Assembly (NCBI RefSeq): GCF_902506165.1
Contig: NZ_LR733817.1
Coordinates: 4,139,937-4,203,936, forward strand
DNA: 64,000 bases
From: Bosea sp. 29B
GTDB taxonomy: Bacteria; Pseudomonadota; Alphaproteobacteria; Rhizobiales; Beijerinckiaceae
Direction of reading: 5' to 3'
Part shown: positions 1 through 64,000 of the stretch, one piece after another
How positions within the stretch are numbered: the stretch's first letter is position 1
Layout of the letters: each line of letters starts with the position of its first letter
Notes under the pieces: model-generated
What the model was told of the DNA's origin: nothing
Seen by the model: the letters and a program-made list of their open reading frames with translations, nothing else
The model's database searches: none
Translations under genes and position numbers: made by a program

Positions 1-1
1 G

Positions 2-202
2 GCCGTGCTCGAACGCGCAGCCGACATGGGCAGCGCCCGGGCGAGCTTCATGCTCGCGGAGACCTACGATCCCCGCATCCTGTCCGCCTGGGGCACCTAT
101 GGCACGCGCGGCGAGATCGCCAGGGCGCGCGAGCTTTATGTGCGGGCGCAGGTCGGGGGCATTCAGGAGGCCAAGGATCGTGTCGACGCGTTGCCGCGCT
201 AG
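2..202 (+). CDS. Sel1-like repeat protein, C-terminal fragment
   Basis: Only the C-terminal end is in the window; the frame is open to the left edge. It contains a helix pair of Sel1/TPR type: a stretch reading 'AADMGSARASFMLAETYDP', then 'GEIARARELYVRAQVGG', matching the alternating Ala/Gly-rich pattern of SLR repeats. Such proteins act as scaffolds in the cytoplasm or periplasm; the partner cannot be guessed. A GTG at position 5 lies in this frame, but the true start is probably upstream. Confidence 0.6.
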   Translation, partial: AVLERAADMGSARASFMLAETYDPRILSAWGTYGTRGEIARARELYVRAQVGGIQEAKDRVDALPR

Positions 203-253
203 CGCTCGACGTCGGCCGCCGGATTACGGGTGCGTTTCAGAGGAGAGTGCGGG

Positions 254-1288
254 ATGAAGATGCTTTCAGGACGGTGCTTGCTCCTGTTGGCTGGGCTCGC
301 GGCGCTTATTCCGATGCTTGCATCGCCCGGCCTGGAGGCTCAGACGCCGCAGGCGAGCACCGCCCCGCCGCGACGCATGGTCCGGCCGGCCGCGACGGAG
401 CAGGACAAGGCCAATGCCTGGACGGTCGGTCTCGCAGCGGGACTGCTGGAGGGCGCGCCCCTTCGCCTGGGCGCCGAGATGGCCCGCGTCGTCGACGACG
501 GGCAGAACCTGCACGTGCTGCCGATCGTCACCCGTGGCGCCACCGAGAACCTGAACTCGCTGCTCTATCTGCGCGGCATCGACACGGCGATCATCAACTC
601 CGATGCGCTGGAGGAGTACAAGGCCCAGCTCCCGCAGATCCGCCGCAAGATCACCTATGTGCTCAATCTCTTCCCCTCGGAGCTGCATGTCTTCGTGCGG
701 CCCGAGATCCAGAGCCTGCAGGATCTCGCCGGCAAGAAGGTGAACTTCAACACGCTCGGCACCGCCGCTGCCTATTCGGGGCCGCTGATCTTCAGCCGTC
801 TCGGCATCAATGCCGAGAACACCTTCATCCCGCATCAGGTCGCGCTCGAACAGATGCGCAAGGGCGAGATGGCGGGCGTGGTCTTCATCACCTCGAAGCC
901 GGTCGATGCCTTCGTCCGCGGACGCTTCGAACCCGGCTTCAAGTTCCTTCCGGTGGCCTATGACAGCAAGTTCGAGGACTATTACCTGCCGGCGGTGCTG
1001 GAGGCCGGCGAATATCCCGGGCTGATCAAGGCGGGCGAGCGGGTCTCGACGATCGCGGTGCCGACTGCGCTGGTCGCGTTCAACTGGGCGCCCCAGACCA
1101 ACCGCTACGAGCGCGTCGCACGCTTCGTCGACACCCTGTTCAGCCGTGTCGAGAAGCTGCAGGCGCCAGGCTTCGACCCGAAATGGAAGTCGATCAATCT
1201 CGCCGCGACCGTTCCCGGCCTCGACCGCTTCCCGGCAGCGCAGGACTGGCTGGATCGCAAGGCGCAGACGCAACGTGCGAGCCAATGA
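254..1288 (+). CDS. TAXI-family TRAP transporter solute receptor
   Basis: This is a periplasmic receptor of the TAXI family, the binding component of TRAP-type carriers. The N-terminus is a signal peptide (hydrophobic segment about residues 8-26, cleavage near 'GLEAQ'). The body has the usual TAXI path: 'GLLEGAPLRLGAEMARVVDDG', 'IINSDALEEY', 'DLAGKKVNFNTLGTAAAYSG', 'GVVFITSKPVDAF'. I chose the ATG at 254 because AGGAGAG (241-247) lies just upstream; the frame is open further up to a GTG at 230, which would put polar residues before the signal. No TRAP permease lies nearby, so its partner is elsewhere or it works alone. The stop overlaps the next start (ATGA). Confidence 0.85.
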   Translation: MKMLSGRCLLLLAGLAALIPMLASPGLEAQTPQASTAPPRRMVRPAATEQDKANAWTVGLAAGLLEGAPLRLGAEMARVVDDGQNLHVLPIVTRGATENLNSLLYLRGIDTAIINSDALEEYKAQLPQIRRKITYVLNLFPSELHVFVRPEIQSLQDLAGKKVNFNTLGTAAAYSGPLIFSRLGINAENTFIPHQVALEQMRKGEMAGVVFITSKPVDAFVRGRFEPGFKFLPVAYDSKFEDYYLPAVLEAGEYPGLIKAGERVSTIAVPTALVAFNWAPQTNRYERVARFVDTLFSRVEKLQAPGFDPKWKSINLAATVPGLDRFPAAQDWLDRKAQTQRASQ

Positions 1289-1914
1289 AGCTGATCATGC
1301 TCTCCGTCGTCTTCGAGATCGCGAGCCGGATCGCCTTCGCGCAGGGCGTGCCCGATCCGATGGCGCAGCTTCGCGCCTGCTCGCTGCTGGATCCGGCGGA
1401 GCGGCCTGCCTGCCTGAACAAGCTGCCGCAGCCCGTGACAGTGCCCCGCCGCCCGCCTGGCGATGCCGATGGCTGGATCGTCAGCGAGACCACGTCTCCG
1501 GTCGACTACACGCCGATCGTCACCGCCACCACCTTCGCTGAAGGCGATGCCAACGGCGCACTGAAGCAGCTTTCCATTCATTGCCGCGGTGGCCGGACCG
1601 AATTGGTCCTTGGTGGGCCGGCTACGTCCGAGAGCGGCGCCGACTCCGTTCTGTCCTATCGCGTCGATGACAGCCAGCCTGTGCAGGTCGCGGCGGGGCG
1701 GCCGACCTATGGGACCGGCGTCGCCTTCAGGGGCGATGTCGTCGGCCTGCTGCTGTCGCTCCCCAATCAGGGCGGCATCGCGATCCGCCTCGGCACGCGC
1801 GCGGGCGCTGTCTATGACGCGCATTTCAACCTCGTCGGCCTGAAAGCCGCGCGGGACAGGGTCGCCGCAGCCTGCAAATGGCCGCGCACCCTTGCCAGAC
1901 CACGTAGCAAATAG
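1285..1914 (+). CDS. VasI/TagO-like exported protein
   Basis: About 209 residues with a likely N-terminal signal (MKLIMLSVVFEIASRIAFAQG). The pattern matches the type VI secretion-associated TagO/VasI family: a 'C..L....R..CL.KL' opening with cysteines, then 'WIVSETTSPVDY' with a two-residue-class W...SP motif, 'LSIHCRGGRTELVL', 'YRVDDSQP', and a final 'FNLVGL...AAACKW'. In other bacteria TagO is a periplasmic accessory of type VI secretion, but no type VI genes are present here, so the role is open. The start overlaps the TAXI gene stop by 4 nt, which suggests coupled translation and a shared job. Family assignment is from pattern memory and should be tested with a profile search. Confidence 0.6.
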   Translation: MKLIMLSVVFEIASRIAFAQGVPDPMAQLRACSLLDPAERPACLNKLPQPVTVPRRPPGDADGWIVSETTSPVDYTPIVTATTFAEGDANGALKQLSIHCRGGRTELVLGGPATSESGADSVLSYRVDDSQPVQVAAGRPTYGTGVAFRGDVVGLLLSLPNQGGIAIRLGTRAGAVYDAHFNLVGLKAARDRVAAACKWPRTLARPRSK

Positions 1915-1937
1915 TCCTCGAACCATGGGTGGATGCG

Positions 1938-2444
1938 ATGATGATCAGGTTCAAAGATGCTCTCGGCATGGCCTTGCTGGCCGGCCTGGCTCTCGCCGTC
2001 TCCGCCCCGCCTGCGACAGCGCAGGCCACGAAACAGAGCGCCGTACAGGCTCCGAAGCCGCCCGTGCCCGACAGGAAGCCGCACCGGCTCATCCTGCAGG
2101 TGAACACCAACGACCCTGCGATGATGAATCTCGCGCTCAACAACGCGACCAATGTGGCGCAGTACTATCAGGAGCTCGGCGAGAAGGTGGAAATCGAGGT
2201 CGTCACCTTCGGCCCCGGCCTGCACATGCTGCGCGACGATACCTCGCCGGTGAAGGCGCGGATCTCAACGATCGCTCTGAGCACGCCGGCCATCTCCTTC
2301 AAGGCCTGCGGCAACACCCAGGGCAATATGAGCAAGGCCGAGAACAAGCAGATCGCTCTGATCCCCGAGGCGACAGTGGTGAAGTCCGGCGTCGTCCGGG
2401 TCATGGAGCTGCAGGAGAAGGGCTGGACCTACGTCAAGCCGTGA
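1938..2444 (+). CDS. Exported DsrE-like protein
   Basis: Signal peptide (about residues 8-28, ending 'PPATAQA'), a proline-rich linker, then a DsrE/DsrF-like fold: 'RLILQVNTNDPAMMNLALNNATNVAQYY' and 'VEIEVVTFGPGLHMLRDD'. DsrE-type domains handle sulfane sulfur or small thiols, but the single cysteine ('FKACGNT') is in a different place from the sulfur-carrier Cys of DsrE/TusD, so sulfur transfer is not shown. ATGs at 1938 and 1941 are both possible, and a GTG at 1929 is in frame; I prefer 1938. It follows the TAXI and TagO-like genes on the same strand after a 23-nt gap and is probably in the same transcript. Confidence 0.7.
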   Translation: MMIRFKDALGMALLAGLALAVSAPPATAQATKQSAVQAPKPPVPDRKPHRLILQVNTNDPAMMNLALNNATNVAQYYQELGEKVEIEVVTFGPGLHMLRDDTSPVKARISTIALSTPAISFKACGNTQGNMSKAENKQIALIPEATVVKSGVVRVMELQEKGWTYVKP

Positions 2445-2595
2445 TCGGCCGTTGTTTCAGGCCGCATCGCGATCGCTCTGCCGCGACGCTGCACCAATAG
2501 TGCAGTCGCCTCGGCGCATGCCTGCCTTGCCGCCTGAACCTTGCCCTTTCCGGCCAAAAGCCTAAGAGCAGCCCGACCTGTCCTGGCTCGGGTGC

Positions 2596-3432
2596 ATGAT
2601 GATCGCCGGCATTCCTCTGAACGACCTGATCTTCCTCGCGGTTTCGCTGATCGCGGCGGGCGCCGTCACCGGCCTGCTCGCCGGCCTGTTCGGTGTCGGC
2701 GGCGGCGCCGTCATCGTGCCGGTGCTCTACGAGGTCTTCCGGGTGATCGGCGTGCCCGAGGAAGTCCGCATGCCGCTCGTCGTCGGCACCTCGCTCGCCG
2801 TGATCATCCCGACCTCGATCCGCTCCTACCGCGCACATCTTGCCAAGGGACTGGTTGACACCTCGATCATCAAGATCTGGGCGGTGCCGGTCGTGCTCGG
2901 CGTGCTCGGCGGCAGCTTCATCGCGCGCTATGCCCCGCCGGACGTGTTCAAGGCGGTCTTCGTCGCGGTCGCCTTCGCCAGCGCCATGCGCCTGCTCTTC
3001 GCTTCGGACCGCTGGAAGCTCGGCGACGACATGCCCGGGCCGTTCCTGATGCGGATCTACGGCGTCATCATCGGCATCCTGTCGGCGCTGATGGGCATTG
3101 GCGGCGGCCAGCTCTCCAGCCTGTTCATGACCTTCTACGGCCGGCCGATCCACCAGGCGGTCGCGACTTCCTCGGGCCTGGGCGTGCTGATCTCGATCCC
3201 CGGCGCGCTCGGCTACATCTATGCCGGCTGGCCGAAGATGGACATCCTGCCGCCGCTCTCGCTCGGCTATGTCTCCTTCATCGGCTTCCTGCTGTTCATC
3301 CCGACATCGATCTGGACGGCGCCGATCGGCGCGCGGCTGGCGCACCGGCTGTCGAAGCGCCGGCTGGAGGTCGCCTTCGGCATCTTCCTGCTGGTGGTCT
3401 GCGCCCGCTTCTTCTGGTCGCTGATCGCCTGA
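2596..3432 (+). CDS. TauE/SafE family sulfite/anion exporter
   Basis: Inner-membrane protein of 278 residues with about eight hydrophobic segments. The family's two internal half-repeats are visible: 'GLLAGLFGVGGGAVIVPVLY' near residue 28 and 'GILSALMGIGGGQLSSLFM' near residue 157. TauE/SafE proteins are thought to export sulfite, sulfoacetate or other organosulfur anions; the substrate here is unknown. It may be functionally linked to the DsrE-like gene upstream, but a 150-nt gap separates them. Start at 2596; an adjacent ATG at 2599 is equally possible. Confidence 0.85.
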   Translation: MMIAGIPLNDLIFLAVSLIAAGAVTGLLAGLFGVGGGAVIVPVLYEVFRVIGVPEEVRMPLVVGTSLAVIIPTSIRSYRAHLAKGLVDTSIIKIWAVPVVLGVLGGSFIARYAPPDVFKAVFVAVAFASAMRLLFASDRWKLGDDMPGPFLMRIYGVIIGILSALMGIGGGQLSSLFMTFYGRPIHQAVATSSGLGVLISIPGALGYIYAGWPKMDILPPLSLGYVSFIGFLLFIPTSIWTAPIGARLAHRLSKRRLEVAFGIFLLVVCARFFWSLIA

Positions 3433-3442
3433 GGCGTACGCC

Positions 3443-3910
3443 ATGCTTCGCGTACGCCCCTGCGAGGAGGCCGACCATCCCGCGCTCGCCGGCGTAATGG
3501 CTGAGATGCAAGCGCATTACCACGTGCTCTGTCCGCCCGATGCCGAGATCCGCGCCGGGCTGGCGAACCGACCGGCGGGCACCGAATTGCTCGTTAGCGA
3601 GCATGACGGCGCAATCGTCGGCTTCGCCGCCTTCTCGGCGATTTATCCGGGCCCCGGCCTAAGGCCCGGCTGCTTTCTCAAGGAAATCTATGTCGCCGAA
3701 GCCGCGCGCGGTCTCGGTGCCGGCAAGGCGCTGCTCGCCGAACTGGCGCGGCTTGCGCTCGAACGCGGCCTTGGCCGCATCGACTGGACGGCGGCACGCG
3801 ACGATGAGCGTCTGCTGCGCTTCTATGAGAGCCTCGGCGCGAAGCAGCACCCGGAAAAGGTCTTCTTCAGGCTGACCGGCGAGGGGCTTGCCCGTCTTGC
3901 TGAGCGCTGA
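3443..3910 (+). CDS. GNAT family N-acetyltransferase
   Basis: 155-residue GNAT domain: N-terminal 'MLRVRPCEEADHPALAGVM', the beta-4 strand 'CFLKEIYVAEAARGLGAGKALL' with the acetyl-CoA pyrophosphate loop (RGLGAG), and the C-terminal 'RLLRFYESLGA' motif. It transfers an acetyl group to an unknown amine. It starts 10 nt after the TauE/SafE stop. Its last 44 nt overlap the 3' end of the DUF1289 gene on the other strand, so the two are convergent and share coding DNA. Confidence 0.85.
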   Translation: MLRVRPCEEADHPALAGVMAEMQAHYHVLCPPDAEIRAGLANRPAGTELLVSEHDGAIVGFAAFSAIYPGPGLRPGCFLKEIYVAEAARGLGAGKALLAELARLALERGLGRIDWTAARDDERLLRFYESLGAKQHPEKVFFRLTGEGLARLAER

Positions 3911-4067
3911 GCCGCTCCTCCAGCGTCGCCATGATGGCGAGCCGCTCGGCCTCGCTGAACCGCGACCATTGCGCGATCTCCTGCAGGGTCCGGCCGCAGC
4001 CCTGGCAGAGCTTGCTCGCCGGATCGATCACGCAGATCTTGATGCAGGGGCTCGAGATCGTGCTCAT
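3867..4067 (-). CDS. DUF1289 small zinc-ribbon-like protein
   Basis: 66 residues beginning MSTISSPCIKICVIDPASKLCQGCGRT, the DUF1289 signature with four cysteines (C-x3-C and C-x2-C) that probably bind a metal, followed by 'W...SEAERLAIM'. The family is common in proteobacteria and has no settled function. The ATG overlaps the cobS stop by 4 nt, so it is likely translated together with cobS. Its 3' end runs 44 nt into the convergent acetyltransferase gene. A longer frame exists upstream but lies inside cobS and is not coding. Confidence 0.85.
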   Translation of the reverse strand: MSTISSPCIKICVIDPASKLCQGCGRTLQEIAQWSRFSEAERLAIMATLEERLSAQQDGQAPRRSA

Positions 4068-4912
4068 CGCCCGCCCCAGCCGATGACGATGGCGAGGCCG
4101 AGATAGATCGCGATCTCGCCGAGCTGCTGGGCCGCGCCGAGGATGTCGCCGGTCTGCCCGCCGATCAGGCGGATCGCGGTGCGCGATAGCCAGAAGGCCG
4201 CCAGCGCCGACAGCGCCAGTCCGAGCACGATGCCGGCGAGGGGGAGGGCGCCCGCGACAATGAAGAGCAGGGCGAAGATGCCCGACAGCCCGTAGGCGAT
4301 CGGCAGCACCGACCGTTCGGGCTGTCCGACAGAGGCGGAAGCGCCATCGCGCCGGGTTGGTTCGACGGTAGCGAGGATGCGGATGCCTTCGACGCGCGAC
4401 CAGGGCGCAGCGACGAGCACGGCCGCCGAAACCGCCCATGCCCCGGCGCCTTGCAGGATCGCCGCGAGTGCGCTCACCCGCAGCAGCAGCGACAGGCCGA
4501 GCGCCAGCGCCCCGAAGGTGCCGACGCGGCTGTCCTTCATGATCTCCAGCCGCCGCTCCGGCGTATGTCCGCCGAACAGCCCGTCGGCCGAGTCGGCGAG
4601 CCCGTCCTCGTGGAAGGCGCCGGTGGTCACGACGAGGGCGGTCACAGCGAGGGCCGCCGTCAGCAGCGCGTTCACGCCGGCAAGCCCAGCGAGCAGCGCG
4701 ATCAATGTCGCCGGAGCTGCGATCGCCAGTGCCGCGAAGGGCAGGGCTCGCGGCACCAGCCGGAAATCCGGCAGCGCATGTGCGGTCTCACCCGGGAGCG
4801 CCGGTACAGGCAGGCGCGAATAGAAGCGGATGCAGGTCGCGGTCGCGATCAGCCAGCCCGGCCAGGCGGGCGTCGGTGCCTGCGTCGCATCATCGCCGTC
4901 GGTTTGCGCCAC
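4064..4912 (-). CDS. cobS: Adenosylcobinamide-GDP ribazoletransferase
   Basis: Inner-membrane enzyme (CobS, called CobV in the Pseudomonas denitrificans scheme) that joins adenosylcobinamide-GDP to alpha-ribazole in the last steps of cobalamin synthesis. Family landmarks: 'FYSRLPVP' near the N-terminus, 'TGAFHEDGLADSADGLFGGHTPERRLEIMKDSRVGTFG' region (acidic metal-binding loops, about residues 100-138), several Ala/Leu-rich membrane segments, and 'RLIGGQTGDILGAAQQLGEIAIYL' at the end. Length (282 aa) is slightly above the usual 250. It is divergent from cobT, whose product makes the ribazole phosphate precursor. Confidence 0.95.
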   Translation of the reverse strand: MAQTDGDDATQAPTPAWPGWLIATATCIRFYSRLPVPALPGETAHALPDFRLVPRALPFAALAIAAPATLIALLAGLAGVNALLTAALAVTALVVTTGAFHEDGLADSADGLFGGHTPERRLEIMKDSRVGTFGALALGLSLLLRVSALAAILQGAGAWAVSAAVLVAAPWSRVEGIRILATVEPTRRDGASASVGQPERSVLPIAYGLSGIFALLFIVAGALPLAGIVLGLALSALAAFWLSRTAIRLIGGQTGDILGAAQQLGEIAIYLGLAIVIGWGGR

Positions 4913-5019
4913 GCTGTCCTCGGATTGTCTTCGTCCGCTCCAGCCTATAGCAGCAGCGGCTGCGCGGCGGCGATCTCGCGCTGCCCGATTCCTCAGGTTT
5001 TCAAGATCGGCTTCCTCAG

Positions 5020-6051
5020 ATGTCTGCGATGCCCGCCTCCGGCCTGCCTTTCGACGATATCCGCAACCTCATCGCCAACATGCCCGGCCCCGACATGGCG
5101 GCGGCCAACATCGTCCGCGCCCGCGACAAGGAACTGACCAAGCCGGCCGGCAGCCTCGGGCGGCTGGAGGAGATCGCTGAATGGCTCGCCGCCTGGCAGG
5201 GCAAGGCGCCGCCGCGGGTCGACCGGCCACTGGTCTGTGTCTTCGCCGGCAATCACGGCGTTGTCGCCCAGGGCGTCTCGGCGTTTCCCCAGAGCGTGAC
5301 GCGGCAGATGCTGGAGAACTTCGCCGCCGGCGGCGCCGCGATCAACCAGATCTGTGCCGCCTATGACCTCGGCTTCAAGGTCTTCGACCTCGCGCTCGAC
5401 CTGCCGACCGGGGATTTCACGCAGGAGGACGCGCTCGATGAGCGCGCCTGCGTCGCCACCATGGCTTTCGGCATGGAGGCGCTCGCCGGCGGCGCCGATC
5501 TCCTCGCGCTCGGCGAGATGGGCATCGGCAACACCACCTCGGCCGCCGCGATCTTCGCCGCGCTCTATGGCGGTGGTGCGGCCCAATGGTGCGGCCGCGG
5601 CACCGGCGTCGACGAGGACGGGCTGAAGCGCAAGATCGCCGCAGTCGAGGCCGGGCTGAAGCGCCACGCCAGCCATTTGAACGATCCGCTCGAAGTGCTG
5701 CGCCGCTTCGGTGGCCGCGAGATGGCGGCGATCTGCGGCGCGATCCTCGCTGCCCGTCTGCAGCGCATCCCGGTGATCCTCGACGGCTATGTCGTGACCG
5801 CCGCCGCCGCGATCCTGCACGCGCTCGATTCCTCGGCGCTCGACCACTGCATCGCCGGCCATCTCTCGGCGGAGGGCGCCCATGCGCAGGCGCTGGTCAA
5901 GCTCGGCAAGCAGCCGCTGCTCGCGCTCGACATGCGCCTGGGCGAGGGGACGGGCGCCGCACTCGCCGCCGGCCTCGTCAAGGCCGCGGCCGGCGTCCAT
6001 TCCGGCATGGCGACCTTCGCGCAGGCACAGGTCTCGCAGAAGGGCGAGTAG
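5020..6051 (+). CDS. cobT: Nicotinate-nucleotide-dimethylbenzimidazole phosphoribosyltransferase
   Basis: 343 residues, the normal CobT length. It makes alpha-ribazole phosphate from dimethylbenzimidazole and nicotinate mononucleotide. Landmarks: 'LTKPAGSLGRLEEIAEWLAAWQ', 'VFAGNHGVVAQGVSAFPQSVT', 'LLALGEMGIGNTTSAAAI', and 'PLLALDMRLGEGTGAALA', which carries the catalytic glutamate of the family near its Gly-Glu-Gly motif. It is divergent from cobS with 107 nt between the starts; I see no cobalamin riboswitch in that gap. No other cobalamin genes are in the window. Confidence 0.95.
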   Translation: MSAMPASGLPFDDIRNLIANMPGPDMAAANIVRARDKELTKPAGSLGRLEEIAEWLAAWQGKAPPRVDRPLVCVFAGNHGVVAQGVSAFPQSVTRQMLENFAAGGAAINQICAAYDLGFKVFDLALDLPTGDFTQEDALDERACVATMAFGMEALAGGADLLALGEMGIGNTTSAAAIFAALYGGGAAQWCGRGTGVDEDGLKRKIAAVEAGLKRHASHLNDPLEVLRRFGGREMAAICGAILAARLQRIPVILDGYVVTAAAAILHALDSSALDHCIAGHLSAEGAHAQALVKLGKQPLLALDMRLGEGTGAALAAGLVKAAAGVHSGMATFAQAQVSQKGE

Positions 6052-6054
6052 TCC

Positions 6055-6088
6055 AAAAAAGACGCGCCGGACATTCGCCCGGCGCGTC
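6055..6088 (-). terminator. Intrinsic terminator between cobT and the GST gene
   Basis: A perfect 10-bp stem GACGCGCCGG / CCGGCGCGTC (6061-6070 and 6079-6088) with an 8-nt loop. Six A residues at 6055-6060 give a U-run after the hairpin on the minus strand, so it best serves the GST gene; it may also stop cobT transcripts. Confidence 0.8.
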
Positions 6089-6097
6089 CTTCGTTCG

Positions 6098-6802
6098 TCA
6101 GGCGCCGTAGCGCTCGATCACCTCGGCCAGCGGCACATGGCCCTTGAAGGCGCCCTTGCCGGCCGGCGTCTCGCCGTTTTCCAGTGCGGTCGCGAACATC
6201 ACCGCCGGATCGCTCTCGACCCGCCGGCGCAGGGCCTGCAGCTTCGGCCAGCGCGAGATGTCGGCGATCTCATGGTATTCGAGCCAGCGCGCCACGCCGG
6301 CGAGCAGGCCGTCGGCGAGACTGTGCTTGTCGCCGGCCAGCCAGCGGCTGCCGTCGAGCATCTCTTCCAGCCTGTCGTGGCGCTCGATCACTCGCTCGCG
6401 GCCGAAGCGGCGCAGCGCCGCCTCGAAATCGGGATCGGGCTCGGGCAGTTCCAGCGCGGCCCAGAGAGGGCTGAATGCCCCGGTGAAGCCGGTGTTGAGG
6501 AAGCCCATCAGCTGGTGCATCCGCTCGGCTTGCGGCGAGAGCGGATCGAAGCTGATCCGCCGCTCCTCGTCGCGCGCTTCGAGATAGGCGGCGATCGCCA
6601 TGGTCTCGGTGAGTAGGTGGCCCTGATCGGTGATCAGAACGGGCGTTTCGACGCGCTGGTTGAGCCGCTTGTAGGGCGGATCGCGCATCTCGCCGAGCAT
6701 GTCGACACGGCTGAGCTTATAGGGCTGGCCAAGCCATTCCAGAGCCGCGACCAGGCCCATCGAGGTGCCGGACGGGTAGCCATAAACGAGGATCGGTTCC
6801 AT
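6098..6802 (-). CDS. Glutathione S-transferase family protein
   Basis: 234 residues. The thioredoxin-like N-terminal domain begins 'MEPILVYGYPSGTSMGLVAALEWLGQPY' and carries the glutathione-site motif 'VETPVLITDQGHLLTETMAIAAYLE' (cis-Pro and the Glu-Thr that binds the gamma-glutamyl group). An all-helical C-terminal domain follows ('HDRLEEMLDGSRWLAGDKHSLADGLLAGVARWLEYH'). Substrate unknown. It is divergent from an HxlR regulator, an arrangement typical of electrophile- or thiol-responsive pairs, so that regulator probably controls it. Confidence 0.9.
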   Translation of the reverse strand: MEPILVYGYPSGTSMGLVAALEWLGQPYKLSRVDMLGEMRDPPYKRLNQRVETPVLITDQGHLLTETMAIAAYLEARDEERRISFDPLSPQAERMHQLMGFLNTGFTGAFSPLWAALELPEPDPDFEAALRRFGRERVIERHDRLEEMLDGSRWLAGDKHSLADGLLAGVARWLEYHEIADISRWPKLQALRRRVESDPAVMFATALENGETPAGKGAFKGHVPLAEVIERYGA

Positions 6803-6911
6803 CTTGCGTTTTCCATCTGGGTGGGGAAACGCTGCGCAGCGGGGTGGAACCTAGTTACTCGCCGCCCCATGTAAATTACGCACTTTTCTGTAACCAGGCG
6901 CGGAACGGATC

Positions 6912-7247
6912 ATGAAGGACGTCGTGTCCGACTGTTCGATCGAGAGCGTCATGCGGGTGCTGAGTGGCCGCTGGCCGACCTTGCTGCTCTATTATCTGAA
7001 AGACGGAAGCAAGCGCTTCAGCGAGCTCAAGCGCGACAATCCAACGGTCTCGCACCGCATGCTCGCGCTTGAACTGCGCAAGCTGGAGGCAGCCGGCATC
7101 GTCCGGCGCATCGACCATGACGGCTATCCGCGCCGGGTCGATTACGAACTGACCGCCGCGGGCCTGCGCCTCGTGCCGCTGATCGATGCACTCGGCGATT
7201 GGTGGGAAGAGGCTGAGCGGGGCGAGGCGCTGCTGCAGGTCGCTTAG
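6912..7247 (+). CDS. HxlR family transcriptional regulator
   Basis: 111-residue winged-helix protein with the family opening 'CSIESVMRVLSGRWPTLLLYYL' (one cysteine at residue 8 that is often redox-sensitive), 'RFSELKRDNPTVSHRMLALELRKLEAAGIVRR' (recognition helix) and 'YELTAAGLRLVPLIDAL' (wing and dimer helix). It is divergent from the GST gene. The 109-nt gap holds an AT-rich palindrome GTAAATTAC (6871-6879) that is a possible operator. The Cys and the GST neighbour suggest a thiol or electrophile sensor; this is inference. Confidence 0.9.
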   Translation: MKDVVSDCSIESVMRVLSGRWPTLLLYYLKDGSKRFSELKRDNPTVSHRMLALELRKLEAAGIVRRIDHDGYPRRVDYELTAAGLRLVPLIDALGDWWEEAERGEALLQVA

Positions 7248-7286
7248 GTCGCTACACGGCCCTCCGGAGGAGCGCCGGGCGCCCGC

Positions 7287-8261
7287 TCACTTCGGGTCGA
7301 GCGAGATCTTGGCCGCCGTCGCGACCTCTTTCCAGCGCGCGATGTCGGCGGCGAGAAAGGTCCGGAACTCGGCCGGCGTGTTGCAGACGACGTCGCCGCC
7401 CAGCACGGCGAGCTTCTTCTGGATCTCCTGGTCGGCGCAGGCCTTGACCACTTCGGCGTGCAGTCTGGTCACGATCTCGGCGGGCACACCGGCCGGCACC
7501 AGCAAGCCGAACCAGGCCACCGTCTCATAGCCGGGAAAGCCGCTTTCTTCGACGGTCGGCACCTCCGGCAGCGCGGCGGCGCGCTTGCGCGTGGTCACGG
7601 CGAGCGGTGTGACCTGTCCGGCCTGCGCCAGCCCGATCGCTGGCGGCAGGTTGACCGCCATGAACTCGATCTGGCCGGAGACGAGGTCGTTCAGCGCCGG
7701 GCCCGAGCCGCGATAGGGCACATGCGTCGCCTCGATGCCGGTCAGCACCTTGAGATATTCCGAGTTCATATGCGCCGAGGAGCCGTTGCCGCCCGAGGCG
7801 AAGCTGAGCTTGCCCGGGTTGGCCTTGGCATAGGCGACGAGCTCGGCCAGCGACTTCACCGGCAGCTTCTTGCTGGCGAGGAAGATGTTCGGCGCGCGGT
7901 AGACCAGCGAGACGGGCGCGAAGTCGCGCATGGCGTCGTAGGGCACGTCCTTGTAGGTCGCCGGGATGATGCCGTGCGAGCCGGCATTGCCCATGATCAG
8001 CGTGTAGCCGTCGGGTGCCGCCTTGGCCGCCGCCGCCGAGCCGACCACGCCGCCGGCGCCCATCCGGTTCTCGACGACGACGGGCTGCCCGAGCGCCGCC
8101 TGCAGCTTCTCGCCGATCAGCCGGGCGGCGATGTCGGAGCCGTCGCCGGGCGCGCTCGGCACGATCAGCGTCACCTGCCGCTCCGGCCAGGGGCCGGCCT
8201 GCGCCGCAAGCAGGCCGAAACCGAGCAAGGCGCCCGCGAACGACGCAACGAACTTCCGCAT
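7287..8261 (-). CDS. Bug family tripartite tricarboxylate transporter substrate-binding protein
   Basis: Periplasmic receptor of 324 residues. Signal peptide MRKFVASFAGALLGFGLLAAQA, then the Bug hallmark 'WPERQVTLIVPSAPGDGSDIAARLI', 'VVENRMGAGGVVGSAAAAKAAPDGYTLIMGN', 'LVYRAPNIF' and the late 'EVVKACADQEIQKKL'. I chose the start at 8261 for its GGGAGG site 8 nt upstream; the open frame goes further but is non-coding there. No TctA/TctB permease is adjacent. It is divergent from a GntR regulator and an enolase-superfamily gene, so it probably takes up the acid sugar or related acid that these handle. Confidence 0.9.
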   Translation of the reverse strand: MRKFVASFAGALLGFGLLAAQAGPWPERQVTLIVPSAPGDGSDIAARLIGEKLQAALGQPVVVENRMGAGGVVGSAAAAKAAPDGYTLIMGNAGSHGIIPATYKDVPYDAMRDFAPVSLVYRAPNIFLASKKLPVKSLAELVAYAKANPGKLSFASGGNGSSAHMNSEYLKVLTGIEATHVPYRGSGPALNDLVSGQIEFMAVNLPPAIGLAQAGQVTPLAVTTRKRAAALPEVPTVEESGFPGYETVAWFGLLVPAGVPAEIVTRLHAEVVKACADQEIQKKLAVLGGDVVCNTPAEFRTFLAADIARWKEVATAAKISLDPK

Positions 8262-8280
8262 ACCTGCCTCCCAGATTATC

Positions 8281-8340
8281 TGATCAAAATTAGCGTGGTC
8301 GCGCCTTGACATAGAGCGATATACGGCATTTTTGATCAAA
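8281..8340. promoter_or_regulatory. Candidate GntR operator pair between Bug and GntR genes
   Basis: Two copies of TGATCAAA sit 44 nt apart in the divergent promoter region, at 8281-8288 and 8333-8340. Each has the palindromic core TGATCA flanked by A/T, a common form for FCD-type GntR operators. A TTGACA box at 8306-8311 lies between them and could be the -35 element of the rightward promoter, with the second box near the -10 position. That would let the regulator block its own operon. Confidence 0.55.
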
Positions 8341-8343
8341 TCA

Positions 8344-9006
8344 ATGGATGCAACTCCGTCACTCTCCGACTCCGTCAAGGACCTGATCCGTGCCGATATC
8401 CTGGCAGGCAGGCTCGATTTCGGCGCGCGCCTGCGCATCGACGAGCTGGCGACGCGCTATGGTGCGAGCCATATGCCCGTGCGCGAGGCGTTGCGCAGTC
8501 TGGTCGGGGAGGGGCTGGTCGCAGCAGTCGCCAACAAGGGCGCCCGCGTCGTCACGGTCGATGCCGAACATATCCGTCATCTCTTCACCATCCGCATCGC
8601 CGTCGAGGTCGCGCTGGCGCGGCAGGCCGCTTTGGCGATCGACCGGGCCGGGCTGGCCGAGGTCGCGGCGCTGGAGCAGGAACGGCTTGCAGCGGTCGCG
8701 GGTGGCGATTTCGCCGGTGGAGTTGCCATCAATCAACGCTTCCACCGCCGGATCTATGAGGCTGCCGGCAATGCCGAGGGGCTCGTCCTGCTCGACCGGC
8801 ACTGGCTGCTGCTGGCGGCGATCTGGTCGCGCTATGGCTATCGGCCGGAACGGCTCGGCGGCGTCGCCAGCGATCACGATCACATCCAGCGAGCGTTGGC
8901 CGAGCGTGATGCTGACGCCTGCGGCGTGATGACTGCGGCCCATGTCACCAAGACGCGCCAAGACATGCTGGCGCAGCTCGAAGGTCACCAGGGGAGGGTG
9001 CGGTGA
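8344..9006 (+). CDS. GntR family (FCD subgroup) transcriptional regulator
   Basis: 220 residues from the ATG at 8344; a TTG at 8332 is in the same frame but lies inside the operator. The winged helix is at residues 5-70 ('LIRADILAGRLDFGARLRIDELATRYGASHMPVREALRSLVGEGLV'), followed by an all-helical FCD ligand domain with metal-type residues ('NQRFHRRIYEAAGN', 'DHDHIQRALAERDADA'). The stop overlaps the next gene start (GTGA), so it is cotranscribed with the enolase-superfamily gene, and it is divergent from the Bug receptor. It probably senses the substrate of both. Confidence 0.9.
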   Translation: MDATPSLSDSVKDLIRADILAGRLDFGARLRIDELATRYGASHMPVREALRSLVGEGLVAAVANKGARVVTVDAEHIRHLFTIRIAVEVALARQAALAIDRAGLAEVAALEQERLAAVAGGDFAGGVAINQRFHRRIYEAAGNAEGLVLLDRHWLLLAAIWSRYGYRPERLGGVASDHDHIQRALAERDADACGVMTAAHVTKTRQDMLAQLEGHQGRVR

Positions 9007-10127
9007 CGGTAGTCGATCGCATCGAGTGCGCGCGGCTGCGGGTCCTGCGCATCACCGACAAGACGCGCTGGGTCTTCCTCGAGCTCGCCTTCGCCTCCGG
9101 CGTGAGGGGACTCGGCGAGGCCAGCCTGAACGGACGCGAGCGGCTGCTCGTCGACATGGCGCTGGAGCACCTGCCGGCTTGGCTCGCCGGCGGGCTCTTG
9201 CCGGACTTCGACCGCCCGGTGCCGTTGCCGCTCGCGGCGGTCGCGACCGCCTTCGACGTCGCCCGCCGCGATGCCGGGGCCCGTCGCGAGGGCAAGCCGC
9301 TGGCGGCTGCGCTCGGGGCGCCGGCCCAGGCCCGCATCCCACTCTACGCGAACATCAACCGGCGCACGCGCGATCGAACGCCCTCAGGCCATGCTGCCAG
9401 CGCCAACGACGCATTCGCTGCCGGATTTTCGGCAGTGAAGATCGCTCCCTTCGATGACGTCACGCCCGCTCTGTCCGACGATGTCGAAGGGCGGGCCGCG
9501 CTGCAGCGAGGGCTTGACCGGATCGGTGCGGTCCGTGCGGTCTTGGGGAGTGAGCGCCGCCTGCTGGTCGATTGCCATTGGCGCTTCGCGCCAGACCTGG
9601 CCCAGCGGCTTGTCGAAGCGGTGCGCGAGCACGATCTCCACTGGCTCGAATGCCCTGTCGCCGAGACGCCGGCCAACCTGGCCTTGCTCGGGCAGGTGCG
9701 GCGCAAGCTCAACGCCTCCGGCACGCTGCTGGCCGGGCTGGAGGAGTTCTCCGGTGCGCCCGCCTTCCTCGCCTTCGCCGACGTCTATGACGTGATGATG
9801 CCGGACATGAAATATGTCGGCGGCGTCGGCGAGATGCTGCGCACCGGCCAGGCGCTCGCCGAGCGCGGCGTCGCGGTCTCACCACATAATCCGACCGGTC
9901 CCGTCTGCCATGCCGCAAGCCTGCATCTCAGTGCGGCGCTGCCGGGGTTCAGCATGCTCGAGGTCCAGTTCGACGAGACGCCGCTGTTCTTCGACCTTGT
10001 GCAGCCGCGCCTGCCGGGTTTTTCCGGCGGAGCTTCGGATCTGCCGGCTGGAGCCGGGCTGGGGCTCGATCTCGACGAGGAGCGGGCGAAGCCGCTCTGC
10101 ATCCTCGATCTCACATTGCGATCATAG
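9003..10127 (+). CDS. Mandelate racemase/muconate lactonizing enzyme family protein
   Basis: Enolase-superfamily enzyme of 374 residues that abstracts an alpha-proton next to a carboxylate. N-terminal capping domain to about residue 110, then a barrel with 'AVKIAPF' (Lys146), metal ligands Asp190 ('LLVDCHW'), Glu216 ('WLECPV') and Glu247/248 ('AGLEEF'), then 'MPDMKYVGG' (Asp268/Lys270) and 'SPHNPTGP' with His295 as a candidate base. The 'PDMKYVGG' and 'HNPTGP' strings resemble acid-sugar dehydratases and muconate-cycloisomerase-like members; the exact reaction cannot be set from sequence alone. It starts with GTG overlapping the GntR stop. Confidence 0.85.
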   Translation: MTVVDRIECARLRVLRITDKTRWVFLELAFASGVRGLGEASLNGRERLLVDMALEHLPAWLAGGLLPDFDRPVPLPLAAVATAFDVARRDAGARREGKPLAAALGAPAQARIPLYANINRRTRDRTPSGHAASANDAFAAGFSAVKIAPFDDVTPALSDDVEGRAALQRGLDRIGAVRAVLGSERRLLVDCHWRFAPDLAQRLVEAVREHDLHWLECPVAETPANLALLGQVRRKLNASGTLLAGLEEFSGAPAFLAFADVYDVMMPDMKYVGGVGEMLRTGQALAERGVAVSPHNPTGPVCHAASLHLSAALPGFSMLEVQFDETPLFFDLVQPRLPGFSGGASDLPAGAGLGLDLDEERAKPLCILDLTLRS

Positions 10128-10130
10128 GCG

Positions 10131-11651
10131 TTACGCCGCCGAGCGCTCGTTCGGCTCCGGCAGGGCCGGCAGCGTGTCCATCACGCGCTCGGCCGGCAGG
10201 GTGATCGTGACTTCCGTGCCGGCGCGCGGGCTCGACTTGATGCGGAAGCCGCCGCCATGCAGGTCGACCAGCCCCTTGACGATCGGCAACCCCAGGCCCG
10301 AGCCCTGCTCGGCGGTCTTGATCGCAAGGGAGCCACGCCCGAAGGTCTGCATGACCACCGGGATCTCGTCCTCGGGAATGCCCGGCCCGGTATCGGTGAT
10401 GCTGACATATTGCCCGCCGGTCGCGGTCCAGCCGACCTTGATCGAGATCTCGCCGCCCTGCGGGGTGAACTTGATCGCATTCGCGATGATGTTGAGCACG
10501 GCCTGGCGGATCGCGCGCTCATCGGCCCAGATCCGCGGCAGATCGGGCTCTGTCGCCTGGCGAATCGTCTGGCTCTTGGCCTTGGCGCGCAGGTTGAGCA
10601 TGTGCGCAGCATCGTCCGCGATGGCGGCGAGGCTGATCGCCTCCTCGCTGAGCTCATACTTGCCGGCTTCGATGCGCGAGAGGTCGAGGATCTCGTTGAT
10701 CAGCGTCAGCAGGTGCTGGCCCGAGGAATGGATGTCGCCGGAATACTCCTTGTAGGAGGCATTGGTGTGCGGGCCGAACACCTCGTTCTTCATCACCTCG
10801 GAGAAGCCGAGGATGGCGTTGAGCGGGGTGCGCAGTTCGTGGCTCATCGTCGCCAGGAAGCGCGACTTGGCGAGGTTGGCCTCCTCCGCCTTGCGCCTGG
10901 CCTCGTCGGAATTGGCCTTGGCGGTTTCGAGCTCAGCGATCAGCGCATCCTTCTCGGCCCGGAACTCGATGGTCTCGACCGAGGTCGAATAGAGCCGGTT
11001 GGTCAGGAAGATGAAGAAGAGCTGTGCGCAGACCGCCATCAGCAGCATGGTGACGCTGTCGATGTCGGTGCGGCCGCTGAAGGACAGGATGATCGCGCCG
11101 ACGATCGGCGCGAGGCCGAAATAGACCGCGATCGGGATCGTCGCGGCGAGCGTGACCGTGAGCGCGCTGACGATCAGCAGCGCCGTCATCAGGAAGAAGC
11201 GGGCGCCGGGTGCCTCGATGCCGACGAAAAGGCCAGCCAGCAGGGCCCAGGACAGGCCGTGCAGCAGTTCGGCCGTGGGCAGGAGCTTGCGCCAGAAGCT
11301 GACGCGGGCGGCTGCGGAAGGCTCGGCCAGGAAGCGCCGGCACAACACGGCGGCGAAGGCTGTGGTCAGCACCACCAGGCAGAGCCAGCCCGAGACCGCA
11401 TAGAACGGCACCCAGACGCAGGCGGCCGCCGCGACCAGCAAGGCAAGCAGCAGCGTGCCGGCCGAGCCGTTCAGCCGATACTGCGCGAAGACGCGGATCA
11501 GTTCGTAGTCGAAGGCGCGCTGCAGCCCGGTCGACGAAGTCAGCTTCTCGCGTGCCGACCGCACCTCGCGGTTGATCAGCTTGCGGCGCGCCAGCACGGT
11601 CGGATCGGGTCCGCGACCGCGCTGCACCTGTTCGGCTGTCAGTTCCGGCAT
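10131..11651 (-). CDS. Membrane sensor histidine kinase, DivJ/PleC-like
   Basis: 506 residues from the ATG at 11651. About six membrane segments lie in the first 230 residues, then a coiled coil ('ELETAKANSDEARRKAEEANLAK'), a HisKA domain with phospho-acceptor His271 in 'ATMSHELRTPLNAILGFSEVM', and an ATPase domain (N-box 'NIIANAIKFT', G-boxes 'DTGPGIP' and 'GSGLGLPIV'). The H-box matches the DivJ/PleC/PdhS group that phosphorylates DivK and PleD in alphaproteobacteria; the target here is unproven. A start at 11708 is possible but would leave only 30 nt before the divergent nuclease gene. No response regulator is adjacent. The stop lies 3 nt from the convergent enolase-family stop. Confidence 0.85.
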   Translation of the reverse strand: MPELTAEQVQRGRGPDPTVLARRKLINREVRSAREKLTSSTGLQRAFDYELIRVFAQYRLNGSAGTLLLALLVAAAACVWVPFYAVSGWLCLVVLTTAFAAVLCRRFLAEPSAAARVSFWRKLLPTAELLHGLSWALLAGLFVGIEAPGARFFLMTALLIVSALTVTLAATIPIAVYFGLAPIVGAIILSFSGRTDIDSVTMLLMAVCAQLFFIFLTNRLYSTSVETIEFRAEKDALIAELETAKANSDEARRKAEEANLAKSRFLATMSHELRTPLNAILGFSEVMKNEVFGPHTNASYKEYSGDIHSSGQHLLTLINEILDLSRIEAGKYELSEEAISLAAIADDAAHMLNLRAKAKSQTIRQATEPDLPRIWADERAIRQAVLNIIANAIKFTPQGGEISIKVGWTATGGQYVSITDTGPGIPEDEIPVVMQTFGRGSLAIKTAEQGSGLGLPIVKGLVDLHGGGFRIKSSPRAGTEVTITLPAERVMDTLPALPEPNERSAA

Positions 11652-11738
11652 GGCTCGAAGGCAAAGGTTCCCGACCGGCGGCACAACCGTCGCACCCCGG
11701 CTCGCCATGATTGGCGAGAAATCGTTAAGCTTATCCTG

Positions 11739-12290
11739 ATGGCGCGCTTCAGATTCACGACAGGCAGCTACGGACCGTTCGGCTGGCGGCGGGTCGGCCG
11801 ATCCGTCGACTTCGTCGTAGCCCTTGGATTCCTTCTGCTTTTGGCGATCGCGGGAGCAGTCCTGCAGTACCGTCTCGGCTCAGGGCGCGATCTCGCCGGA
11901 GCGGCCGAGGCGATCGATGGCGATTCGATCAGGCTCCTTGGCGAAGAGTTGCGCCTGGAGGGCATCGACGCGCCGGAATACCGGCAGACCTGCCGCGATC
12001 GTACCGGTGGCGAGATCGCCTGCGGCCGGCAGGCCAGGCGTGCCCTGGCCGCGATGCTGGCGCTCGGCAACGTCAACTGCACGATCTCCCGGGCCGATCG
12101 CTATGGCCGCGGACTGGCGCGCTGCCGGCAGGGCGACGCCGAGATCAACGCGGCTCTGGTGCGCCAGGGCCACGCGGTCTCCTATGGCGCCTACCAGGCC
12201 GAGGAGGCCGAGGCGAAGGCGGCCGGCCGCGGCATCTGGGCGACGAGCTTCGAACGGCCGCAGGACTGGCGCCGCAGCCATCCGCGCTGA
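11739..12290 (+). CDS. Membrane-anchored thermonuclease (SNase-like) family protein
   Basis: 183 residues: a short basic N-terminus, one membrane segment (about residues 24-44, 'VDFVVALGFLLLLAIAGAVL'), and a staphylococcal nuclease-like domain: 'AIDGDSIRLLGEELRLEGIDAPEYRQTC', 'RQARRALAAMLAL', 'DRYGRGLARCRQGDAEINAALVRQGHAVSY' and 'AEAKAAGRGIWA'. The catalytic Arg/Glu/Arg set is approximately kept. It probably sits in the periplasm, held in the inner membrane. Four cysteines in the domain suggest two disulfides. It is divergent from the kinase gene. Confidence 0.85.
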   Translation: MARFRFTTGSYGPFGWRRVGRSVDFVVALGFLLLLAIAGAVLQYRLGSGRDLAGAAEAIDGDSIRLLGEELRLEGIDAPEYRQTCRDRTGGEIACGRQARRALAAMLALGNVNCTISRADRYGRGLARCRQGDAEINAALVRQGHAVSYGAYQAEEAEAKAAGRGIWATSFERPQDWRRSHPR

Positions 12291-12452
12291 ACCCGGGCAG
12301 AGCCATGCGAATTCCTCAATCCTGCTGGCGGCCCAGGTATTTTCCTCTCCGGCACGGGCGACCTAAAGAAGGATCGTCTTCACGCTCCCCTGCCGGATTC
12401 GTTGCCGCATGACATTGCTGCCCGCTTGGCCACCCGCCTGTGAGTTCCCGGC

Positions 12453-13373
12453 ATGATCGGCGCGATCCTGCTCGCGCTGGCGCCGATCGCCCTGCTGATC
12501 GCGCTCGGCCACGCCATGCGGCGCCTGCGCTTCCTGCCCGATGCGTTCTGGCCGCAGGCGGAGCGGCTGAGCTACTACGTGCTGCTGCCGGCCCTCTTCA
12601 CGCACGCCTTGGCGATGGCGGATCTCAGGGGGCTGCCCGTCGCCGAGCTGGCTTTGACGCTGATCGCGGCGATCATCACCGTCGCGGCCGTGCTTGTCCT
12701 GGCGAAACCCTGGCTCGGTTACAGCGATGCCGCCTTCACCTCGGTCTTCCAGGGTGGCATCCGCTTCAACAACTATGTCGGCCTGAGTGCGGCCGGCAGC
12801 ATGCTGGGCGCATCCGCACTGCCGCTGGCGGCCGTGGCCAACGCTGCGATCGTGCCGACCGTCAACGTGCTCTGCGTCCTCGTCTTCGCCCGCTGGGGCT
12901 CGGCCCAGCCGACCCTGCGCGGCATCCTGCGGGGTCTTGCCCTCAACCCGCTGCTGATGTCTTGCGTGCTCGGCATCGCCATCCAGCTCAGCGGCCTCGG
13001 CCTGCCGCCCGGCGTCGAGGGCTGCCTCAAGGCGCTCGGCCAGGCCTCGCTGCCGATCGGTCTGCTCTGCGTCGGCGCGGCGCTCGACTGGGGTGCGCTC
13101 GGCCGTGGTCTGAAGCCGGCGCTGGTCGCCTCCGTCGTCAAGTTCGTGCTGATGCCGCTCGCGACCTATGCGGCGCTGAAGGGCTTCGGCCTTGGCGGCC
13201 CGGCGGCGACGCTCGCCATCCTGTTCCAGGCGCTGCCGACCGCCTCGTCATCTTATGTAATGGCGCGCCAGCTCGGCGGCGATGCGCCGCTGATGGCCGG
13301 CATCTGCGCGCTGCAGACGGTGGTGGCGGCGGTTGCGGTGCCGCTCGCGCTGATCCTGCTTGCGCCGGGGTGA
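12453..13373 (+). CDS. AEC (auxin efflux carrier) family transporter
   Basis: 306-residue inner-membrane carrier with about ten hydrophobic segments. The AEC pattern is clear: N-terminal 'GHAMRRLRFLPDAFWPQAERLSYYVLLPALF', the internal 'FRFNNYVGL'-type motif ('GGIRFNNYVGLSAAGSML'), 'LPIGLLCVGAALDW' and 'LFQALPTASSSYVMARQLGGD'. These carriers export or import malonate, malate or other organic acids; substrate unknown. The 160 nt upstream hold no gene and no clear promoter. Confidence 0.85.
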   Translation: MIGAILLALAPIALLIALGHAMRRLRFLPDAFWPQAERLSYYVLLPALFTHALAMADLRGLPVAELALTLIAAIITVAAVLVLAKPWLGYSDAAFTSVFQGGIRFNNYVGLSAAGSMLGASALPLAAVANAAIVPTVNVLCVLVFARWGSAQPTLRGILRGLALNPLLMSCVLGIAIQLSGLGLPPGVEGCLKALGQASLPIGLLCVGAALDWGALGRGLKPALVASVVKFVLMPLATYAALKGFGLGGPAATLAILFQALPTASSSYVMARQLGGDAPLMAGICALQTVVAAVAVPLALILLAPG

Positions 13374-13389
13374 CCGCTCGGGAGAGTGG

Positions 13390-13539
13390 TCACATGGGCT
13401 CGCGCGGATCGTCCCTGCTCGCTCCATCCAGCCGCGCGGTACCCGGCTGACGAGCGCGCGACCAGAAGGTTGCGAGCATCAGCCCCACCGGAATGGCGAG
13501 GACGACGATCCAGACGACGAAGCTCCAGTCTTGCGGCAT
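13390..13539 (-). CDS. Small single-pass membrane protein, 49 aa
   Basis: A 49-residue frame: MPQDWSFVVWIVVLAIPVGL followed by MLATFWSRAR and a polar tail ending DDPREPM. It has one clear membrane segment (residues 7-25) with a basic inner end, and a strong ribosome site GGAGGGAGG just before the ATG. Both points favour a real gene. No family recognised. It faces the AEC carrier, whose stop is 17 nt away, and could be an accessory small protein, but nothing proves it. Confidence 0.6.
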   Translation of the reverse strand: MPQDWSFVVWIVVLAIPVGLMLATFWSRARQPGTARLDGASRDDPREPM

Positions 13540-13697
13540 TGCCTCCCTCCTTGCGGCTGATCAATCGCTGCAACGTGGCTTTGTTCCCGGCCTCGGCCGT
13601 GCTGTCGTCTTGCCGCCGTCTTTGCAGGCTGAACTCTTGACAGGGCGGCGTGGGCACCGTGAAACCGCGATGTCCGAGACGGCGAAAGGCTAGGGGC

Positions 13698-14309
13698 ATG
13701 AAGCTCTATGATGGCGGGCGCGCGCCCAATCCGCGGCGGGTCCGCATCTTCTTCGCCGAGAAGGGCGTGCCCTTGCCCGAACTCATCCCGGTCGACATCG
13801 CAAGGAAGGAGCACCGGACGCCGGAGTTCACCCGGATCAACCCGTCGCAGCGCCTGCCGGTGCTGCTGCTGGAGGACGGCACGGCGCTGGCGGAGACCAT
13901 CGCGATCTGCCGCTACATCGAGAGCCTGCATCCGACGCCGCCGCTGTTCGGCTCCGCCCCCAAGGAGGCGGCCCTGATCGAGATGTGGAATCGCCGCATC
14001 GAGCTCGGCCTGTTCTCGGCGGTTTCGGCCGTGTTCCGCCACGGCCATCCCGCGATGGCCGAGCTCGAGGACCAGGTGCCGGAATGGGCCGAGGCCAGCC
14101 GCGAGCAGATCGACGATCATCTCGTGCTGCTCGACCTGCAGCTCGGCGCCAATCGCTTCCTCTGCGGCGACGAGCTGACGGTCGCCGACATCACCGCCGG
14201 CATCGCCATCGACTTCATGAAGCCTTCGCGCATCCCGCTTCCGGAGGATTTCACGAACATCCGGCGCTGGCATGGCGAGCTCTCGGCCAGGCCGAGCTGG
14301 AAAGTCTGA
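13698..14309 (+). CDS. Glutathione S-transferase family protein
   Basis: 203 residues, starting MKLYDGGRAPNPRRVRIFFAEKG, where the usual catalytic Ser/Cys position reads 'APNPRR' (theta/zeta-type with a non-classical nucleophile). 'SQRLPVLLLEDGTALAETIAICRYIE' forms the glutathione site; the helical C-terminal domain holds 'RFLCGDELTVADITAGIAIDFM'. It is the first gene of an apparent operon: the next start is 2 nt after its stop. Its link to the three secreted paralogues downstream is unclear. Confidence 0.9.
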   Translation: MKLYDGGRAPNPRRVRIFFAEKGVPLPELIPVDIARKEHRTPEFTRINPSQRLPVLLLEDGTALAETIAICRYIESLHPTPPLFGSAPKEAALIEMWNRRIELGLFSAVSAVFRHGHPAMAELEDQVPEWAEASREQIDDHLVLLDLQLGANRFLCGDELTVADITAGIAIDFMKPSRIPLPEDFTNIRRWHGELSARPSWKV

Positions 14310-14311
14310 TC

Positions 14312-14776
14312 ATGCGCCTGCCGCTGATCCTGCTTGCTCTGATGGTCCCGCTCGCCGCGACGGCGATGGAGAAGCTGACCGGCGAGCAGATCAACCGCGC
14401 CTTCACCGGCAACACGGTCAGTGGCCGCTACACCGGCGGCGGCTTCTTCACCGAGTTCCACGACCCTGATGGGCGGGCGCTCGGCAACAATGGCTGGCAG
14501 GAGAATCGCGACGCCTGCTGGATCACCAAGGGTGATTCCGTCTGCTATTATTACGGCCCGCCGGGGGAGCGGACGACGCATTGCTTCACCGTCGAGCTGA
14601 CCGATAGGCTCTATATCCTGCGCAATCTCGACAATGGCCGGATCAATGCGGTGGCGACCATCGAGCTCGCCAATCCGCGCAACCACACCGACGGCGGCAA
14701 GCCCTGGTATTGCGACGGGCTGATCTCGCGCGGCCCGCAGGGGCCGCTGATGTCGCGACGCGTGGCGGCCTGGTGA
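14312..14776 (+). CDS. Secreted paralogue 1 of 3, DUF995-like
   Basis: 154 residues with a signal peptide (MRLPLILLALMVPLAATA). The mature part shares with its two neighbours a set of short blocks: 'LTGEQINRAFTGNTVSGRYT', 'FFTEFHDPDGRALG', 'RDACW', 'VCYYYG', 'HCFTVE', 'INAVATIELANP' and 'WYCDGLIS'. Four cysteines at matching places suggest two disulfides in the periplasm. The opening LTG...GNT block resembles DUF995 and related small beta-barrel proteins, a resemblance I hold loosely. The start is 2 nt after the GST stop, and the stop overlaps paralogue 2 by 4 nt. Confidence 0.8.
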   Translation: MRLPLILLALMVPLAATAMEKLTGEQINRAFTGNTVSGRYTGGGFFTEFHDPDGRALGNNGWQENRDACWITKGDSVCYYYGPPGERTTHCFTVELTDRLYILRNLDNGRINAVATIELANPRNHTDGGKPWYCDGLISRGPQGPLMSRRVAAW

Positions 14777-15246
14777 AGCGGTCCGGCAGGGTCGCGGCGC
14801 TGCTGGCGCTCTGCGTTTCGGCGACGAGCACGTTCGCGGTCGAGCGTCTGACCGGCCAGGAGATCCGCAAGCTCTTCGAGGGCAATACGGTCGCCGGCCG
14901 CTACAATAACGGCTTGCCGTTCAGCGAGTATCATCACCAGGACGGCCGCGCGACCGGGCATAACCGGCATGTGCAGAACACGGATGCCTGCTGGACCACG
15001 ACCGACGAGGCCGTCTGCTACTATTACGGCCCGTTCGCGACCCGCCGGACCTATTGCTTCACCGTCGAGCGCAGCGGTTCGCTCTATGTGCTGCAGACCC
15101 ATCGGACTGGCCGCATCAACGCTATCGCCACGATCCAGCCGGGCGATCCCGAGAAACATGCCGATAAGGCGCCGCCCTGGCATTGCGACGGCTTGATCTC
15201 GCAGGGCCTGCCGCCGTCGATCTCGTCGCGGCTCGCCTCGCAATGA
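14773..15246 (+). CDS. Secreted paralogue 2 of 3, DUF995-like
   Basis: 157 residues from a GTG overlapping the stop of paralogue 1 (GTGA). Signal peptide about residues 1-22 (ends 'ATSTFA'). The blocks are 'VERLTGQEIRKLFEGNTVAG', 'FSEYHHQDGRATG', 'DACWTTTDEAVCYYYG', 'YCFTVERSGSLYVLQ', 'INAIATIQPGDPEKHADK' and 'WHCDGLIS'. It is closer to paralogue 3 than to paralogue 1 (shared 'FAVERLTG', 'CWTTT', 'TYCFTVERSG', 'PGDPEKHADK'). A far upstream ATG in the frame lies inside paralogue 1 and is not used. Function unknown. Confidence 0.8.
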   Translation: MKRSGRVAALLALCVSATSTFAVERLTGQEIRKLFEGNTVAGRYNNGLPFSEYHHQDGRATGHNRHVQNTDACWTTTDEAVCYYYGPFATRRTYCFTVERSGSLYVLQTHRTGRINAIATIQPGDPEKHADKAPPWHCDGLISQGLPPSISSRLASQ

Positions 15247-15707
15247 GGTTTGCGGCGCTGCTGCTGCTCGGGCTCTCGGTCGCGGGGAGCGAGGCATTCG
15301 CCGTCGAGCGGCTGACCGGTGAGCAGATGCGCCAGCTCGTCGAGGGCAATACCGCGACCGGGCGCTACAGCAGCGGCGAGACCTTCAGCGAGTTCCATCA
15401 CGCCGACGGGCGGGTGAGCGGCTACAACCGCGATCGTGCAATGCCGAACCGCGATGCCTGCTGGACCACGACTGAAGATGCGATCTGCTATTATTACGGC
15501 CCGATCGAGACCCGGCAGACCTATTGCTTCACCGTCGAACGCAGCGGCACGCTCTATGTTCCGCGCAGCGTCGCCAGTGGCAGCATCATCGGCGCCTTCG
15601 CCATCCAGCCCGGCGATCCCGAGAAGCACGCCGACAAGGTGCCGGCCTGGTATTGCGATGGGTTGATCTCGCAGCGAAAGGGCCGGGGGCGGCTGGCCGG
15701 GCGATGA
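15243..15707 (+). CDS. Secreted paralogue 3 of 3, DUF995-like
   Basis: 154 residues with signal peptide MRFAALLLLGLSVAGSEAFA. It keeps the four cysteines and the blocks 'LTGEQMRQLVEGNTATGRYS', 'FSEFHHADGRVSGYN', 'DACWTTTEDAICYYYG', 'YCFTVERSGTLYV', 'IQPGDPEKHADK' and 'WYCDGLIS'. The tail is basic ('KGRGRLAGR'). Its ATG overlaps the stop of paralogue 2 and its own stop overlaps the glycosylase start, so all are coupled. It probably arose by duplication from the same ancestor as paralogue 2. Confidence 0.8.
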   Translation: MRFAALLLLGLSVAGSEAFAVERLTGEQMRQLVEGNTATGRYSSGETFSEFHHADGRVSGYNRDRAMPNRDACWTTTEDAICYYYGPIETRQTYCFTVERSGTLYVPRSVASGSIIGAFAIQPGDPEKHADKVPAWYCDGLISQRKGRGRLAGR

Positions 15708-16345
15708 GCGGGCAGGGGGACGATGCGCCGGAAGCGCTCGGCGATGTCCTCGTCGAATTGCGCGCCTGCCGCATTTGCCGGGACGAGCCGGTCTATCTGC
15801 CGCGCCTGCCGCACGAGCCGCGTCCCGTCATCCAGGCCGAGGCGAGCGCGCGCCTCTTGATCGCGAGCCAGGCGCCGGGCACACGCGTCCATGCCAGCGG
15901 CAGGCCTTTCACCGACCGCTCCGGCGACCGGCTGCGCGATTGGCTCGGCCTCGACCATGCTCGCTTCTACGACGCTTCGCGCGTCGCGATCGTGCCGATG
16001 GGCCATTGCTTCCCCGGGCTTGACGGAAAGGGCGGCGACCTGCCGCCACGCCGCGAATGCGCGCCGGCCTGGCGAAGCCGCGTGCTCGCTGGCCTGCCGG
16101 AGATCGAGCTCATCCTGGTGATCGGCCGCTATGCCCAGGCCTGGCATCTCGGTCCGAAGGCGGCGGCCGACCTGACGGCGACCGTCGCCGACTGGCGCAA
16201 TATCTTCGCCGGGGATCGCCGGCCGCGCATCCTGCCGTTGCCGCACCCCTCCTGGCGCAACAATGGCTGGCTCCGGAAGAACCCCTGGTTCGAGGCGGAG
16301 CTGGTGCCGGTGTTGCGGGCGGAGGTGGCGCGGCTGGTCGGTTGA
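15704..16345 (+). CDS. Uracil-DNA glycosylase family protein
   Basis: 213 residues of the uracil-DNA glycosylase superfamily. A cysteine pair opens it ('LRACRICRDEP'), then motif A 'LLIASQAPGTRVHASGRPFTDRSGDRLRDWLGL', 'IVPMGHCFPG' and the late 'ILPLPHPSWRNN' with His181, the position of the active-site His-Pro-Ser. It removes uracil or related bases from DNA. It is close to the small alphaproteobacterial subgroup rather than to classical Ung. The start overlaps paralogue 3, which is an odd partner for a repair enzyme. Confidence 0.85.
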   Translation: MSGQGDDAPEALGDVLVELRACRICRDEPVYLPRLPHEPRPVIQAEASARLLIASQAPGTRVHASGRPFTDRSGDRLRDWLGLDHARFYDASRVAIVPMGHCFPGLDGKGGDLPPRRECAPAWRSRVLAGLPEIELILVIGRYAQAWHLGPKAAADLTATVADWRNIFAGDRRPRILPLPHPSWRNNGWLRKNPWFEAELVPVLRAEVARLVG

Positions 16346-16348
16346 GCC

Positions 16349-17215
16349 CTACGGCTCCAGCCGCTTCAACAGGCTCGACGTATCCCAGCGGCCCCCGCCG
16401 AGCTTCTGCACGTCGGCATAGAACTGGTCGACCAGCGCGGTGACGGGCAGCCGGGCATGGTTGCGGCGGGCTTCGTCGAGCACGATGCCGAGATCCTTGC
16501 GCATCCAGTCGACGGCGAAGCCGAAATCGAACTTGTCGGCATTCATCGTCTTGCCACGGTTCTCCATCTGCCAGGAGCCGGCGGCGCCCTTCGAGATCAC
16601 CTCCAGCATCGCCTCGACATCGAGGCCGGCGCGCTTGGCGAAGTGGACACCCTCGGACAGGCCCTGGACCAGTCCGGCAATGCAGATCTGGTTGACCATC
16701 TTGGTGAGCTGGCCGGAGCCCGCGGGGCCCATCAGCCGGCACATCCGGGCGAAGCTGGCGATCACCGGCTCGACCCGGGCATAGGTCGCCTGGTCGCCGC
16801 CGCACATCACGGTCAGCACGCCGTTCTCGGCGCCGGCCTGGCCACCCGAAACCGGCGCGTCGACGAAGCCCAAGCCGGCCACGGTTGCCGCCGCATCGAG
16901 TTCGCGCGCGACATTGGCGGAAGCGGTGGTGTGGTCGACGAAGACCGTGCCCTTGCCCATCGCGGCGAAGGCGCCGTTCTCAGCCGTCGTCACCGAGCGC
17001 AGATCGTCGTCATTGCCGACGCAGCAGAACACGATCTCCTGGCCTTCCGCGGCCTGGGCCGGCGTCGGAGCATGGACGCCGCCATGCTGCGCCACCCATT
17101 TCTGCGCCTTCTCCGGCGAGCGGTTGTAGACGGTGACGTCGTGGCCCTTGGCCTTGAGATGGCCGGCCATGGGATAGCCCATCACGCCGAGACCGAGGAA
17201 AGCGACTTTGGCCAT
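16349..17215 (-). CDS. 3-hydroxyisobutyrate dehydrogenase-type NAD(P)-dependent oxidoreductase
   Basis: 288 residues. N-terminal Rossmann motif 'VAFLGLGVMGYPMAGHL' and 'VTVYNRSPEKAQKW', substrate motif 'FVDAPVSGGQAGAENGVLTVMCGG', catalytic Lys in 'GSGQLTKMVNQICIAG', and C-terminal 'FAVDWMRKDLGIVLDEARR'. This is the beta-hydroxyacid dehydrogenase family (3-hydroxyisobutyrate dehydrogenase, tartronate semialdehyde reductase). Which substrate is not decided by sequence. The start at 17215 has GGAG upstream; the frame is open further but the extra part looks non-coding. It converges on the glycosylase with 3 nt between stops. Confidence 0.9.
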   Translation of the reverse strand: MAKVAFLGLGVMGYPMAGHLKAKGHDVTVYNRSPEKAQKWVAQHGGVHAPTPAQAAEGQEIVFCCVGNDDDLRSVTTAENGAFAAMGKGTVFVDHTTASANVARELDAAATVAGLGFVDAPVSGGQAGAENGVLTVMCGGDQATYARVEPVIASFARMCRLMGPAGSGQLTKMVNQICIAGLVQGLSEGVHFAKRAGLDVEAMLEVISKGAAGSWQMENRGKTMNADKFDFGFAVDWMRKDLGIVLDEARRNHARLPVTALVDQFYADVQKLGGGRWDTSSLLKRLEP

Positions 17216-17387
17216 GAGGTGCTCCGCTGCAATCGTCTGAAAGGTCATTGCGGCTTTAGCGCGCCGGGGAAGGCGAGGGAAGCGATGCAGGCGCGATAGC
17301 AGCGATCGCGATTCCGCAGAGATCGCGCATGGGCAGTCTGCCACGCCCTGCCTTGCCGGCCTCGCTGAAATCGGTCAGGAACCCGCC

Positions 17388-18140
17388 ATGACCATCACCA
17401 ATGACGAAGAGCTGCAGGCCTTGCGCGAGATCGGCCGTATCGTCGCCGATACGCTGGGCGCGATGGGCAAGGCGCTCGAACCGGGCATCACCACGGCCGA
17501 ACTCGACGCGATCGGCCGCGAAATGCTCGAAAAGCACGGCGCGCGTTCCGCCCCCGAGACCGTCTATGGCTTCCCGGGCGCCACCTGCATCAGCATCAAC
17601 GAGGAGGTCGCCCACGGCATTCCCGGCGAGCGCCGGATCATGGTGGGCGATCTTGTGAACATCGACGTCTCCGCCGAGAAGGCCGGCTATTTCTCCGATA
17701 CGGGCGCGTCCTTCACGGTGCCGCCGGTCGATCGCCGCATCGAGAAGCTGTGCCGCGACGGCAAGCGCGCGCTCTGGGCCGGGCTCGGCCAGGTCGGTGC
17801 CGGCAAGCCGGTCGCCGGAATCGGCGAGGCTGTCGGTCGTTTCGCCCAGAAGAACGGCTATACGCTGGTACGAAACCTAGCCAGCCACGGCATCGGCCGT
17901 TCGCTGCACGAGGAGCCGAAGGAGATCGCCACCTGGCCCGAGCGCTCCGAGCGCCGCGTCATGCAGAAGGGGTTGGTCTTCACCGTCGAGCCGTTCCTGT
18001 CGCTGGGCGCCGATTGGGCGGAGCATGCCGAGGGCGACAACTGGACCCTCTATTCCGAGCCGCGTGCACCGACGGTTCAGTACGAGCACACCGTGGTCGC
18101 GACCGCCAACGGCCCGCTGGTCCTGACCTTGCCGGGCTGA
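17388..18140 (+). CDS. map: Methionine aminopeptidase type I
   Basis: 250 residues, typical of type I MetAP, which removes the initiator methionine from new proteins. The metal ligands are all visible: Asp93 ('VNIDVSAEKAGYFSDTG'), Asp104, His167 ('ASHGIG'), Glu201 ('FTVEPF') and Glu233 ('QYEHTV'), with His76 in 'EEVAHGIPG'. The 'AGYFSDTG' string is a variant of the usual GYHGDT motif. It stands alone between divergent and convergent neighbours. A second map elsewhere in the genome is likely in this order but cannot be checked here. Confidence 0.95.
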   Translation: MTITNDEELQALREIGRIVADTLGAMGKALEPGITTAELDAIGREMLEKHGARSAPETVYGFPGATCISINEEVAHGIPGERRIMVGDLVNIDVSAEKAGYFSDTGASFTVPPVDRRIEKLCRDGKRALWAGLGQVGAGKPVAGIGEAVGRFAQKNGYTLVRNLASHGIGRSLHEEPKEIATWPERSERRVMQKGLVFTVEPFLSLGADWAEHAEGDNWTLYSEPRAPTVQYEHTVVATANGPLVLTLPG

Positions 18141-18146
18141 GCGGAG

Positions 18147-18377
18147 CTATCGCGCGAGAGCTGCAGCGAAGAGCTCCTCGCTCGAACGCGAACCGATGCC
18201 TCTGTTCAGGCCCTCGTCGACAAAGCGCTGCATGGCGATGATCTTGTCGGTGTGCGCCTGATCCCGTCGGATCAGGTCGCACACATAGTCGCTCGGGCTG
18301 GCATAGCGGCCGCTCTCGGTCTGGGCCTCGACCCATTCCTTCATCGAAGCCGGCAAGGACACGCTGATCGTCGCCAT
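18147..18377 (-). CDS. ParD-type antitoxin, without a ParE partner
   Basis: 76 residues: MATISVSLPASMKEWVEAQT, then 'SGRYASPSDYVCDLIRRDQ', the ribbon-helix-helix DNA-binding domain of ParD antitoxins, and a C-terminal toxin-binding tail. ParD normally neutralises ParE, encoded just downstream. Here the next 6 nt lead to the stop of the convergent map gene, so there is no room for parE. A GTG at 18383 overlaps the permease stop and is an alternative start, which would make it the last gene of the ABC operon. It may be a remnant, a decoy, or a regulator. Confidence 0.85.
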   Translation of the reverse strand: MATISVSLPASMKEWVEAQTESGRYASPSDYVCDLIRRDQAHTDKIIAMQRFVDEGLNRGIGSRSSEELFAAALAR

Positions 18378-18379
18378 CT

Positions 18380-19096
18380 TCACCGCAACGCCATGTGCCG
18401 CGTCAGCCTGAGCTCGATCCGGTCCCAGACCCGGCGGATGATCTCTGTCAGCGTGAGATAGATCAGCGCCGCATAGAGGTAGATCGACAGGTCGAAGGAG
18501 CGGGCGAAGGCGAGGCGTGTCGCGCCCATCAGGTCGAACAGCGTCACCAGAGAGGCGATGGCGCTTGCCTTGATCATCACGATCAGCTCGTTGCCGAGCG
18601 GGCGCAGCGCCAGGATCATCGCCTGGGGCAGGATCACCCGGCGCAAGGTCGCCCAGCGATGCAGGCCGAGCGCAAGTGACCCCTCGAACTGGCCGCGCGG
18701 GATCGACTGGATCGCACCGCGCAGGATCTCGGCCTGATAGGCGGCGGTGTTGATGGTGAAGGTGAAGAGCGCACAGTAGAACGGCTCGCGGAAGAACCAC
18801 CACAGGCCGATATCCTGCCAGAACAGCCGGAACTGGCCGAAGCCGTAATAGACAAGGAAGAGCTGGCAGAGCAGCGGCGTGCCACGGAAGAAAGTGGTGT
18901 AGCCGTTGATCGCGATCTGTGCCCAGCGCGGCCCGTAGAGCCTGGCGATGGCGAGACCGATCGCGAGCACGAAGCCGAACGCGACCGAGAGCACCACGAG
19001 CTCGAAGGTGAGCCACAGGCCGTTCGCCATCCGGCAGCCGTAGTTCTGCAGGACCTCGCTGCCGATCAGGTAGCCGGGATATTCGCACCAGTTCAT
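18380..19096 (-). CDS. Polar amino acid ABC transporter permease (HisM-like)
   Basis: 238 residues with five or so membrane segments and the EAA loop 'AAYQAEILRGAIQSIPRGQFEGSLALGLHRWATLRRVILPQA', which docks the ATPase. 'FFRGTPLLCQLFLVYYG' is the family's early motif. It forms the membrane channel with the adjacent permease for a cationic or polar amino acid or opine. The start overlaps the upstream permease stop by 4 nt. The C-terminus overlaps the possible GTG start of parD. Confidence 0.93.
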   Translation of the reverse strand: MNWCEYPGYLIGSEVLQNYGCRMANGLWLTFELVVLSVAFGFVLAIGLAIARLYGPRWAQIAINGYTTFFRGTPLLCQLFLVYYGFGQFRLFWQDIGLWWFFREPFYCALFTFTINTAAYQAEILRGAIQSIPRGQFEGSLALGLHRWATLRRVILPQAMILALRPLGNELIVMIKASAIASLVTLFDLMGATRLAFARSFDLSIYLYAALIYLTLTEIIRRVWDRIELRLTRHMALR

Positions 19097-19803
19097 CGCG
19101 TCGCTCCGCCGAAGGCGGCGAAGCCGCGATTGGTGCGTTGCTCGAGCTTGCCGATGCCCCAGGCGGAAACCAGCGAGAAGAAGAAGTAGAGCAGCATCGC
19201 CGTACCGAAGAACAGGAACGGCTCCTTGGTCACGACGTTGGCGCGTGTCGCGATGAACATGATGTCCTGCAGCGTGATCACCGAGATCAGCGATGTCTCC
19301 TTCAGCAGCACCATCCAGTTGTTGCCGAGGCCGGGCAGGGCGACGCGGATCAGTTGCGGGAAGACGACGAGCCGGAAAGCCTGCGCCTTCGACAGGCCGA
19401 GCGCCGAGGCAGCCTCGCGCTGGCCCTTCTGGATCGAGTTCAGCGCGCCGACCCAGACCTCACTGGAGAAGGCGGCGAGCACCATGCCGAGCGCGACCAT
19501 GCCGGCGACGAAGGGCGGGATCGAGAAGCCGCTCCAGGCCTTCTGCACCAGGACCTGGATGCCGAAATAGATGATGTAGAGCGTCAGCAGCTCGGGCACG
19601 CCGCGGAAGACGGTGGTGTAGATCGTCGCCAGCGAGCGCAGCAGCATGCTGTCGGAACGCTTCCACAGCGCGATGATCAGGCCGAGCGCCAGGCCGAAGG
19701 GCAGGGTCGCGAGCGCGACCGAGATGGTGTTGGCCGCGCCTTGCAGCAGGGCCCAGCCCCAGCCGCCGGGGCCGAAGCCGAGCAGTGCGAATTTGTCGAA
19801 CAT
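19093..19803 (-). CDS. Polar amino acid ABC transporter permease (HisQ-like)
   Basis: 236 residues with membrane segments and the matching EAA loop 'AAFSSEVWVGALNSIQKGQREAASALGLSKAQAFRLVVFPQL'. The early motif is 'VFRGVPELLTLYIIYFG'. Pairs with the HisM-like permease; the gene order receptor, permease, permease is the opine/histidine pattern. No ATP-binding subunit follows or precedes, so the ATPase must come from another locus. Confidence 0.93.
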   Translation of the reverse strand: MFDKFALLGFGPGGWGWALLQGAANTISVALATLPFGLALGLIIALWKRSDSMLLRSLATIYTTVFRGVPELLTLYIIYFGIQVLVQKAWSGFSIPPFVAGMVALGMVLAAFSSEVWVGALNSIQKGQREAASALGLSKAQAFRLVVFPQLIRVALPGLGNNWMVLLKETSLISVITLQDIMFIATRANVVTKEPFLFFGTAMLLYFFFSLVSAWGIGKLEQRTNRGFAAFGGATR

Positions 19804-19878
19804 GGGAGAGCCGGCGCGCGAGGAGATGAGTCCCGCCGGCCTTTATCCGGCCGGCGGGAAGGCGTCAGCGGGTCTGGC

Positions 19879-20652
19879 TCACTCGTACTTGAACCACTTG
19901 GCCTCGAGCTTCTTCAGCGAACCGTCGGCGACGGTCTCGGCGATCGCCTTGTTGACCAGGTCCTTCAGCGCGGTATCGGCCTTGCGCACGGCGCCGGCGA
20001 CGCCCGCACCATGGATCGCGTCGTCGCGGGTCACCTCGGCAATCCGCTTGCAGCAATCCTTGCCCTGTCCCTTCAGGAAGTCGGCGAGGGCGAGCGCGTC
20101 GGCGACGATGTAGTCGAGGCGGCCGTTGAGCAGGTCGAGATTGGCCTCTTCCTGGGTCGGGTAAAGGCGCGCGGTCGAGTCCTTGTAGAACTTCTCGACA
20201 TAGTTGGCGTGGATGGTCGAGCCCTGCGCGCCGATCGACTTGCCCTTCAGGGTGGCGGGCGAGATGTCGGCCGAGGCTGTGCTCTTCGGGCCGATCATCC
20301 AGATCGGGGTCTTGCTGTAGGGCGTGGTGAAGTCGACCTGCTTCTTGCGCTCCTCGGTGGCGTTCATGCCGGCGAGGATGATGTCGTATTTGTTGGCCTG
20401 CAGCGCCGGGATGATGCCGTCCCAATCCTGCACCACCCAGCTGCACTTCACCTTCAGCTTCTCGCAGAGAAGGTTACCGTAATCGATCTCGAAGCCTTCC
20501 AGCTCCTTCTTGGCGTTGAGGTTGTTGTAGGGCGGATAGGCGCCCTCCGTGCCGATTCGGATTTCCTTCCACTCCTTGGCCTGGGCGAGCGCCCCGGTGG
20601 CGCCGACGACCGTGAGCGCTGCGGCTGCGACGAACTTTGCGAAACCTTTCAT
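19879..20652 (-). CDS. ABC transporter substrate-binding protein for a polar amino acid or opine
   Basis: 257 residues with signal peptide MKGFAKFVAAAALTVVGATGALA. The family 3 receptor pattern: 'IRIGTEGAYPPYNN', 'LEGFEIDYGNLLCEKLKVKCSWVVQDWDGIIPALQANKYDIILAGMNATEERKKQVDFTTPY'. The paired cysteines around 'LLCEKLKVKC' are seen in arginine, lysine and octopine/nopaline receptors, which makes a basic amino acid or opine likely. Start at 20652 is supported by GGGGAGG; the frame extends upstream but without coding character. It leads the operon of both permeases. Confidence 0.92.
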   Translation of the reverse strand: MKGFAKFVAAAALTVVGATGALAQAKEWKEIRIGTEGAYPPYNNLNAKKELEGFEIDYGNLLCEKLKVKCSWVVQDWDGIIPALQANKYDIILAGMNATEERKKQVDFTTPYSKTPIWMIGPKSTASADISPATLKGKSIGAQGSTIHANYVEKFYKDSTARLYPTQEEANLDLLNGRLDYIVADALALADFLKGQGKDCCKRIAEVTRDDAIHGAGVAGAVRKADTALKDLVNKAIAETVADGSLKKLEAKWFKYE

Positions 20653-21113
20653 GGGACCTCCCCTTGGATCTGGCCAACCGGGCGTTTCGAGTTCCCGCAT
20701 CGGCTTGTGCGCGACAGCTTGTGCGATCATCGGGGCGGGCCGCAAGTAGGCTCTTGCAGCTTTTCCGAGCGTGCCTGCACAAGGATGGTGCAAGGCAAGG
20801 CGCTGTTCTTATTGGTGAAAACAGGCGGTAGCGACGGATTTGCGCTGCCGCGGTCGAGGCGGCTGCACACGGATTTTGTCGCTTGGGTTAGCGTGCTCCT
20901 GCTGCGGGGACGCTGTCGCAGCGTTTCAGCCGCCGATCCGGCGCGGCGTTTGGCGCACAGGCTTGCCTTTCGAACACGGTCGCATTCATGGCGCTCTCCC
21001 TCGTTTCCGCGAGGGTAAGGCTGTGCAAACAGCCGAGGCGGGTCGCTATGGTCCAGTGTTGCAGCCGAATCTGTCGCGGTGGCGACAGATTCGGACAGGT
21101 GAGAGCCGCTGTC
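20653..21113. other. 461-nt intergenic region upstream of the ABC receptor
   Basis: No gene could be supported here on either strand. The part nearest 20652 should carry the promoter of the receptor operon (GGGGAGG ribosome site). The other end holds a strong hairpin, listed separately. The middle is Arg-rich in all frames and looks non-coding. Confidence 0.5.
21065..21094 (-). terminator. Perfect 13-bp stem-loop after the small membrane protein gene
   Basis: Arms CCGAATCTGTCGC (21065-21077) and GCGACAGATTCGG (21082-21094) are exact complements with a 4-nt loop GGTG. It lies 20 nt past the stop of the gene at 21114-21320, the place for a terminator, but there is no U-run. It could also be a protein-binding palindrome or an RNA-stabilising hairpin. 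Confidence 0.5.
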
Positions 21114-21320
21114 TCAGCGCCGGGCGATCGGAATGACGAGATAGACCATGCCGAGCACCATCGGCGGCACGGCGAGCGCCGTCACCGACCAGGTCGACCA
21201 GCCGGACGTCAGCGGCGCCAGCAAGGCCAGGATCGCGTTGATCAGCAGATAGGCACCCAGCATCAGCGTTCCCAGGAAGCGCAGGCGGGCGAGAATGGGG
21301 TTGCGGGTAAGGGTGGTCAT
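21114..21320 (-). CDS. Small membrane protein with two segments, TetR-linked
   Basis: 68 residues from MTTLTRNPILARLRFLGTLM: two hydrophobic segments (about 14-37 and 44-64), basic ends, no recognised family. The ATG at 21320 has GGAG 6 nt upstream; an in-frame ATG at 21332 would extend it by four residues but covers the ribosome site. It is divergent from a TetR regulator with a palindromic operator between them, so it is probably that regulator's target, perhaps an accessory to efflux or membrane stress. Confidence 0.75.
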   Translation of the reverse strand: MTTLTRNPILARLRFLGTLMLGAYLLINAILALLAPLTSGWSTWSVTALAVPPMVLGMVYLVIPIARR

Positions 21321-21332
21321 GGCTATCTCCAT

Positions 21333-21375
21333 AACGGAACGTTCCGTTTCGTTATTATTGATAGATACGGTCCGT
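21333..21375. promoter_or_regulatory. TetR operator region
   Basis: A perfect 16-bp palindrome AACGGAACGTTCCGTT at 21333-21348, and a related half-site pair ACGGTCCGT at 21367-21375 sharing the ACGG/CCGT arms. Both lie in the gap between a small membrane protein gene and its divergent TetR gene. TetR proteins bind such palindromes as dimers, so this is the likely site of autoregulation and control of the small gene. Confidence 0.7.
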
Positions 21376-21479
21376 TTCGATATCAAGCCGTCTGATGCAA
21401 GATCGTACTTGCAGCGAGCGTGCTTGCCGGGACGGGCGCAAAAGGCGCTGCTGCAGGGTCGAAGCGAAGAGGGGCGACG

Positions 21480-22082
21480 ATGAAGGCCGTGAAAGCCGCA
21501 ACTCCGGTTCGCCGCGCTTCGATCGGCGCGCGGCGCAACCCGGCCTCGCAGGCCGCGATTCTCGCCGCTGCCCGCGCCGTGCTGGCGGAGGAGGGCTATG
21601 CCGGCTTCTCGATCGATGCGGTCTCGCGCCGCGCGGGGGCCGGCAAGCCGACGATCTATCGCTGGTGGAAGAACCGCGCCGATCTGCTGATGGAGGTTTA
21701 TGCCGCCGAGAAAGCGATGATCCGGGCCGTGCCGAGCGACGACCTCGCCCATGATCTCGCCGAGCATACCCGGGCGCTTTGGGGCTTCTGGTGCGGCACG
21801 CCCTCGGGGCACACCTTCCGGGCACTCCTGGCCGAGGCCCAGAGCGATCCCCAGGCACTCGCGGCGCTGCGCGAGAAGTTCCTGCCCGAGCGGCTGCAGG
21901 ATGTGCGCGGCCTCTTCACCGCCGCGGCTGCGCGCGGCGACATTCCGGCCGATGAGGTCGAGGCCAGGCTCGCGCTCTATATCGGCTTCAACTGGTTCTA
22001 CGTCCTGACCGACCAGCTCGAGGCCGGGCAGGCCTCGATCCCGGCGGCGATGCGCCTGATCGCGGCGCCGACGCCGCGCTGA
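21480..22082 (+). CDS. TetR/AcrR family transcriptional regulator
   Basis: 200 residues from the ATG at 21480, which has a GAGGGG site; the frame opens earlier (21420). The HTH is 'NPASQAAILAAARAVLAEEGYAGFSIDAVSRRAGAGKPTIYRWWKNRADLLMEVY' (TetR_N, residues about 20-70), followed by a TetR_C-type helical domain 'ALWGFWCGTPSGHTFRALLAEAQSDPQALAALREKFLPERLQDVRGLF'. Ligand unknown. It is divergent from a small membrane protein and converges on an MFS gene with 2 nt between stops. Confidence 0.9.
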   Translation: MKAVKAATPVRRASIGARRNPASQAAILAAARAVLAEEGYAGFSIDAVSRRAGAGKPTIYRWWKNRADLLMEVYAAEKAMIRAVPSDDLAHDLAEHTRALWGFWCGTPSGHTFRALLAEAQSDPQALAALREKFLPERLQDVRGLFTAAAARGDIPADEVEARLALYIGFNWFYVLTDQLEAGQASIPAAMRLIAAPTPR

Positions 22083-22084
22083 GA

Positions 22085-23314
22085 TCAGGCGCTGGCAGCC
22101 GCCGCTCTGTTGCGCCCCCTCGCGTCCCACGCCGTCACCAGCCAGATCGCGAAACCTGCCAGCGCAAGGCCCGCGCCGACCCAGCCGGTCGAGGTCCAGC
22201 CATAGCCGGCGGCGATCGCCATGCCGCCGAGCCAGGGGCCGAGCGCATTGGCGGTGTTGAAAGCGCTGTGGTTCAGCGCCGCCGCCAGCGTCTGCGCATC
22301 CTGCGCGACATCCATCAGCCGGGTCTGCAGGGGCGTGCCGAGCCCGCCGCCGCAGCCGATCATGAAGGCGACGACCGAGATCGACCAGATATTGCCGGCG
22401 GCCAGGGGGAAGAGCGCCAGCGAGCCGGCGGTCCAGAGCAGGATGATCGCGATCGAGGCCATCGGCATCCGGTCCGCCAGCCAGGCGGCGGCGAGCGTCC
22501 CGAAGGTCAGGCCGAGGCCGAAGATCGCTAGCACCACCGGCACCATCGTCGGCGCGACCTGCGTCACCTCGACCAGCGTCGAGGCGAGATAGGTGTAGAC
22601 CGCGAACAGCCCGCCGAAGCCGACGGCGCCGATGGCGAGCGTCAGCCAGACCTGGCGATGGCGCAGTGCCCCGAGCTCGCGCATGGCGCTGGCGCCGGAC
22701 TGAGGCCGGTCCTTCGGCGCGAACAGCGCGATCAGGATCACCGTGGTCAGCGCCAGGGCGGTGACGACGCCAAAACCCCAGCGCCAGCCGAGCGCCTGGC
22801 CGAGCCAGTTCGCCAAGGGCACACCGAGGATCGTCGCGATCGTCAGCCCGAGCATCACCCGCGCCACGGCGAGCGCGCGCCGGTTCGCCGGCACCAGCGA
22901 GGCCGCGACCAGTGCCGCGACGCCGAAATAGGCGCCGTGCGGCAGTCCGCTGAGGAAGCGGAACAGCAACATCCAGCCATAGCTTGGCGCGAGGGCGGAG
23001 AGACCATTGCCGAGCGCGAAGGCCGCCATCAGCCCGATCAGGAGCGTGCGGCGCGACAGCTTCGTCGCGAGCACCGCGATGATCGGGGCGCCGACCACCA
23101 CGCCGGCGGCGTAGATGCTGATCACGTGCCCGCCCGTCGGCTCGTCGATCCCCAAGCCCACCGAGAAATAGGGCAGCAGGCTCATCACCGCGAATTCGGC
23201 TGTGCCGATGGCGAATCCGCCCATCGCCAGCGCAAACAGGACGAGGCCGACGCGCGGCGCGGCAGTGGAGCGGGCAGGGCGCGCGAACGCGTCTCCCGTG
23301 CTCGAGAGGCTCAT
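22085..23314 (-). CDS. MFS transporter, DHA1 drug/sugar efflux type
   Basis: 409 residues with twelve membrane segments. The opening 'ALAMGGFAIGTAEFAVMSLLPYFSVGLGIDEPTGGHVISIYAAGVVVGAPIIAVLATKLSRRTLLIGL' is characteristic of the DHA1 group (NepI, YdhP, AraJ) that exports nucleosides, sugars or drugs. Motif A is the short 'ATKLSRRTLL'. Start at 23314 (MSLSSTGD); the frame extends upstream but in non-coding DNA. Substrate unknown. It lies next to a TetR gene, which may control it although the two converge. Confidence 0.88.
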   Translation of the reverse strand: MSLSSTGDAFARPARSTAAPRVGLVLFALAMGGFAIGTAEFAVMSLLPYFSVGLGIDEPTGGHVISIYAAGVVVGAPIIAVLATKLSRRTLLIGLMAAFALGNGLSALAPSYGWMLLFRFLSGLPHGAYFGVAALVAASLVPANRRALAVARVMLGLTIATILGVPLANWLGQALGWRWGFGVVTALALTTVILIALFAPKDRPQSGASAMRELGALRHRQVWLTLAIGAVGFGGLFAVYTYLASTLVEVTQVAPTMVPVVLAIFGLGLTFGTLAAAWLADRMPMASIAIILLWTAGSLALFPLAAGNIWSISVVAFMIGCGGGLGTPLQTRLMDVAQDAQTLAAALNHSAFNTANALGPWLGGMAIAAGYGWTSTGWVGAGLALAGFAIWLVTAWDARGRNRAAAASA

Positions 23315-23434
23315 GACGATGGTCCGGAATGATTTTTTGTGGCGCGGCGCGAGGATGCGCGCATTGCGCTGCAGCATATGCTCGCGTCATGCATGAATCG
23401 CAAGTATTTGCTGATGCGACTCGGTATGAGCAGA

Positions 23435-23461
23435 AGAGCCATGCGGAATGCGCATGGCTCT
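23435..23461 (-). terminator. 11-bp stem-loop after the ornithine cyclodeaminase gene
   Basis: Arms AGAGCCATGCG (23435-23445) and CGCATGGCTCT (23451-23461) with a GAATG loop, perfect complements, 18 nt past the stop of the gene that ends at 23479. No U-run follows, so rho-independent termination is only likely, not certain. Confidence 0.5.
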
Positions 23462-23478
23462 CGCGCGATTCCGCGGTT

Positions 23479-24471
23479 CTATAGCGAGATGTTTCGGCCG
23501 ATGCCTCGGCGCTTGGCCTCACGGAAAGCAAGGTCGGCCGCCACCATGTCTTCCATGGCGACGCCCATGGCCTTATAGATGGTGATTTGCTGATCCGACG
23601 TCCGGCCCGGTCGCCGTCCCAGCAGCATCGCGCCAAGGTCGGTGCCGGACTCGGGGTCGATATCGGCGAGTTCGCAGCAGCCCACCGGAGTCGGCGCGAA
23701 GGCCTCCCGCGCCTCGACGAAGAGGCTGCCGCGAGCGATCAGGTCGATCGGCAGCTCGCCGCCGGGCGGCGCGACGCCGACCGAGGACACATGCGTGCCC
23801 GGTTGAACCCAGTCGGCGGATATAGCGGGGACATAGGAGTGCGTCGCAAGGCAGACGACATCGGATGAGCGCACCGCGGCTTCGAGGTCGGCGACGGCCG
23901 TCACCCTCGGATGGCGTGACGCCAGCGCCTGCGCATCGGCGAAAGTCTTGGAGAAGACCCGGATTTCGTCGAAGTCGCGCACCAGCGGCAGCAGATGGAG
24001 ATGCTGGCTCGCCTGGACGCCGGCACCGACGACGGTGGCGATCCTGGCATCGCGTCGCGCCAGCTCCCGCACCGAAAGCACCGCCGACCCGGAGGTGCGG
24101 ACCGCCGTGATATAGGTCCCGTCCATGATGCAGACGGGCATTCCCGTCTCCGGATCGAAGAGATGGATCGTGGCGAGATGGCTCGGAATGCCCCGGGCGA
24201 TGTTGCCTTCGAAGACGTTGACCAGTTTTACCGTCAGATGCATGCCCGCCATCCAGGCCGGCATCGCCAGCGAATAGCCCGCATCGGGAATATCGAGCTG
24301 TGGTCGCGCTGGAATGACGACGCGCCCATCGGAAAGGGCCTTGAAGCCCTCCGCCAGCGCGTCGAGCAGCTCGCGCAGATCGATACAGTCCCTGACCTCC
24401 GCTTCACTCAGCCAAAGAAGTTCGATCTCGCCTTTTGCGTGATTGCTCGATGAGGTTCGTGTGTCGTCCAT
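23479..24471 (-). CDS. Ornithine cyclodeaminase/mu-crystallin family protein
   Basis: 330 residues. NAD-binding core 'IATVVGAGVQASQHLHLLPLVRDFDEIRVFSKTFADAQALA', the substrate Arg/Lys motif near residue 50 ('RVVIPARPQLDIPDAGYSLAMPAWM') and 'HLTVKLVNVFEGN', and the Asp-rich C-terminal half ('ELADIDPESGTDLGAML'). Members convert ornithine to proline, or reduce cyclic ketimines, or dehydrogenate alanine; which applies is not clear. Start at ATG 24471. It is divergent from an Lrp-type regulator with a well-formed operator, so its expression probably follows an amino acid. Confidence 0.88.
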   Translation of the reverse strand: MDDTRTSSSNHAKGEIELLWLSEAEVRDCIDLRELLDALAEGFKALSDGRVVIPARPQLDIPDAGYSLAMPAWMAGMHLTVKLVNVFEGNIARGIPSHLATIHLFDPETGMPVCIMDGTYITAVRTSGSAVLSVRELARRDARIATVVGAGVQASQHLHLLPLVRDFDEIRVFSKTFADAQALASRHPRVTAVADLEAAVRSSDVVCLATHSYVPAISADWVQPGTHVSSVGVAPPGGELPIDLIARGSLFVEAREAFAPTPVGCCELADIDPESGTDLGAMLLGRRPGRTSDQQITIYKAMGVAMEDMVAADLAFREAKRRGIGRNISL

Positions 24472-24552
24472 GATGCTGATCGCCTTTGGTCGTCCTGGCG
24501 GTGAGTGCCTTTCAAACGGTATTGCGGCGATCTGGTGTGATGAAATATGCTG

Positions 24553-24612
24553 ATTTTGGTTCATTTGCGTGATTGTCACGCAATGAAGCCCTTTGAAACG
24601 TGAAACCAAAAT
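24553..24612. promoter_or_regulatory. Nested inverted repeats, likely Lrp-type operator
   Basis: The divergent region between the cyclodeaminase and the Lrp gene holds an inner repeat TTGCGTGA / TCACGCAA (24565-24572 and 24576-24583, three-base centre) inside an outer pair ATTTTGGTTCA (24553-24563) and TGAAACCAAAAT (24601-24612). Lrp octamers typically wrap several such sites. The outer arm reaches into the regulator's start codon, which fits autorepression. Confidence 0.65.
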
Positions 24613-25072
24613 GAGCGATCTGGATCGTATCGACCGCACGCTGCTCGGGCTGTTGCAGGAAGACGGCCGCCGCACTGTGCTCGATCTCGCCCAGCGTGTC
24701 GGGCTCTCGCCGACCGGGGCGTCGCAGCGGATCAAGCGCCTCTTCAGCGAGGGCTTCATTCGCGCCGTCAGGGCGGTGCTCGAGCCGTCGAAGATCGGGC
24801 GCGGCACGCTCGTCTTCATCGAGGTCAGGCTCGATCACACCGCCCCGCATGTCTTCGACCGCTTCGCCGAAGCGGTCGCGAAGGCGCCCGAGATCATCGA
24901 ATGCCACATGGTGATCGGCGGTTTCGACTATCTGGTCAAAGCCCGGATCGCGGACATGGCGACGTTCCAGGAGTTCCTGCAGCGGGTCATCCTGCCGCTC
25001 CCGGGCGTCAGGGAGACCCACAGCTACGCATCGATCGGCGATGTGAAACCCGATGCGCTCTTGCCGCTTTGA
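24611..25072 (+). CDS. Lrp/AsnC family transcriptional regulator
   Basis: 153 residues. HTH 'LDRIDRTLLGLLQEDGRRTVLDLAQRVGLSPTGASQRIKRLFSEGFIRAVRAVLEP' and the RAM ligand domain 'GTLVFIEVRLDHTAPHVFDRFAEAVAKAPEIIECHMVIGGFDYLVKARIADMATFQEFLQRVILPLPGVRETHSYASI'. ATG at 24611; a TTG 18 nt upstream is in frame. It probably controls the divergent cyclodeaminase gene through the repeats in the gap. Ligand likely an amino acid. Confidence 0.92.
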   Translation: MSDLDRIDRTLLGLLQEDGRRTVLDLAQRVGLSPTGASQRIKRLFSEGFIRAVRAVLEPSKIGRGTLVFIEVRLDHTAPHVFDRFAEAVAKAPEIIECHMVIGGFDYLVKARIADMATFQEFLQRVILPLPGVRETHSYASIGDVKPDALLPL

Positions 25073-25120
25073 CGGTCGTTGCCGCTTCGGGCTGAGGAAG
25101 TCCTGCCGCCGGCGCTGGCC

Positions 25121-25708
25121 TCATGCGGCCTGGGTGATGGCGCTGACGATCTCGGCGACGCGCCGGACCCGCGAGACGCGCGGCAGGGTCGAGGCGATAG
25201 CGAAGGCGTGCAATTCCGCGCTGACCGAGCTCGAGGCGTCCTCGGCGACGATCACATCATAGCCGTGCTGCCAGGCATCGCGCGCTGTCGATTCGACACC
25301 GAAATTGGTGGCGATGCCGCCGATCACGACGGTCTCGATCCGCCGCCGCCGCAATTGCAGGTCGAGCTCGGTGCCGTAGAAGGCGCTCCAGTGCCGCTTG
25401 GTGACGGAGATGGCCGCCGGCAGCGCGGCGATCTCAGGGGTGAGCTCGGACCAGTCGGCCGGGAAGCCGCCCGGCGGCAGCATCATCGGCTGGTCGATCG
25501 CCTGCGGCGGCAGGTCGGACCGGTCGGGTGCGAACGCGACCCTGACCGTCGCGATCAGGCCGCCGGCTTTGGCGAAGGCCTGCCCGAGCGCGGTCGTGTT
25601 GGCGATGAGGGTTGTCCGGTCATAGGGTGCGAGCGGGAAGGCGAGCGTTCCCTTCTGCATGTCGATGAGGACGAGGGCGGTTTTGCGAGGGTCGAGCTGG
25701 AGCGTCAT
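25121..25708 (-). CDS. Isochorismatase-fold protein lacking the catalytic cysteine
   Basis: 195 residues of the cysteine-hydrolase/isochorismatase fold: Asp16 in 'ALVLIDMQKG', Lys104 in 'VTKRHWSAF', and the strand 'IGGIATNFGVESTARDAWQHGYDVIVAEDA'. The nucleophile position of amidohydrolases such as nicotinamidase (T-x-x-C-V-x-x-T-A) is Gly137 here. That rules out the usual Cys chemistry and points to a Cys-free isochorismatase-like hydrolase (EntB and PhzD types also lack Cys). It is divergent from a TetR gene with a palindrome between them. Confidence 0.85.
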   Translation of the reverse strand: MTLQLDPRKTALVLIDMQKGTLAFPLAPYDRTTLIANTTALGQAFAKAGGLIATVRVAFAPDRSDLPPQAIDQPMMLPPGGFPADWSELTPEIAALPAAISVTKRHWSAFYGTELDLQLRRRRIETVVIGGIATNFGVESTARDAWQHGYDVIVAEDASSSVSAELHAFAIASTLPRVSRVRRVAEIVSAITQAA

Positions 25709-25750
25709 CGGTATCTCCGTCAGGGAGCGCGGCCGAGGTGGCCTTTATAC

Positions 25751-25762
25751 GAGGATATCCTC
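25751..25762. promoter_or_regulatory. Candidate TetR operator
   Basis: A perfect 12-bp palindrome GAGGATATCCTC in the 68-nt gap between the isochorismatase-like gene and its divergent TetR gene. It is the only strong palindrome there and could control both promoters. Confidence 0.6.
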
Positions 25763-25776
25763 ATGTTCGTAGATTT

Positions 25777-26406
25777 ATGAGCATGCCCTCACAAAATTCA
25801 AGCCCCCCGGCGGAGAAGACCGCCAAAGAACCGAGTCGCAGCCGTGGCCTGAAGCGAGTCTCGGCGCTGCTCGACGGTGCCAGCGCGGTCTTCGCCGAGA
25901 CCGGATACGAGGCGGCGACGATGACGCAGGTCGCTGCGCGCGCCGGCGCCTCGATCGGCTCGCTCTACCAATTCTTTCCGACCAAGGAGCATGTCGCCGC
26001 GGCGCTGCATGCCCGCCATCTCGATGCGCTCGCCGGCATGCTCGACCTGCTCGCGGGGGAGGTGCGCGGTCAGCCGATCGAGGCGGTCGTGGATGCGCTT
26101 TTTGCCCGCTTCGTCGCCTATCTCGAAGACAATCCGGCTTTCCTCGCCGTTGGCGAGCGCCGCAGTCTCGATCCCGCCGTCAAGAAGGAGGCGCGCGCCC
26201 GCTTGCGCAGCCGCATCGCGGCGTTGCTCACGGCAGTCGAACCGCCGATTGTCGAGGCGCGCGTCGCCTCGCTTGCTGCCGTGACCCTGCATCTGATCCG
26301 GGTCGCTGCACTGTTGCGCGCGGATGACGATGAGAGCATACGCGCCCCGGCCATCGCCGAATTGCGCGCCATGCTGAAGGGCCATCTCGCTGGGCGGGAA
26401 GGCTGA
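25777..26406 (+). CDS. TetR/AcrR family transcriptional regulator
   Basis: 209 residues from the ATG at 25777 (25783 is also possible). HTH 'RVSALLDGASAVFAETGYEAATMTQVAARAGASIGSLYQFFPTKEHVAAALHARHL' with the TetR_N signature, then a helical ligand domain with 'FARFVAYLEDNPAFLAVGERRSL'. It is divergent from the isochorismatase-fold gene and overlies no other neighbour. Ligand unknown. A longer frame to 25738 would start inside the operator. Confidence 0.9.
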   Translation: MSMPSQNSSPPAEKTAKEPSRSRGLKRVSALLDGASAVFAETGYEAATMTQVAARAGASIGSLYQFFPTKEHVAAALHARHLDALAGMLDLLAGEVRGQPIEAVVDALFARFVAYLEDNPAFLAVGERRSLDPAVKKEARARLRSRIAALLTAVEPPIVEARVASLAAVTLHLIRVAALLRADDDESIRAPAIAELRAMLKGHLAGREG

Positions 26407-26421
26407 GGGCAGGGCCGCCCG

Positions 26422-26907
26422 CTACTCCTCCAGCAGCGGATAACCCTCGAAATCCTTCAGCGCCTTGAGAGCGAAGGTGGTGGCAATCCGAGCGATGCCG
26501 AGCTGGTTGTCGGCGAGCCAGGCGCCGGTCAGTTCCTCATAGGCGGCGAGCGAGGGCGCGACGATGCGGGCGAGGTAGTCGGCCTCGCCGCTGATCACCA
26601 GGAGCTCGACCACGTCCGGACAGGCGCGCAGCACCTTCTCGACCCGCTCGCGCCGGCCGACCGAGTGATCGCGCAGCGAGATCTGGGCGAAGGCGATGAT
26701 GGCGTGGCCGGCGAGTTCGGGCGCAAGCCTTGCGCCATAGCCGACGATCAGCCGGGAGGCCTCCAGCCTGCGCATCCGCTCCAGGCAGGGCCGGGCCGAG
26801 AGCCCGACCCGTTCCGACAGGACCTGATTGGTGATCCGGCCCTCCGCCCGCAGGATCGCGATGATCTGGCGGTCGATCGCGTCGAGCTGGAGCGCCTTTC
26901 GCTTCAC
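26422..26907 (-). CDS. Lrp/AsnC family transcriptional regulator
   Basis: 161 residues from a GTG at 26907 that overlaps the agmatinase stop (GTGA). HTH 'LDAIDRQIIAILRAEGRITNQVLSERVGLSARPCLERMRRLEASRLIVGYGARL', then the RAM domain 'AIIAFAQISLRDHSVGRRERVEKVLRACPDVVELLVISGEADYLARIVAPSLAAYEEL'. Being last in the agmatinase operon suggests that it responds to agmatine, arginine or a related amino acid and regulates that operon. Confidence 0.9.
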   Translation of the reverse strand: MKRKALQLDAIDRQIIAILRAEGRITNQVLSERVGLSARPCLERMRRLEASRLIVGYGARLAPELAGHAIIAFAQISLRDHSVGRRERVEKVLRACPDVVELLVISGEADYLARIVAPSLAAYEELTGAWLADNQLGIARIATTFALKALKDFEGYPLLEE

Positions 26908-27956
26908 GGCCTGCCCTTGCCGGCGGCCTGTGCCTCGGCGATCAGGCAGAGTTCGAGGAAGAGCACCTGCGCCGCGCATTGCGCCGTGTTGCTGGTCGCA
27001 TCGTATTGCGGCGCGACCTCGACCACGTCCGCGGCGACGATGTTCTTGCCCTTCAGCCCGCGCAAGATGGCGAGCGCCTCGCGCGGGGTGAGGCCGCCGA
27101 CCTCCGGCGTGCCGGTGCCGGGCGCGAAGGCCGGATCGAGCGAATCGACGTCGAAGGAGACATAGGTCGGCCCGTCGCCGATGATGGCGAGCGCCTTGGC
27201 GATGACGGCGTCGAGGCCCATGCGGTCGACCTCGTCGGCATGGATCACGGTCATGCCGGACTCATAGGAGAACTCCCAGAGATATTCGGCGCCGCCGCGG
27301 ATGCCGATCTGGATGACGCGCTCGGGATCGAGCACGCCGTCGAGCACGGCCTGCCGGAACGGCCCGCCATGGTGGAACTTCGAGCCCTCATAGGGTCCGG
27401 ACGTGTCGCAATGGGCGTCGATATGGACCATGCCGACCGGGCGCTTCTCGCCGACGGCCTTCAGGATCGGATAGGTGATCGAATGGTCGCCGCCGACGCC
27501 GAGCGTCGAGACGCCGGCCTTCACGATCTGCTTGAAGGTCGCCTCGATGTCCTCGTGGCAGCTCTCCAGCGAATAGCGCGAGCGGAACGGCACGTCGCCG
27601 ATATCGGCCGCCTTGATCAGGTTGAACGGCGCCGTGCCGTTGACATGGTCCATCGGCCCCATGCGCTCGACGGCGCGCACCGCGCGCGGGCCGAGCCGCG
27701 TGCCGGCCCGGTTGGTGACGCCCAGATCCATCGGCAGGCCGATGATCGCGACGTCGAGCCCGCCGAGATCGGGCTGGCTCAGGGCCTCCGGCCGGTAAGG
27801 CGCGTTGATGAAGGTCGCGACGTCCGAAAACGGCCATTTGCGCCGGTCGCCCTGGAACTGCCCAGCCGCGACCTTTGCAAAGCGCGGATCATGGATGTCG
27901 GCGCCGCTCGCCCCGGCGTAGCGCGCCCTGAGTTTTGCAAGTTTATCCTGGTCCAT
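26904..27956 (-). CDS. speB: Agmatinase/ureohydrolase
   Basis: 350 residues of the ureohydrolase family (agmatine to putrescine and urea, or a guanidino-acid analogue). The two-manganese site is intact: His158 ('GGDHS'), Asp180/His182/Asp184 ('DAHCD') and Asp269/Asp271 ('DVDSLDP'). The N-terminal extension to about residue 65 is longer than in E. coli SpeB. Arginase, guanidinobutyrase or proclavaminate-type specificity cannot be excluded, so the symbol is tentative. The start overlaps the upstream gene by 14 nt. Confidence 0.88.
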   Translation of the reverse strand: MDQDKLAKLRARYAGASGADIHDPRFAKVAAGQFQGDRRKWPFSDVATFINAPYRPEALSQPDLGGLDVAIIGLPMDLGVTNRAGTRLGPRAVRAVERMGPMDHVNGTAPFNLIKAADIGDVPFRSRYSLESCHEDIEATFKQIVKAGVSTLGVGGDHSITYPILKAVGEKRPVGMVHIDAHCDTSGPYEGSKFHHGGPFRQAVLDGVLDPERVIQIGIRGGAEYLWEFSYESGMTVIHADEVDRMGLDAVIAKALAIIGDGPTYVSFDVDSLDPAFAPGTGTPEVGGLTPREALAILRGLKGKNIVAADVVEVAPQYDATSNTAQCAAQVLFLELCLIAEAQAAGKGRP

Positions 27957-29625
27957 CGCTTGGTCCCCGAGGTTTGAGCCAGCCGCGATAATGCGCCAGC
28001 AGGCCGAAGAAGGGCAAAGAGAGCTTCACGTCGAAACGGAAGCGGCCATCGGCGTCAACCGTCTCGCGCGCGTCGGCCGATGGCATGAGAAAGCGGGGCA
28101 GGGGCAGGCCGAAGACGCGCCAGTTCGCGATCGGCAGCGCAAGGCCTTCGCGGTCGCTCTGCGCGGCAAGCGTGAACGAGAACGGGCCGAAGGCCTCGCG
28201 CAGCTCGCCATTGCGATCGACGCTCAGGCGCGAATGGAAGCGCTGGCCGGCGAAGTTGCGGGTCCAGGTCTCGCAGCTCTCGTCGAGCGAATCGCCACGG
28301 GCGACGCTGACCGTGACCGGCAGGTCCGTCCCGGCTGTGGGCAACCCGAACAGCCGGCAGAGCAGGCCGATCATCGCCCCATCGCCACGCGCGATGTCGG
28401 CCCGGCCGCGCCAGACCGGTTCGGCGTCGGCGGCGTGGAAAGCCCGGATCGTCGCCGGGAGCATCGCAAAGGCTTGTGCGCCGAGCACCGTCTCGAACAG
28501 GGCAGGGCCGACAGTGCGCTCGTCCTGGCTGGTGCTGATCGCATAGGGCGCCATCTCGGCCTCGATCGCGGCGAGGTCGAGCGCCTCGGCGGCCGAGCGT
28601 GCGCCGGGAGCGATCTCATCTGCCAGCAGGGCGCGCACCGCCGCCGCTGCCGCCAGCGTCGGCACTTGCGGGCCATCGTCGTTTTCGGCCAGCAGCGACC
28701 AATAGGCCCGCCGCGGTCGGCCCTTGCTGTCGATGCCGGAGATGGCGACGCGCATGCCGCCGCGATCCGAAGTCCAGAGCCGCGTGATCCGGCGCGCCTT
28801 GACGAGATAGGGCACCAGCGGTGCGAGATCGGCGACCCAGCCATGGCGGCGAAGCCAGGCGAGCAGCGCCAGGCCCCATTGCTCGATTCCGGCTTCCAGC
28901 CCGGCCGCGAAGCTGACGCGCGAGCGTACGGCGAAATCGGGGCCTAGCGTCTCGGCATCGACCGTCTCCACCGGTGCGACCCGTCTCGGGCCGAGGCCCG
29001 GCATGTCGATGACCTCGCCGGTCTCCCAGCCAGACGTCGTCTGCAATTCGCCTTCGCGCCAGACCGGCACCGGCCTGCCGGCATAGCTCAGGACCGCAGC
29101 GATGACCGCCGGCCCGACCTCGCTGCGCCCGCCCGGCGTGATCGCGATGTCGAGCGTATCGAGCCGCTGCCAGCCTTCGCTGAGTTCCCGTGCCGCTGCG
29201 GCCGAGAGCGCCGGCGTCGAGCTGGCGCCGGCCAGCGCGACGAGGCCGCGCTGTCTGGCGATCTCGTCCAGCTGCGGCCCGTATCCGGCGAGGTAGCCGC
29301 GCGCATCGGCGAGGTCGACGATATGGGCGCCGAGCAGGAGTGCCGCGGTCGGCACCTCGTAGCCCTGGTGCTGGAACGGCCCGGAGGCGTCGATCACCAG
29401 CCAGGGCTTCAGCGCGCTGAGCGAGGCGACCAGATCCTTGTCGCGATCGAACCCCGCACCGCTGACCGGCACGCTCGCCTCGGCCGCCAGATCCTGTGCC
29501 AGCGCCTGCGCCTTGCCGGCGCTGCGCGAGGTCAGGATCAGATCGAGGCCGTTCATGCGCGAGAGATGGCGCGCCAGCCGCCGGCCGAAGACGCCGGTGG
29601 CGCCGATCAGGACGACGCGCCTCAT
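27943..29625 (-). CDS. Saccharopine dehydrogenase-like protein with C-terminal DUF4166-type domain
   Basis: 560 residues. N-terminal Rossmann motif 'RRVVLIGATGVFGRRLARHLSRM' and 'LVIDASGPFQHQGYEVPTAALLLGAHIVDLADARGYL', typical of the saccharopine dehydrogenase NADP-binding family. The C-terminal third ('HAADAEPVWRGRADIARGDGAMIGLLCRLFGLP', 'TWTRNFAGQRFHSRLSV') resembles DUF4166, which often accompanies it. Reaction unknown. The start overlaps the DCC gene stop (ATGA), and the 3' end overlaps agmatinase by 14 nt, so the four genes form one coupled operon. Confidence 0.8.
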   Translation of the reverse strand: MRRVVLIGATGVFGRRLARHLSRMNGLDLILTSRSAGKAQALAQDLAAEASVPVSGAGFDRDKDLVASLSALKPWLVIDASGPFQHQGYEVPTAALLLGAHIVDLADARGYLAGYGPQLDEIARQRGLVALAGASSTPALSAAAARELSEGWQRLDTLDIAITPGGRSEVGPAVIAAVLSYAGRPVPVWREGELQTTSGWETGEVIDMPGLGPRRVAPVETVDAETLGPDFAVRSRVSFAAGLEAGIEQWGLALLAWLRRHGWVADLAPLVPYLVKARRITRLWTSDRGGMRVAISGIDSKGRPRRAYWSLLAENDDGPQVPTLAAAAAVRALLADEIAPGARSAAEALDLAAIEAEMAPYAISTSQDERTVGPALFETVLGAQAFAMLPATIRAFHAADAEPVWRGRADIARGDGAMIGLLCRLFGLPTAGTDLPVTVSVARGDSLDESCETWTRNFAGQRFHSRLSVDRNGELREAFGPFSFTLAAQSDREGLALPIANWRVFGLPLPRFLMPSADARETVDADGRFRFDVKLSLPFFGLLAHYRGWLKPRGPSDGPG

Positions 29626-30041
29626 CGGCTCTCCGGCAGGGTGAAGCGATGGCGCGTCGCGGGATCCGGCATGTCGCACGACGTCTTCTGGCCGAAGAGT
29701 CGGTAGCGATTGCGCGCGACGCGATCGTAAAGCCAGTCTCGCCAGGCTTTCGGCAATGCGCGGCCTAGCAGCAGCAGGCGCACCGGCCCGTTCAGATGGC
29801 GGGCGAGCGCCAGAACGCCGTCGGATTTCGCCAGCGTCCGGCCGTTCTCGATGAAGAGGAAGCTGTCCGGCTCGTCAGGGTCGATGCCGTGCGCCTGCGC
29901 GAGCGCGCGCCCTTCGTGCGACTGGATCGCGACGAAGCGGATGTCGTGGTCGCGCTCGTGCCGCAGGGTGTAGCGCACGCCGCCGGAGCAGAGCACGCAG
30001 ACGCCGTCATAGAGCCAGATCGGGGCGGGGATGCTGGTCAT
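29622..30041 (-). CDS. DCC family thiol-disulfide oxidoreductase-like protein
   Basis: 139 residues with the DCC motif 'WLYDGVCVLCSGGVRYTLRHE' (Asp-x2-C-x2-C; residues 10-30), 'FVAIQS' and the C-terminal 'WRDWLYDRVARNRYRLFGQ'. The family is thioredoxin-like with a CxxC. It is the first gene of the coupled operon leading to agmatinase. A link to polyamine metabolism is suggested only by position. Confidence 0.85.
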   Translation of the reverse strand: MTSIPAPIWLYDGVCVLCSGGVRYTLRHERDHDIRFVAIQSHEGRALAQAHGIDPDEPDSFLFIENGRTLAKSDGVLALARHLNGPVRLLLLGRALPKAWRDWLYDRVARNRYRLFGQKTSCDMPDPATRHRFTLPESR

Positions 30042-31439
<1,398 letters not shown>

Positions 31440-31465
31440 CAGCCGCCAGCACGCTGGCGACAACG

Positions 31466-31496
31466 AAGCCCGGCCGCGAGGCCGGGCTTTTGTTTT
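31466..31496 (+). terminator. Intrinsic terminator after TRAP receptor 1
   Basis: Stem AAGCCCGGCC (31466-31475) / GGCCGGGCTT (31480-31489) with a GCGA loop, followed by TTTTGTTTT-type U-run. A standard rho-independent terminator. Confidence 0.9.
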
Positions 31497-31538
31497 GCTC
31501 GGCCAGCGCTGGTGGGCTGTGCGCTGATGCCAAGATGA

Positions 31539-32777
<1,239 letters not shown>

Positions 32778-32822
32778 GAAGAGGGCGGCTGGCCGGTTCG
32801 CCGGCCAACTCGGCATCACGCC

Positions 32823-32849
32823 AACCCCGGCCGCGAGGCCGGGGTTTTT
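32823..32849 (+). terminator. Intrinsic terminator after TRAP receptor 2
   Basis: Stem AACCCCGGCC (32823-32832) / GGCCGGGGTT (32837-32846) with a GCGA loop and a run of five T's. The same GCGA loop and GGCC core as terminator 1. Confidence 0.9.
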
Positions 32850-32855
32850 CCGTTC

Positions 32856-32908
32856 AGAGCCATTCCAGCAGAAGTGTGTAGCGGTTCTGCGTCCGGAATT
32901 GCGTCAGG
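32856..32908. repeat. Intergenic repeat, partial copy (element R1)
   Basis: A stretch with AGAGC-ATTCCAGCA-GAAGTG and GCGGTT-TGCGTCCGGAATTGCGT that matches the first half of the fuller element at 51666-51772 nearly base for base. Only the left half is present. It resembles intergenic palindromic elements common in Rhizobiales. See the finding. Confidence 0.75.
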
Positions 32909-32915
32909 CCTTGCC

Positions 32916-33227
32916 TCAGACGCTGCCGGCGCGCTCGATCACCAGGACGCGGGCGGGACCGACGGGATGGGCGACATGGGCGTCCCCGTCCTGCGCGTGG
33001 AAGATATCGCCACGGACCAGCCGCTGCACGCTCTCGACGCCCTCAGTGCGGGTGTGCATGTCGACCTCGCCGTCCAGGACGACGAAGACCTCCGGGCCAT
33101 CGTTGACGTGCCATTCATAGGGCTGGTCGGTCCAGTGCAGCCGGATGGTGGCGTCGTCGATGCGCTCGATGTCGAGCGCCTCCCAGGCGCGGCTGCCGGT
33201 GAAATCCTGCGGCTTGATCGTCCTCAT
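32916..33227 (-). CDS. Small cupin domain protein
   Basis: 103 residues from the ATG at 33227 (GGAG upstream). A single cupin barrel: 'EWHVNDGPEVFVVLDGEVDMHTR' (motif 1 with the His and Glu ligand places) and 'GDIFHAQDGDAHVAHPVGPARVLVIE' (motif 2 with His). Probably a metal-dependent small-molecule enzyme or a sensor. It is divergent from an Lrp gene with 111 nt between the starts, so that gene may control it. Confidence 0.85.
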   Translation of the reverse strand: MRTIKPQDFTGSRAWEALDIERIDDATIRLHWTDQPYEWHVNDGPEVFVVLDGEVDMHTRTEGVESVQRLVRGDIFHAQDGDAHVAHPVGPARVLVIERAGSV

Positions 33228-33338
33228 TCGCGTTCTCCGATGATGGAAGAGGCCCGGAATCTTCACCGCCGCCGCCGTCCATGCCATAGGCAAGACGCCG
33301 GCTACGCCTGCGATCGGCGGTTTCTGGAGGGATGTCGC

Positions 33339-33785
33339 TTGCGAAACGACGGTGAGCTCGACGCCATCGACCGGAAACTGCTGGCGCTGCTCCAGGCCGA
33401 TGCGCGCGCCTCCTTCACGGCGCTGGCGCGCGAAGCCGGACTTTCGCGCACTGCGATCCAGGAGCGCATGACGAGGCTCGAGCGCGCGGGCGTCATCCTC
33501 GGTTACAGCGTCAGGCTCGCAAACAGGCCGAAGGCGCCGGCCATCCGCGCAATGCTCTCGCTGCGCATCCGCACGCGTCCCTGCGCCACCGTGCTCGATC
33601 GCTTCAGGAGCTGGCCGGAGGTCGTCGCCTGCTATTCGCTGGCTGGTCCCGTCGACGCGATGCTGATCGTCGAGACGGACGATGCGGCGGCCTTGTCGGG
33701 ATTGGTCGACAGGCTGAGCGCGGTGCCTGGCGTCGGCGAGATCGAGACGGCGCCGATCCTGGCGGAGAGCGTCAGGGTCGGTTGA
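33339..33785 (+). CDS. Lrp/AsnC family transcriptional regulator with a TTG start
   Basis: 148 residues. The only suitable start is TTG at 33339 after a GGAGGG site; no ATG or GTG is in frame near it. HTH 'LDAIDRKLLALLQADARASFTALAREAGLSRTAIQERMTRLERAGVILGYSV', then a RAM-like domain 'AMLSLRIRTRPCATVLDRFRSWPEVVACYSLAGPVDAMLIVETDDAAALSGL'. The upstream frame is open but in a repeat-rich region without coding signs. It is divergent from the cupin gene. Confidence 0.88.
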   Translation: MRNDGELDAIDRKLLALLQADARASFTALAREAGLSRTAIQERMTRLERAGVILGYSVRLANRPKAPAIRAMLSLRIRTRPCATVLDRFRSWPEVVACYSLAGPVDAMLIVETDDAAALSGLVDRLSAVPGVGEIETAPILAESVRVG

Positions 33786-33882
33786 GGCGCAGCTGGCCTA
33801 GAGAGCGCGTTCTCTCTCATCCGGCTCTAGCCCGGCTTTGTTCGAAGCGCTATCCTGCCAGCCCAAGCAAATCGGGGCACTC

Positions 33883-34278
33883 ATGAAGCTGCCACTCGTC
33901 ATCATCCTCGCGACCCTGGGTCTGCCGGCGCTCGCCGCCGCCCAGTCGATCGGCGAGCCGCTTCCCGGTCGCGGTCCCGTCAACGCCAAGCCGGCCGCTG
34001 CACGGCCCGCGCCGAGCCAGGCGGCGCGTCCCTGTCCGGAATACGGGCCGGGCTTCGTCCGCGTCGAGGGCTCCTCGGCCTGCGTCCGCGTCGGCGGCGG
34101 GGTCCGTGTCGAATTCGGCAAGACCTCTGGCCGCCGCGGCTACGGCTACGGCTCCGGTGCCGATGCGATGGTCTATGGCGAGGCGCGCAGCCAGAGCTCC
34201 GTCGGTGAGGTGCGCGCCGTCATCAGCGGCCGCGGCCGGGTCGACAACAACCTGAACAACGGCTGGCAGCGCTGGTGA
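33883..34278 (+). CDS. Exported porin-signature protein, short
   Basis: 131 residues: signal peptide MKLPLVIILATLGLPALAAA, a Pro/Ala-rich linker, then 'CPEYGPGFVRVEGSSACVRVGGGVRVEFG', the N-terminal signature of alphaproteobacterial Omp2/porin proteins (two Cys, GPGF, strand), then a Gly/Tyr-rich tail ending 'NNLNNGWQRW'. A full porin is about 400 residues, so this is only the first part. It may be a truncated porin or a separate small outer-membrane protein. The ATG at 33883 starts the signal peptide. Confidence 0.75.
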   Translation: MKLPLVIILATLGLPALAAAQSIGEPLPGRGPVNAKPAAARPAPSQAARPCPEYGPGFVRVEGSSACVRVGGGVRVEFGKTSGRRGYGYGSGADAMVYGEARSQSSVGEVRAVISGRGRVDNNLNNGWQRW

Positions 34279-34376
34279 GGCCGGGCTCATTCTCGGGCAG
34301 GGCGAAGCGCAGACCCGAGAATCTCAAGACGAGAAGCCGCTGATCAGACCTCTGTCCGGCCCGAGCATGACGGCTG

Positions 34377-34412
34377 AAAAAATGAAAGCCCCGGATCGTC
34401 GATCCGGGGCTT
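34377..34412 (-). terminator. Intrinsic terminator after the TRAP permease
   Basis: Stem AAGCCCCGGATC (34386-34397) / GATCCGGGGCTT (34401-34412) with a 3-nt loop. An A-run at 34377-34382 gives a U-run on the minus strand, so it terminates the dctQM operon. Confidence 0.85.
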
Positions 34413-34434
34413 CGTCGTTTCTGGCCTTGACGCC

Positions 34435-36246
34435 TTACTTGAGGTTCAGCGTCGGCGGGGCGTTGAGATCAAGCCCGGGTAATCCGCCGGAGCCGCCGAG
34501 CCCCGGAATGCTGATGCTGTCGAGCTGCTTGTTGATCTGCTGCTGGTCGAGCTGCACGCCCGAGCTCTTGTAGTGCATCACCATCTGCGGGAAGATCACC
34601 ACGAGTGCGACCATGATGCACTGGATCACCACGAAGGGCACGGCCCCCCAGTAGATCTGCCCGGTCGTCACCGGCTCCATCATCTTGCCCGTCACCTTGT
34701 CGCGATAAGGGTTCTTCGGCGCGACCGAGCGCAGGAAGAACAGGGCGAAGCCGAAGGGCGGGTGCATGAACGAGGTCTGCATATTCACGCCAAGGATGAC
34801 GCCGAACCAGATCAGGTCGATGCCGAGTTTGTCCGCCGCCGGACCGAGCAGCGGCACGATGATGAAGGCGAGCTCGAAGAAGTCGAGGAAGAAGGCGAGC
34901 AGGAAGACCATCACGTTGACGACGATCAGGAAGCCCGTCGCGCCGCCGGGCAGCCCGACGAGCAGGTGCTCGACCCAGACATGGCCGTTGACGCCGTAGA
35001 AGGTCAGCGAGAACACGCGCGCGCCGACCAGGATGAACAGCACGAAGGCCGAGAGCTTCGCCGTCGACTCCGTCGCCTGCCGGAGCAGGTTGAAAGTCAT
35101 ACGCTTCTTGCTCCAGGCGAGCAGGATCGCGCCGGCCGCGCCCATGGCGCCGCCTTCGGTCGGCGTTGCGACGCCGATGAAGATCGTGCCGAGCACCAGG
35201 AAGATCAGCGCCAGTGGTGGCACCATCACGAAGACGACCTGCTCGGTCATGCGCGAGAGCAGGTTGAGCTTGAGGTACTTGTTGACCAACGCGATGACGA
35301 AGGAGACCGCGACTGCGATCGACATCGTCAGGATGACGAAATCCGCGCCGCCGCCGACCTTGGTGAAGTACTTCATGTAGGCGATGGCGACGGCGAAGGC
35401 GAGGATCGTCACCACCAGCAGCGAGCGCCGCCGCGTCACGCCGTCGGCGTCGCGCAGCGTCTGCGCTTCCGGCGGCAGGCCGGGTGCGCGTTTCGGCCAT
35501 ACCATCGTGACCAGGAAGACGTAGCCGGCATAGAGGCTCGAGAGCACGAGGCCCGGGATGAAGGCGCCCTCATACATGTCGCCGACCGAGCGGCCGAGCT
35601 GGTCGGCGAGCACGATCAGCACGAGCGAGGGCGGGATGATCTGCGCCAGCGTGCCGGACGCTGCGATCACGCCCGAGGCGAGCCGCCGATCATAACCATA
35701 GCGCAGCATGATCGGCAGCGAGATCAGGCCCATCGAGATGACGGACGCCGCGACGACGCCAGTGGTGGCGGCGAGCAGTGCGCCGACGAAGATGACGGCG
35801 TAGGCGAGGCCGCCGCGGATCGGTCCGAAGAGCTGGCCGATCGTGTCGAGCAGGTCCTCCGCCATGCCAGAGCGCTCCAGCACCAGCCCCATGAAGGTGA
35901 AGAACGGGATCGCCAGCAGCACGTCGTTGTTCATCGTGCCGTAGATGCGTTCCGGCAGCGCCTGCAGGAAGTTCTCCTGGAACATGCCGAGCTCGATGCC
36001 GACCAAGGCAAAGAACAGGCCGTTGGCGGCGAGCGCGAAGGCGACCGGATAGCCGAGCAGCAGGAAGAGCACGAGCGCGACGAACATCACCGGCGCCATG
36101 TTGACGCGCAGGAAGTCGCCGATGCCGGCGGCGTGGGCGTCGCCGGTGTGCAGGCTGAGGAAGGCGGCGAGCGTGAGCGCAAGCAGCAGCGCGGCGGAGC
36201 GGGCGAAGGTCATGGAGCGGGTCCGGAAAGCTGCGTCTGGGCTCAC
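34435..36246 (-). CDS. dctM: TRAP transporter large permease
   Basis: 603 residues, the large sodium-driven channel protein of a TRAP system. The DctM pattern is clear: 'LALLGYPVAF'-type opening ('LLLGYPVAFALAANGLFFALVGIELGMF'), 'AIPFFTFMGLVLERSGMAEDLL', 'GVVAASVISMGLISLPIMLRYGYDRRLASGVIAASGTLAQIIPPSLVLIVLADQ', 'GVATPTEGGAMGAAGAILLA'. Length and an extra middle domain fit the long TakM-like class, consistent with TakP-type receptors. The GTG start overlaps the dctQ stop (GTGA); a start at 36213 is possible. The likely receptors are the two tandem genes 1.7 kb away. Confidence 0.93.
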   Translation of the reverse strand: MSPDAAFRTRSMTFARSAALLLALTLAAFLSLHTGDAHAAGIGDFLRVNMAPVMFVALVLFLLLGYPVAFALAANGLFFALVGIELGMFQENFLQALPERIYGTMNNDVLLAIPFFTFMGLVLERSGMAEDLLDTIGQLFGPIRGGLAYAVIFVGALLAATTGVVAASVISMGLISLPIMLRYGYDRRLASGVIAASGTLAQIIPPSLVLIVLADQLGRSVGDMYEGAFIPGLVLSSLYAGYVFLVTMVWPKRAPGLPPEAQTLRDADGVTRRRSLLVVTILAFAVAIAYMKYFTKVGGGADFVILTMSIAVAVSFVIALVNKYLKLNLLSRMTEQVVFVMVPPLALIFLVLGTIFIGVATPTEGGAMGAAGAILLAWSKKRMTFNLLRQATESTAKLSAFVLFILVGARVFSLTFYGVNGHVWVEHLLVGLPGGATGFLIVVNVMVFLLAFFLDFFELAFIIVPLLGPAADKLGIDLIWFGVILGVNMQTSFMHPPFGFALFFLRSVAPKNPYRDKVTGKMMEPVTTGQIYWGAVPFVVIQCIMVALVVIFPQMVMHYKSSGVQLDQQQINKQLDSISIPGLGGSGGLPGLDLNAPPTLNLK

Positions 36247-36881
36247 GGGGCGAGGCCTTCGGCCCTGGCCTGCTCAAGCAGGCGTTGGGCCTCGGCCTCG
36301 GCGGCAGCGGCGTGGCCGCGCAGCGTCTCGTCGTCGTCGAGCTTGCCGCGCATGATCGCGATCTGCTTGATCACTTCCGAGATGCCCTGCAGCAGCAGCA
36401 GGAAGAAGCCGATGATCAACAGGCCCTTGGCCGGCCATTGCGGCAGGCCGCCGGCCGAGAGCGATTGCTCGTTGACCTGGTAGGAGCGCATGAAGAACGG
36501 GCCGGAGTGGTAGACCATCAGTGCGCAGAACGGCAGCAGGAACAGGAGATGGCCGATCAGGTCGATCCATTGCTGCACGTGCTTCGGCAGCAGGTTGTTC
36601 ACGATGTCGATGCGGATGTGCTCCTTCACCTGCAGCGTCCAGGAGGCGCAGAGCAGGAACACGGCGCCGAACAGCACCCATTGGAGCTCGAGCCAGGAGT
36701 TCGATGAGACGTTGAAGACCTTGCGGATGATCGCGTTGACGGCGGAGACGATGACGGCGACGAGGATCAGCCACGCGACCCACTGACCGATCTTGCGGTT
36801 GAGGGTATCGATAGCGCGGCTCAAAGCGAGGGGTGCGTCCACCTCAGTCCTCCCTGACCTCGTGGATTGTGGCTGCATCAT
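36243..36881 (-). CDS. dctQ: TRAP transporter small permease
   Basis: 212 residues with four membrane segments and the DctQ pattern 'SRAIDTLNRKIGQWVAWLILVAVIVSAVNAIIRKVF', 'SNSWLELQWVLFGAVFLLCASWTLQVKEHIRIDIV' and 'LIIGFFLLLLQGISEVIKQI'. The C-terminal tail is polar, with Ala/Glu helical repeats. Cotranslated with dctM. Probably transports a 2-oxo acid or lactate with sodium. Confidence 0.93.
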   Translation of the reverse strand: MMQPQSTRSGRTEVDAPLALSRAIDTLNRKIGQWVAWLILVAVIVSAVNAIIRKVFNVSSNSWLELQWVLFGAVFLLCASWTLQVKEHIRIDIVNNLLPKHVQQWIDLIGHLLFLLPFCALMVYHSGPFFMRSYQVNEQSLSAGGLPQWPAKGLLIIGFFLLLLQGISEVIKQIAIMRGKLDDDETLRGHAAAAEAEAQRLLEQARAEGLAP

Positions 36882-36898
36882 GCAGTTTGCGAAGGGCG

Positions 36899-36927
36899 GT
36901 TATACCAATGCTACATGCCGTACAACA
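36899..36927 (-). promoter_or_regulatory. Candidate promoter of dctQM
   Basis: On the minus strand a TATAAC box (36904-36899) is preceded, 17 nt upstream, by TGTTGT (36927-36922), near the -35 consensus. It lies about 20-45 nt before the dctQ ATG. The spacing is right but the -35 box is poor. Confidence 0.35.
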
Positions 36928-36951
36928 TTGCTGCGTGCAAGGCGCTGTGGA

Positions 36952-38127
36952 TCAGTCCTTTCGCCTACGCGGCTCTTTGCGCAAGGCCAGCAAAGCGACG
37001 ACCAGCATCAGCCACATCATCGCCATCAGAGCTGGCGGCCAATGCGCGACCAGCGAGCTGATCACCACGGTCGCGAGCGCGCCCGAGCCGAGCTGGATCG
37101 CGCCGGCGAGGCCGGCTGCCGAGCCCGCGAGCTCGGGCCGGGCCGAAAGCGCCGCAGCGGTCGCTCCGGGCAGCGTCAAGCCGTTGCCGATGGCGCTGAT
37201 GGCGAGCGGCAGGAACAGCGTCAGCGGCGTCCACCATGGCGTCAGCGCGATCGCGAAGGCGACGGTGATCGCCACGAAGGAGATGATCAGGCCGATCCAG
37301 GCCATCGTCGCCGTGCCGTGCCGCAGCACCAATCGGGACATGGTGAAATTACCCACCATGTAGCCGAAGGCGTTGATGATGAAATAGGCGCCGTAAGTGT
37401 CGGAGCCGCGCCCCATCGTCTCGACGACGATGAACGGCGCTGCGGCGATGAAGGCGAAGAAGGCGGCGGACGTCATCGCCAGCGCGACGACGTTCCTGAT
37501 GAAGCTGCGGTCGCGCGCCAGCTCCGGAAAAGCCCGGAAGATGCCGGTGAGCGAGGTCCGCACGCCGACATTCGGTGCCGTCTCGGGCAGGCGCAGTCCG
37601 ACCAGGACCAGCACGATCGCGGCCGCCGCGGCCATTGACCAGAAGATCATGCGCCAGCCGAGATTGGTCTCGATATGGCCGCCGAGATAGGGCGTGATCA
37701 TCGGAGCCACCACCATGACCATGGTGACGGTCGCGATCTGCCGTGCCGCCTGGTCGCGGCCCGCCGTATCGCGGATGATGGCGCGTGCCAGGGCGAAGGT
37801 CGTGCCGGAACCGGCGCCTTCGAGCACGCGCGCGAACAGCAGGATGCCCGCGCTGTCCGCCAGGGCTCCGAGCACGGAACCCGCTGCGAACACGGCTGTG
37901 CCGGCGATCACGCAGGGCCGGCGCCCGTACCGGTCGGAGAGCGGCCCGACGATCAGCTGCGTCAGCGCGACCGCGACCAGGAAGAGGGTCAGCGTCAGCT
38001 GGATCGTCGCATAGCTGGTGGCGAAGTTGCGGGCGAGCGCTGGGGTCGCCGGCGCCAGCATGTTGAGGGCGATCGGCTGCAGCGTCGAGATCGCGACGAG
38101 GACGGTGAGGGTCGGCTTCGCTGTCAT
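36952..38127 (-). CDS. Bcr/CflA family multidrug efflux MFS transporter
   Basis: 391 residues, twelve membrane segments. 'LNMLAPATPALARNFATSYATIQLTLTLFLVAVALTQLIVGPLSDRYGRRPCVIAG' is the Bcr/CflA opening with motif A 'GPLSDRYGRRP', and 'LEGAGSGTTFALARAIIRDT' is motif C-like. Exports drugs or small metabolites. The ATG overlaps the EamA stop by 4 nt, so these two are a coupled pair. The frame extends much further upstream but only as a shadow. Confidence 0.9.
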   Translation of the reverse strand: MTAKPTLTVLVAISTLQPIALNMLAPATPALARNFATSYATIQLTLTLFLVAVALTQLIVGPLSDRYGRRPCVIAGTAVFAAGSVLGALADSAGILLFARVLEGAGSGTTFALARAIIRDTAGRDQAARQIATVTMVMVVAPMITPYLGGHIETNLGWRMIFWSMAAAAAIVLVLVGLRLPETAPNVGVRTSLTGIFRAFPELARDRSFIRNVVALAMTSAAFFAFIAAAPFIVVETMGRGSDTYGAYFIINAFGYMVGNFTMSRLVLRHGTATMAWIGLIISFVAITVAFAIALTPWWTPLTLFLPLAISAIGNGLTLPGATAAALSARPELAGSAAGLAGAIQLGSGALATVVISSLVAHWPPALMAMMWLMLVVALLALRKEPRRRKD

Positions 38128-39077
38128 AGCGGTTTGTCGCCCTCGGGCTTCAGCTGCGAATCGGGGCGGGCGCGCTGGCGATGCAGGGTGTAGAGGCCGC
38201 TGCCGACGATCAGCGCGATTCCCGCGTAGGCGATGCCGTCCGGCGTGTCGCCCCAGACCAGCCAGCCGATCAGCACGGCGACGAGAACGACCGAGTAGCG
38301 ATAGCCCGCGACGACGCCGACATCGGTGTTGCGGAAGGCGCTTATGATGCAGAAGCTGGCTGCCGTCACCAGCAGCGCCGCCAGGCCGAGATAGATGGTC
38401 TGGATCCGCCAGGGCGATTGCCAGGGTTCGACCAGGCCCATGCCGAGGCCCAGCGCCCCGACGAAGACCATCGCGGTCAGGGAGATCACCGTCGAGGGGA
38501 TCTCGCTGCTGATGAAGCGGGTGGTCAGGTCGCGGATGGCGACGAGACCTGTGCCGGCGAGCGCAACCAAGGCGGCCGCGCTGAAGCCGTCGGCGCCCGG
38601 GCGCATCACGATCAGCACGCCGATGAAGCCGACCACCAGTGCCAGCATTCGGCGCCAGCCGACGGTTTCGATCCGCAGCACTGCGGCGAAGAGGACGATG
38701 AGCAGGGGCGAGGCCATCACGATCGCCGTGATGTTGGCGAGTGGCAGCAGCCCCAGCGCCCAGTTGAACGTCAGTGCGGCCAGCGCTTCGACGATTGCGC
38801 GCATGAGCACCAGCGGCCTCAGTCCGAGCGGCAGCTTGCGCCAGTCGCCCATGAACACCACCAGCGCGACGCCGGCCAGAATGGCGAACGCTGTACGCAG
38901 CGCCAGCGCCTGCCCGGCGGGGAAGGCCTCGCGCGCGAGCTTCACCAAAGCGTCGTTGCAGCAGAAGAGCGTCATCGCCGCCAGCATGGCGATGATTCCG
39001 CGGCGGTTCTGGGCGGCGGTGGCCAAGGCGGGTCCTGTCAGGCTTCGCGCGCCGTCCGCTCGGCCGATCTCGGCCAA
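38124..39077 (-). CDS. EamA family (DMT) transporter
   Basis: 317 residues, ten membrane segments in two EamA repeats: 'IIAMLAAMTLFCCNDALVKLAREAFPAGQALALRTAFAIL' and the C-terminal 'VAGYRYSVVLVAVLIGWLVWGDTPDGIAYAGIALIVGSGLYTLHRQ'. A metabolite exporter of unknown substrate. It is 29 nt downstream of the sarcosine oxidase-type gene on the same strand, so they may be cotranscribed with the coupled MFS gene. Confidence 0.88.
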   Translation of the reverse strand: MAEIGRADGARSLTGPALATAAQNRRGIIAMLAAMTLFCCNDALVKLAREAFPAGQALALRTAFAILAGVALVVFMGDWRKLPLGLRPLVLMRAIVEALAALTFNWALGLLPLANITAIVMASPLLIVLFAAVLRIETVGWRRMLALVVGFIGVLIVMRPGADGFSAAALVALAGTGLVAIRDLTTRFISSEIPSTVISLTAMVFVGALGLGMGLVEPWQSPWRIQTIYLGLAALLVTAASFCIISAFRNTDVGVVAGYRYSVVLVAVLIGWLVWGDTPDGIAYAGIALIVGSGLYTLHRQRARPDSQLKPEGDKPL

Positions 39078-39106
39078 ACGACAAGGCGTCGCGGCGGATC
39101 GACGGT

Positions 39107-40246
39107 TCAGGCGTCGAAGCGGGAGAGGGAGAAGGGCGAGAGATCGAAGGCGGAGCGGCCGGCGGTGGCGAGATCCGCCAGGATCTCGCCGATCGCGCTG
39201 GCGAATTTGAAGCCGTGGCCGGAGCAGGCCGAGGCGAACACCGCCTGCGGCACGCCGGGCACGGCGTCGATGACGAAGTCCTCGTCGGGCGAGACAGTGT
39301 AGACACAGCCCTTCACCGTCAGCGGGTCACCATTGGCGTCGGGGAGGTAGCGCGCCAGGCATTCGCGAATCAGCCTGACCTGGTTGGGGCTCGGCGTCCG
39401 GTCCGGCTGGCGCGGATCCATCGGCTCGCGCGCGAAATGCGGCCCGCCGAGCTTGAAGCCGGGATGTTCGTAGAGCGGGAAGCCGTAGAAGGTGCCTTCC
39501 TCGGCGCTGAGGATGAAGACGGGAAAAGCACCTTCGCGGAACAGCTCCGGGCGGCGCGTGGTGAACCAGCCGATCGCCTGGCGCACCGTCGTCATCGAGC
39601 GCGCGAGCTGCGGCACCGCGTCCGTGATCCAGCCGCCCGAGGTGATCACCAGCCGCCCGGCCGAATAGGTGGTTCGTTCCGTGCGGACAGTGACGCCGCC
39701 ATCGGCGGTCGGCTGCCAGTCGAGCATCGGCTCGCCGGTGCGGATCTCCGCGCCCTTCGACTGCGCCAGCCCGACATGGGCGTAGATCGCCTTCTCCGAG
39801 GCGACGAAGCCGCCGTCCGGCTGCCAGAGGCCGAGGTACCCTTCCGGCAAATGGAAACCGGGGAAGCGGCGCATGATCTCGTCGCGGCCGAGCATTTCGT
39901 GCTCGAGATCATGGTCGAGGCAGGATTGCAGCGAGGACTCGACCGGGCCGAGCCCCTCGGGCGCAAGATCAAGCGAGCCGGTGACGTGCAGCAGCTTCAG
40001 CCCGGCCGCATCGCCGGTCTCCTGCCAGAGCTGATGGGCGCGCTTGACGATCGGCACATAATGCGAGCCCTCGAAATAGGCGAGGCGGATGATCCGCGTC
40101 AGCCCGTGCGAGGAGCCCATGGCATGGCCGAGGTCGAAACGCTCGAGACCGAGCACCTTGAGCCCGCGCTTGGCCAGGTGCCAGCAGGCGGCAGAGCCCA
40201 TCGCACCGACGCCGGCGACGATCACGTCGTAATGCGATGAACTCAT
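39107..40246 (-). CDS. Monomeric sarcosine oxidase/N-methyltryptophan oxidase family
   Basis: 379-residue flavoenzyme of the MSOX/MTOX family. Opening dinucleotide motif '[49 protein letters not shown]', and Cys341 in '[23 protein letters not shown]', the place where FAD is covalently bound in monomeric sarcosine oxidase. It oxidises N-methyl amino acids to formaldehyde, peroxide and the free amino acid. It leads a possible operon with two exporters. Glycine betaine or sarcosine use is a guess. Confidence 0.92.
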
Positions 40247-40681
40247 CGAACGTCCCTGGAGAGCCCGGCTGTGTCGCCGGTTGAAACTGCCTGCAATCTA
40301 GGCGGGCGGACGATGGCGGTCCATCCTGCCCGGCAGGTGAGCGCATCTGCGCCGCGGGCAGGGCGGCGGCCGGAGCACCGGAACATCCGCGCATCGAGTG
40401 CCCGGCCACAAGGGCATCGCTTGAGGAAGGCCTTGCGGTCCATGTCGGGCGCTGGCCCTCCCCCCGCTTGCGGTGGGGAGGGTTGGGTGGGGGGCAGTGC
40501 CGCTCGGCGCAACATCGAAGGACGGTCGCGCCCAGCTTTGCGGCCCCCCATCCCTAACCCTTCCCCACCGCAAGCGGGGGGAAGGGGATCTCCCGGTCTT
40601 TCAAGCGATTGGCCGGTGCCCGGCCGCAGGGGTTTGTTAACCCTGTCGGCGCATGCTCTTGCATCCTGTCTCGCCCCGGGA
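40247..40681. other. 435-nt region before the chemoreceptor gene, with an inverted repeat
   Basis: Between the oxidase start and the MCP start. Apart from the long GC-rich inverted repeat described next, no gene is supported. The frame of the MCP gene is open through it, but the codons are repeat-derived and uneven, so the true start is the ATG at 40682. Confidence 0.5.
40456..40586. repeat. Long GC-rich inverted repeat (element R2)
   Basis: Left arm (40456-40494) reads CCCTCCCCCCGCTTGCGG then TGGGGAGGGTTGGGTGGG; right arm (40544-40586) is nearly its reverse complement, with CCCCACCGCAAGCGGGG. A 49-nt spacer lies between them. The arms could fold into a cruciform or a large RNA hairpin. The C/G-run pattern resembles dispersed intergenic palindromic elements of alphaproteobacteria. 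No coding role. Confidence 0.8.
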
Positions 40682-42448
40682 ATGCCTATGCTTGCTCGTT
40701 CCGTCTGGCGCCTGTTGGGCCGTGCCGGCCCCGCTGCCGCGCCAGCTGCGTTGCAGGCCGTGGCCGAGGCGCCACAGCAGCTTCCCGGTCCCGCCGAGAC
40801 TTCGATCAGCGAGGCGATCAACGAGCTGGAGAGCGACGTCGTCGCTGCGATGCGTCGTCTCAATGACGGGCTCGACCAGGCCGAGCATTGCTCCGAGCGT
40901 TCGGAAATCCGATCCCGCGAGATTCGCGGCGGCATGGCCGAGCTGCGTGACGCTGCCCTGCAGGCAAGCGATAATTCGTCGGCGTTGGCAACTGCGACGC
41001 TGCAGGTGTCGGAGGCGGCCGAACGCGTCGGAGCTGCCATGTCCGGCGCCCGCGACATGCTCGACAACGCCGCTGAACGTGCCGCGGAGGCGACGGCGAT
41101 GATCAACGGGCTCGCGGCTGCGACCGGCGAGATTCGTTCGATCGTCGACGCCATCGCGGAAATCGCCCGCCAGACCAATCTGCTCGCCCTCAACGCGACG
41201 ATCGAGGCGGCTCGCGCCGGCGAGGCCGGCAAGGGCTTCGGCGTTGTCGCGCAGGAGGTGAAGTCGCTTTCGCTCGGCGTGCGTGAGGCGGTCGACCATA
41301 TCCGCAATCAGGTCGATCGGCTGAATCAGACGGCGCAGGGCTCGGCGGCGGTGGTCACCGACGCCTTCCGCCTCGTCGGCGAGGTCAATCCGGTCATGGC
41401 GACCGTCGGCGAGGCCTCGCACGAGCAGGCGGCGGCCGCGGCTGAGTTGTCGCGCAGCGCCGAGGCGACCGCCCGCTTCATCGAGACGGTGCGTGACCGC
41501 GTCAGCGAGGTCGACCGTGTCGCGCTCGCAGCCGCGCAGGAGAACATCGATGCCAGGCGGGCGCTCGCCGAAGGCGCGCGCCAGGCGGAAGGCTTGCTGG
41601 AGCGTTTCGTGCCGACGCTGCGCCACACCGTCTTCGCCGATCGGCGCCAGCACGACCGTTTCCCGGCCGAGTGTCCGGTCAGGCTCGAATTCGGCGAGCG
41701 CATCGTCGCCGGGCAGACGATCGACCTTGGCTTTGGCGGCGCCCTGCTGTCGGTTGCCAATTCCGAACTGAGGCCGCGGATGCGCGGCACGATCGCAGTC
41801 GAGGGCCTGCCGCCGCTGCCGTGCCGGGTGATGGCGCGCAGCGATCTCGGCCTCCACATCGCCTTCGAGCGCGGCGAGGAGGTGGCGCATGCGGCGCTGC
41901 ATCGGCGGCTCGCCGAGATCGAGGAAAGCTATCGCCCGTTGATCGAGCAGGCTCAGGAATTCGCACATCGGGTCGCCGCTCTGCTCGAATCGGCGCTGCG
42001 CACCGGCCGCCTCAGCGAGGAGGACCTGTTCGATACCGATTATCAGCCCGTTCCGGACTCCAATCCGCGCCAGTTCGCCAACCGGGCGCTGCCGGTCTTG
42101 CAGGCGATCCTGCCGTCGGTGATGGAGCAGGCCAAGGCGAGCGATCCGCGCCTCGTCTTCACCTTGCCGATCGACCGCAACGGCTATGTCCCGGTGCACC
42201 ACCCGGAATACTCGCGGCCGCAACGGCCGGGCGATCCGGATTGGAACCCCGCCTATAGCCGCGATCGGCGCATCTTCGATGACCGGGCCGGGATCACCGC
42301 CGCTCGCTCGGCGCGGCCCTTCATCATCCAGTCCTATCAGCGCGACATGGGCAGCGCGGGCGTCCAGCTGATGCGCGAGGTCGACGCGCCGCTGCGCGTC
42401 GCCGGCCGCCATTGGGGCGGCGTGCGCATGGCCTATCGGATGGCGTGA
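40682..42448 (+). CDS. Soluble methyl-accepting receptor with internal PilZ domain
   Basis: 588 residues, no membrane segment. Order: a short N-terminal tail; a methyl-accepting signalling hairpin (about 40-310) with tip '[38 protein letters not shown]' (161-197); a PilZ domain (about 320-400) with RQHDR at 322-326 and 'DLGFGG' at 348-353, where the usual Ser of D-x-S-x-x-G is Gly; then a C-terminal domain (about 405-588) with '[21 protein letters not shown]' and '[12 protein letters not shown]', seen in cytoplasmic chemoreceptors and possibly a ligand domain. It should couple c-di-GMP to chemotaxis signalling. ATG 40682 or 40688. Its stop is followed directly by the stop of the opposite gene. 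Confidence 0.85.
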
Positions 42449-43453
42449 TCAGCCGCGGCCTGCCGCCAGGATCGCGTCGATCCAGCGCTGCGAGGTCAAG
42501 GCTTCCTCACCTGTCACCACCGGATCGCGCCCTTCCTCGATCGCGTCGATGAAGTCGGCGATCACGGCGCGATGGGCGTCATGCGGGAAGTCCATGATGT
42601 TGGCGCCGCTGCCGGTATTGCCCTCGGCCTCGACCACCTCCGAGCGGCCGTCGAGGAAGGATAGCTGCAAACGCCCGCCGACCAGCGCCGCATGGCCCCT
42701 GCTGCCGATGATCTCGATGCGCTCGGGGTGGCCGGGATGGGCGGCGGTGGTGGTCACCAGCGTCGCCGGCGCGCCGTTCCCCGTTTCCAGCAGGGCGCCG
42801 ACATAGTCCTCGGTCTCCATCCTGTGCAGCGCGGTAGTATGCACCTGCGCAGCGACGACCTTGGATACCCCGACCAGCGAGCGGAACAGGTCGAAGGAGT
42901 GGATCGCCTGCGTCAGCAGCACGCCGCCGCCGTCGCGCGCCATCGTGCCGCGGCCGGGCTCATCGTAATAGCTCTGCGGCCGCCACCACGGAACCTGCAG
43001 CAGGGCAGCCTCGACGCTGCCGAGCTCGCCGCCATCCAATGCCGCCTTGAGCCGCCGACTCGCCGGCCGGAAGCGGTGCTGCAGCACGACACCGAAGGCC
43101 TTGCCGGCCCGCCGCGCCGCCGCGACGAGTTCCTCGCTGCGCGCGACAGTCAGCTCCAGCGGTTTCTCGACCAGCACATGCTTTCCAGCGGCAAGGCAGC
43201 GGACACCGACATCTCGGTGGCTCGCCGGCGGCGTCAGCACGATCACCGCCTCGACGGTTTCGTCAGCCAGAACCGCGTCGATGTCGGTGCTGCCGGGGAA
43301 AGGGAACTGGGCGCGATAGGCGTCGAGCCGCTCCTGCGAGCGGCTGGCGACGTAGCGGACATCGACCCTGCCAGCCAGATCGATCAGGCTGCGCGAATGG
43401 GGCAGGGCGGCCGGTCCCAGCCCGATGACGGCGATGCCGAGCTTGCGTGTCAC
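42449..43453 (-). CDS. Gfo/Idh/MocA family oxidoreductase
   Basis: 334 residues. Rossmann domain 'KLGIAVIGLGPAALPHSRSLIDLAGRVDVRYVASRSQERL', 'KHVLVEKPLELTVARSEELVAAARRAGKAFGVVLQHRF' with the EKP motif (catalytic Lys), and a beta-sheet substrate domain with 'DGGGVLLTQAIHSFDLFRSLVG'. It oxidises a sugar or inositol-type alcohol. The start overlaps the second dehydrogenase's stop by 4 nt, and with the upstream receptor they form an operon. Confidence 0.9.
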   Translation of the reverse strand: MTRKLGIAVIGLGPAALPHSRSLIDLAGRVDVRYVASRSQERLDAYRAQFPFPGSTDIDAVLADETVEAVIVLTPPASHRDVGVRCLAAGKHVLVEKPLELTVARSEELVAAARRAGKAFGVVLQHRFRPASRRLKAALDGGELGSVEAALLQVPWWRPQSYYDEPGRGTMARDGGGVLLTQAIHSFDLFRSLVGVSKVVAAQVHTTALHRMETEDYVGALLETGNGAPATLVTTTAAHPGHPERIEIIGSRGHAALVGGRLQLSFLDGRSEVVEAEGNTGSGANIMDFPHDAHRAVIADFIDAIEEGRDPVVTGEEALTSQRWIDAILAAGRG

Positions 43454-44472
43454 TTTGCCTCGGTTCCTCTGACGGGCAGGCGCACGGCCCGATCTTGCGC
43501 ATGCAAAGCGAGCCGGCAGACCGTGAACATGTGCCGCTGTGTCGCCGCCGTCTCGCTGCGGTCCGCGATGTCGGCGATCAGGTTGCGGAAATAGGTGAGC
43601 GGTTCGCCCGAGGCGTCGATATGGCGCGTGCCGGCCTTGTCGACCAGGAAGACATGGTCGGTGCCGGGCCGGCCGGCGATGTCGACATATTTGCGCAGCT
43701 CGATCGTCCCCTCGGTGCCGAGGATGGTGAGCCGGCCGTCGCCCCAGCTCGGCAGGCCGTCGGCGGTGAACCAGTCGACGCGGATAAAGCCATTCGCCCG
43801 GTCGCTGCGCAGCAGGATCTCGCCGAAATCCTCGAAATCGGGCAGATCCGGCACGCCAAAATGGCCGGTACCGGAGGCGGCGATCTCGGCATCGGGCGAG
43901 CCGGTGAAATGCAGGAACTGGTCGATCTGGTGCGAGGCGATGTCGGTGAGGATGCCGCCGAAATAGCGCCTGTCGAAGAACCAGTCCGGCCGGATCGTCC
44001 GGTTGAGCCGGTGCGGGCCGAGGCCGACCGTCTGCACGACGCGTCCGATCGCACCGTCCGCGATCAGCTTGCCGGCGACGATGGTGGCCGGGACGATGAA
44101 GCGCTCGGAGAAGCAGACCGAGAAGATGCGGCCCGTCTCCGCGACGACCTGCTCGACCTTGGCGAGCTGCTCGAAGGTCGTGACGCCGGGTTTGTCGACC
44201 ATCACGTCCTTGCCGGCCTGCATCGCCCTGACGGCGAGGCCGGCCCGCTCCGAGGGGATGCCGGCGCAGACGATGAGGTCGATCGTGGGATCGTCGAGCA
44301 GCGCCTCAGCCGGCGCCTCCCGCAGTTGCGGGAAGCGCTCGCGGAAGCCGGCGAGCACGCGCGGATCGCTGGTCGCAGGATCGAAGCCGGCGCACTCCGC
44401 GCCGGCCTCCAGCAGGCCACCGACCATATGGTAGATATGGCGGTGGTCGAGGCCGATGGCAGAAAAGCGCAT
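43450..44472 (-). CDS. Gfo/Idh/MocA family oxidoreductase
   Basis: 340 residues, a second and divergent member: 'MRFSAIGLDHRHIYHMVGGLLEAGAECAGFDP' replaces the classical G-x-G-x-x-G. 'GKDVMVDKPGVTTFEQLAKVEQ' is the D-K-P variant of EKP, and 'GGILTDIASHQIDQFLHFTG' has the His of the active site. The stop of the solute receptor is only 1 nt from its start, so it is coupled with that gene and the other dehydrogenase. Confidence 0.9.
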   Translation of the reverse strand: MRFSAIGLDHRHIYHMVGGLLEAGAECAGFDPATSDPRVLAGFRERFPQLREAPAEALLDDPTIDLIVCAGIPSERAGLAVRAMQAGKDVMVDKPGVTTFEQLAKVEQVVAETGRIFSVCFSERFIVPATIVAGKLIADGAIGRVVQTVGLGPHRLNRTIRPDWFFDRRYFGGILTDIASHQIDQFLHFTGSPDAEIAASGTGHFGVPDLPDFEDFGEILLRSDRANGFIRVDWFTADGLPSWGDGRLTILGTEGTIELRKYVDIAGRPGTDHVFLVDKAGTRHIDASGEPLTYFRNLIADIADRSETAATQRHMFTVCRLALHAQDRAVRLPVRGTEAK

Positions 44473-44473
44473 C

Positions 44474-45655
44474 TTACTTCGGCGCGTGGCCGACGCCGAT
44501 CTCCTGGTCCCAGCGCCGGAAGGCGGCGACCAGGCGCGCGGGCGTCAATGGCGGGCGGGTCGGCAGACTTGAGATCAGCCCGTCATATTCGGGCCGGCCG
44601 AATTCCTTCAGCACGTCCTGGCTCTCCTTCGGCGCCATCGCCAGCGTCACGCCCTTGATCGCGGGGCCGGGATAGAAATAGCCCTTGTCATAGGTCGCCG
44701 CCTGCGATTCCGGCTTCAGCAGATGCGACATCAGCGCCAGGATCACCGCGATCTTGTCTGCCGCGACACCCTTCGGAATGCACATGAACTGCGTGTCGGG
44801 GATCCAGTGCGTGTTGGCGAGAGTGAAGACCTTCGCCTCCTTCGGCACGATGCCCAGCGCCCGCGGGTTGATGTCCCAGCCCAGCGTCGAGACGATGCAG
44901 TCGCGCGTGCCGTCGCCGAGCTCCTTCATCGTCGCGGCGGTGCCGGTCGGATAATAGTCGATCGCGGTACCGAGCTCCTTGAGATAGGCCCAGGTCTTGG
45001 CCCAGCCGTTCATCGGGTCGGTCGGATCGCTGTCGCCGAGGATGTAGGGCATGCCCTGCAGGAAGGTCCAGCCGGGGCCGGAGTTGAGCGGGCGGGCATA
45101 GGTGAAGCGGTTGGGGTTCGCCTTCACATAGGCGAGGAATTCCTCGGCCGTCTTCGGCACCGTCTTGAGCTTGTCGGCCATGTATTCGAACAGCGGCCCG
45201 GAGGGCGAATAGACGACGGCGACGCCTTCGTTCTGGCCGAAATTGCGCTGCATCATCAGCGCCTGCTCGTGATAGATCTCCTCGGCCTTGGGCAGGCTCG
45301 CGGTGTGCGACTTCCAGACATCGACCCACAGGCCCTGCTGGATGCCGTCTGACATCGCGCCCGGCCCGGTCAGCACCATGTCGATGTCGACGCGGTTGGC
45401 GTCCTGCTGCGCCTTGAGCTTGGCCGGCAATTCGGGCGAGGGCGCCCGCGAGAAGTTCAGGCGCGAGATCAGCTTCGGATTGTCCTTGGCGAACTTCTCG
45501 ATCGAAGCCTGCGTCAGCTGCAGATTGCCGGCGACGTCGATGATGTTGAGCATCACCGGGCTTGCAGGCGCGCTCTGGGCGAAGGCTCCGCCGGCAGAGA
45601 GCGCGGCGAGGCTGGAAGCGCCGGCGATCACGCCGCGCCGTGTCGGATGGGTCAT
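44474..45655 (-). CDS. Extracellular solute-binding protein (ABC family 1 type)
   Basis: 393 residues with a Tat-type signal (THPTRRGVIAGASSLAAL, twin Arg). Family 1/2 receptor pattern: 'IIDVAGNLQLTQASIEKFAKDNPKLISRLNFSRAP', 'GVAVVYSPSGPLFEYMADKLKTVPKTAEEFLAYVKANPNRFTYARPLNSG', 'KEAKVFTLANTHWIPDTQFMCIPKG'. The ligand is probably a sugar or polyol, given the two dehydrogenases downstream, but no ABC permease or ATPase is encoded here. Confidence 0.88.
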   Translation of the reverse strand: MTHPTRRGVIAGASSLAALSAGGAFAQSAPASPVMLNIIDVAGNLQLTQASIEKFAKDNPKLISRLNFSRAPSPELPAKLKAQQDANRVDIDMVLTGPGAMSDGIQQGLWVDVWKSHTASLPKAEEIYHEQALMMQRNFGQNEGVAVVYSPSGPLFEYMADKLKTVPKTAEEFLAYVKANPNRFTYARPLNSGPGWTFLQGMPYILGDSDPTDPMNGWAKTWAYLKELGTAIDYYPTGTAATMKELGDGTRDCIVSTLGWDINPRALGIVPKEAKVFTLANTHWIPDTQFMCIPKGVAADKIAVILALMSHLLKPESQAATYDKGYFYPGPAIKGVTLAMAPKESQDVLKEFGRPEYDGLISSLPTRPPLTPARLVAAFRRWDQEIGVGHAPK

Positions 45656-45906
45656 GGTACCTCCCTATGGCGGCCTGCTTTGCTGCGGCCTTGCCGGTAT
45701 ACTAGTACACAAGATGCAGCCGGCAAGATGCGACGAAAGCAGGGGGAGGGTTGCGTAAGACGGGAGCATTGCGTGGCCACGGCAGGATCGACCTCTGCCG
45801 GTCGGCAGGAATGCAGCACAGGGCGGCCACTATGAGTGGTCAAGCCGCTTTATCCAGCTTGGCGCTGAAGCTGGACGTTTATTGCCCGCGTCGCGCGAGG
45901 CTGCAG
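45656..45906. other. 251-nt gap between the receptor operon and the Crp-like gene
   Basis: No gene is supported. It should carry the receptor-operon promoter; the perfect 8-bp palindrome TACTAGTA at 45700-45707 lies about 45 nt before the receptor start and could be a GntR- or LacI-type operator. The rest shows no clear signal. Confidence 0.4.
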
Positions 45907-46305
45907 TCACAACGCCGAATTGGTTGCTCGCAGCCGGTCCACGACTTCCGACAGCACATACCAGACGAAATTCGGTGTCGTTTCGACCATGAACCGGAAT
46001 TGCTTCGACGTGACCAGGGCGATTTCGGATGACTCCGCCGCTTTTGCAGTGGCGGATCGCGTCTTGTTGTCGATGAGCGAGATAATGCCGAAGGCTCGCC
46101 CCTCTCCGACCTCTTCGATCAGCTTGCCGCGGCTTCTGACTTCGACCCTGCCGGAAAGAACGATGTAGGCATGGGCGGGTTCGTCGCCCTCGCGAAAGAT
46201 CACGTCCCCGGCGGCGTAAGTGATCACCGTTCCCAGACCGCGCGCGAGCTGGCGAAAGTCCATGGGTGCAGGAGCAGGCCTAGCCGCGGCGGAATGCTCG
46301 TTCAT
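45907..46305 (-). CDS. Single-domain cyclic nucleotide-binding protein
   Basis: 132 residues from the ATG at 46305. A single cNMP-binding barrel: 'GTVITYAAGDVIFREGDEPAHAYIVLSGRVEVRSRGKLIEEVGEGRAFGIISLID' with the phosphate-binding cassette (GRAFGIISLIDNKTRSATAKA) only partly matching the usual GEL...R-A consensus. There is no DNA-binding domain, so it is a signal adaptor, not a Crp regulator. A longer frame to 46509 lacks coding character. It is divergent from the phospholipid operon. Confidence 0.8.
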   Translation of the reverse strand: MNEHSAAARPAPAPMDFRQLARGLGTVITYAAGDVIFREGDEPAHAYIVLSGRVEVRSRGKLIEEVGEGRAFGIISLIDNKTRSATAKAAESSEIALVTSKQFRFMVETTPNFVWYVLSEVVDRLRATNSAL

Positions 46306-46535
46306 CGCTCGAACTCGCTCTCTGATCGGTGGCGGCTTACTGTAGCGCAGGAACCAGGACGCTCCAATCGATCCAGCAGCTCGCAGCCGACAGATACGGG
46401 GTCTTTGGAGGCTCCCCCAAAAGGTGGTGAACGCAAGCCCGCGACCGGCTTTCGAATGTGCCTCAGACCCCTGCAATGTCGACAGCGTTCGAGATGAACG
46501 ATACGTCATCGTCAGGCTGGCTAACGGGTGGGGGA

Positions 46536-47174
46536 ATGCGCGACATCGGAGCTGGCCTGGCTGGCGCGCTCATTCTGTTCTTCGCCCGCTTCATCACGGC
46601 GGTGCGCGGGCGCTGGGACGGCGTCGCGCCGACCGATGAGCAGCGCATCTACTTCGCCAACCATGCCAGCCATGGCGATTTCGTCCTGATCTGGACCGTG
46701 CTGCCGCGGCGCATGCGCTTTTCGACCCGGCCGGTCGCCGGCAGCGACTACTGGCTGAAGAGCGGTCTGCGTCGCTTCATCGGCCGCGACGTCTTCAACG
46801 CTGTCCTGATCGACCGCGACCCCGCGACGCGAACGGCTGATCCGATCGTCCAGATGACCGAAGCGCTCGATGCCGGCGCCTCGCTCATCGTCTTCCCGGA
46901 AGGGACGCGCAACACCACGGAGGTGCCGCTGCTGCCGTTCAAGAGCGGGCTGTTCCATCTGGCACAGGCGCGCCCGAACGTGGCGCTCGTGCCGGTCTGG
47001 ATCGACAATCTCAACCGCGTCATGCCGAAGGGCGAGTTCGTGCCGGTGCCGCTGGTCTGCACCGTCACCTTCGGCGCCGCTCTCACCCTTGCCGAGACCG
47101 AGACGAAACAGGATTTCCTGGCGAGAGCGCAAGCGGCGCTGCTCGCTCTGTCACCGAAGGCCAGCGCGCCATGA
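46536..47174 (+). CDS. 1-acyl-sn-glycerol-3-phosphate acyltransferase family protein
   Basis: 212 residues from the ATG at 46536 (MRDIGAGLAGALILFFARFI), which has GGTGG close upstream; 46476 and a GTG at 46458 are alternatives. One N-terminal membrane segment, then the PlsC motifs: 'IYFANHASHGDFV' (H-x4-D, His43/Asp48), 'VLIDRDPATRTADPI', 'LIVFPEGTRNT' (E-G-T-R) and 'VALVPVWI'. It acylates lysophosphatidic acid to phosphatidic acid, the substrate of the next enzyme. Its stop overlaps cdsA by 4 nt. Confidence 0.85.
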   Translation: MRDIGAGLAGALILFFARFITAVRGRWDGVAPTDEQRIYFANHASHGDFVLIWTVLPRRMRFSTRPVAGSDYWLKSGLRRFIGRDVFNAVLIDRDPATRTADPIVQMTEALDAGASLIVFPEGTRNTTEVPLLPFKSGLFHLAQARPNVALVPVWIDNLNRVMPKGEFVPVPLVCTVTFGAALTLAETETKQDFLARAQAALLALSPKASAP

Positions 47175-48121
47175 CGATGCCGCATCCCGATCTCCTCGCC
47201 GTGCTGGCCGGTCTGCTCGGCGTCCTGATCGTGGCCTCCACGATCGGCTACCTGCTGCAGCGCCGGCTGTCGCCGGATGGCTCGAACGCCATGGTCGAGA
47301 ACCTGAACGATCGCATCCGCGCCTGGTGGGTCATGATCGTGCTGATGGGCCTGGCGCTGATCGGCGGCAAGACCGGCGTGACGCTGCTCTTCGGCTTCTG
47401 CTCCTTCGCAGCCTTGCGCGAGTTCATTACGCTGACGGACACGCGCCGCGCTGATCATTGGGCGCTTGCGGCCGGCTTCTTCGTCGTGCTGCCGGTGCAG
47501 TTCTATCTGATCTGGACCGAGTGGTACGGTCTCTATTCGATCTTCATTCCCGTCTACGCCTTCCTGCTGATGCCGATCATCGCGTCACTGCGCGGCGACA
47601 CCGAGCATTTTCTCGTGCGCATCGCCGAGGTGCAGTGGGCGCTGATGATCTGCGTCTTCTGCATCTCGCATGTGCCGGCGCTGCTCAGCCTCGACATCCC
47701 CGGTTTTCAGGGCCGGAACGTCCTGCTGATCGCCTTCCTCGTCATCGTCGTGCAGATGAGCGATGTCTTGCAATATGTCTGGGGCAAGCTGCTCGGCCGC
47801 ACCAAGATCGCGCCCAGGCTGTCGCCGTCCAAGACGGTCGAAGGCTTCATCGGCGGCGCGCTCAGCGCGACGGCAGTCGGGGCGGCCCTGTCCTGGATGA
47901 CGCCGTTCACGCCGCTGCAGGCCGCCTTCCTGGCGCTGGTCATCGTGCTGATGGGCTTCTTTGGCGGGCTCGTGATGTCGGCGATCAAGCGCGATCGCGG
48001 CATCAAGGATTGGGGCCATCTGATCGCCGGCCATGGCGGCTTCCTCGATCGGCTCGATTCGGTGGTGTTCTCCGCCCCGATCTTCTTCCACCTCGTCCGT
48101 TATGGCTGGTCGACCACGTGA
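47171..48121 (+). CDS. cdsA: Phosphatidate cytidylyltransferase
   Basis: 316 residues, about eight membrane segments. Makes CDP-diacylglycerol from phosphatidic acid and CTP. The signature is 'LSPSKTVEGFIGGALSATAVGAAL' and 'AIKRDRGIKDWGHLIAGHGGFLDRLDSVVFSAP' (S-x-x-K-R-x4-K-D-x5-P/H-G-G-x2-D-R-x-D). Start overlaps the acyltransferase stop; stop overlaps the next start (GTGA). The order PlsC, CdsA, CDP-alcohol transferase follows the pathway. Confidence 0.93.
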   Translation: MTMPHPDLLAVLAGLLGVLIVASTIGYLLQRRLSPDGSNAMVENLNDRIRAWWVMIVLMGLALIGGKTGVTLLFGFCSFAALREFITLTDTRRADHWALAAGFFVVLPVQFYLIWTEWYGLYSIFIPVYAFLLMPIIASLRGDTEHFLVRIAEVQWALMICVFCISHVPALLSLDIPGFQGRNVLLIAFLVIVVQMSDVLQYVWGKLLGRTKIAPRLSPSKTVEGFIGGALSATAVGAALSWMTPFTPLQAAFLALVIVLMGFFGGLVMSAIKRDRGIKDWGHLIAGHGGFLDRLDSVVFSAPIFFHLVRYGWSTT

Positions 48122-48525
48122 GCCCGCCGCTCGCGCGCCTGATGCGAAGCAGCATCGTGCATGTCGGCTTCGCCTTCCTCGCCATGGGCAGCTGGGCGGC
48201 TTTCGCCAACCGCGCCCATCCGATGCCGGCGCCGCTTCTCGCCGGGTTGATCCAGGGCACGTTGTCCGCTCTCATCACCCTGCTGCTGAAACGGGGCATC
48301 GAGTATCTCGCCAGCCGTTTTTCCGGCCTGGCCGCGTTGCTGGCGCCGCCGGTGATCGCCGGTCTGGTTTCCGCCAGTCTGCTGACCCTCATCCACACGA
48401 TCGGCGGCACGCCCGAGATCGCCAGGACCATCGCCGTCCCGCTCACGGTCGCGACCAGCTATGCGGCGCTCTACAATTTTTCGCTGTGGCGGATCAGGAA
48501 GGCGATGAACCATGGCGCAGAGTGA
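48118..48525 (+). CDS. Small integral membrane protein in the phospholipid operon
   Basis: 135 residues with four membrane segments ('VHVGFAFLAMGSWAAFAN', 'PLLAGLIQGTLSALITLLL', 'LLAPPVIAGLVSASLLTLIHT', 'TIAVPLTVATSYAALYNFSLW'). No family I can name. It starts with GTG overlapping the cdsA stop and its own 3' end overlaps the next gene by 14 nt, so it is coupled to both and probably acts with the membrane enzymes. It could be a flippase-like helper; this is a guess. Confidence 0.75.
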   Translation: MSPPLARLMRSSIVHVGFAFLAMGSWAAFANRAHPMPAPLLAGLIQGTLSALITLLLKRGIEYLASRFSGLAALLAPPVIAGLVSASLLTLIHTIGGTPEIARTIAVPLTVATSYAALYNFSLWRIRKAMNHGAE

Positions 48526-49153
48526 CGACCGCCGACCGCTTTCGAGCCGCGACACCGGCTGGGCTCGGGCCATCGCGCGCCGGCTGAGCGCCAGCGGCAT
48601 CACGCCGAACCAGATCTCGATGGCGAGCATGGCGATGGCGGCCGTCGCCGGCGCCGCCTTCTGGCTCGCGGGCGGGGCGGCTCCCGGGCCGCGCATTGCG
48701 CTGCTGCTTGCTGCGGCCCTGTTCTGCCAACTCAGGCTGCTCTGCAATCTCTTCGACGGCATGGTCGCGATCGAAGGCGGCAAGCAGGCCGCCGACGGGC
48801 CGTTCTGGAACGAGTTCCCCGACCGGGTCGCCGATATCCTCATCCTCACTGGCGTCGGCTACGGGATCGGCGCCCCGGCTCTGGGCTGGGCGGCGGCCGC
48901 TTTTGCGGTGCTGACCGCCTATACCCGCGAGTTCGGCCGCAATTGCGGGCTGCCGGCCGATTTCTCCGGCCCGATGGCCAAGCAGCACCGCATGGCGACG
49001 ATCACGGCGGCGGCGCTCCTCTCCCTGCTGGAGCCGCTTTGGCGGGGCCAGAACGAGGTGCTGGTCATCGCGCTCTGGCTGATCGCGGTCGGTACTGCCG
49101 TGACTGCTCTCAGGCGGGCGGCGAACATCGTGCGCGGCTTGCGCGCCCGCTGA
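48512..49153 (+). CDS. CDP-alcohol phosphatidyltransferase family protein (YnjF-like)
   Basis: 213 residues, several membrane segments. The class motif D-x2-D-G-x2-A-R-x8-9-G-x3-D-x3-D appears in altered form: N79-x2-D82-G83-x2-A86-I87-x8-G96-x3-N100-x3-D104. The first Asp and the third Asp are Asn and the Arg is Ile. This is close to E. coli YnjF and marks a subgroup of unknown product, perhaps with a different acceptor or reduced activity. The overlap with the previous gene is 14 nt. Confidence 0.85.
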   Translation: MAQSDDRRPLSSRDTGWARAIARRLSASGITPNQISMASMAMAAVAGAAFWLAGGAAPGPRIALLLAAALFCQLRLLCNLFDGMVAIEGGKQAADGPFWNEFPDRVADILILTGVGYGIGAPALGWAAAAFAVLTAYTREFGRNCGLPADFSGPMAKQHRMATITAAALLSLLEPLWRGQNEVLVIALWLIAVGTAVTALRRAANIVRGLRAR

Positions 49154-49180
49154 GCCTGCCTGGCTCCGGTGCGGGCGCGC

Positions 49181-50122
49181 TCAGTGGTCCAGCTCCTGCG
49201 AGAACGTCTTCAGGTACTTCATGCCGGTATCGCACATGATGGTGACGACGGTGGCGTCCGGCCCGAGCCGTTCGGCCAGCCGCAGCGCGGCCGTGACGTT
49301 GGCGCCGGTCGAGGTGCCGCAGAACAGGCCTTCCTCGGCCGCCAGGCGAAACGCCATCGCCCGGGCCTCTTCCGTCGAGACTTGTTCGATCTCGTCGGCG
49401 ATGCCCTCATGCCAGAGCGGCACGACATAGCCCGCGCCGATTCCGTCGATCTTGTGCGCGCCCGAAGGCCCGCCTGATAGCACGGCCGATTCCGCCGGCT
49501 CGACCGCGACGAAGCGGATCTTGCCGTCGTGGCGGCGCAGCGTCTCCGAGATGCCGCGCAGCGCCGCCGCCGTCCCGACACTCTGGACGAAGCCGTCGAG
49601 CCGGCCTCCGGTCTGCTCCCAGATCTCATCGGCGAGCCTGGCATAGGCTGCAAGCTGGTCGGTGTTTTCCATCTGGGCGGTGATGTAGGCGCCCAATTCG
49701 CCGGCGATGCGATGCGCCTCGGCGATCATGTCCCTGGTCAGCTTCGCGGTCTGCTTGCCGCTTTCGCTCGGCACGATGGTCAGTTTCGCGCCGAGCAGGC
49801 GCATATGATCGAGCTTCTCCTTCGAGAAGGCATCCGAAGTCACGAGGTGGAGCGGATGCCCCTTGACCGCGCAGACCAGCGCCAGCGAGACGCCGGTGCT
49901 GCCGCCGGTGTATTCGACGACCGCGCCGCCCGGCTTCAGCCGACCATCGGCTTCCGGCGCCTCGATCATCGCGAGCGCCATGCGATCCTTCATGCTGCCC
50001 GTCGGATTTCGGGCCTCCAGCTTGAGCAGGATGTGGGCGCCACTGGCCGGGACGATAGTGCGCAGCGCCAGCAGCGGCGTGTTGCCGATCGTGTCGAGAA
50101 TGGTGGCGGGCGGATGGCTCAT
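49181..50122 (-). CDS. Cysteine synthase family PLP enzyme
   Basis: 313 residues of the beta-family of PLP enzymes (cysteine synthase, cystathionine beta-synthase-like). Lys45 in 'RNPTGSMKDRMAL' is the Schiff-base Lys, and the phosphate loop 'GTSTGANVTAA' is near residue 265. 'EYTGGSTGVSLAL' is the substrate loop. The 'GSMKDR' instead of 'GSVKDR' hints at a specialised member. The stop converges on the CDP-alcohol transferase. The frame continues upstream but is non-coding. Confidence 0.88.
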   Translation of the reverse strand: MSHPPATILDTIGNTPLLALRTIVPASGAHILLKLEARNPTGSMKDRMALAMIEAPEADGRLKPGGAVVEYTGGSTGVSLALVCAVKGHPLHLVTSDAFSKEKLDHMRLLGAKLTIVPSESGKQTAKLTRDMIAEAHRIAGELGAYITAQMENTDQLAAYARLADEIWEQTGGRLDGFVQSVGTAAALRGISETLRRHDGKIRFVAVEPAESAVLSGGPSGAHKIDGIGAGYVVPLWHEGIADEIEQVSTEEARAMAFRLAAEEGLFCGTSTGANVTAALRLAERLGPDATVVTIMCDTGMKYLKTFSQELDH

Positions 50123-50166
50123 CGATGTCTCGCAGATTGTCGGTGGGAAGGCGTCTTGGACGTGCG

Positions 50167-50574
50167 CTAGCCGGCCTGGCCGAGAAGTGCGCCGACGAAG
50201 ACGAGCGTCGCGCCGAAGCCGGCTGCGAAGGCGATCGTCCGGACGATCGGGATGCCGGCGGCGTAGACCACGTAATGGACCAGCCGCGCTGCCAGATAGA
50301 GCTTGGCAGCGAAGACCGTCGCCGCCGTGCTGACCCCGGCCAGGGCCGCGATCAGAACCAGTGGCGCGAACACCGCGAGGTTTTCGACGGCGTTGGCATG
50401 CGCCCGCCGGGCACGCTCGGCCCAGGCCGGGTCCGGCGCAAAGGACGGGTCCGGATTGGCCATCGCTGCCATGAGGCCACGCGTCGTGATCCGCGCAAGC
50501 ATATAGGGGATCCACATCAGGACCGTCGCGGCGGCGGTCAGCGTCAGGCAATAGAGTTCCGGCGTGAGCTTCAT
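50167..50574 (-). CDS. MAPEG family membrane protein
   Basis: 135 residues, four membrane segments, the MAPEG topology of glutathione-linked membrane enzymes: 'ELYCLTLTAAATVLMWIPYML', 'ERARRAHANAVENLAVFAPLVLIAALAG', 'FAAKLYLAARLVHYVVYAAGIPIVRTIAFAAGF'. 'RAHANAVENLAVF' is the conserved E-N segment. Divergent from an AraC-type regulator with a perfect inverted repeat between them. Likely detoxification of electrophiles. Confidence 0.85.
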   Translation of the reverse strand: MKLTPELYCLTLTAAATVLMWIPYMLARITTRGLMAAMANPDPSFAPDPAWAERARRAHANAVENLAVFAPLVLIAALAGVSTAATVFAAKLYLAARLVHYVVYAAGIPIVRTIAFAAGFGATLVFVGALLGQAG

Positions 50575-50667
50575 GGCGCGTCCCCTGATTACATCGATAG
50601 GGCGAGTGGCAGTCCGACGAGGACTGTGAGCGGACGCTAGACCGGTGCAGGTGCAGCCACTATCGTC

Positions 50668-50694
50668 GCAAATGACAATCTTGAGGTCATTTGC
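50668..50694. promoter_or_regulatory. Candidate operator between MAPEG and AraC genes
   Basis: Perfect inverted repeat GCAAATGAC (50668-50676) / GTCATTTGC (50686-50694), 9-nt spacer, ending 3 nt before the regulator ATG. The position fits autorepression and control of the divergent MAPEG gene. It could also be the hairpin of the regulator's leader. Confidence 0.6.
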
Positions 50695-50697
50695 GCC

Positions 50698-51663
50698 ATG
50701 CGCTTGACGATACTCGTCCTCGACGGCGTCTTCGATACCGGCTTGACGGTACTGCTCGACACCTTCTCGACCGCGAACGAGCTGGCGGTGATGCAGGGGA
50801 TCGATCAGCCCCTGTTCGATGTGCAGCTTGTCGGCGTCAGGGGGCAGGTGCGCACCGCGCTGGGGCTGGCTGCGAGCGTCGCCTTGCCGGATCCGGCCCG
50901 CAAGCCGGACTGGGTGATCGTGCCGGCCTTGAACGCTAAGCAGCCGGAGCGGCTGGTCGAGGCGCTGGGGCGGCCTGACGTTGCCGAGGGGCTCGCTCAC
51001 CTGCGCGGCTGGCAGGCCGGTGGAGCGGGCATGGCAGGGGCCTGCATCGGCACCTTCCTGCTGGCGGAGGCCGGGGTTCTCGACGGACGCGAGGCGACGA
51101 CGACCTGGTCGCTCGCGCCCTTGTTCCGCCAGCGCTATCCGCAGGTGAGGTTGGACGATTCACGCATGCTCATTCCGTCCGACCACCTGGTCACGGCGGG
51201 GGCGATGATGGGGCATCTCGACCTGGCGCTATGGCTGGTGCGTCAGGCGAGTCCGCAAATGGCGGCGCTCGTCGCGCGCTTCATGCTGATCGACAAGCGT
51301 TCGTCGCAGGCGCGCTACATCATCCCCGACCATCTCGCCCATGCCGACCCTCTCATCGAGCGCTTCGAGCGCTGGGCACGCGCCAATCTGGCCTCCGGCT
51401 TCTCGCTCCAGGAGGCGGCGAGCGCGCTGGCGGTCAGCACGCGAACCCTGCAGCGGCGCACCGAGGCCGTGCTCGGGAAGTCGCCACTCGCCTTCTTTCA
51501 GGACATGCGGGTCGAGCGTGCCCGGCATCTCGTCTCGATCGGGCAGAGTCTGGACAGGGTCGCGGGAGAAGTCGGCTATGCCGACACGGCGACCTTGCGG
51601 AGCTTGCTGCGGCGCCGGCTGGGCCACGGCGTCCGGGAGTTGCGGGCCGAGATGCGGTCGTAA
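50698..51663 (+). CDS. GlxA-like AraC family transcriptional regulator
   Basis: 321 residues. N-terminal DJ-1/PfpI-like domain (about 1-180; 'LTILVLDGVFDTGLTVLLDTFSTANEL', 'GAGMAGACIGTFLLAEAGVLDGREATTTWSL' with the Cys of the nucleophile elbow) and a C-terminal double HTH AraC domain ('NLASGFSLQEAASALAVSTRTLQRRTEAVLGKSPLAFFQDMRVERARHLV' and 'VAGEVGYADTATLRSLLRRRLGHGVREL'). Activators of this kind regulate catabolism or stress genes. Its stop is followed at once by element R1. Confidence 0.92.
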   Translation: MRLTILVLDGVFDTGLTVLLDTFSTANELAVMQGIDQPLFDVQLVGVRGQVRTALGLAASVALPDPARKPDWVIVPALNAKQPERLVEALGRPDVAEGLAHLRGWQAGGAGMAGACIGTFLLAEAGVLDGREATTTWSLAPLFRQRYPQVRLDDSRMLIPSDHLVTAGAMMGHLDLALWLVRQASPQMAALVARFMLIDKRSSQARYIIPDHLAHADPLIERFERWARANLASGFSLQEAASALAVSTRTLQRRTEAVLGKSPLAFFQDMRVERARHLVSIGQSLDRVAGEVGYADTATLRSLLRRRLGHGVRELRAEMRS

Positions 51664-51665
51664 GG

Positions 51666-51772
51666 CTAGAGCAATTCCAGCAAAAGTGCGCAGCGGTTTT
51701 GCGTCCGGAATTGCGTGAAAACAAAGAGATAGGGCACTTCAGGCGAACCCGTGTTCGCCGGAAATGCTCTAG
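51666..51772. repeat. Intergenic palindromic repeat, full copy (element R1)
   Basis: 107 nt with ends CTAGAGCA and TGCTCTAG as inverted repeats, an internal AT-rich body (TTTTGCGTCCGGAATTGCGTG) and an inner hairpin GGCGAAC / GTTCGCC at 51742-51759. The left half matches the copy at 32856-32908. It sits between the AraC stop (51663) and the moaA stop codon (51769-51771), which lies inside its right end. Confidence 0.85.
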
Positions 51773-52797
51773 CCCCCGGTCACGCTCATATGCCGGCCGA
51801 CCGCGGCGCGTGGCTGGCGCCGGTCGATGACGAAGTCGTGGCCCTTGGGCTTGCGCGAGATCGCTTCTTCCATCGCCCGGTAGAGCAGGGCGTCGTCGGC
51901 CGAGGCGCGGATCGGGGCGCGCAGGTCCGCCGCATCCTCCTGGCCGAGGCACATATAGAGCGTGCCGGTGCAGGTCAGCCGCACGCGATTGCAGCTCTCG
52001 CAGAAATTATGCGTCATCGGCGTGATGAAGCCGACCAGCCCGCCGGTCTCGGCGACCCGGACATAGCGCGCCGGCCCGCCGGTCCGGTACGGATCGTCGG
52101 TCAGCGTGTAACGGTCCATCAGCTTGGCCCGCACCATCGAGAGCGGCAGGAACTGGTCGAGCCGGGCCGGCTCGATCTCGCCGAGCGGCATCACCTCGAT
52201 CAGCGTCAGGTCCATGCCGAGGCCGTGGGCCCACTGCATCAGCCCTTCGATCTCGTCCTCGTTGACGCCCTTCAGCGCCACCGCATTGATCTTGACGCGC
52301 AGGCCAGCCGCGCGCGCCGCCTCGATGCCGGCGAGCACCTTCGACAGGTCGCCCCAGCGCGTGATCTTGCGGAATTTGTCGGGATCGAGCGTGTCCATCG
52401 ACACGTTGACGCGGCGCACGCCGCAATCGGCCAGCTCCTGCGCATAGCGGGCTAGCTGCGAGCCGTTGGTGGTCACGGTGAGTTCGTCGAGCGCGCCCGA
52501 GGCGAGATGGCGCGAGAGCGAGCGGAACAGGTTCATGATGTCGCGCCGGACCAGCGGCTCGCCGCCGGTGATGCGCAGCTTGCGCGTGCCACGCGAGACG
52601 AAGGCAGTGGCGACGCGGTCGACCTCTTCGAGCGTCAGCAAATCGCGCTTCGGCAGGAAGGCCATGTCCTCGGACATGCAGTAGACGCAGCGGAAATCGC
52701 AGCGATCCGTCACCGAGATGCGTAAGTAGGAGATGTCGCGGCCGAACGGATCGGTCAGCGGCGCACGCATCAAGGGCTTGATCGGGTCATGCAGCAC
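51769..52797 (-). CDS. moaA: GTP 3',8-cyclase (molybdenum cofactor synthesis)
   Basis: 342 residues. Radical-SAM enzyme for the first step of molybdopterin synthesis. N-terminal cluster Cys33/Cys37/Cys40 ('[10 protein letters not shown]'), the C-terminal cluster '[15 protein letters not shown]' and the C-terminal Gly-Gly ('SVTGG') needed for activity. '[15 protein letters not shown]' and '[19 protein letters not shown]' are also seen. No other moa gene is adjacent. Its stop codon is provided by the repeat element R1. Confidence 0.96.
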
Positions 52798-52938
52798 GGC
52801 GGCTGAAATCCTCGGGCGATCGCGGTCTTGCGGCGCAGTGCGCCTGCCGTTGCTCTGATATAGGAAGCGAGCATTGTCGGCGGCAAGCCCGCGGTCAAGC
52901 GGGCTGATGGTCGCAAGCCGTTCTGGAGAAACACGAAG

Positions 52939-53304
52939 ATGTCAGATTGGCCGAGCGAGATCCGTCTGTCGAAGGACCGCCGCACGCTCCACATCACCTT
53001 CGAGAGTGGTGAGAGCCATGCGCTCCCGGCCGAATTGCTGCGGGTCGAGAGCCCGTCGGCTGAGGTCCAGGGCCATGGTCCGACGCAGAAGCAGACCGTG
53101 CCGGGCAAGCGCGAGGTCGAGATTCTGAAAGTGGAGCCAGTCGGCCATTACGCTGTCCGCCTGACCTTCGACGACATGCACGACACCGGTATCTATGGCT
53201 GGGACTATCTGCGAGAGCTCGGCCGCGACGGCGAGGCGAAGATGCAAGCGTATCTCGACGAGCTCGCCGCGAAGGGCCTGTCGCGGGAGCGGCTGCGGCG
53301 GTGA
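52939..53304 (+). CDS. DUF971 protein
   Basis: 121 residues of the DUF971 family: '[39 protein letters not shown]', '[36 protein letters not shown]'. The fold resembles the N-terminal domain of gamma-butyrobetaine hydroxylase, and some members are linked to Fe-S or redox proteins. The ATG is preceded by TGGAGA. It is divergent from moaA and coupled (GTGA) to the next gene. Confidence 0.88.
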
Positions 53305-53603
53305 AAGACAGGGGATTATACGCCTGGATTACCGTCTTCGCCGTGGTCGTGGGCATTCTGATCTGGAACCTCAGCCCCAGTTCTTCAGAACACCCATCGA
53401 TCGGAGGAGGCGGCTATGACCTCTCTGGCCCGGTCTATACCCTGGCGCTTCTGGGATTCACGGGCCTCTGGACGCTGGCAGCACTGCTGACCGGCTTGAA
53501 CCACGGCAAGGCACGGATCCGTCGTTGCGCGCTCGTCCTGGCGGCCATGGGCTTCGTCACCTTCTCCGCGTCGTTCATGATCTGGGGCAACAATCTGAGT
53601 TAG
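53301..53603 (+). CDS. Small membrane protein, 100 aa
   Basis: 100 residues from a GTG overlapping the DUF971 stop. Three or so membrane segments ('YAWITVFAVVVGILIWNL', 'VYTLALLGFTGLWTLAALLTGL', 'ALVLAAMGFVTFSASFMIW'). No known family. The coupling suggests a shared role with the DUF971 protein at the inner membrane. A terminator for the opposite gene follows. Confidence 0.7.
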   Translation: MKDRGLYAWITVFAVVVGILIWNLSPSSSEHPSIGGGGYDLSGPVYTLALLGFTGLWTLAALLTGLNHGKARIRRCALVLAAMGFVTFSASFMIWGNNLS

Positions 53604-53644
53604 CGGGCACGCGCGGGCAACACTGAAAATCGGCTATTCGCGCC

Positions 53645-53674
53645 AAAGAAAAAGGCCGGCGAAACGCCGGCCTT
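53645..53674 (-). terminator. Intrinsic terminator after the L,D-transpeptidase
   Basis: Stem AAGGCCGGCG (53652-53661) / CGCCGGCCTT (53665-53674) with an AAA loop. A-rich flank at 53645-53653 gives a U-run on the minus strand, so it terminates the transpeptidase gene that ends at 53701. Confidence 0.85.
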
Positions 53675-53700
53675 ACGCAATCCTTGAAGCGTGTCGCTGC

Positions 53701-54279
53701 TCAGCGGGCGACGACGACGCGGGTGCCGACCTTGGCGCGCTCGTAGAGGTCGATTACGTCCTCGTTCAGCATGCGGATGCAGCCTGAGGAGACCGCCTGG
53801 CCGATCGTCTCCGGCTCGTTCGAGCCGTGGATGCGGTAGAGGGTCGAGCCGAGATACATGGCGCGGGCGCCGAGCGGGTTCTCCGGGCCGCCGGGCATGA
53901 AGCGCGGCAGGTCGGGACGGCGCTTCAGCATCTGCGACGGCGGGGTCCAGCCCGGCCATTCGGCCTTGCGGGTGATGGTCTGCGAGCCGGCCCAGTCGAA
54001 GCCCGGACGACCGACGCCGACGCCGTAGCGGACGGCCTTGCCATCGGGCAGGACGAAATAGAGGCGGCGCTCGCTCGTGTTGATCACGATCGTGCCGGGG
54101 CGGTAGGTGCCGCTGAAGGAGACGACCTCGCGCGGGATCGCGGTCGCCTGCGCCTTGGCAGGGTCGACATAGGTGACCAGCGGCTGACGGGTGAGCGGGT
54201 CGATTTCGGCGACGGCGGCGGTCGCCGTGGCCGCGACGGCCGTGCCGGCGATCAGGGCCAAACGGAAGGAGCGGAGCAT
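53701..54279 (-). CDS. L,D-transpeptidase (YkuD domain)
   Basis: 192 residues from the ATG at 54279. Signal peptide (MLRSFRLALIAGTAVAATAT), then the YkuD domain: 'PGTIVINTSERRLYFVLPDGKAVRYGVGVGRPGFDW' and the catalytic 'RIHGSNEPETIGQAVSSGCIRM' with His151 and Cys167. Acts in the periplasm, forming 3-3 crosslinks or attaching proteins to peptidoglycan. The frame extends upstream to 54315 with no signal peptide, so the shorter start is preferred. The 12 residues lost are not conserved. Confidence 0.93.
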   Translation of the reverse strand: MLRSFRLALIAGTAVAATATAAVAEIDPLTRQPLVTYVDPAKAQATAIPREVVSFSGTYRPGTIVINTSERRLYFVLPDGKAVRYGVGVGRPGFDWAGSQTITRKAEWPGWTPPSQMLKRRPDLPRFMPGGPENPLGARAMYLGSTLYRIHGSNEPETIGQAVSSGCIRMLNEDVIDLYERAKVGTRVVVAR

Positions 54280-54631
54280 TGCGACCTCGGAAGGGGATTG
54301 CAGGATGGCGGGCACGAGGAAAGGTGACGGAAAAACGTCAACAATTCCCCAAATCTCTGGCAGAGCAGCGGCTGCGGTTCAATCGATCGACGTTCACATC
54401 GACGCGACCTTTCGAGCTTTGAAGGCGCCCGTTGCGGGGCTGCAACAGGCGTAGGCGTCTGGATGTCTGCTTGCGGTGATTTGGGCGATTTTCGGACGAA
54501 AACGCGGCGTCGCAGAAAAGTCCCCCGCGGCAAAATGTGGCCGGAACGGGATCGGGCAACGTCTGCGGGAGTGCGGAACCTCGTCGTCAGGCTCGCGTTG
54601 TGATGGCGACGATATCGAGGCCTGCCGACCA
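54280..54631. other. 352-nt region upstream of the transpeptidase
   Basis: No gene is supported; the frames here are Arg-rich. It should hold the transpeptidase promoter. I see no strong hairpin, only a weak GTTGC / GCAAC inverted repeat. Nothing else stands out. Confidence 0.4.
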
Positions 54632-54856
54632 ATGATTCCCGAAGACCACGAGGAACAGCGCATCATCCGGATCGCGCGCGCACTTTGTCGCTCGGCGCGC
54701 ATCGACCCCGATGCTGCGATCGACGAGTGCACCCGCTCGCTACTTCCTCCGTCCAACGATGTCGGCTCTGTGCCATTGCCCGCCTGGGTGGCTTTCCGCG
54801 ATTCGGCCCGCGCCTTCGCCGCCCGTCATCCGCGCGAGATCGTGAGCAGCCTCTGA
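54632..54856 (+). CDS. Hypothetical small protein, 74 aa
   Basis: A 74-residue frame starting MIPEDHEEQRIIRIARALCR with an even acidic/basic mixture, two Cys ('LCRSARID', 'DECTRS') and no signal or membrane segment. The start is chosen because the frame upstream (to 54476) looks like non-coding DNA. No family. Short and without a good ribosome site, so the call is uncertain. Confidence 0.45.
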   Translation: MIPEDHEEQRIIRIARALCRSARIDPDAAIDECTRSLLPPSNDVGSVPLPAWVAFRDSARAFAARHPREIVSSL

Positions 54857-54973
54857 CGGCTTGTCCGGTTGCCGTTAACCGATCATTCGCCTAGTCTTCA
54901 GATTGAGGGGCAACTTCCGATTGCAATGCCGGGCCGGCTCTGGTCCGCTCTGCAAAATGACGGGAGGTTCGCC

Positions 54974-55234
54974 ATGCCTGCCTGCCAACTCAATGCAGGG
55001 CCTGAAGAGCTCGCTGCCCTCGGAACAGCCTTTCACGAGGCCTGGCGGCATGTCGGCCCGATCTATGGACCCTTCGAGAATCCGCATCGCGAATGGCTGG
55101 CGCGCCTGATTCTCGGGCTGCGCCGCTCCGGCCATTCCGGCGACATCGCCCTGCTCGCGATTGAGCAGTTCATGGCGACCGCCCCGCTGGCCGAATGGGC
55201 GAACGGCGCGCAACTGCGCGTGACAAAGAACTAA
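54974..55234 (+). CDS. Hypothetical small protein, 86 aa
   Basis: 86 residues from the ATG at 54974, which has a GGGAGG site 6-7 nt upstream; the frame opens earlier (54869) but without a site. Sequence includes 'LGTAFHEAWRHVGPIYGPFENPHREWLARLILGLRRSGHSGDIALLAIEQFM', helical and amphipathic, with no signal. No family recognised. The good ribosome site makes a real gene likely. Confidence 0.6.
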   Translation: MPACQLNAGPEELAALGTAFHEAWRHVGPIYGPFENPHREWLARLILGLRRSGHSGDIALLAIEQFMATAPLAEWANGAQLRVTKN

Positions 55235-55420
55235 ACGCGCTCGTTCGCAGCACCGCGCCCTCGACTCCGCCAGCCTGTTCCGGGGCGTGCCCATTTCACG
55301 GGCAACGTTGCTGTAATCTTCGCACGCAATCTGCGCCGTGCTGACCCGCTCCGATGCCCGGATGCGCGGTCGCAAGCCTGATGCGTCGGCGGCAACCAAA
55401 GCCGCCGCAAGGAGCCTTTG

Positions 55421-56053
55421 ATGAAGCGTATCATCCCGATGGTCGGTCTTGGCCTGCTAGCGGTCCCGGCCATTGCGGCCGACCGGCCCGCGCGCGTGCA
55501 GCAATACCAGCCGGCCTATTCCCAGCCGCGCGCCTACAACTGGAACGGCGTCTATGTCGGCGTCCATAGCGGCGCCAGTTTCGACCGCTTTCAGGGTATC
55601 GGCAAGAAGAACCGCAGCGAGGTCCTGCTCGGTGGTCAGGTCGGCTACAATCTCCAGATGGGCGGCCTCGTCGCTGGCCTAGAGGCTGACATGTCGATGA
55701 ACGGTTTCGGCAAGGGCGCCAAGCGCACCGGCGGAACCAGTGCGGACATGCGCTATGTCAGCACCCTCAAGGCCCGGGCCGGTATCGCCTTCGACCGCGT
55801 GCTGGTCTACGGCCTCGGCGGTGTCGCCTATGGCAGCCTGAAGGCCAGCGACGGCCTGGTCTCGAAGGAGAAGAGCAAAGTCGGCTATGTCGTCGGCGCC
55901 GGCGCCGAATACGGCATCACCGACAATCTCTCCGCCAAGCTCGAATACAACTACGTCTCGCTCGGCAAGCAGAACTTCCAGTTCGCCAATGGCCGTACCC
56001 GCGTCGGCGTCAACGAGCATCTCGTCAAGGCCGGCCTGAACTACCGCTTCTGA
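55421..56053 (+). CDS. Outer membrane beta-barrel protein, Omp25/31-like
   Basis: 210 residues: signal peptide MKRIIPMVGLGLLAVPAIAA, then an eight-stranded barrel: 'YNWNGVYVGVHSGASFDRF', 'VLLGGQVGYNLQMGGLVAGLEADM', 'STLKARAGIAFDRVLVYGLGGVAYGSLK', 'KVGYVVGAGAEYGITDNLSAKLEYNYVSLG', ending 'HLVKAGLNYRF' with the final Phe needed for barrel insertion. AAGGAG precedes the ATG. Structural envelope protein of the Rhizobiales type. Confidence 0.9.
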   Translation: MKRIIPMVGLGLLAVPAIAADRPARVQQYQPAYSQPRAYNWNGVYVGVHSGASFDRFQGIGKKNRSEVLLGGQVGYNLQMGGLVAGLEADMSMNGFGKGAKRTGGTSADMRYVSTLKARAGIAFDRVLVYGLGGVAYGSLKASDGLVSKEKSKVGYVVGAGAEYGITDNLSAKLEYNYVSLGKQNFQFANGRTRVGVNEHLVKAGLNYRF

Positions 56054-56063
56054 CGTCGAAATC

Positions 56064-56085
56064 CCGGGCCGGGAAACCGGCCCGG
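56064..56085 (+). terminator. Stem-loop after the outer membrane gene
   Basis: Perfect 9-bp stem CCGGGCCGG (56064-56072) / CCGGCCCGG (56077-56085) with a GAAA loop, 10 nt past the stop. No U-run, so it may be a terminator of the GC-rich type or an RNA stabiliser. Confidence 0.5.
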
Positions 56086-56199
56086 TCTGCCCTGCGGCCT
56101 CATGGCCGCGCCCTGGCATGGATGGAGCGTGATGCGTCTGGATATTTCGCCCCTACTCCGGCATCACGTTCCATCCGTGCACCCTGACCCCCTTTTTTC

Positions 56200-56883
56200 A
56201 TGCGCGCCCTGATCGTCGAGGACGAGCCACAACTGATGGCTTTCCTGTCCTCGCTCCTCACCAATGCCGGACTGATCGCGGATCGCACGACGACGATCGA
56301 CGCGGCGCTTGCCGCCTTGCGCTCGACTCCGTTCGACATCGTGATCGTCGACCGGCGCCTGCCTGACGGCGACGGCCTCTCGATCGTCAAGGCGCTGAAT
56401 TCCGCCGAGCCGCGGCCCGCCTTCCTCGTCCTGACCGCTCGCGACGCAAAAGCCGACGTGATCGAAGGCTTGAACACCGGAGCGGACGATTATCTGGTCA
56501 AGCCCTTCGAGCCGGAGGAGCTGCTGGCGCGCCTGCGCGTCATCCTGCGCCGGCGCAATCCCAAACGCTCGCTGGTGATCACCGCCGGCAATCTCTCGCT
56601 CGACCTCGAAGGACGCAGCGCCAGCGTCGGTTCGGAGATGCTCGATCTGCGCCGGCGTGAGGCGCTGATCCTGGAGGCGCTGGTCCAGCGTGTCGGCCGC
56701 GTCGTCACCCGCGACGTCCTGATCGAGGCGGTTTATGGCTTCGACGACCTGATCGAATCCAACACCCTGGAAGCGCAGATCTCGCGGCTGCGGCGCAAGC
56801 TCAAGGAGGCCGGCGCCAGGGTCGAGATCACCTCGCTGCGTGGCATCGGCTACATGCTGCGGGTGTCGGAGCTGGCGCTGTAG
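56200..56883 (+). CDS. OmpR/PhoB family response regulator
   Basis: 227 residues. Receiver: acidic pair 'VEDEP', phospho-acceptor Asp51 ('VIVDRRLPDGDG'), Thr79, Lys101 ('DDYLVKPFEPEELLARLRVILRR'). C-terminal winged helix 'RRREALILEALVQRVGRVVTRDVLIEAVYGFDDLIESNTLEAQISRLRRKLKEAGARVEITSLRGIGYML'. It pairs with the convergent histidine kinase next to it. Target genes unknown; the outer membrane gene just upstream could be one. Confidence 0.93.
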   Translation: MRALIVEDEPQLMAFLSSLLTNAGLIADRTTTIDAALAALRSTPFDIVIVDRRLPDGDGLSIVKALNSAEPRPAFLVLTARDAKADVIEGLNTGADDYLVKPFEPEELLARLRVILRRRNPKRSLVITAGNLSLDLEGRSASVGSEMLDLRRREALILEALVQRVGRVVTRDVLIEAVYGFDDLIESNTLEAQISRLRRKLKEAGARVEITSLRGIGYMLRVSELAL

Positions 56884-56892
56884 CGCGGCCCC

Positions 56893-58230
56893 TCAATCAC
56901 TCGCCCGCGGCGGGAAGACGAGACGCACCATCGTGCCGCCGCCCGGCCGGCCGAGGATGGTCAGCGTGCCGCCATGGGCGGCCATGATGTCGCGCACGAT
57001 GGTCAGGCCGAGGCCGGCGCCGGTCGAGTTCGGCGACATCCGGTTGAACGCCTCGGTCACTTGCGGGCGGTCGGACGGCTCGATGCCGATCCCGTCATCC
57101 GCGACCTCGAGCACTGCGCCGTCGATCACCTTGACCAGGATCGTCGATTTCGCCCGCGCATGCCGCAATGCGTTGTCGACGAGATTGGCGATCGCCGCCC
57201 GCACCGTCGCTTCGTTGGCCTCGATCAGCACGCGGCGTTCCCCTTCCTCTTCCAGTGCGACATCGGCGCCGTTGCTCAGGATCAGCGGCGCGAGATCGGC
57301 CAGCACCGCGCGGGCGATGCCGTTGAGCTGCATCGCCTCGAACGGCAGCTCGGTGCTGTGCAGCCGGGCAAGTTGCAGCATCGACGAGACGATCGTGGTC
57401 AGCCGGCTGACATCGGTGGTGAGCGCGAGCCGCATCTGGTCGTTCGGCAGCGCGTCGATCCGGCCGCGCATCACGGTCAGCGGCGTGCGCAATTCATGTG
57501 CGACATTGTTCATGAAGCGCCGCTGCACCTCCATGTTGCCGGCGATCTTGTCGAGCGCGGCGTTGAGCGCCGTGGTCAGCGGCATCAGCTCTATCGGGAT
57601 CTGCTCGGTCGGCAGCAGGCCGCGCGGCGCCTTCGGGTCGATCCTGGCCGCGGCTTCGGCCGCGCTGCGCAGGCGATCGCCGATATAGGATACCGACATC
57701 GCGATCGCGCCGGCAATCAGGAGGCCGAAGACCACCGAGATCGCCAGCGCCGAGCCTGCGATCGCCCGCAGATAATAGCCGAGGATCAGGTCCCAGCCCG
57801 GTTGGCCGCCGCGGGTGGCGACGATGATCCTGCTGCCGTCTTTCTCGATCACGTCGAAGGCGAGCGCGTTCTCGCCGCCGATCCGCATCTGCGCGGCGAT
57901 GGTCGGCCCGTCGAGCCGGATGTCGATCGGCAGGGTCGGCCGCAATTCTGGCGCATACTCGACGAGGGAACGTCCATCGGAGACGAGATACCAGAGCGAG
58001 GAGCTGGCACGCTCGATCCGGGACAATCCCGCGGTCTTTTCGACCTGCACGGCGTTGCCGGAGGGGGCGCGCACGCTCTGCTGGATAATTTGGGAGGTGA
58101 CGTCATTGCGCAGGACGCCGGGATCCTCGGTGATCAGGGCAAATGCGATGACGGCGCCGATGAAGGCGGTGAACAGGACGATGCCGAGCAGCGACAGGCG
58201 GATGGTGAGCGCGCGAGACAGGGAGGTCAT
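56893..58230 (-). CDS. Sensor histidine kinase of the QseC/PhoR type
   Basis: 445 residues from the ATG at 58230. Two membrane segments (about 8-35 and 158-182) frame a periplasmic domain of about 120 residues. HAMP-like linker, then the H-box 'RRFMNNVAHELRTPLTVMRGRIDALP' with His245, N-box 'NLVDNALRHA', G-boxes 'DDGIGIE' and 'GAGLGLTIV'. It is convergent with its response regulator (9 nt between stops), which suggests separate promoters. The frame continues upstream but only as a shadow. Confidence 0.92.
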   Translation of the reverse strand: MTSLSRALTIRLSLLGIVLFTAFIGAVIAFALITEDPGVLRNDVTSQIIQQSVRAPSGNAVQVEKTAGLSRIERASSSLWYLVSDGRSLVEYAPELRPTLPIDIRLDGPTIAAQMRIGGENALAFDVIEKDGSRIIVATRGGQPGWDLILGYYLRAIAGSALAISVVFGLLIAGAIAMSVSYIGDRLRSAAEAAARIDPKAPRGLLPTEQIPIELMPLTTALNAALDKIAGNMEVQRRFMNNVAHELRTPLTVMRGRIDALPNDQMRLALTTDVSRLTTIVSSMLQLARLHSTELPFEAMQLNGIARAVLADLAPLILSNGADVALEEEGERRVLIEANEATVRAAIANLVDNALRHARAKSTILVKVIDGAVLEVADDGIGIEPSDRPQVTEAFNRMSPNSTGAGLGLTIVRDIMAAHGGTLTILGRPGGGTMVRLVFPPRASD

Positions 58231-58389
58231 GGCAGGGCCTCGCCGCCATGCCGCGACCGGCGCGAGGACTCGAGCGGCCGGTTCGCGGGGCGAGCCTGGC
58301 GCAGGACTGGTGCAACGTTGCGAGTCGTCACGGGACCTCGATGCGGGTATGGCTTGCGGAACCGGGCTCTCGCCCATTCCTGTCTCTGC

Positions 58390-59109
58390 ATGGACCGTAT
58401 CGCCATTGCCGTTCAACTCTCTTCCGGAGCTGCCGGCCTGATGCATGCGCTGCGCGCCATATCGAGGTGGCCGGGCTTTTGCCTCGTGCTGGCCGCGCTG
58501 CTGGCCTTCGTGCCGAAACTCGCTCTCGGGCAGGGGGCCGTGACGAAGGGCGAGGTCCGGGCCGGCCAGCTGCCGACGACCTCGCGGCAGGACATCTCCA
58601 GGCTGGTCGAAAGCGTGTTCGACGCGGCCTCCAAGACGGTCAGCATCCCGATCGAGCGCTCGCTCGCGCTCTTCGGCGAGCCGAACGCCTACATCATCGG
58701 CGGCGAGCTCAGCGGCTCCTTCGTGCTCGGCGGGCGCCATGGCAGCGGCGAATTGCGCTTTTCCGACGGGATCCCGACGCCGGTGACCTGGTCGGCGCTG
58801 TCGGTCGGCATCGGGCTCGGCGCCGATTACGGCCGGGTGATCATGCTGGTGTACGGGCTCGACCGGCACGAGGACGTCTTCGGCACCTATGCCAGCCTCG
58901 GCGGCAGCGCCCATTTCCTCGCCGGCGCCAACGCCACCATTCTGGCCTCGTCCCGGGCGCGGATCGTGCTGATCTCCTCCGGTCTCGGCCTGCGCTTCTC
59001 CGGCGATCTCAGCCGCATCGTCATCGAGCCGGCGGGGCCGCAGGAGCAGTTGCGCCCGCCCGGCATGATCTGCGCCACGCCGGCCGAATGCGCCGCGCCC
59101 GGTCGCTGA
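58390..59109 (+). CDS. Exported DUF1134 protein, EipA-like
   Basis: 239 residues (or 222 from the ATG at 58441). Signal peptide around 'GFCLVLAALLAFVPKLALG'. The DUF1134 core is 'FGEPNAYIIGGELSGSFVLGGRHGSGELRF', 'VSIGLGADYGRVIMLVYGL' (approx.), 'HEDVFGTYASLGGSAHFLAGANATILASSRARIVLISSGLGLRFSGDLS'. In Brucella the DUF1134 protein EipA maintains envelope integrity and virulence. It is divergent from the histidine kinase gene, near the two-component system, and next to other envelope genes. Confidence 0.75.
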   Translation: MDRIAIAVQLSSGAAGLMHALRAISRWPGFCLVLAALLAFVPKLALGQGAVTKGEVRAGQLPTTSRQDISRLVESVFDAASKTVSIPIERSLALFGEPNAYIIGGELSGSFVLGGRHGSGELRFSDGIPTPVTWSALSVGIGLGADYGRVIMLVYGLDRHEDVFGTYASLGGSAHFLAGANATILASSRARIVLISSGLGLRFSGDLSRIVIEPAGPQEQLRPPGMICATPAECAAPGR

Positions 59110-59134
59110 ATTCCCGATAAGCAGGATCGTTGCC

Positions 59135-59818
59135 CTAGCGGCGACGGTCGAGGAGGCGATGCGCCGTGGCATGGAGCTCGTCGAGCTGGGTCGAGATGTC
59201 CAGCGCGATCAGGCCCATCTCGCGCTCATCGGCGGCCCGGCGGACATAGAGCGGCTCCGACCAGAGCACGCAGCCGCGGCCGAAGGGCAGGGCGATGCTG
59301 GCCCTGTCCCAGTTGTCGAGGTCGACCCGGGCGCTGGTCACCGCCGCGAAGAGGTAGATCGGCCGGCCGGTGGCGCGCGCGAGCTGGATCGCCCCCTTGC
59401 CGGCGACGCGTGCGATCTTCGGGACGTCCGCCGTGAGCACGAGGCTGGTGCCTTCGCGGAGCGCCTCGCGCATCTCGAAGAAGGCAGGAATGGCGCGTTT
59501 TGTCTTGATCTTGAGGGGGCTTTGGGCGCCTGAGCCGCGAATGGCGCGGAAGCCCGCCCGTTCCACCACCGAGGCGACCACCGTCCCGTCGAAGTGCAGC
59601 GACGTCAGGATCGCGACCTCGGCCGCGCCGTCGAGCGCCGCAAGGCTCAGCATCTGCTGGCCGTGCCAGGTCAGGGCGATGAAGGGTTCGCGGCTGCGCT
59701 CCCACGGCCTGACGCCGGGGATCGCCTGCTTGAAGCGCGTCGTCCGCTGGACGAAGGCGAGGTAGGCGTGCAGGGCGCGGCCGGCGAACGCCGCAGATTG
59801 CCCATTGCCGAATCGCAT
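59135..59818 (-). CDS. DUF374 lysophospholipid acyltransferase-like protein
   Basis: 227 residues of the DUF374 group. 'FIALTWHGQQMLSLAALDG' carries the W-H-G of the family, followed by 'ILTSLHFDGTVVASVVERAGFRAIRGSG', 'TSLVLTADVPKIARVAGKGAIQLARATGRPIYLFAAVTS'. These are homologues of LpxL/PlsC-type acyltransferases that act on lipid A or sterol-like lipids. Here the usual TPDGP motif reads 'LTADVPKIA', a weak match, so the activity is uncertain. Confidence 0.8.
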   Translation of the reverse strand: MRFGNGQSAAFAGRALHAYLAFVQRTTRFKQAIPGVRPWERSREPFIALTWHGQQMLSLAALDGAAEVAILTSLHFDGTVVASVVERAGFRAIRGSGAQSPLKIKTKRAIPAFFEMREALREGTSLVLTADVPKIARVAGKGAIQLARATGRPIYLFAAVTSARVDLDNWDRASIALPFGRGCVLWSEPLYVRRAADEREMGLIALDISTQLDELHATAHRLLDRRR

Positions 59819-59950
59819 GATCCGATCTCCACGGTGATTCCGGTGGAGGGATCGGCGCGTCGGCTTGCTCCAACATTGCGCGGCCCTGCGGCCGCAGCGT
59901 GCATTCCGTGCGATCGAGCGGAAAAAACGCGCGCAGCAGCGAAAAAAGCG

Positions 59951-60697
59951 TCAGCGCACCATGAACTTGACGATGCGGGTGACGAATTCCTCGTCCTGCC
60001 CCGCGAAACCGTGATGCCCGCTGGCGCGGCAGGGATTGCCCTCGTCCGCCTGCCCGCCGCTCATCCATTCGACCTGGACGCGCCCGCCCGCCCAGGCCTG
60101 GAACGGCGCGACGCCGGCGGGCAGCGTCCAGCGGCAGCGATCCTCGCGATGATGCAGCGCGAGTGTGCGCGGCAGCCGGTTCGGCGTCCCCAGGATGCTC
60201 TGGACGGTATCGTCGGGACCCGATGCCTTGCTCAGGAATCCCGAGGTCAGCACCAGCCTGTCCGGCATGGCGCCGCCCACGATCCCCTCTGCGGCGCGCT
60301 GTGTGCCCTTGCTGGTGGCGATCACGATGACCGGGCGCTTGATCGCGGCCATGTGGTCGACCGCGGCCGAGAGGTTGGTGCCGATCTCGGCGAGCAGCAC
60401 ATTGTAGCCCTGCGCGACGAAGGCGTCCCGGTTGCGGATGAGGATGTTGTCGCCGGCCTTGCCGAAGCGCGCGCCGCTGCCGACCTCGAGACGGCCATCG
60501 CCGCCTGTCAGCAGGATCACGCTGCCCTTGGGATGCGGAGCGCGAATGAGGATGCTGCGGACGCCGGCGATCGTGATGGTCTCGCCGCCCTTGACCGTGA
60601 TCGGCGTCTCCGCCCGGCCGGGTGACGGGATGGCGAACGACCATAGGACCGCAAGCACGCCGAGGGCGCGCAGGACACGCTGCTGATATCCGATCAT
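59951..60697 (-). CDS. Exported alpha/beta hydrolase-like protein
   Basis: 248 residues with a signal peptide (MIGYQQRVLRALGVLAVLWSFAIPSPGRAE). The core 'GSVILLTGGDGRLEV', 'GYNVLLAEIGTNLSAAVDHMAAIKRPVIVIATSKGTQRA' (Ser in the ATSKG elbow, a variant of G-x-S-x-G) and 'GHHGFAGQDEEFV' (candidate His). It resembles the VirJ/AcvB periplasmic hydrolase group loosely. Substrate unknown. Confidence 0.7.
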   Translation of the reverse strand: MIGYQQRVLRALGVLAVLWSFAIPSPGRAETPITVKGGETITIAGVRSILIRAPHPKGSVILLTGGDGRLEVGSGARFGKAGDNILIRNRDAFVAQGYNVLLAEIGTNLSAAVDHMAAIKRPVIVIATSKGTQRAAEGIVGGAMPDRLVLTSGFLSKASGPDDTVQSILGTPNRLPRTLALHHREDRCRWTLPAGVAPFQAWAGGRVQVEWMSGGQADEGNPCRASGHHGFAGQDEEFVTRIVKFMVR

Positions 60698-60831
60698 GTT
60701 GTTAAGTCACCCATTCACCTGAAGCGGCGCAGAACTGCGCGCGCCACCGTCACCGTGTCGCGCCTGCGCCTGCCGCCTAGGATTCGGTGGCTACATTGCA
60801 CGAGATGTGCAGCCGGTTTCATGGCCATTCG

Positions 60832-62229
60832 TCAGGGGAGTGGAGATTTGATCGCCCGGCGGCAATCGGGGTTGCCCGACAGGATCCGGCGGCCGAGGCC
60901 GGCGAGGAAATCGACCTCCTCGGCCTTCAGCGTCAGCTTGTTGTGCAATTGCAGGATGCGGCTTCGTTCCGTGGGCGATTGAAGGTCGGACAGGGACAAG
61001 CGCACGATCGCGACCTGCAGCTGTCCGCACGGCGGCTGCGAGGCCGCGAGGGCGCAGCGCCAGCGGACCAGCCGCTCTCGCCAGCTCGCAGCCTCGCGAT
61101 CCAGCGCGTCGAGGCTGGCCCGGCTCGCATTGTCGATCATGGCGTCGACCGAGGCGGTGATCGTCTCCGGTGCGTCCGGGCCGTCGATCGCCTGGGACAT
61201 CTCGCCGCCGACCCGCATCGACGCGTCGGCCACGATGATGATAACGCGGCGCAGCCGCTGCGCGGCCGTCGCCGACACGAGCGCCGGTGCCGGCCCGTTC
61301 ATGGCCCGGATCAGGTTGCGCACTGCGAGATTGTCGACGAGGCCGCCATCGAGCAGCTTGAGATAATGCAGCTCCGGCTCGCGCGCATAGCGCGCCTGCG
61401 ACGCGCCGAGATGCCGGGCGAAGGCGGAGCGCCCCGCCGATGGCGCGCGGCTGCCGCCGGCGGATGGGCAGGTCGGATTGAAGTTCTCGAGCACGACCGG
61501 CGCGAACAGCACCGGCACCGCCGACGAGGCCACGACGGCATGGGCGAGCGGAAACGCGTCATAGTCGCTGCAGATCGCCTGGAAGCTGTCGCGGTCGAAG
61601 GGAAAGGGCGCGCGATTGTAGAGTTCCGTCGCATGCAGCAGCAGCCTTGGCCGCCCGGGCTGGTCGAGGTCGCCGAGCGTTGCGCCATGATAGAGATGTG
61701 TGTCGAGCCAGTCGGCGAGGCCCGAGAGGTCGTTGATGCCGCCGCGATAGCCGCGCAGCAGGTTTACCGGCGTGAAGCTGGTGCGCAGTGCGCCTTCCGG
61801 ATCCTGGTCGAGGAAGTCACGCCGGAAGGCTGGCAGACCCTGCGGGCCATGCAGGGCAAAATGCGCGGCGAGGATGCCGCCGCCGGAGACGCCCGCGACC
61901 GCGACGATCTCGTCGGCGAGCGAGCGGCCGGCATGGTCGGGCGCACGCTGCTCCGCCAACGCCGACAGAACGCCGTATCCGAAGGCGGCTGAGCGCGCGC
62001 CGCCGCCGGAAAGGGCGACCACGACCGCCGTGGAGCCGCCTTCGTTCGCCGAGGCAAACGAGCGGGCAGCCGAGATCGTCAGGGGGCGGCGCAGGTTCGA
62101 AGGCGGGTTGCTCGGGCTGGCGCAGGCGGCGAGACAGAGGCCTAGCAGCGTGAGGAGGAACAGATTCGCCACCGCTTGCCGGGAAGGCGAGCCGATCGGA
62201 TTTGTCCTCTGCGTGGGGGCAACCGCCAT
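60832..62229 (-). CDS. Patatin-like phospholipase lipoprotein
   Basis: 465 residues. Lipoprotein signal with lipobox 'LCLAACAS' (Cys36). Patatin motifs: oxyanion 'VALSGGGARSAAFGYGVL' (residues 71-88), nucleophile Ser115 in 'VAGVSGGGIL', and Asp294 in 'KLLDGGLVDN'. A Ser-Asp dyad lipase, attached to the outer or inner membrane and probably acting on phospholipids in the envelope. It follows DUF374 and the hydrolase on the same strand but with gaps over 130 nt. Confidence 0.9.
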   Translation of the reverse strand: MAVAPTQRTNPIGSPSRQAVANLFLLTLLGLCLAACASPSNPPSNLRRPLTISAARSFASANEGGSTAVVVALSGGGARSAAFGYGVLSALAEQRAPDHAGRSLADEIVAVAGVSGGGILAAHFALHGPQGLPAFRRDFLDQDPEGALRTSFTPVNLLRGYRGGINDLSGLADWLDTHLYHGATLGDLDQPGRPRLLLHATELYNRAPFPFDRDSFQAICSDYDAFPLAHAVVASSAVPVLFAPVVLENFNPTCPSAGGSRAPSAGRSAFARHLGASQARYAREPELHYLKLLDGGLVDNLAVRNLIRAMNGPAPALVSATAAQRLRRVIIIVADASMRVGGEMSQAIDGPDAPETITASVDAMIDNASRASLDALDREAASWRERLVRWRCALAASQPPCGQLQVAIVRLSLSDLQSPTERSRILQLHNKLTLKAEEVDFLAGLGRRILSGNPDCRRAIKSPLP

Positions 62230-62414
62230 GTCGCGCGCTTTCCGCCGCGCGACGTCGAATCGCCTGATGTCCCGCGAGCGCAGGACGTTTCGTCACCGCT
62301 CATTGTCCGAGCATTGCCGCCGTCAATTCAGAAAGCGCGGGGCACGCAACCCAACGCACAACGGCTGATCCTGCGCAGGATAGCGCGGCTCATTGCGGGG
62401 CAGTTTTGTGGAAA

Positions 62415-62489
62415 TGGTGGGCGGCACAGGGATCGAACCTGTGACCCCTCCCGTGTGAAGGGAGTGCTCTACCGCTGAGCTAGCCGCCC
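62415..62489 (-). tRNA. tRNA-Val (CAC)
   Basis: 75 nt including the encoded CCA. Acceptor arm GGGCGGC pairs with GCCGCCC; D-arm GCTCAGCGGTAGAGC; anticodon stem CTCCC/GGGAG with loop TTCACAC, giving anticodon CAC; T-arm CACAGGTTCGATCCCTGTG. Discriminator A before CCA. It reads the GUG valine codon. Confidence 0.96.
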
Positions 62490-62525
62490 GGACCGCGCTG
62501 TTCCTAGTGGGGTGCGCCGTCGCCG

Positions 62526-63224
62526 TCAAGAATGAGTAGCGAGGGCGGGTTCGCCGCCGGTCAGTTGCCGCACCGCCTGCGGCAGCTCGCTGAAGTGCTG
62601 GATCACCAGGTCGGGCGCGAGCGCCTCGACCGGCACGTCGGTATAGCCGAAGGGCACGCAGACCACAGGGATGCCGGCCGCGCGCGCCGTGTCCACATCG
62701 GTGCGCGAATCGCCGATCATCACCGCGCGGGCCGGATCGGCGCCGGCCTGTGCGATCGTCTGTGTGAGATGGCGCGGGTCGGGCTTGCAGAAGGCGAAGC
62801 TGTCGCGCCCTGCGACTGCCGCGAAGCGCTCGGTCAGGCCGACCGCATCGAGGAAGAGCTTCGTATGCAGGATCGGCTTGTTGGTGCAGACAGCGAAGAC
62901 GAAGCCATCGGCAGCGAGCGCGTCGAGCGCCGCGACGACGCCGTCATGGACATAGCTATAGTTGGCGGTCCCGGCGGCATAGATCGTCAGGAACTCCTGG
63001 AACAACTGCTCCAGCGTCTCGGGATCGAGCGGCCGGCCGCTGACCTTGAAGCCGCGCTCGATCAGCGCGCGCGCTCCCGCGCCGACCAGTTCGCGCGCCC
63101 GCTCGACCGGAAGGGCTGCCAGGCCCTCCTGTTCGAGGATGACGTTGAGCGTGCGCATGATGTCGGGGGCGGTCTCGGCGAGCGTGCCGTCGAGATCGAA
63201 GACGACGATCGGGGGAAGCGACAT
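62526..63224 (-). CDS. gph: HAD family phosphatase, phosphoglycolate phosphatase-like
   Basis: 232 residues from the ATG at 63224. HAD motif I 'VVFDLDGTLAETAPDI' (nucleophile Asp), motif II 'FAVCTNKP', motif III 'FCKPDPRHL' (Lys) and motif IV 'MIGDSRTDVDTA'. Matches Gph, which removes the phosphate of 2-phosphoglycolate. The upstream open frame to 63437 is non-coding. The symbol is likely but not proved, since many HAD enzymes look alike. Confidence 0.85.
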   Translation of the reverse strand: MSLPPIVVFDLDGTLAETAPDIMRTLNVILEQEGLAALPVERARELVGAGARALIERGFKVSGRPLDPETLEQLFQEFLTIYAAGTANYSYVHDGVVAALDALAADGFVFAVCTNKPILHTKLFLDAVGLTERFAAVAGRDSFAFCKPDPRHLTQTIAQAGADPARAVMIGDSRTDVDTARAAGIPVVCVPFGYTDVPVEALAPDLVIQHFSELPQAVRQLTGGEPALATHS

Positions 63225-63402
63225 GATCCATCCTGTGACGTGGCCATCCGCATAAAGGCCGGCCGGCGCGGCTTGGCAAGGCCTACCGGCGGGGCGCTTG
63301 CGCAACAGCGATGTCATCTCGTCGTGACCCTGCCGCAATCGCGATGATACGGCTCGGCCGGCATGATAGGGTGCGGACGAATCGTCAAAGGGGATCGTAG
63401 CG

Positions 63403-63804
63403 GTGCCGAAACTGTCGAGCTGTTCCAGAAGCTCCATTGGCCGTTCCTTGGCCCGGGCGCTGGGCGCCGGCCTGTTCCTCTTGCCGGCTTTCGGCGCGGC
63501 GCTTGCCGCGCCCTACGAGTTCGCGCCGGCGCCGCAGACCGATCTCAACCGCGTCTATCGCATCGACAAGGCGACCGGCGAGGTCGGGGCCTGCCAGTTC
63601 CAGCTCAAGGAGGGCGGTGTCGGCGTCACCGTCTGCTTCCCGGCGGGCGAGGGGGCCGGCCCGCAGGCGCCGAGCGACTATGTCCTCGTGCCCTCGCGCC
63701 ATGAGCGTGAAGGCGGCATCTTCCGCGCCAATGTCCGCACCGGCGAGCTCAGTGTCTGTTACGTCTTCGACGACAAGGTCGTCTGCACGCCGATGGTGAA
63801 GTAG
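63403..63804 (+). CDS. Small exported protein, 133 aa
   Basis: 133 residues from a GTG at 63403. N-terminal signal region 'ARALGAGLFLLPAFGAALAA', then a compact domain with four spread cysteines: 'VGACQFQLK', 'VTVCFPAG', 'LSVCYVFDDKVVCTP' and repeats 'YRIDKATGEVGACQF' / 'FRANVRTGELSVCYV' that look like two copies of one motif. Likely a disulfide-bonded periplasmic protein. No family. Confidence 0.75.
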   Translation: MPKLSSCSRSSIGRSLARALGAGLFLLPAFGAALAAPYEFAPAPQTDLNRVYRIDKATGEVGACQFQLKEGGVGVTVCFPAGEGAGPQAPSDYVLVPSRHEREGGIFRANVRTGELSVCYVFDDKVVCTPMVK

Positions 63805-63935
63805 CCCCGCCGCCGGGCTGGTGGCGAAACGGTAACTGCAATTTATTCACGGCGGCGATGCGGCGTTTGCTATCGGCAAGCGCTTGCGCCGCGTGCTAGA
63901 GCCCCGGCGACCCGCTCACCACGCCGGAGGCTCGC

Positions 63936-64000
63936 ATGCTGACGCTCAAGGATCCCTCGCTGCTGCGCACGCAGTGCCATGTCGACGGCGCCTGGATCGG
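63936..64000 (+). CDS. gabD: Succinate-semialdehyde dehydrogenase, N-terminal fragment
   Basis: Only the first 21 residues are in the window: MLTLKDPSLLRTQCHVDGAW. The 'DPSLLRTQC.VDGAW' pattern is the usual N-terminus of GabD, which oxidises succinate semialdehyde. A CGGAGG site precedes the ATG. The rest lies beyond the right edge. Confidence 0.75.
   Translation, partial: MLTLKDPSLLRTQCHVDGAWI

Follow-up and report, generated by a model that had tools for sequence, protein, structure and literature searches.

The window, that is, the whole 64 000-nt stretch of Bosea sp. 29B DNA analysed here, carries three tandem genes (C1–C3) whose products represent a real and conserved protein family, absent from the copies of Pfam and NCBIfam searched. 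We favor, with somewhat less than even confidence, the reading that C1–C3 are exported calycin-type barrels, tandem-duplicated by a GST gene, which bind one or more small ligands and whose types differ in specificity. The family, its tandem structure, the order of duplication, purifying selection and the fixed positions used for this reading were computed, and the fold is predicted. C1–C3 are new as a family and ordinary in kind (small predicted barrels that carry signal peptides and are encoded in tandem); what stands out most is that tandem growth took place repeatedly and independently, and that a GST gene is frequently next to the array.

The array and searches for known relatives

The array and its flanking genes are as follows:

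13701..14309, + strand, GST-family protein of 202 aa, first gene of the putative unit (Pfam GST_N_2, E 2.6e-14; GST_C_2, E 6.8e-10)
14312..14776, + strand, C1, 'first'-type paralogue, ATG start, 154 aa (signal peptide at about 14312–14365, by eye)
14773..15246, + strand, C2, 'last'-type paralogue, GTG start, 157 aa (signal peptide at about 14773–14838, by eye)
15243..15707, + strand, C3, later duplicate of C2, ATG start, 154 aa (signal peptide at about 15243–15302, by eye)
15704..16345, + strand, UDG-superfamily protein (uracil-DNA glycosylase) of 213 aa (Pfam UDG, E 1.8e-23)

The reading frames of C1–C3 are open and collinear, and the aligned identities between the paralogues (50% for C1–C2, 63% for C2–C3 and 49% for C1–C3) are far above chance, so the three tandem paralogous genes described in the earlier note are indeed present. 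The 4-nt overlaps it described are found at C1/C2 (where the GTG of C2 overlaps the C1 stop), at C2/C3 (where the ATG of C3 overlaps the C2 stop) and at C3/UDG (at the C3 stop), but not between the GST gene and C1, which are separated by a gap of 2 nt. Judging from overlap and synteny, GST–C1–C2–C3–UDG may form one unit; a sigma-70 consensus scan gave nothing, and promoter and terminator scans gave hits at chance level. The mature proteins are of ∼15 kDa with four cysteines apiece, and C2 and C3 share the string PGDPEKHADK, which C1 lacks, in agreement with what had been noted. The signal peptides claimed for all three are seen by eye, with A-x-A-type ends and no lipobox cysteine; C1–C3 are probably exported, and their location is probably the periplasm.

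With C2 as query (E ≤ 0.01), no copy besides C1–C3 was found in the 6.33-Mb genome, and the superfamily profile described below recovers the identical three at E ≤ 0.001. There are 239 relatives of C2 at E ≤ 0.001 among 270 candidates; those whose names give an organism are from Bosea. Among named records, C1 comes closest to one from Bosea lupini (99%; this search may omit the window's own record). No family lies above cut-off for C1–C3 in Pfam, NCBIfam or PADLOC, and none of the five proteins (C1–C3, GST and UDG) matches a PADLOC anti-phage profile at E ≤ 1. The sole weak Pfam row, DUF1816 for C2, was rejected (it spans 19 residues, and its E of 0.039 falls short of the cut-off). For the 48 members of alignment A1 (C1–C3 and 45 relatives), Pfam gave six weak, scattered families (best E 0.038–0.36, at most four members each), and no solved-structure relative of C2 was found by sequence at E ≤ 10. 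We found no literature joining Bosea with GST and UDG, and none on calycin, disulfide, periplasmic and alphaproteobacteria together; the excerpts retrieved for Bosea and lipocalin dealt with other subjects only, and those for the term DUF995 held nothing related.

Elsewhere in the window, a ParD-like antitoxin sequence was seen by eye at about 18147–18380 (− strand), at the end of frame 18147–19088. This stretch has a methionine-aminopeptidase-like gene on one side and an ABC-transporter permease on the other, with no adjoining toxin gene seen by eye.

Genomic contexts, copy number and duplication history

The GST-family protein has no equivalog above cut-off in NCBIfam. Among the 32 genus loci besides the window, a GST-family gene is found in 31 (it is missing in L048 of genome G015), and UDG is likewise found in 31 (in the remaining one, L061, the frame merges with the family gene). 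An upstream frame in G015 (L109:60–1031) starts, by eye, like the first residues of GST, as if deleted internally. In a set of 57 named loci, which overlaps with the other genome sample and was found via patterns from close relatives, GST lies ≤70 nt upstream in 54 and UDG is present in 37; 16 of these loci have GST and a single copy without UDG (two are from Rhabdaerophilum, and the rest are mostly MAGs labelled Beijerinckiaceae, Methylobacterium or less specifically). In the Rhabdaerophilum group (two genomes) UDG homologues are found on separate contigs. A further 12 loci, all but one from other genera, have GST in eight cases and UDG in five; two of the four GST-less loci have UDG (L160 and L161) and two have neither (L155 and L158). 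Because four of these 12 loci lack GST and none was detected in G015 (L048), we toned down its role as a near-obligate partner: GST is the steadier of the two neighbors, but it is not obligatory.

Of 101 genomes of the order, 70 have a UDG homologue (E ≤ 1e-30), and elsewhere in the order GST is ≤1.5 kb from UDG in 16 out of 29 UDG loci (the best-scoring ones besides the window's own). GST and UDG also adjoin without the array family, for example in G025, G030, G033, G274 and G291. Eight GST–UDG slots in other families of the order have room for a gene: six contain a metal-dependent-hydrolase-like gene with an HLHGDH motif, by eye (L168, L181, L184, L185, L189 and L191), and two (L169 and L190) contain, also by eye, a Met/Gly-rich protein with a signal-peptide-like start; elsewhere the slot holds other genes or nothing. 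Since UDG is widespread in the order and the contents of the slot vary, the UDG neighbor is weakly informative and was discounted as a functional partner; of the two flanks pointed out in the earlier note, GST recurs more constantly. As the GST–UDG pairing exists without the family, the array either moved into an old GST–UDG neighborhood or was retained there.

The cluster is found in 33 of 37 same-genus genomes (the window's own included). Most of them have two copies (24 genomes; in one of these, G031, locus L061, the second copy is frameshifted), five have three (G000, G005, G007, G028 and G035), one has four (G013), one has six (G036) and two have one (G011 and G018); one extra remote superfamily match each in G011 and G004 was excluded from these counts. 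No copies are found in G025, G027, G030 and G033. In a later sample of the genus, G341 has two copies and G406 none. Matches were found in 19 of 149 genomes and eight of 43 genera in an even sample of the family (E ≤ 1e-10), and in 20 of 297 genomes in a sample of the order (E ≤ 1e-4), 17 of these 20 being weak. One family member (L155:3347–4450, identical to L280:4444–5547) has a Pro/Lys-rich C-terminal extension of ∼200 residues after the barrel.

In a tree of 75 sequences, the first type forms a clade of 38 rows (support 100/96) and the last type a clade of 35 rows (100/97); G031 was left out of the tree and of the junction count on account of its frameshift, and the root is uncertain because midpoint rooting places the two outgroup sequences next to the last type. 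C3 of the window is within a clade of third copies from five genomes (support 100/100, stem 0.77), which is nested in a 12-row clade (99/95) also containing C2 copies. The extra copies in G013 and G036 are a separate first-type expansion (where the tree program cautions that long branches come together). There have therefore been at least two independent expansions, and stepwise duplication, as proposed in the earlier note, is right. Tandem duplication beside a GST-family gene would have produced an old first/last pair in Bosea, followed by C2 giving rise to C3 in one clade. Outside the window, array junctions are 1- or 4-nt overlaps in 34 of 39 cases (with script-chosen starts), and for two of the other five no start was found.

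Pairwise dN/dS (Nei–Gojobori) is 0.05–0.26 in 15 orthologue comparisons of the three copies and 0.04–0.21 in 15 comparisons of five neighboring genes. The array copies are under purifying selection, perhaps slightly relaxed, with no pairwise sign of positive selection; the divergence of copies remarked on earlier is thus divergence under constraint.

Predicted fold, fixed positions and possible functions

C2 has a helix and eight strands in its AlphaFold2 model (mean pLDDT 84.7), and the predicted models of C2 and of one superfamily member both have the N-terminal helix and eight antiparallel meander strands of a calycin. Matches to known structures are clear for the superfamily member's model and weak for that of C2. 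The fold of C1–C3 is predicted to be a calycin (lipocalin-like) barrel, which would be the binder or inhibitor kind of fold that the earlier note had suggested; Pfam gives no lipocalin row for C1–C3 at E ≤ 10.

Residues C73, C82, C95, C138, G42, E52, G62, W74, Y85 and W136 (numbered as in C2) are invariant in 91 aligned family sequences, confirming the four conserved cysteines reported earlier, and H54, Y83 and G58 are near-invariant. Conservation alternates along strand 2 (means 4.10 versus 2.60) and strand 3 (3.74 versus 2.72), as expected if one face carries function; there is little alternation in strands 1, 4 and 5, and strands 6–8 are variable. From their spacing, C82 and C95 are likely to form a cross-strand disulfide, which would place position 94 opposite 83 and 92 opposite 85, and C73 with C138 probably ties down the C-terminal tail. 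Positions 92/94 are T/H in all 31 of 31 first-type sequences; in the last type they are R (31 out of 35) and Y (33 out of 35), and position 94 is H, F and Y across the three tandem copies of G398. Nine columns separate the first from the last type, including 92 and 94, with 51 and 65 equally strictly fixed; the C2 and C3 clades are fixed differently at ten columns, 92 and 94 not among them. Our reading of these alignments is that a shared site may have been re-tuned between the first and last types.

According to the preferred reading, C1–C3 would be secreted single-domain barrels, with a short helix and then eight antiparallel strands, that bind a small ligand or a narrow ligand class in the envelope via the near-invariant residues E52, H54, N64, W74, Y83 and Y85. 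Paralogue-fixed positions would set the specificity of the first versus the last type; they include 92 and 94, which should adjoin Y85 and Y83. To what was computed we add here, as parts that we infer, export, disulfide pairing, the lining of one pocket by these residues, ligand binding and joint action with GST. The binding partners of such barrels may be small molecules or other proteins, and they could differ between the tandem copies.

It is conceivable, although we consider it unlikely, that C1–C3 are periplasmic or secreted beta-barrel protease inhibitors like Inh/I38 (AprI and Brucella Omp19) or potempins, with paralogues aimed at different proteases. No inhibitor profile (Inh, PF02974) was matched by C1–C3 in Pfam at E ≤ 10, or by the 48 members of A1 or 37 members of A6 at E ≤ 1. 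Neither of the flanking genes (GST and UDG) encodes a protease, and the only match to the serralysin C-terminal domain in the genome is partial and far from the array. Lipocalin-like matches outscore the inhibitors for the superfamily model, though not clearly for C2, and dN/dS values of 0.05–0.26 give no arms-race signal, which is weak evidence against an inhibitor. We give the same low weight to the explanation that C1–C3 are envelope structural, folding or assembly proteins, for example a first/last heterodimer, acting without a diffusible ligand. Copy number ranges from one to six, and single-copy forms exist (G011, G018 and the 16 loci with GST plus one copy), so a heterodimer is not obligatory.

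The wider superfamily and known systems

The array family belongs to a wider superfamily of 646 proteins at E ≤ 0.001 out of 2806 candidates (best 120 of 646 listed; alignments A4, A6 and A7). Profiles built from remote matches score 99.5% (hhalign), 98.1% and 98.9% against the array family, and a search of 37 members (A6) against Pfam gave no family above threshold. The genus-level names among the matches listed (Hansschlegelia, Hoeflea, Aquibium and Methylopila) are all alphaproteobacterial, and most of these proteins are 124–136 aa long, as compared with 154–157 aa in the array. Both groups have the same order of helix and eight strands, the invariant Trp and the cross-strand cysteine pair, but the superfamily consensus has neither the second pair of cysteines nor the W-x-C-D tail at the C terminus; the shared pair and Trp suggest an old frame to which the C73–C138 pair was added.

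No window-like GST was found near superfamily members in 15 loci (L093–L107), and no repeated neighbor of other members was noticed in nine loci, save for the alike surroundings of L068 and L069. In these two (L068:3890–4354 in G011 and L069:3995–4480 in G004), the superfamily member adjoins, by eye, RlpA-like and D-alanyl-D-alanine carboxypeptidase-like genes; this copy is absent from the window's genome at E ≤ 0.001. Two MAGs, one of an unclassified alphaproteobacterium and one of Robiginitomaculum, carry remote members in head-to-tail triplets (L281:3392–4915 and L282:2536–4375); neither GST nor UDG was detected alongside.

A search with profile A2 yielded one row for an antifreeze protein (E 0.0027, none of its stretches passing individually) and one for a chitinase (E 0.2). 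A4 matched this antifreeze repeat protein too (E 2e-9, four stretches, the best at profile positions 10–51) and gave nine further rows (E 0.38–2). We set the antifreeze row aside because it is confined to the signal-peptide/helix end and its target consists of tandem repeats.

It is improbable that C1–C3 are divergent members of DUF995, the existing Pfam family that the earlier note had named, even though UniRef labels several Bosea relatives 'DUF995 domain-containing protein'. PF06191 gives no row for C1–C3 (E ≤ 10) or for the 48 members of A1 (E ≤ 1) and no match in the whole genome at E ≤ 0.001, where the Pfam gathering cut-off is not reached; the same profile does find matches in six of 121 genomes of the order (two of the six barely above cut-off) and in none of 14 control genomes. 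The link is only an indirect one between profiles, and it varies by alignment: compared with real DUF995 proteins fetched by profile, the superfamily profile A4 scores 91%, a mixed profile 85%, a larger superfamily alignment 48% and the array family itself 20%. From these comparisons, DUF995 is a possible distant cousin, and not the array family. In an excerpt of a published study, PF06191 is over-represented in root-nodule bacteria and has a limited phylogenetic distribution (PMC4653623), which concerns DUF995 and not C1–C3.

The present analysis defines a family and a wider superfamily of hundreds of proteins missing from the Pfam and NCBIfam copies searched, both with a predicted fold, and brings out the frequent GST-family neighbor. 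With one to six tandem copies and with invariant and paralogue-fixed positions mapped, this natural series offers a workable system for studying how exported barrels divide up their tasks after duplication. A more speculative extension of the preferred reading, to which we attach little probability, is a two-compartment module in which lineage-tuned sets of one to six exported calycin barrels share an E-H-N-W-Y-Y binding chemistry, adjusted from copy to copy at neighboring positions including 92 and 94, and in which the GST acts in the cytoplasm on the reactive compound that they bind; if this were true, the superfamily would amount to a large, so far undescribed class of lipocalin-like receptors in bacteria.

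Among known systems, the Bacteroides lipocalin-like proteins 4i95, 4iab and 4gzv differ from the models in sequence (5–10% identity in those alignments, with no shared sequence profile). The G-x-W motif that marks the first strand of the lipocalin family is not there in strand 1 of C2 (residues 38–44, N-T-V-A-G-R-Y). The Inh/I38 inhibitors (Omp19 and LupI) and potempins are small barrels too and match the models moderately in fold, but they have no profile match to C1–C3, and no protease is encoded beside the array. DUF995 (PF06191) has, by eye, a similar order of motifs; E-x-H and C-Y-Y-Y, absent from five aligned DUF995 sequences, are present in the array family.
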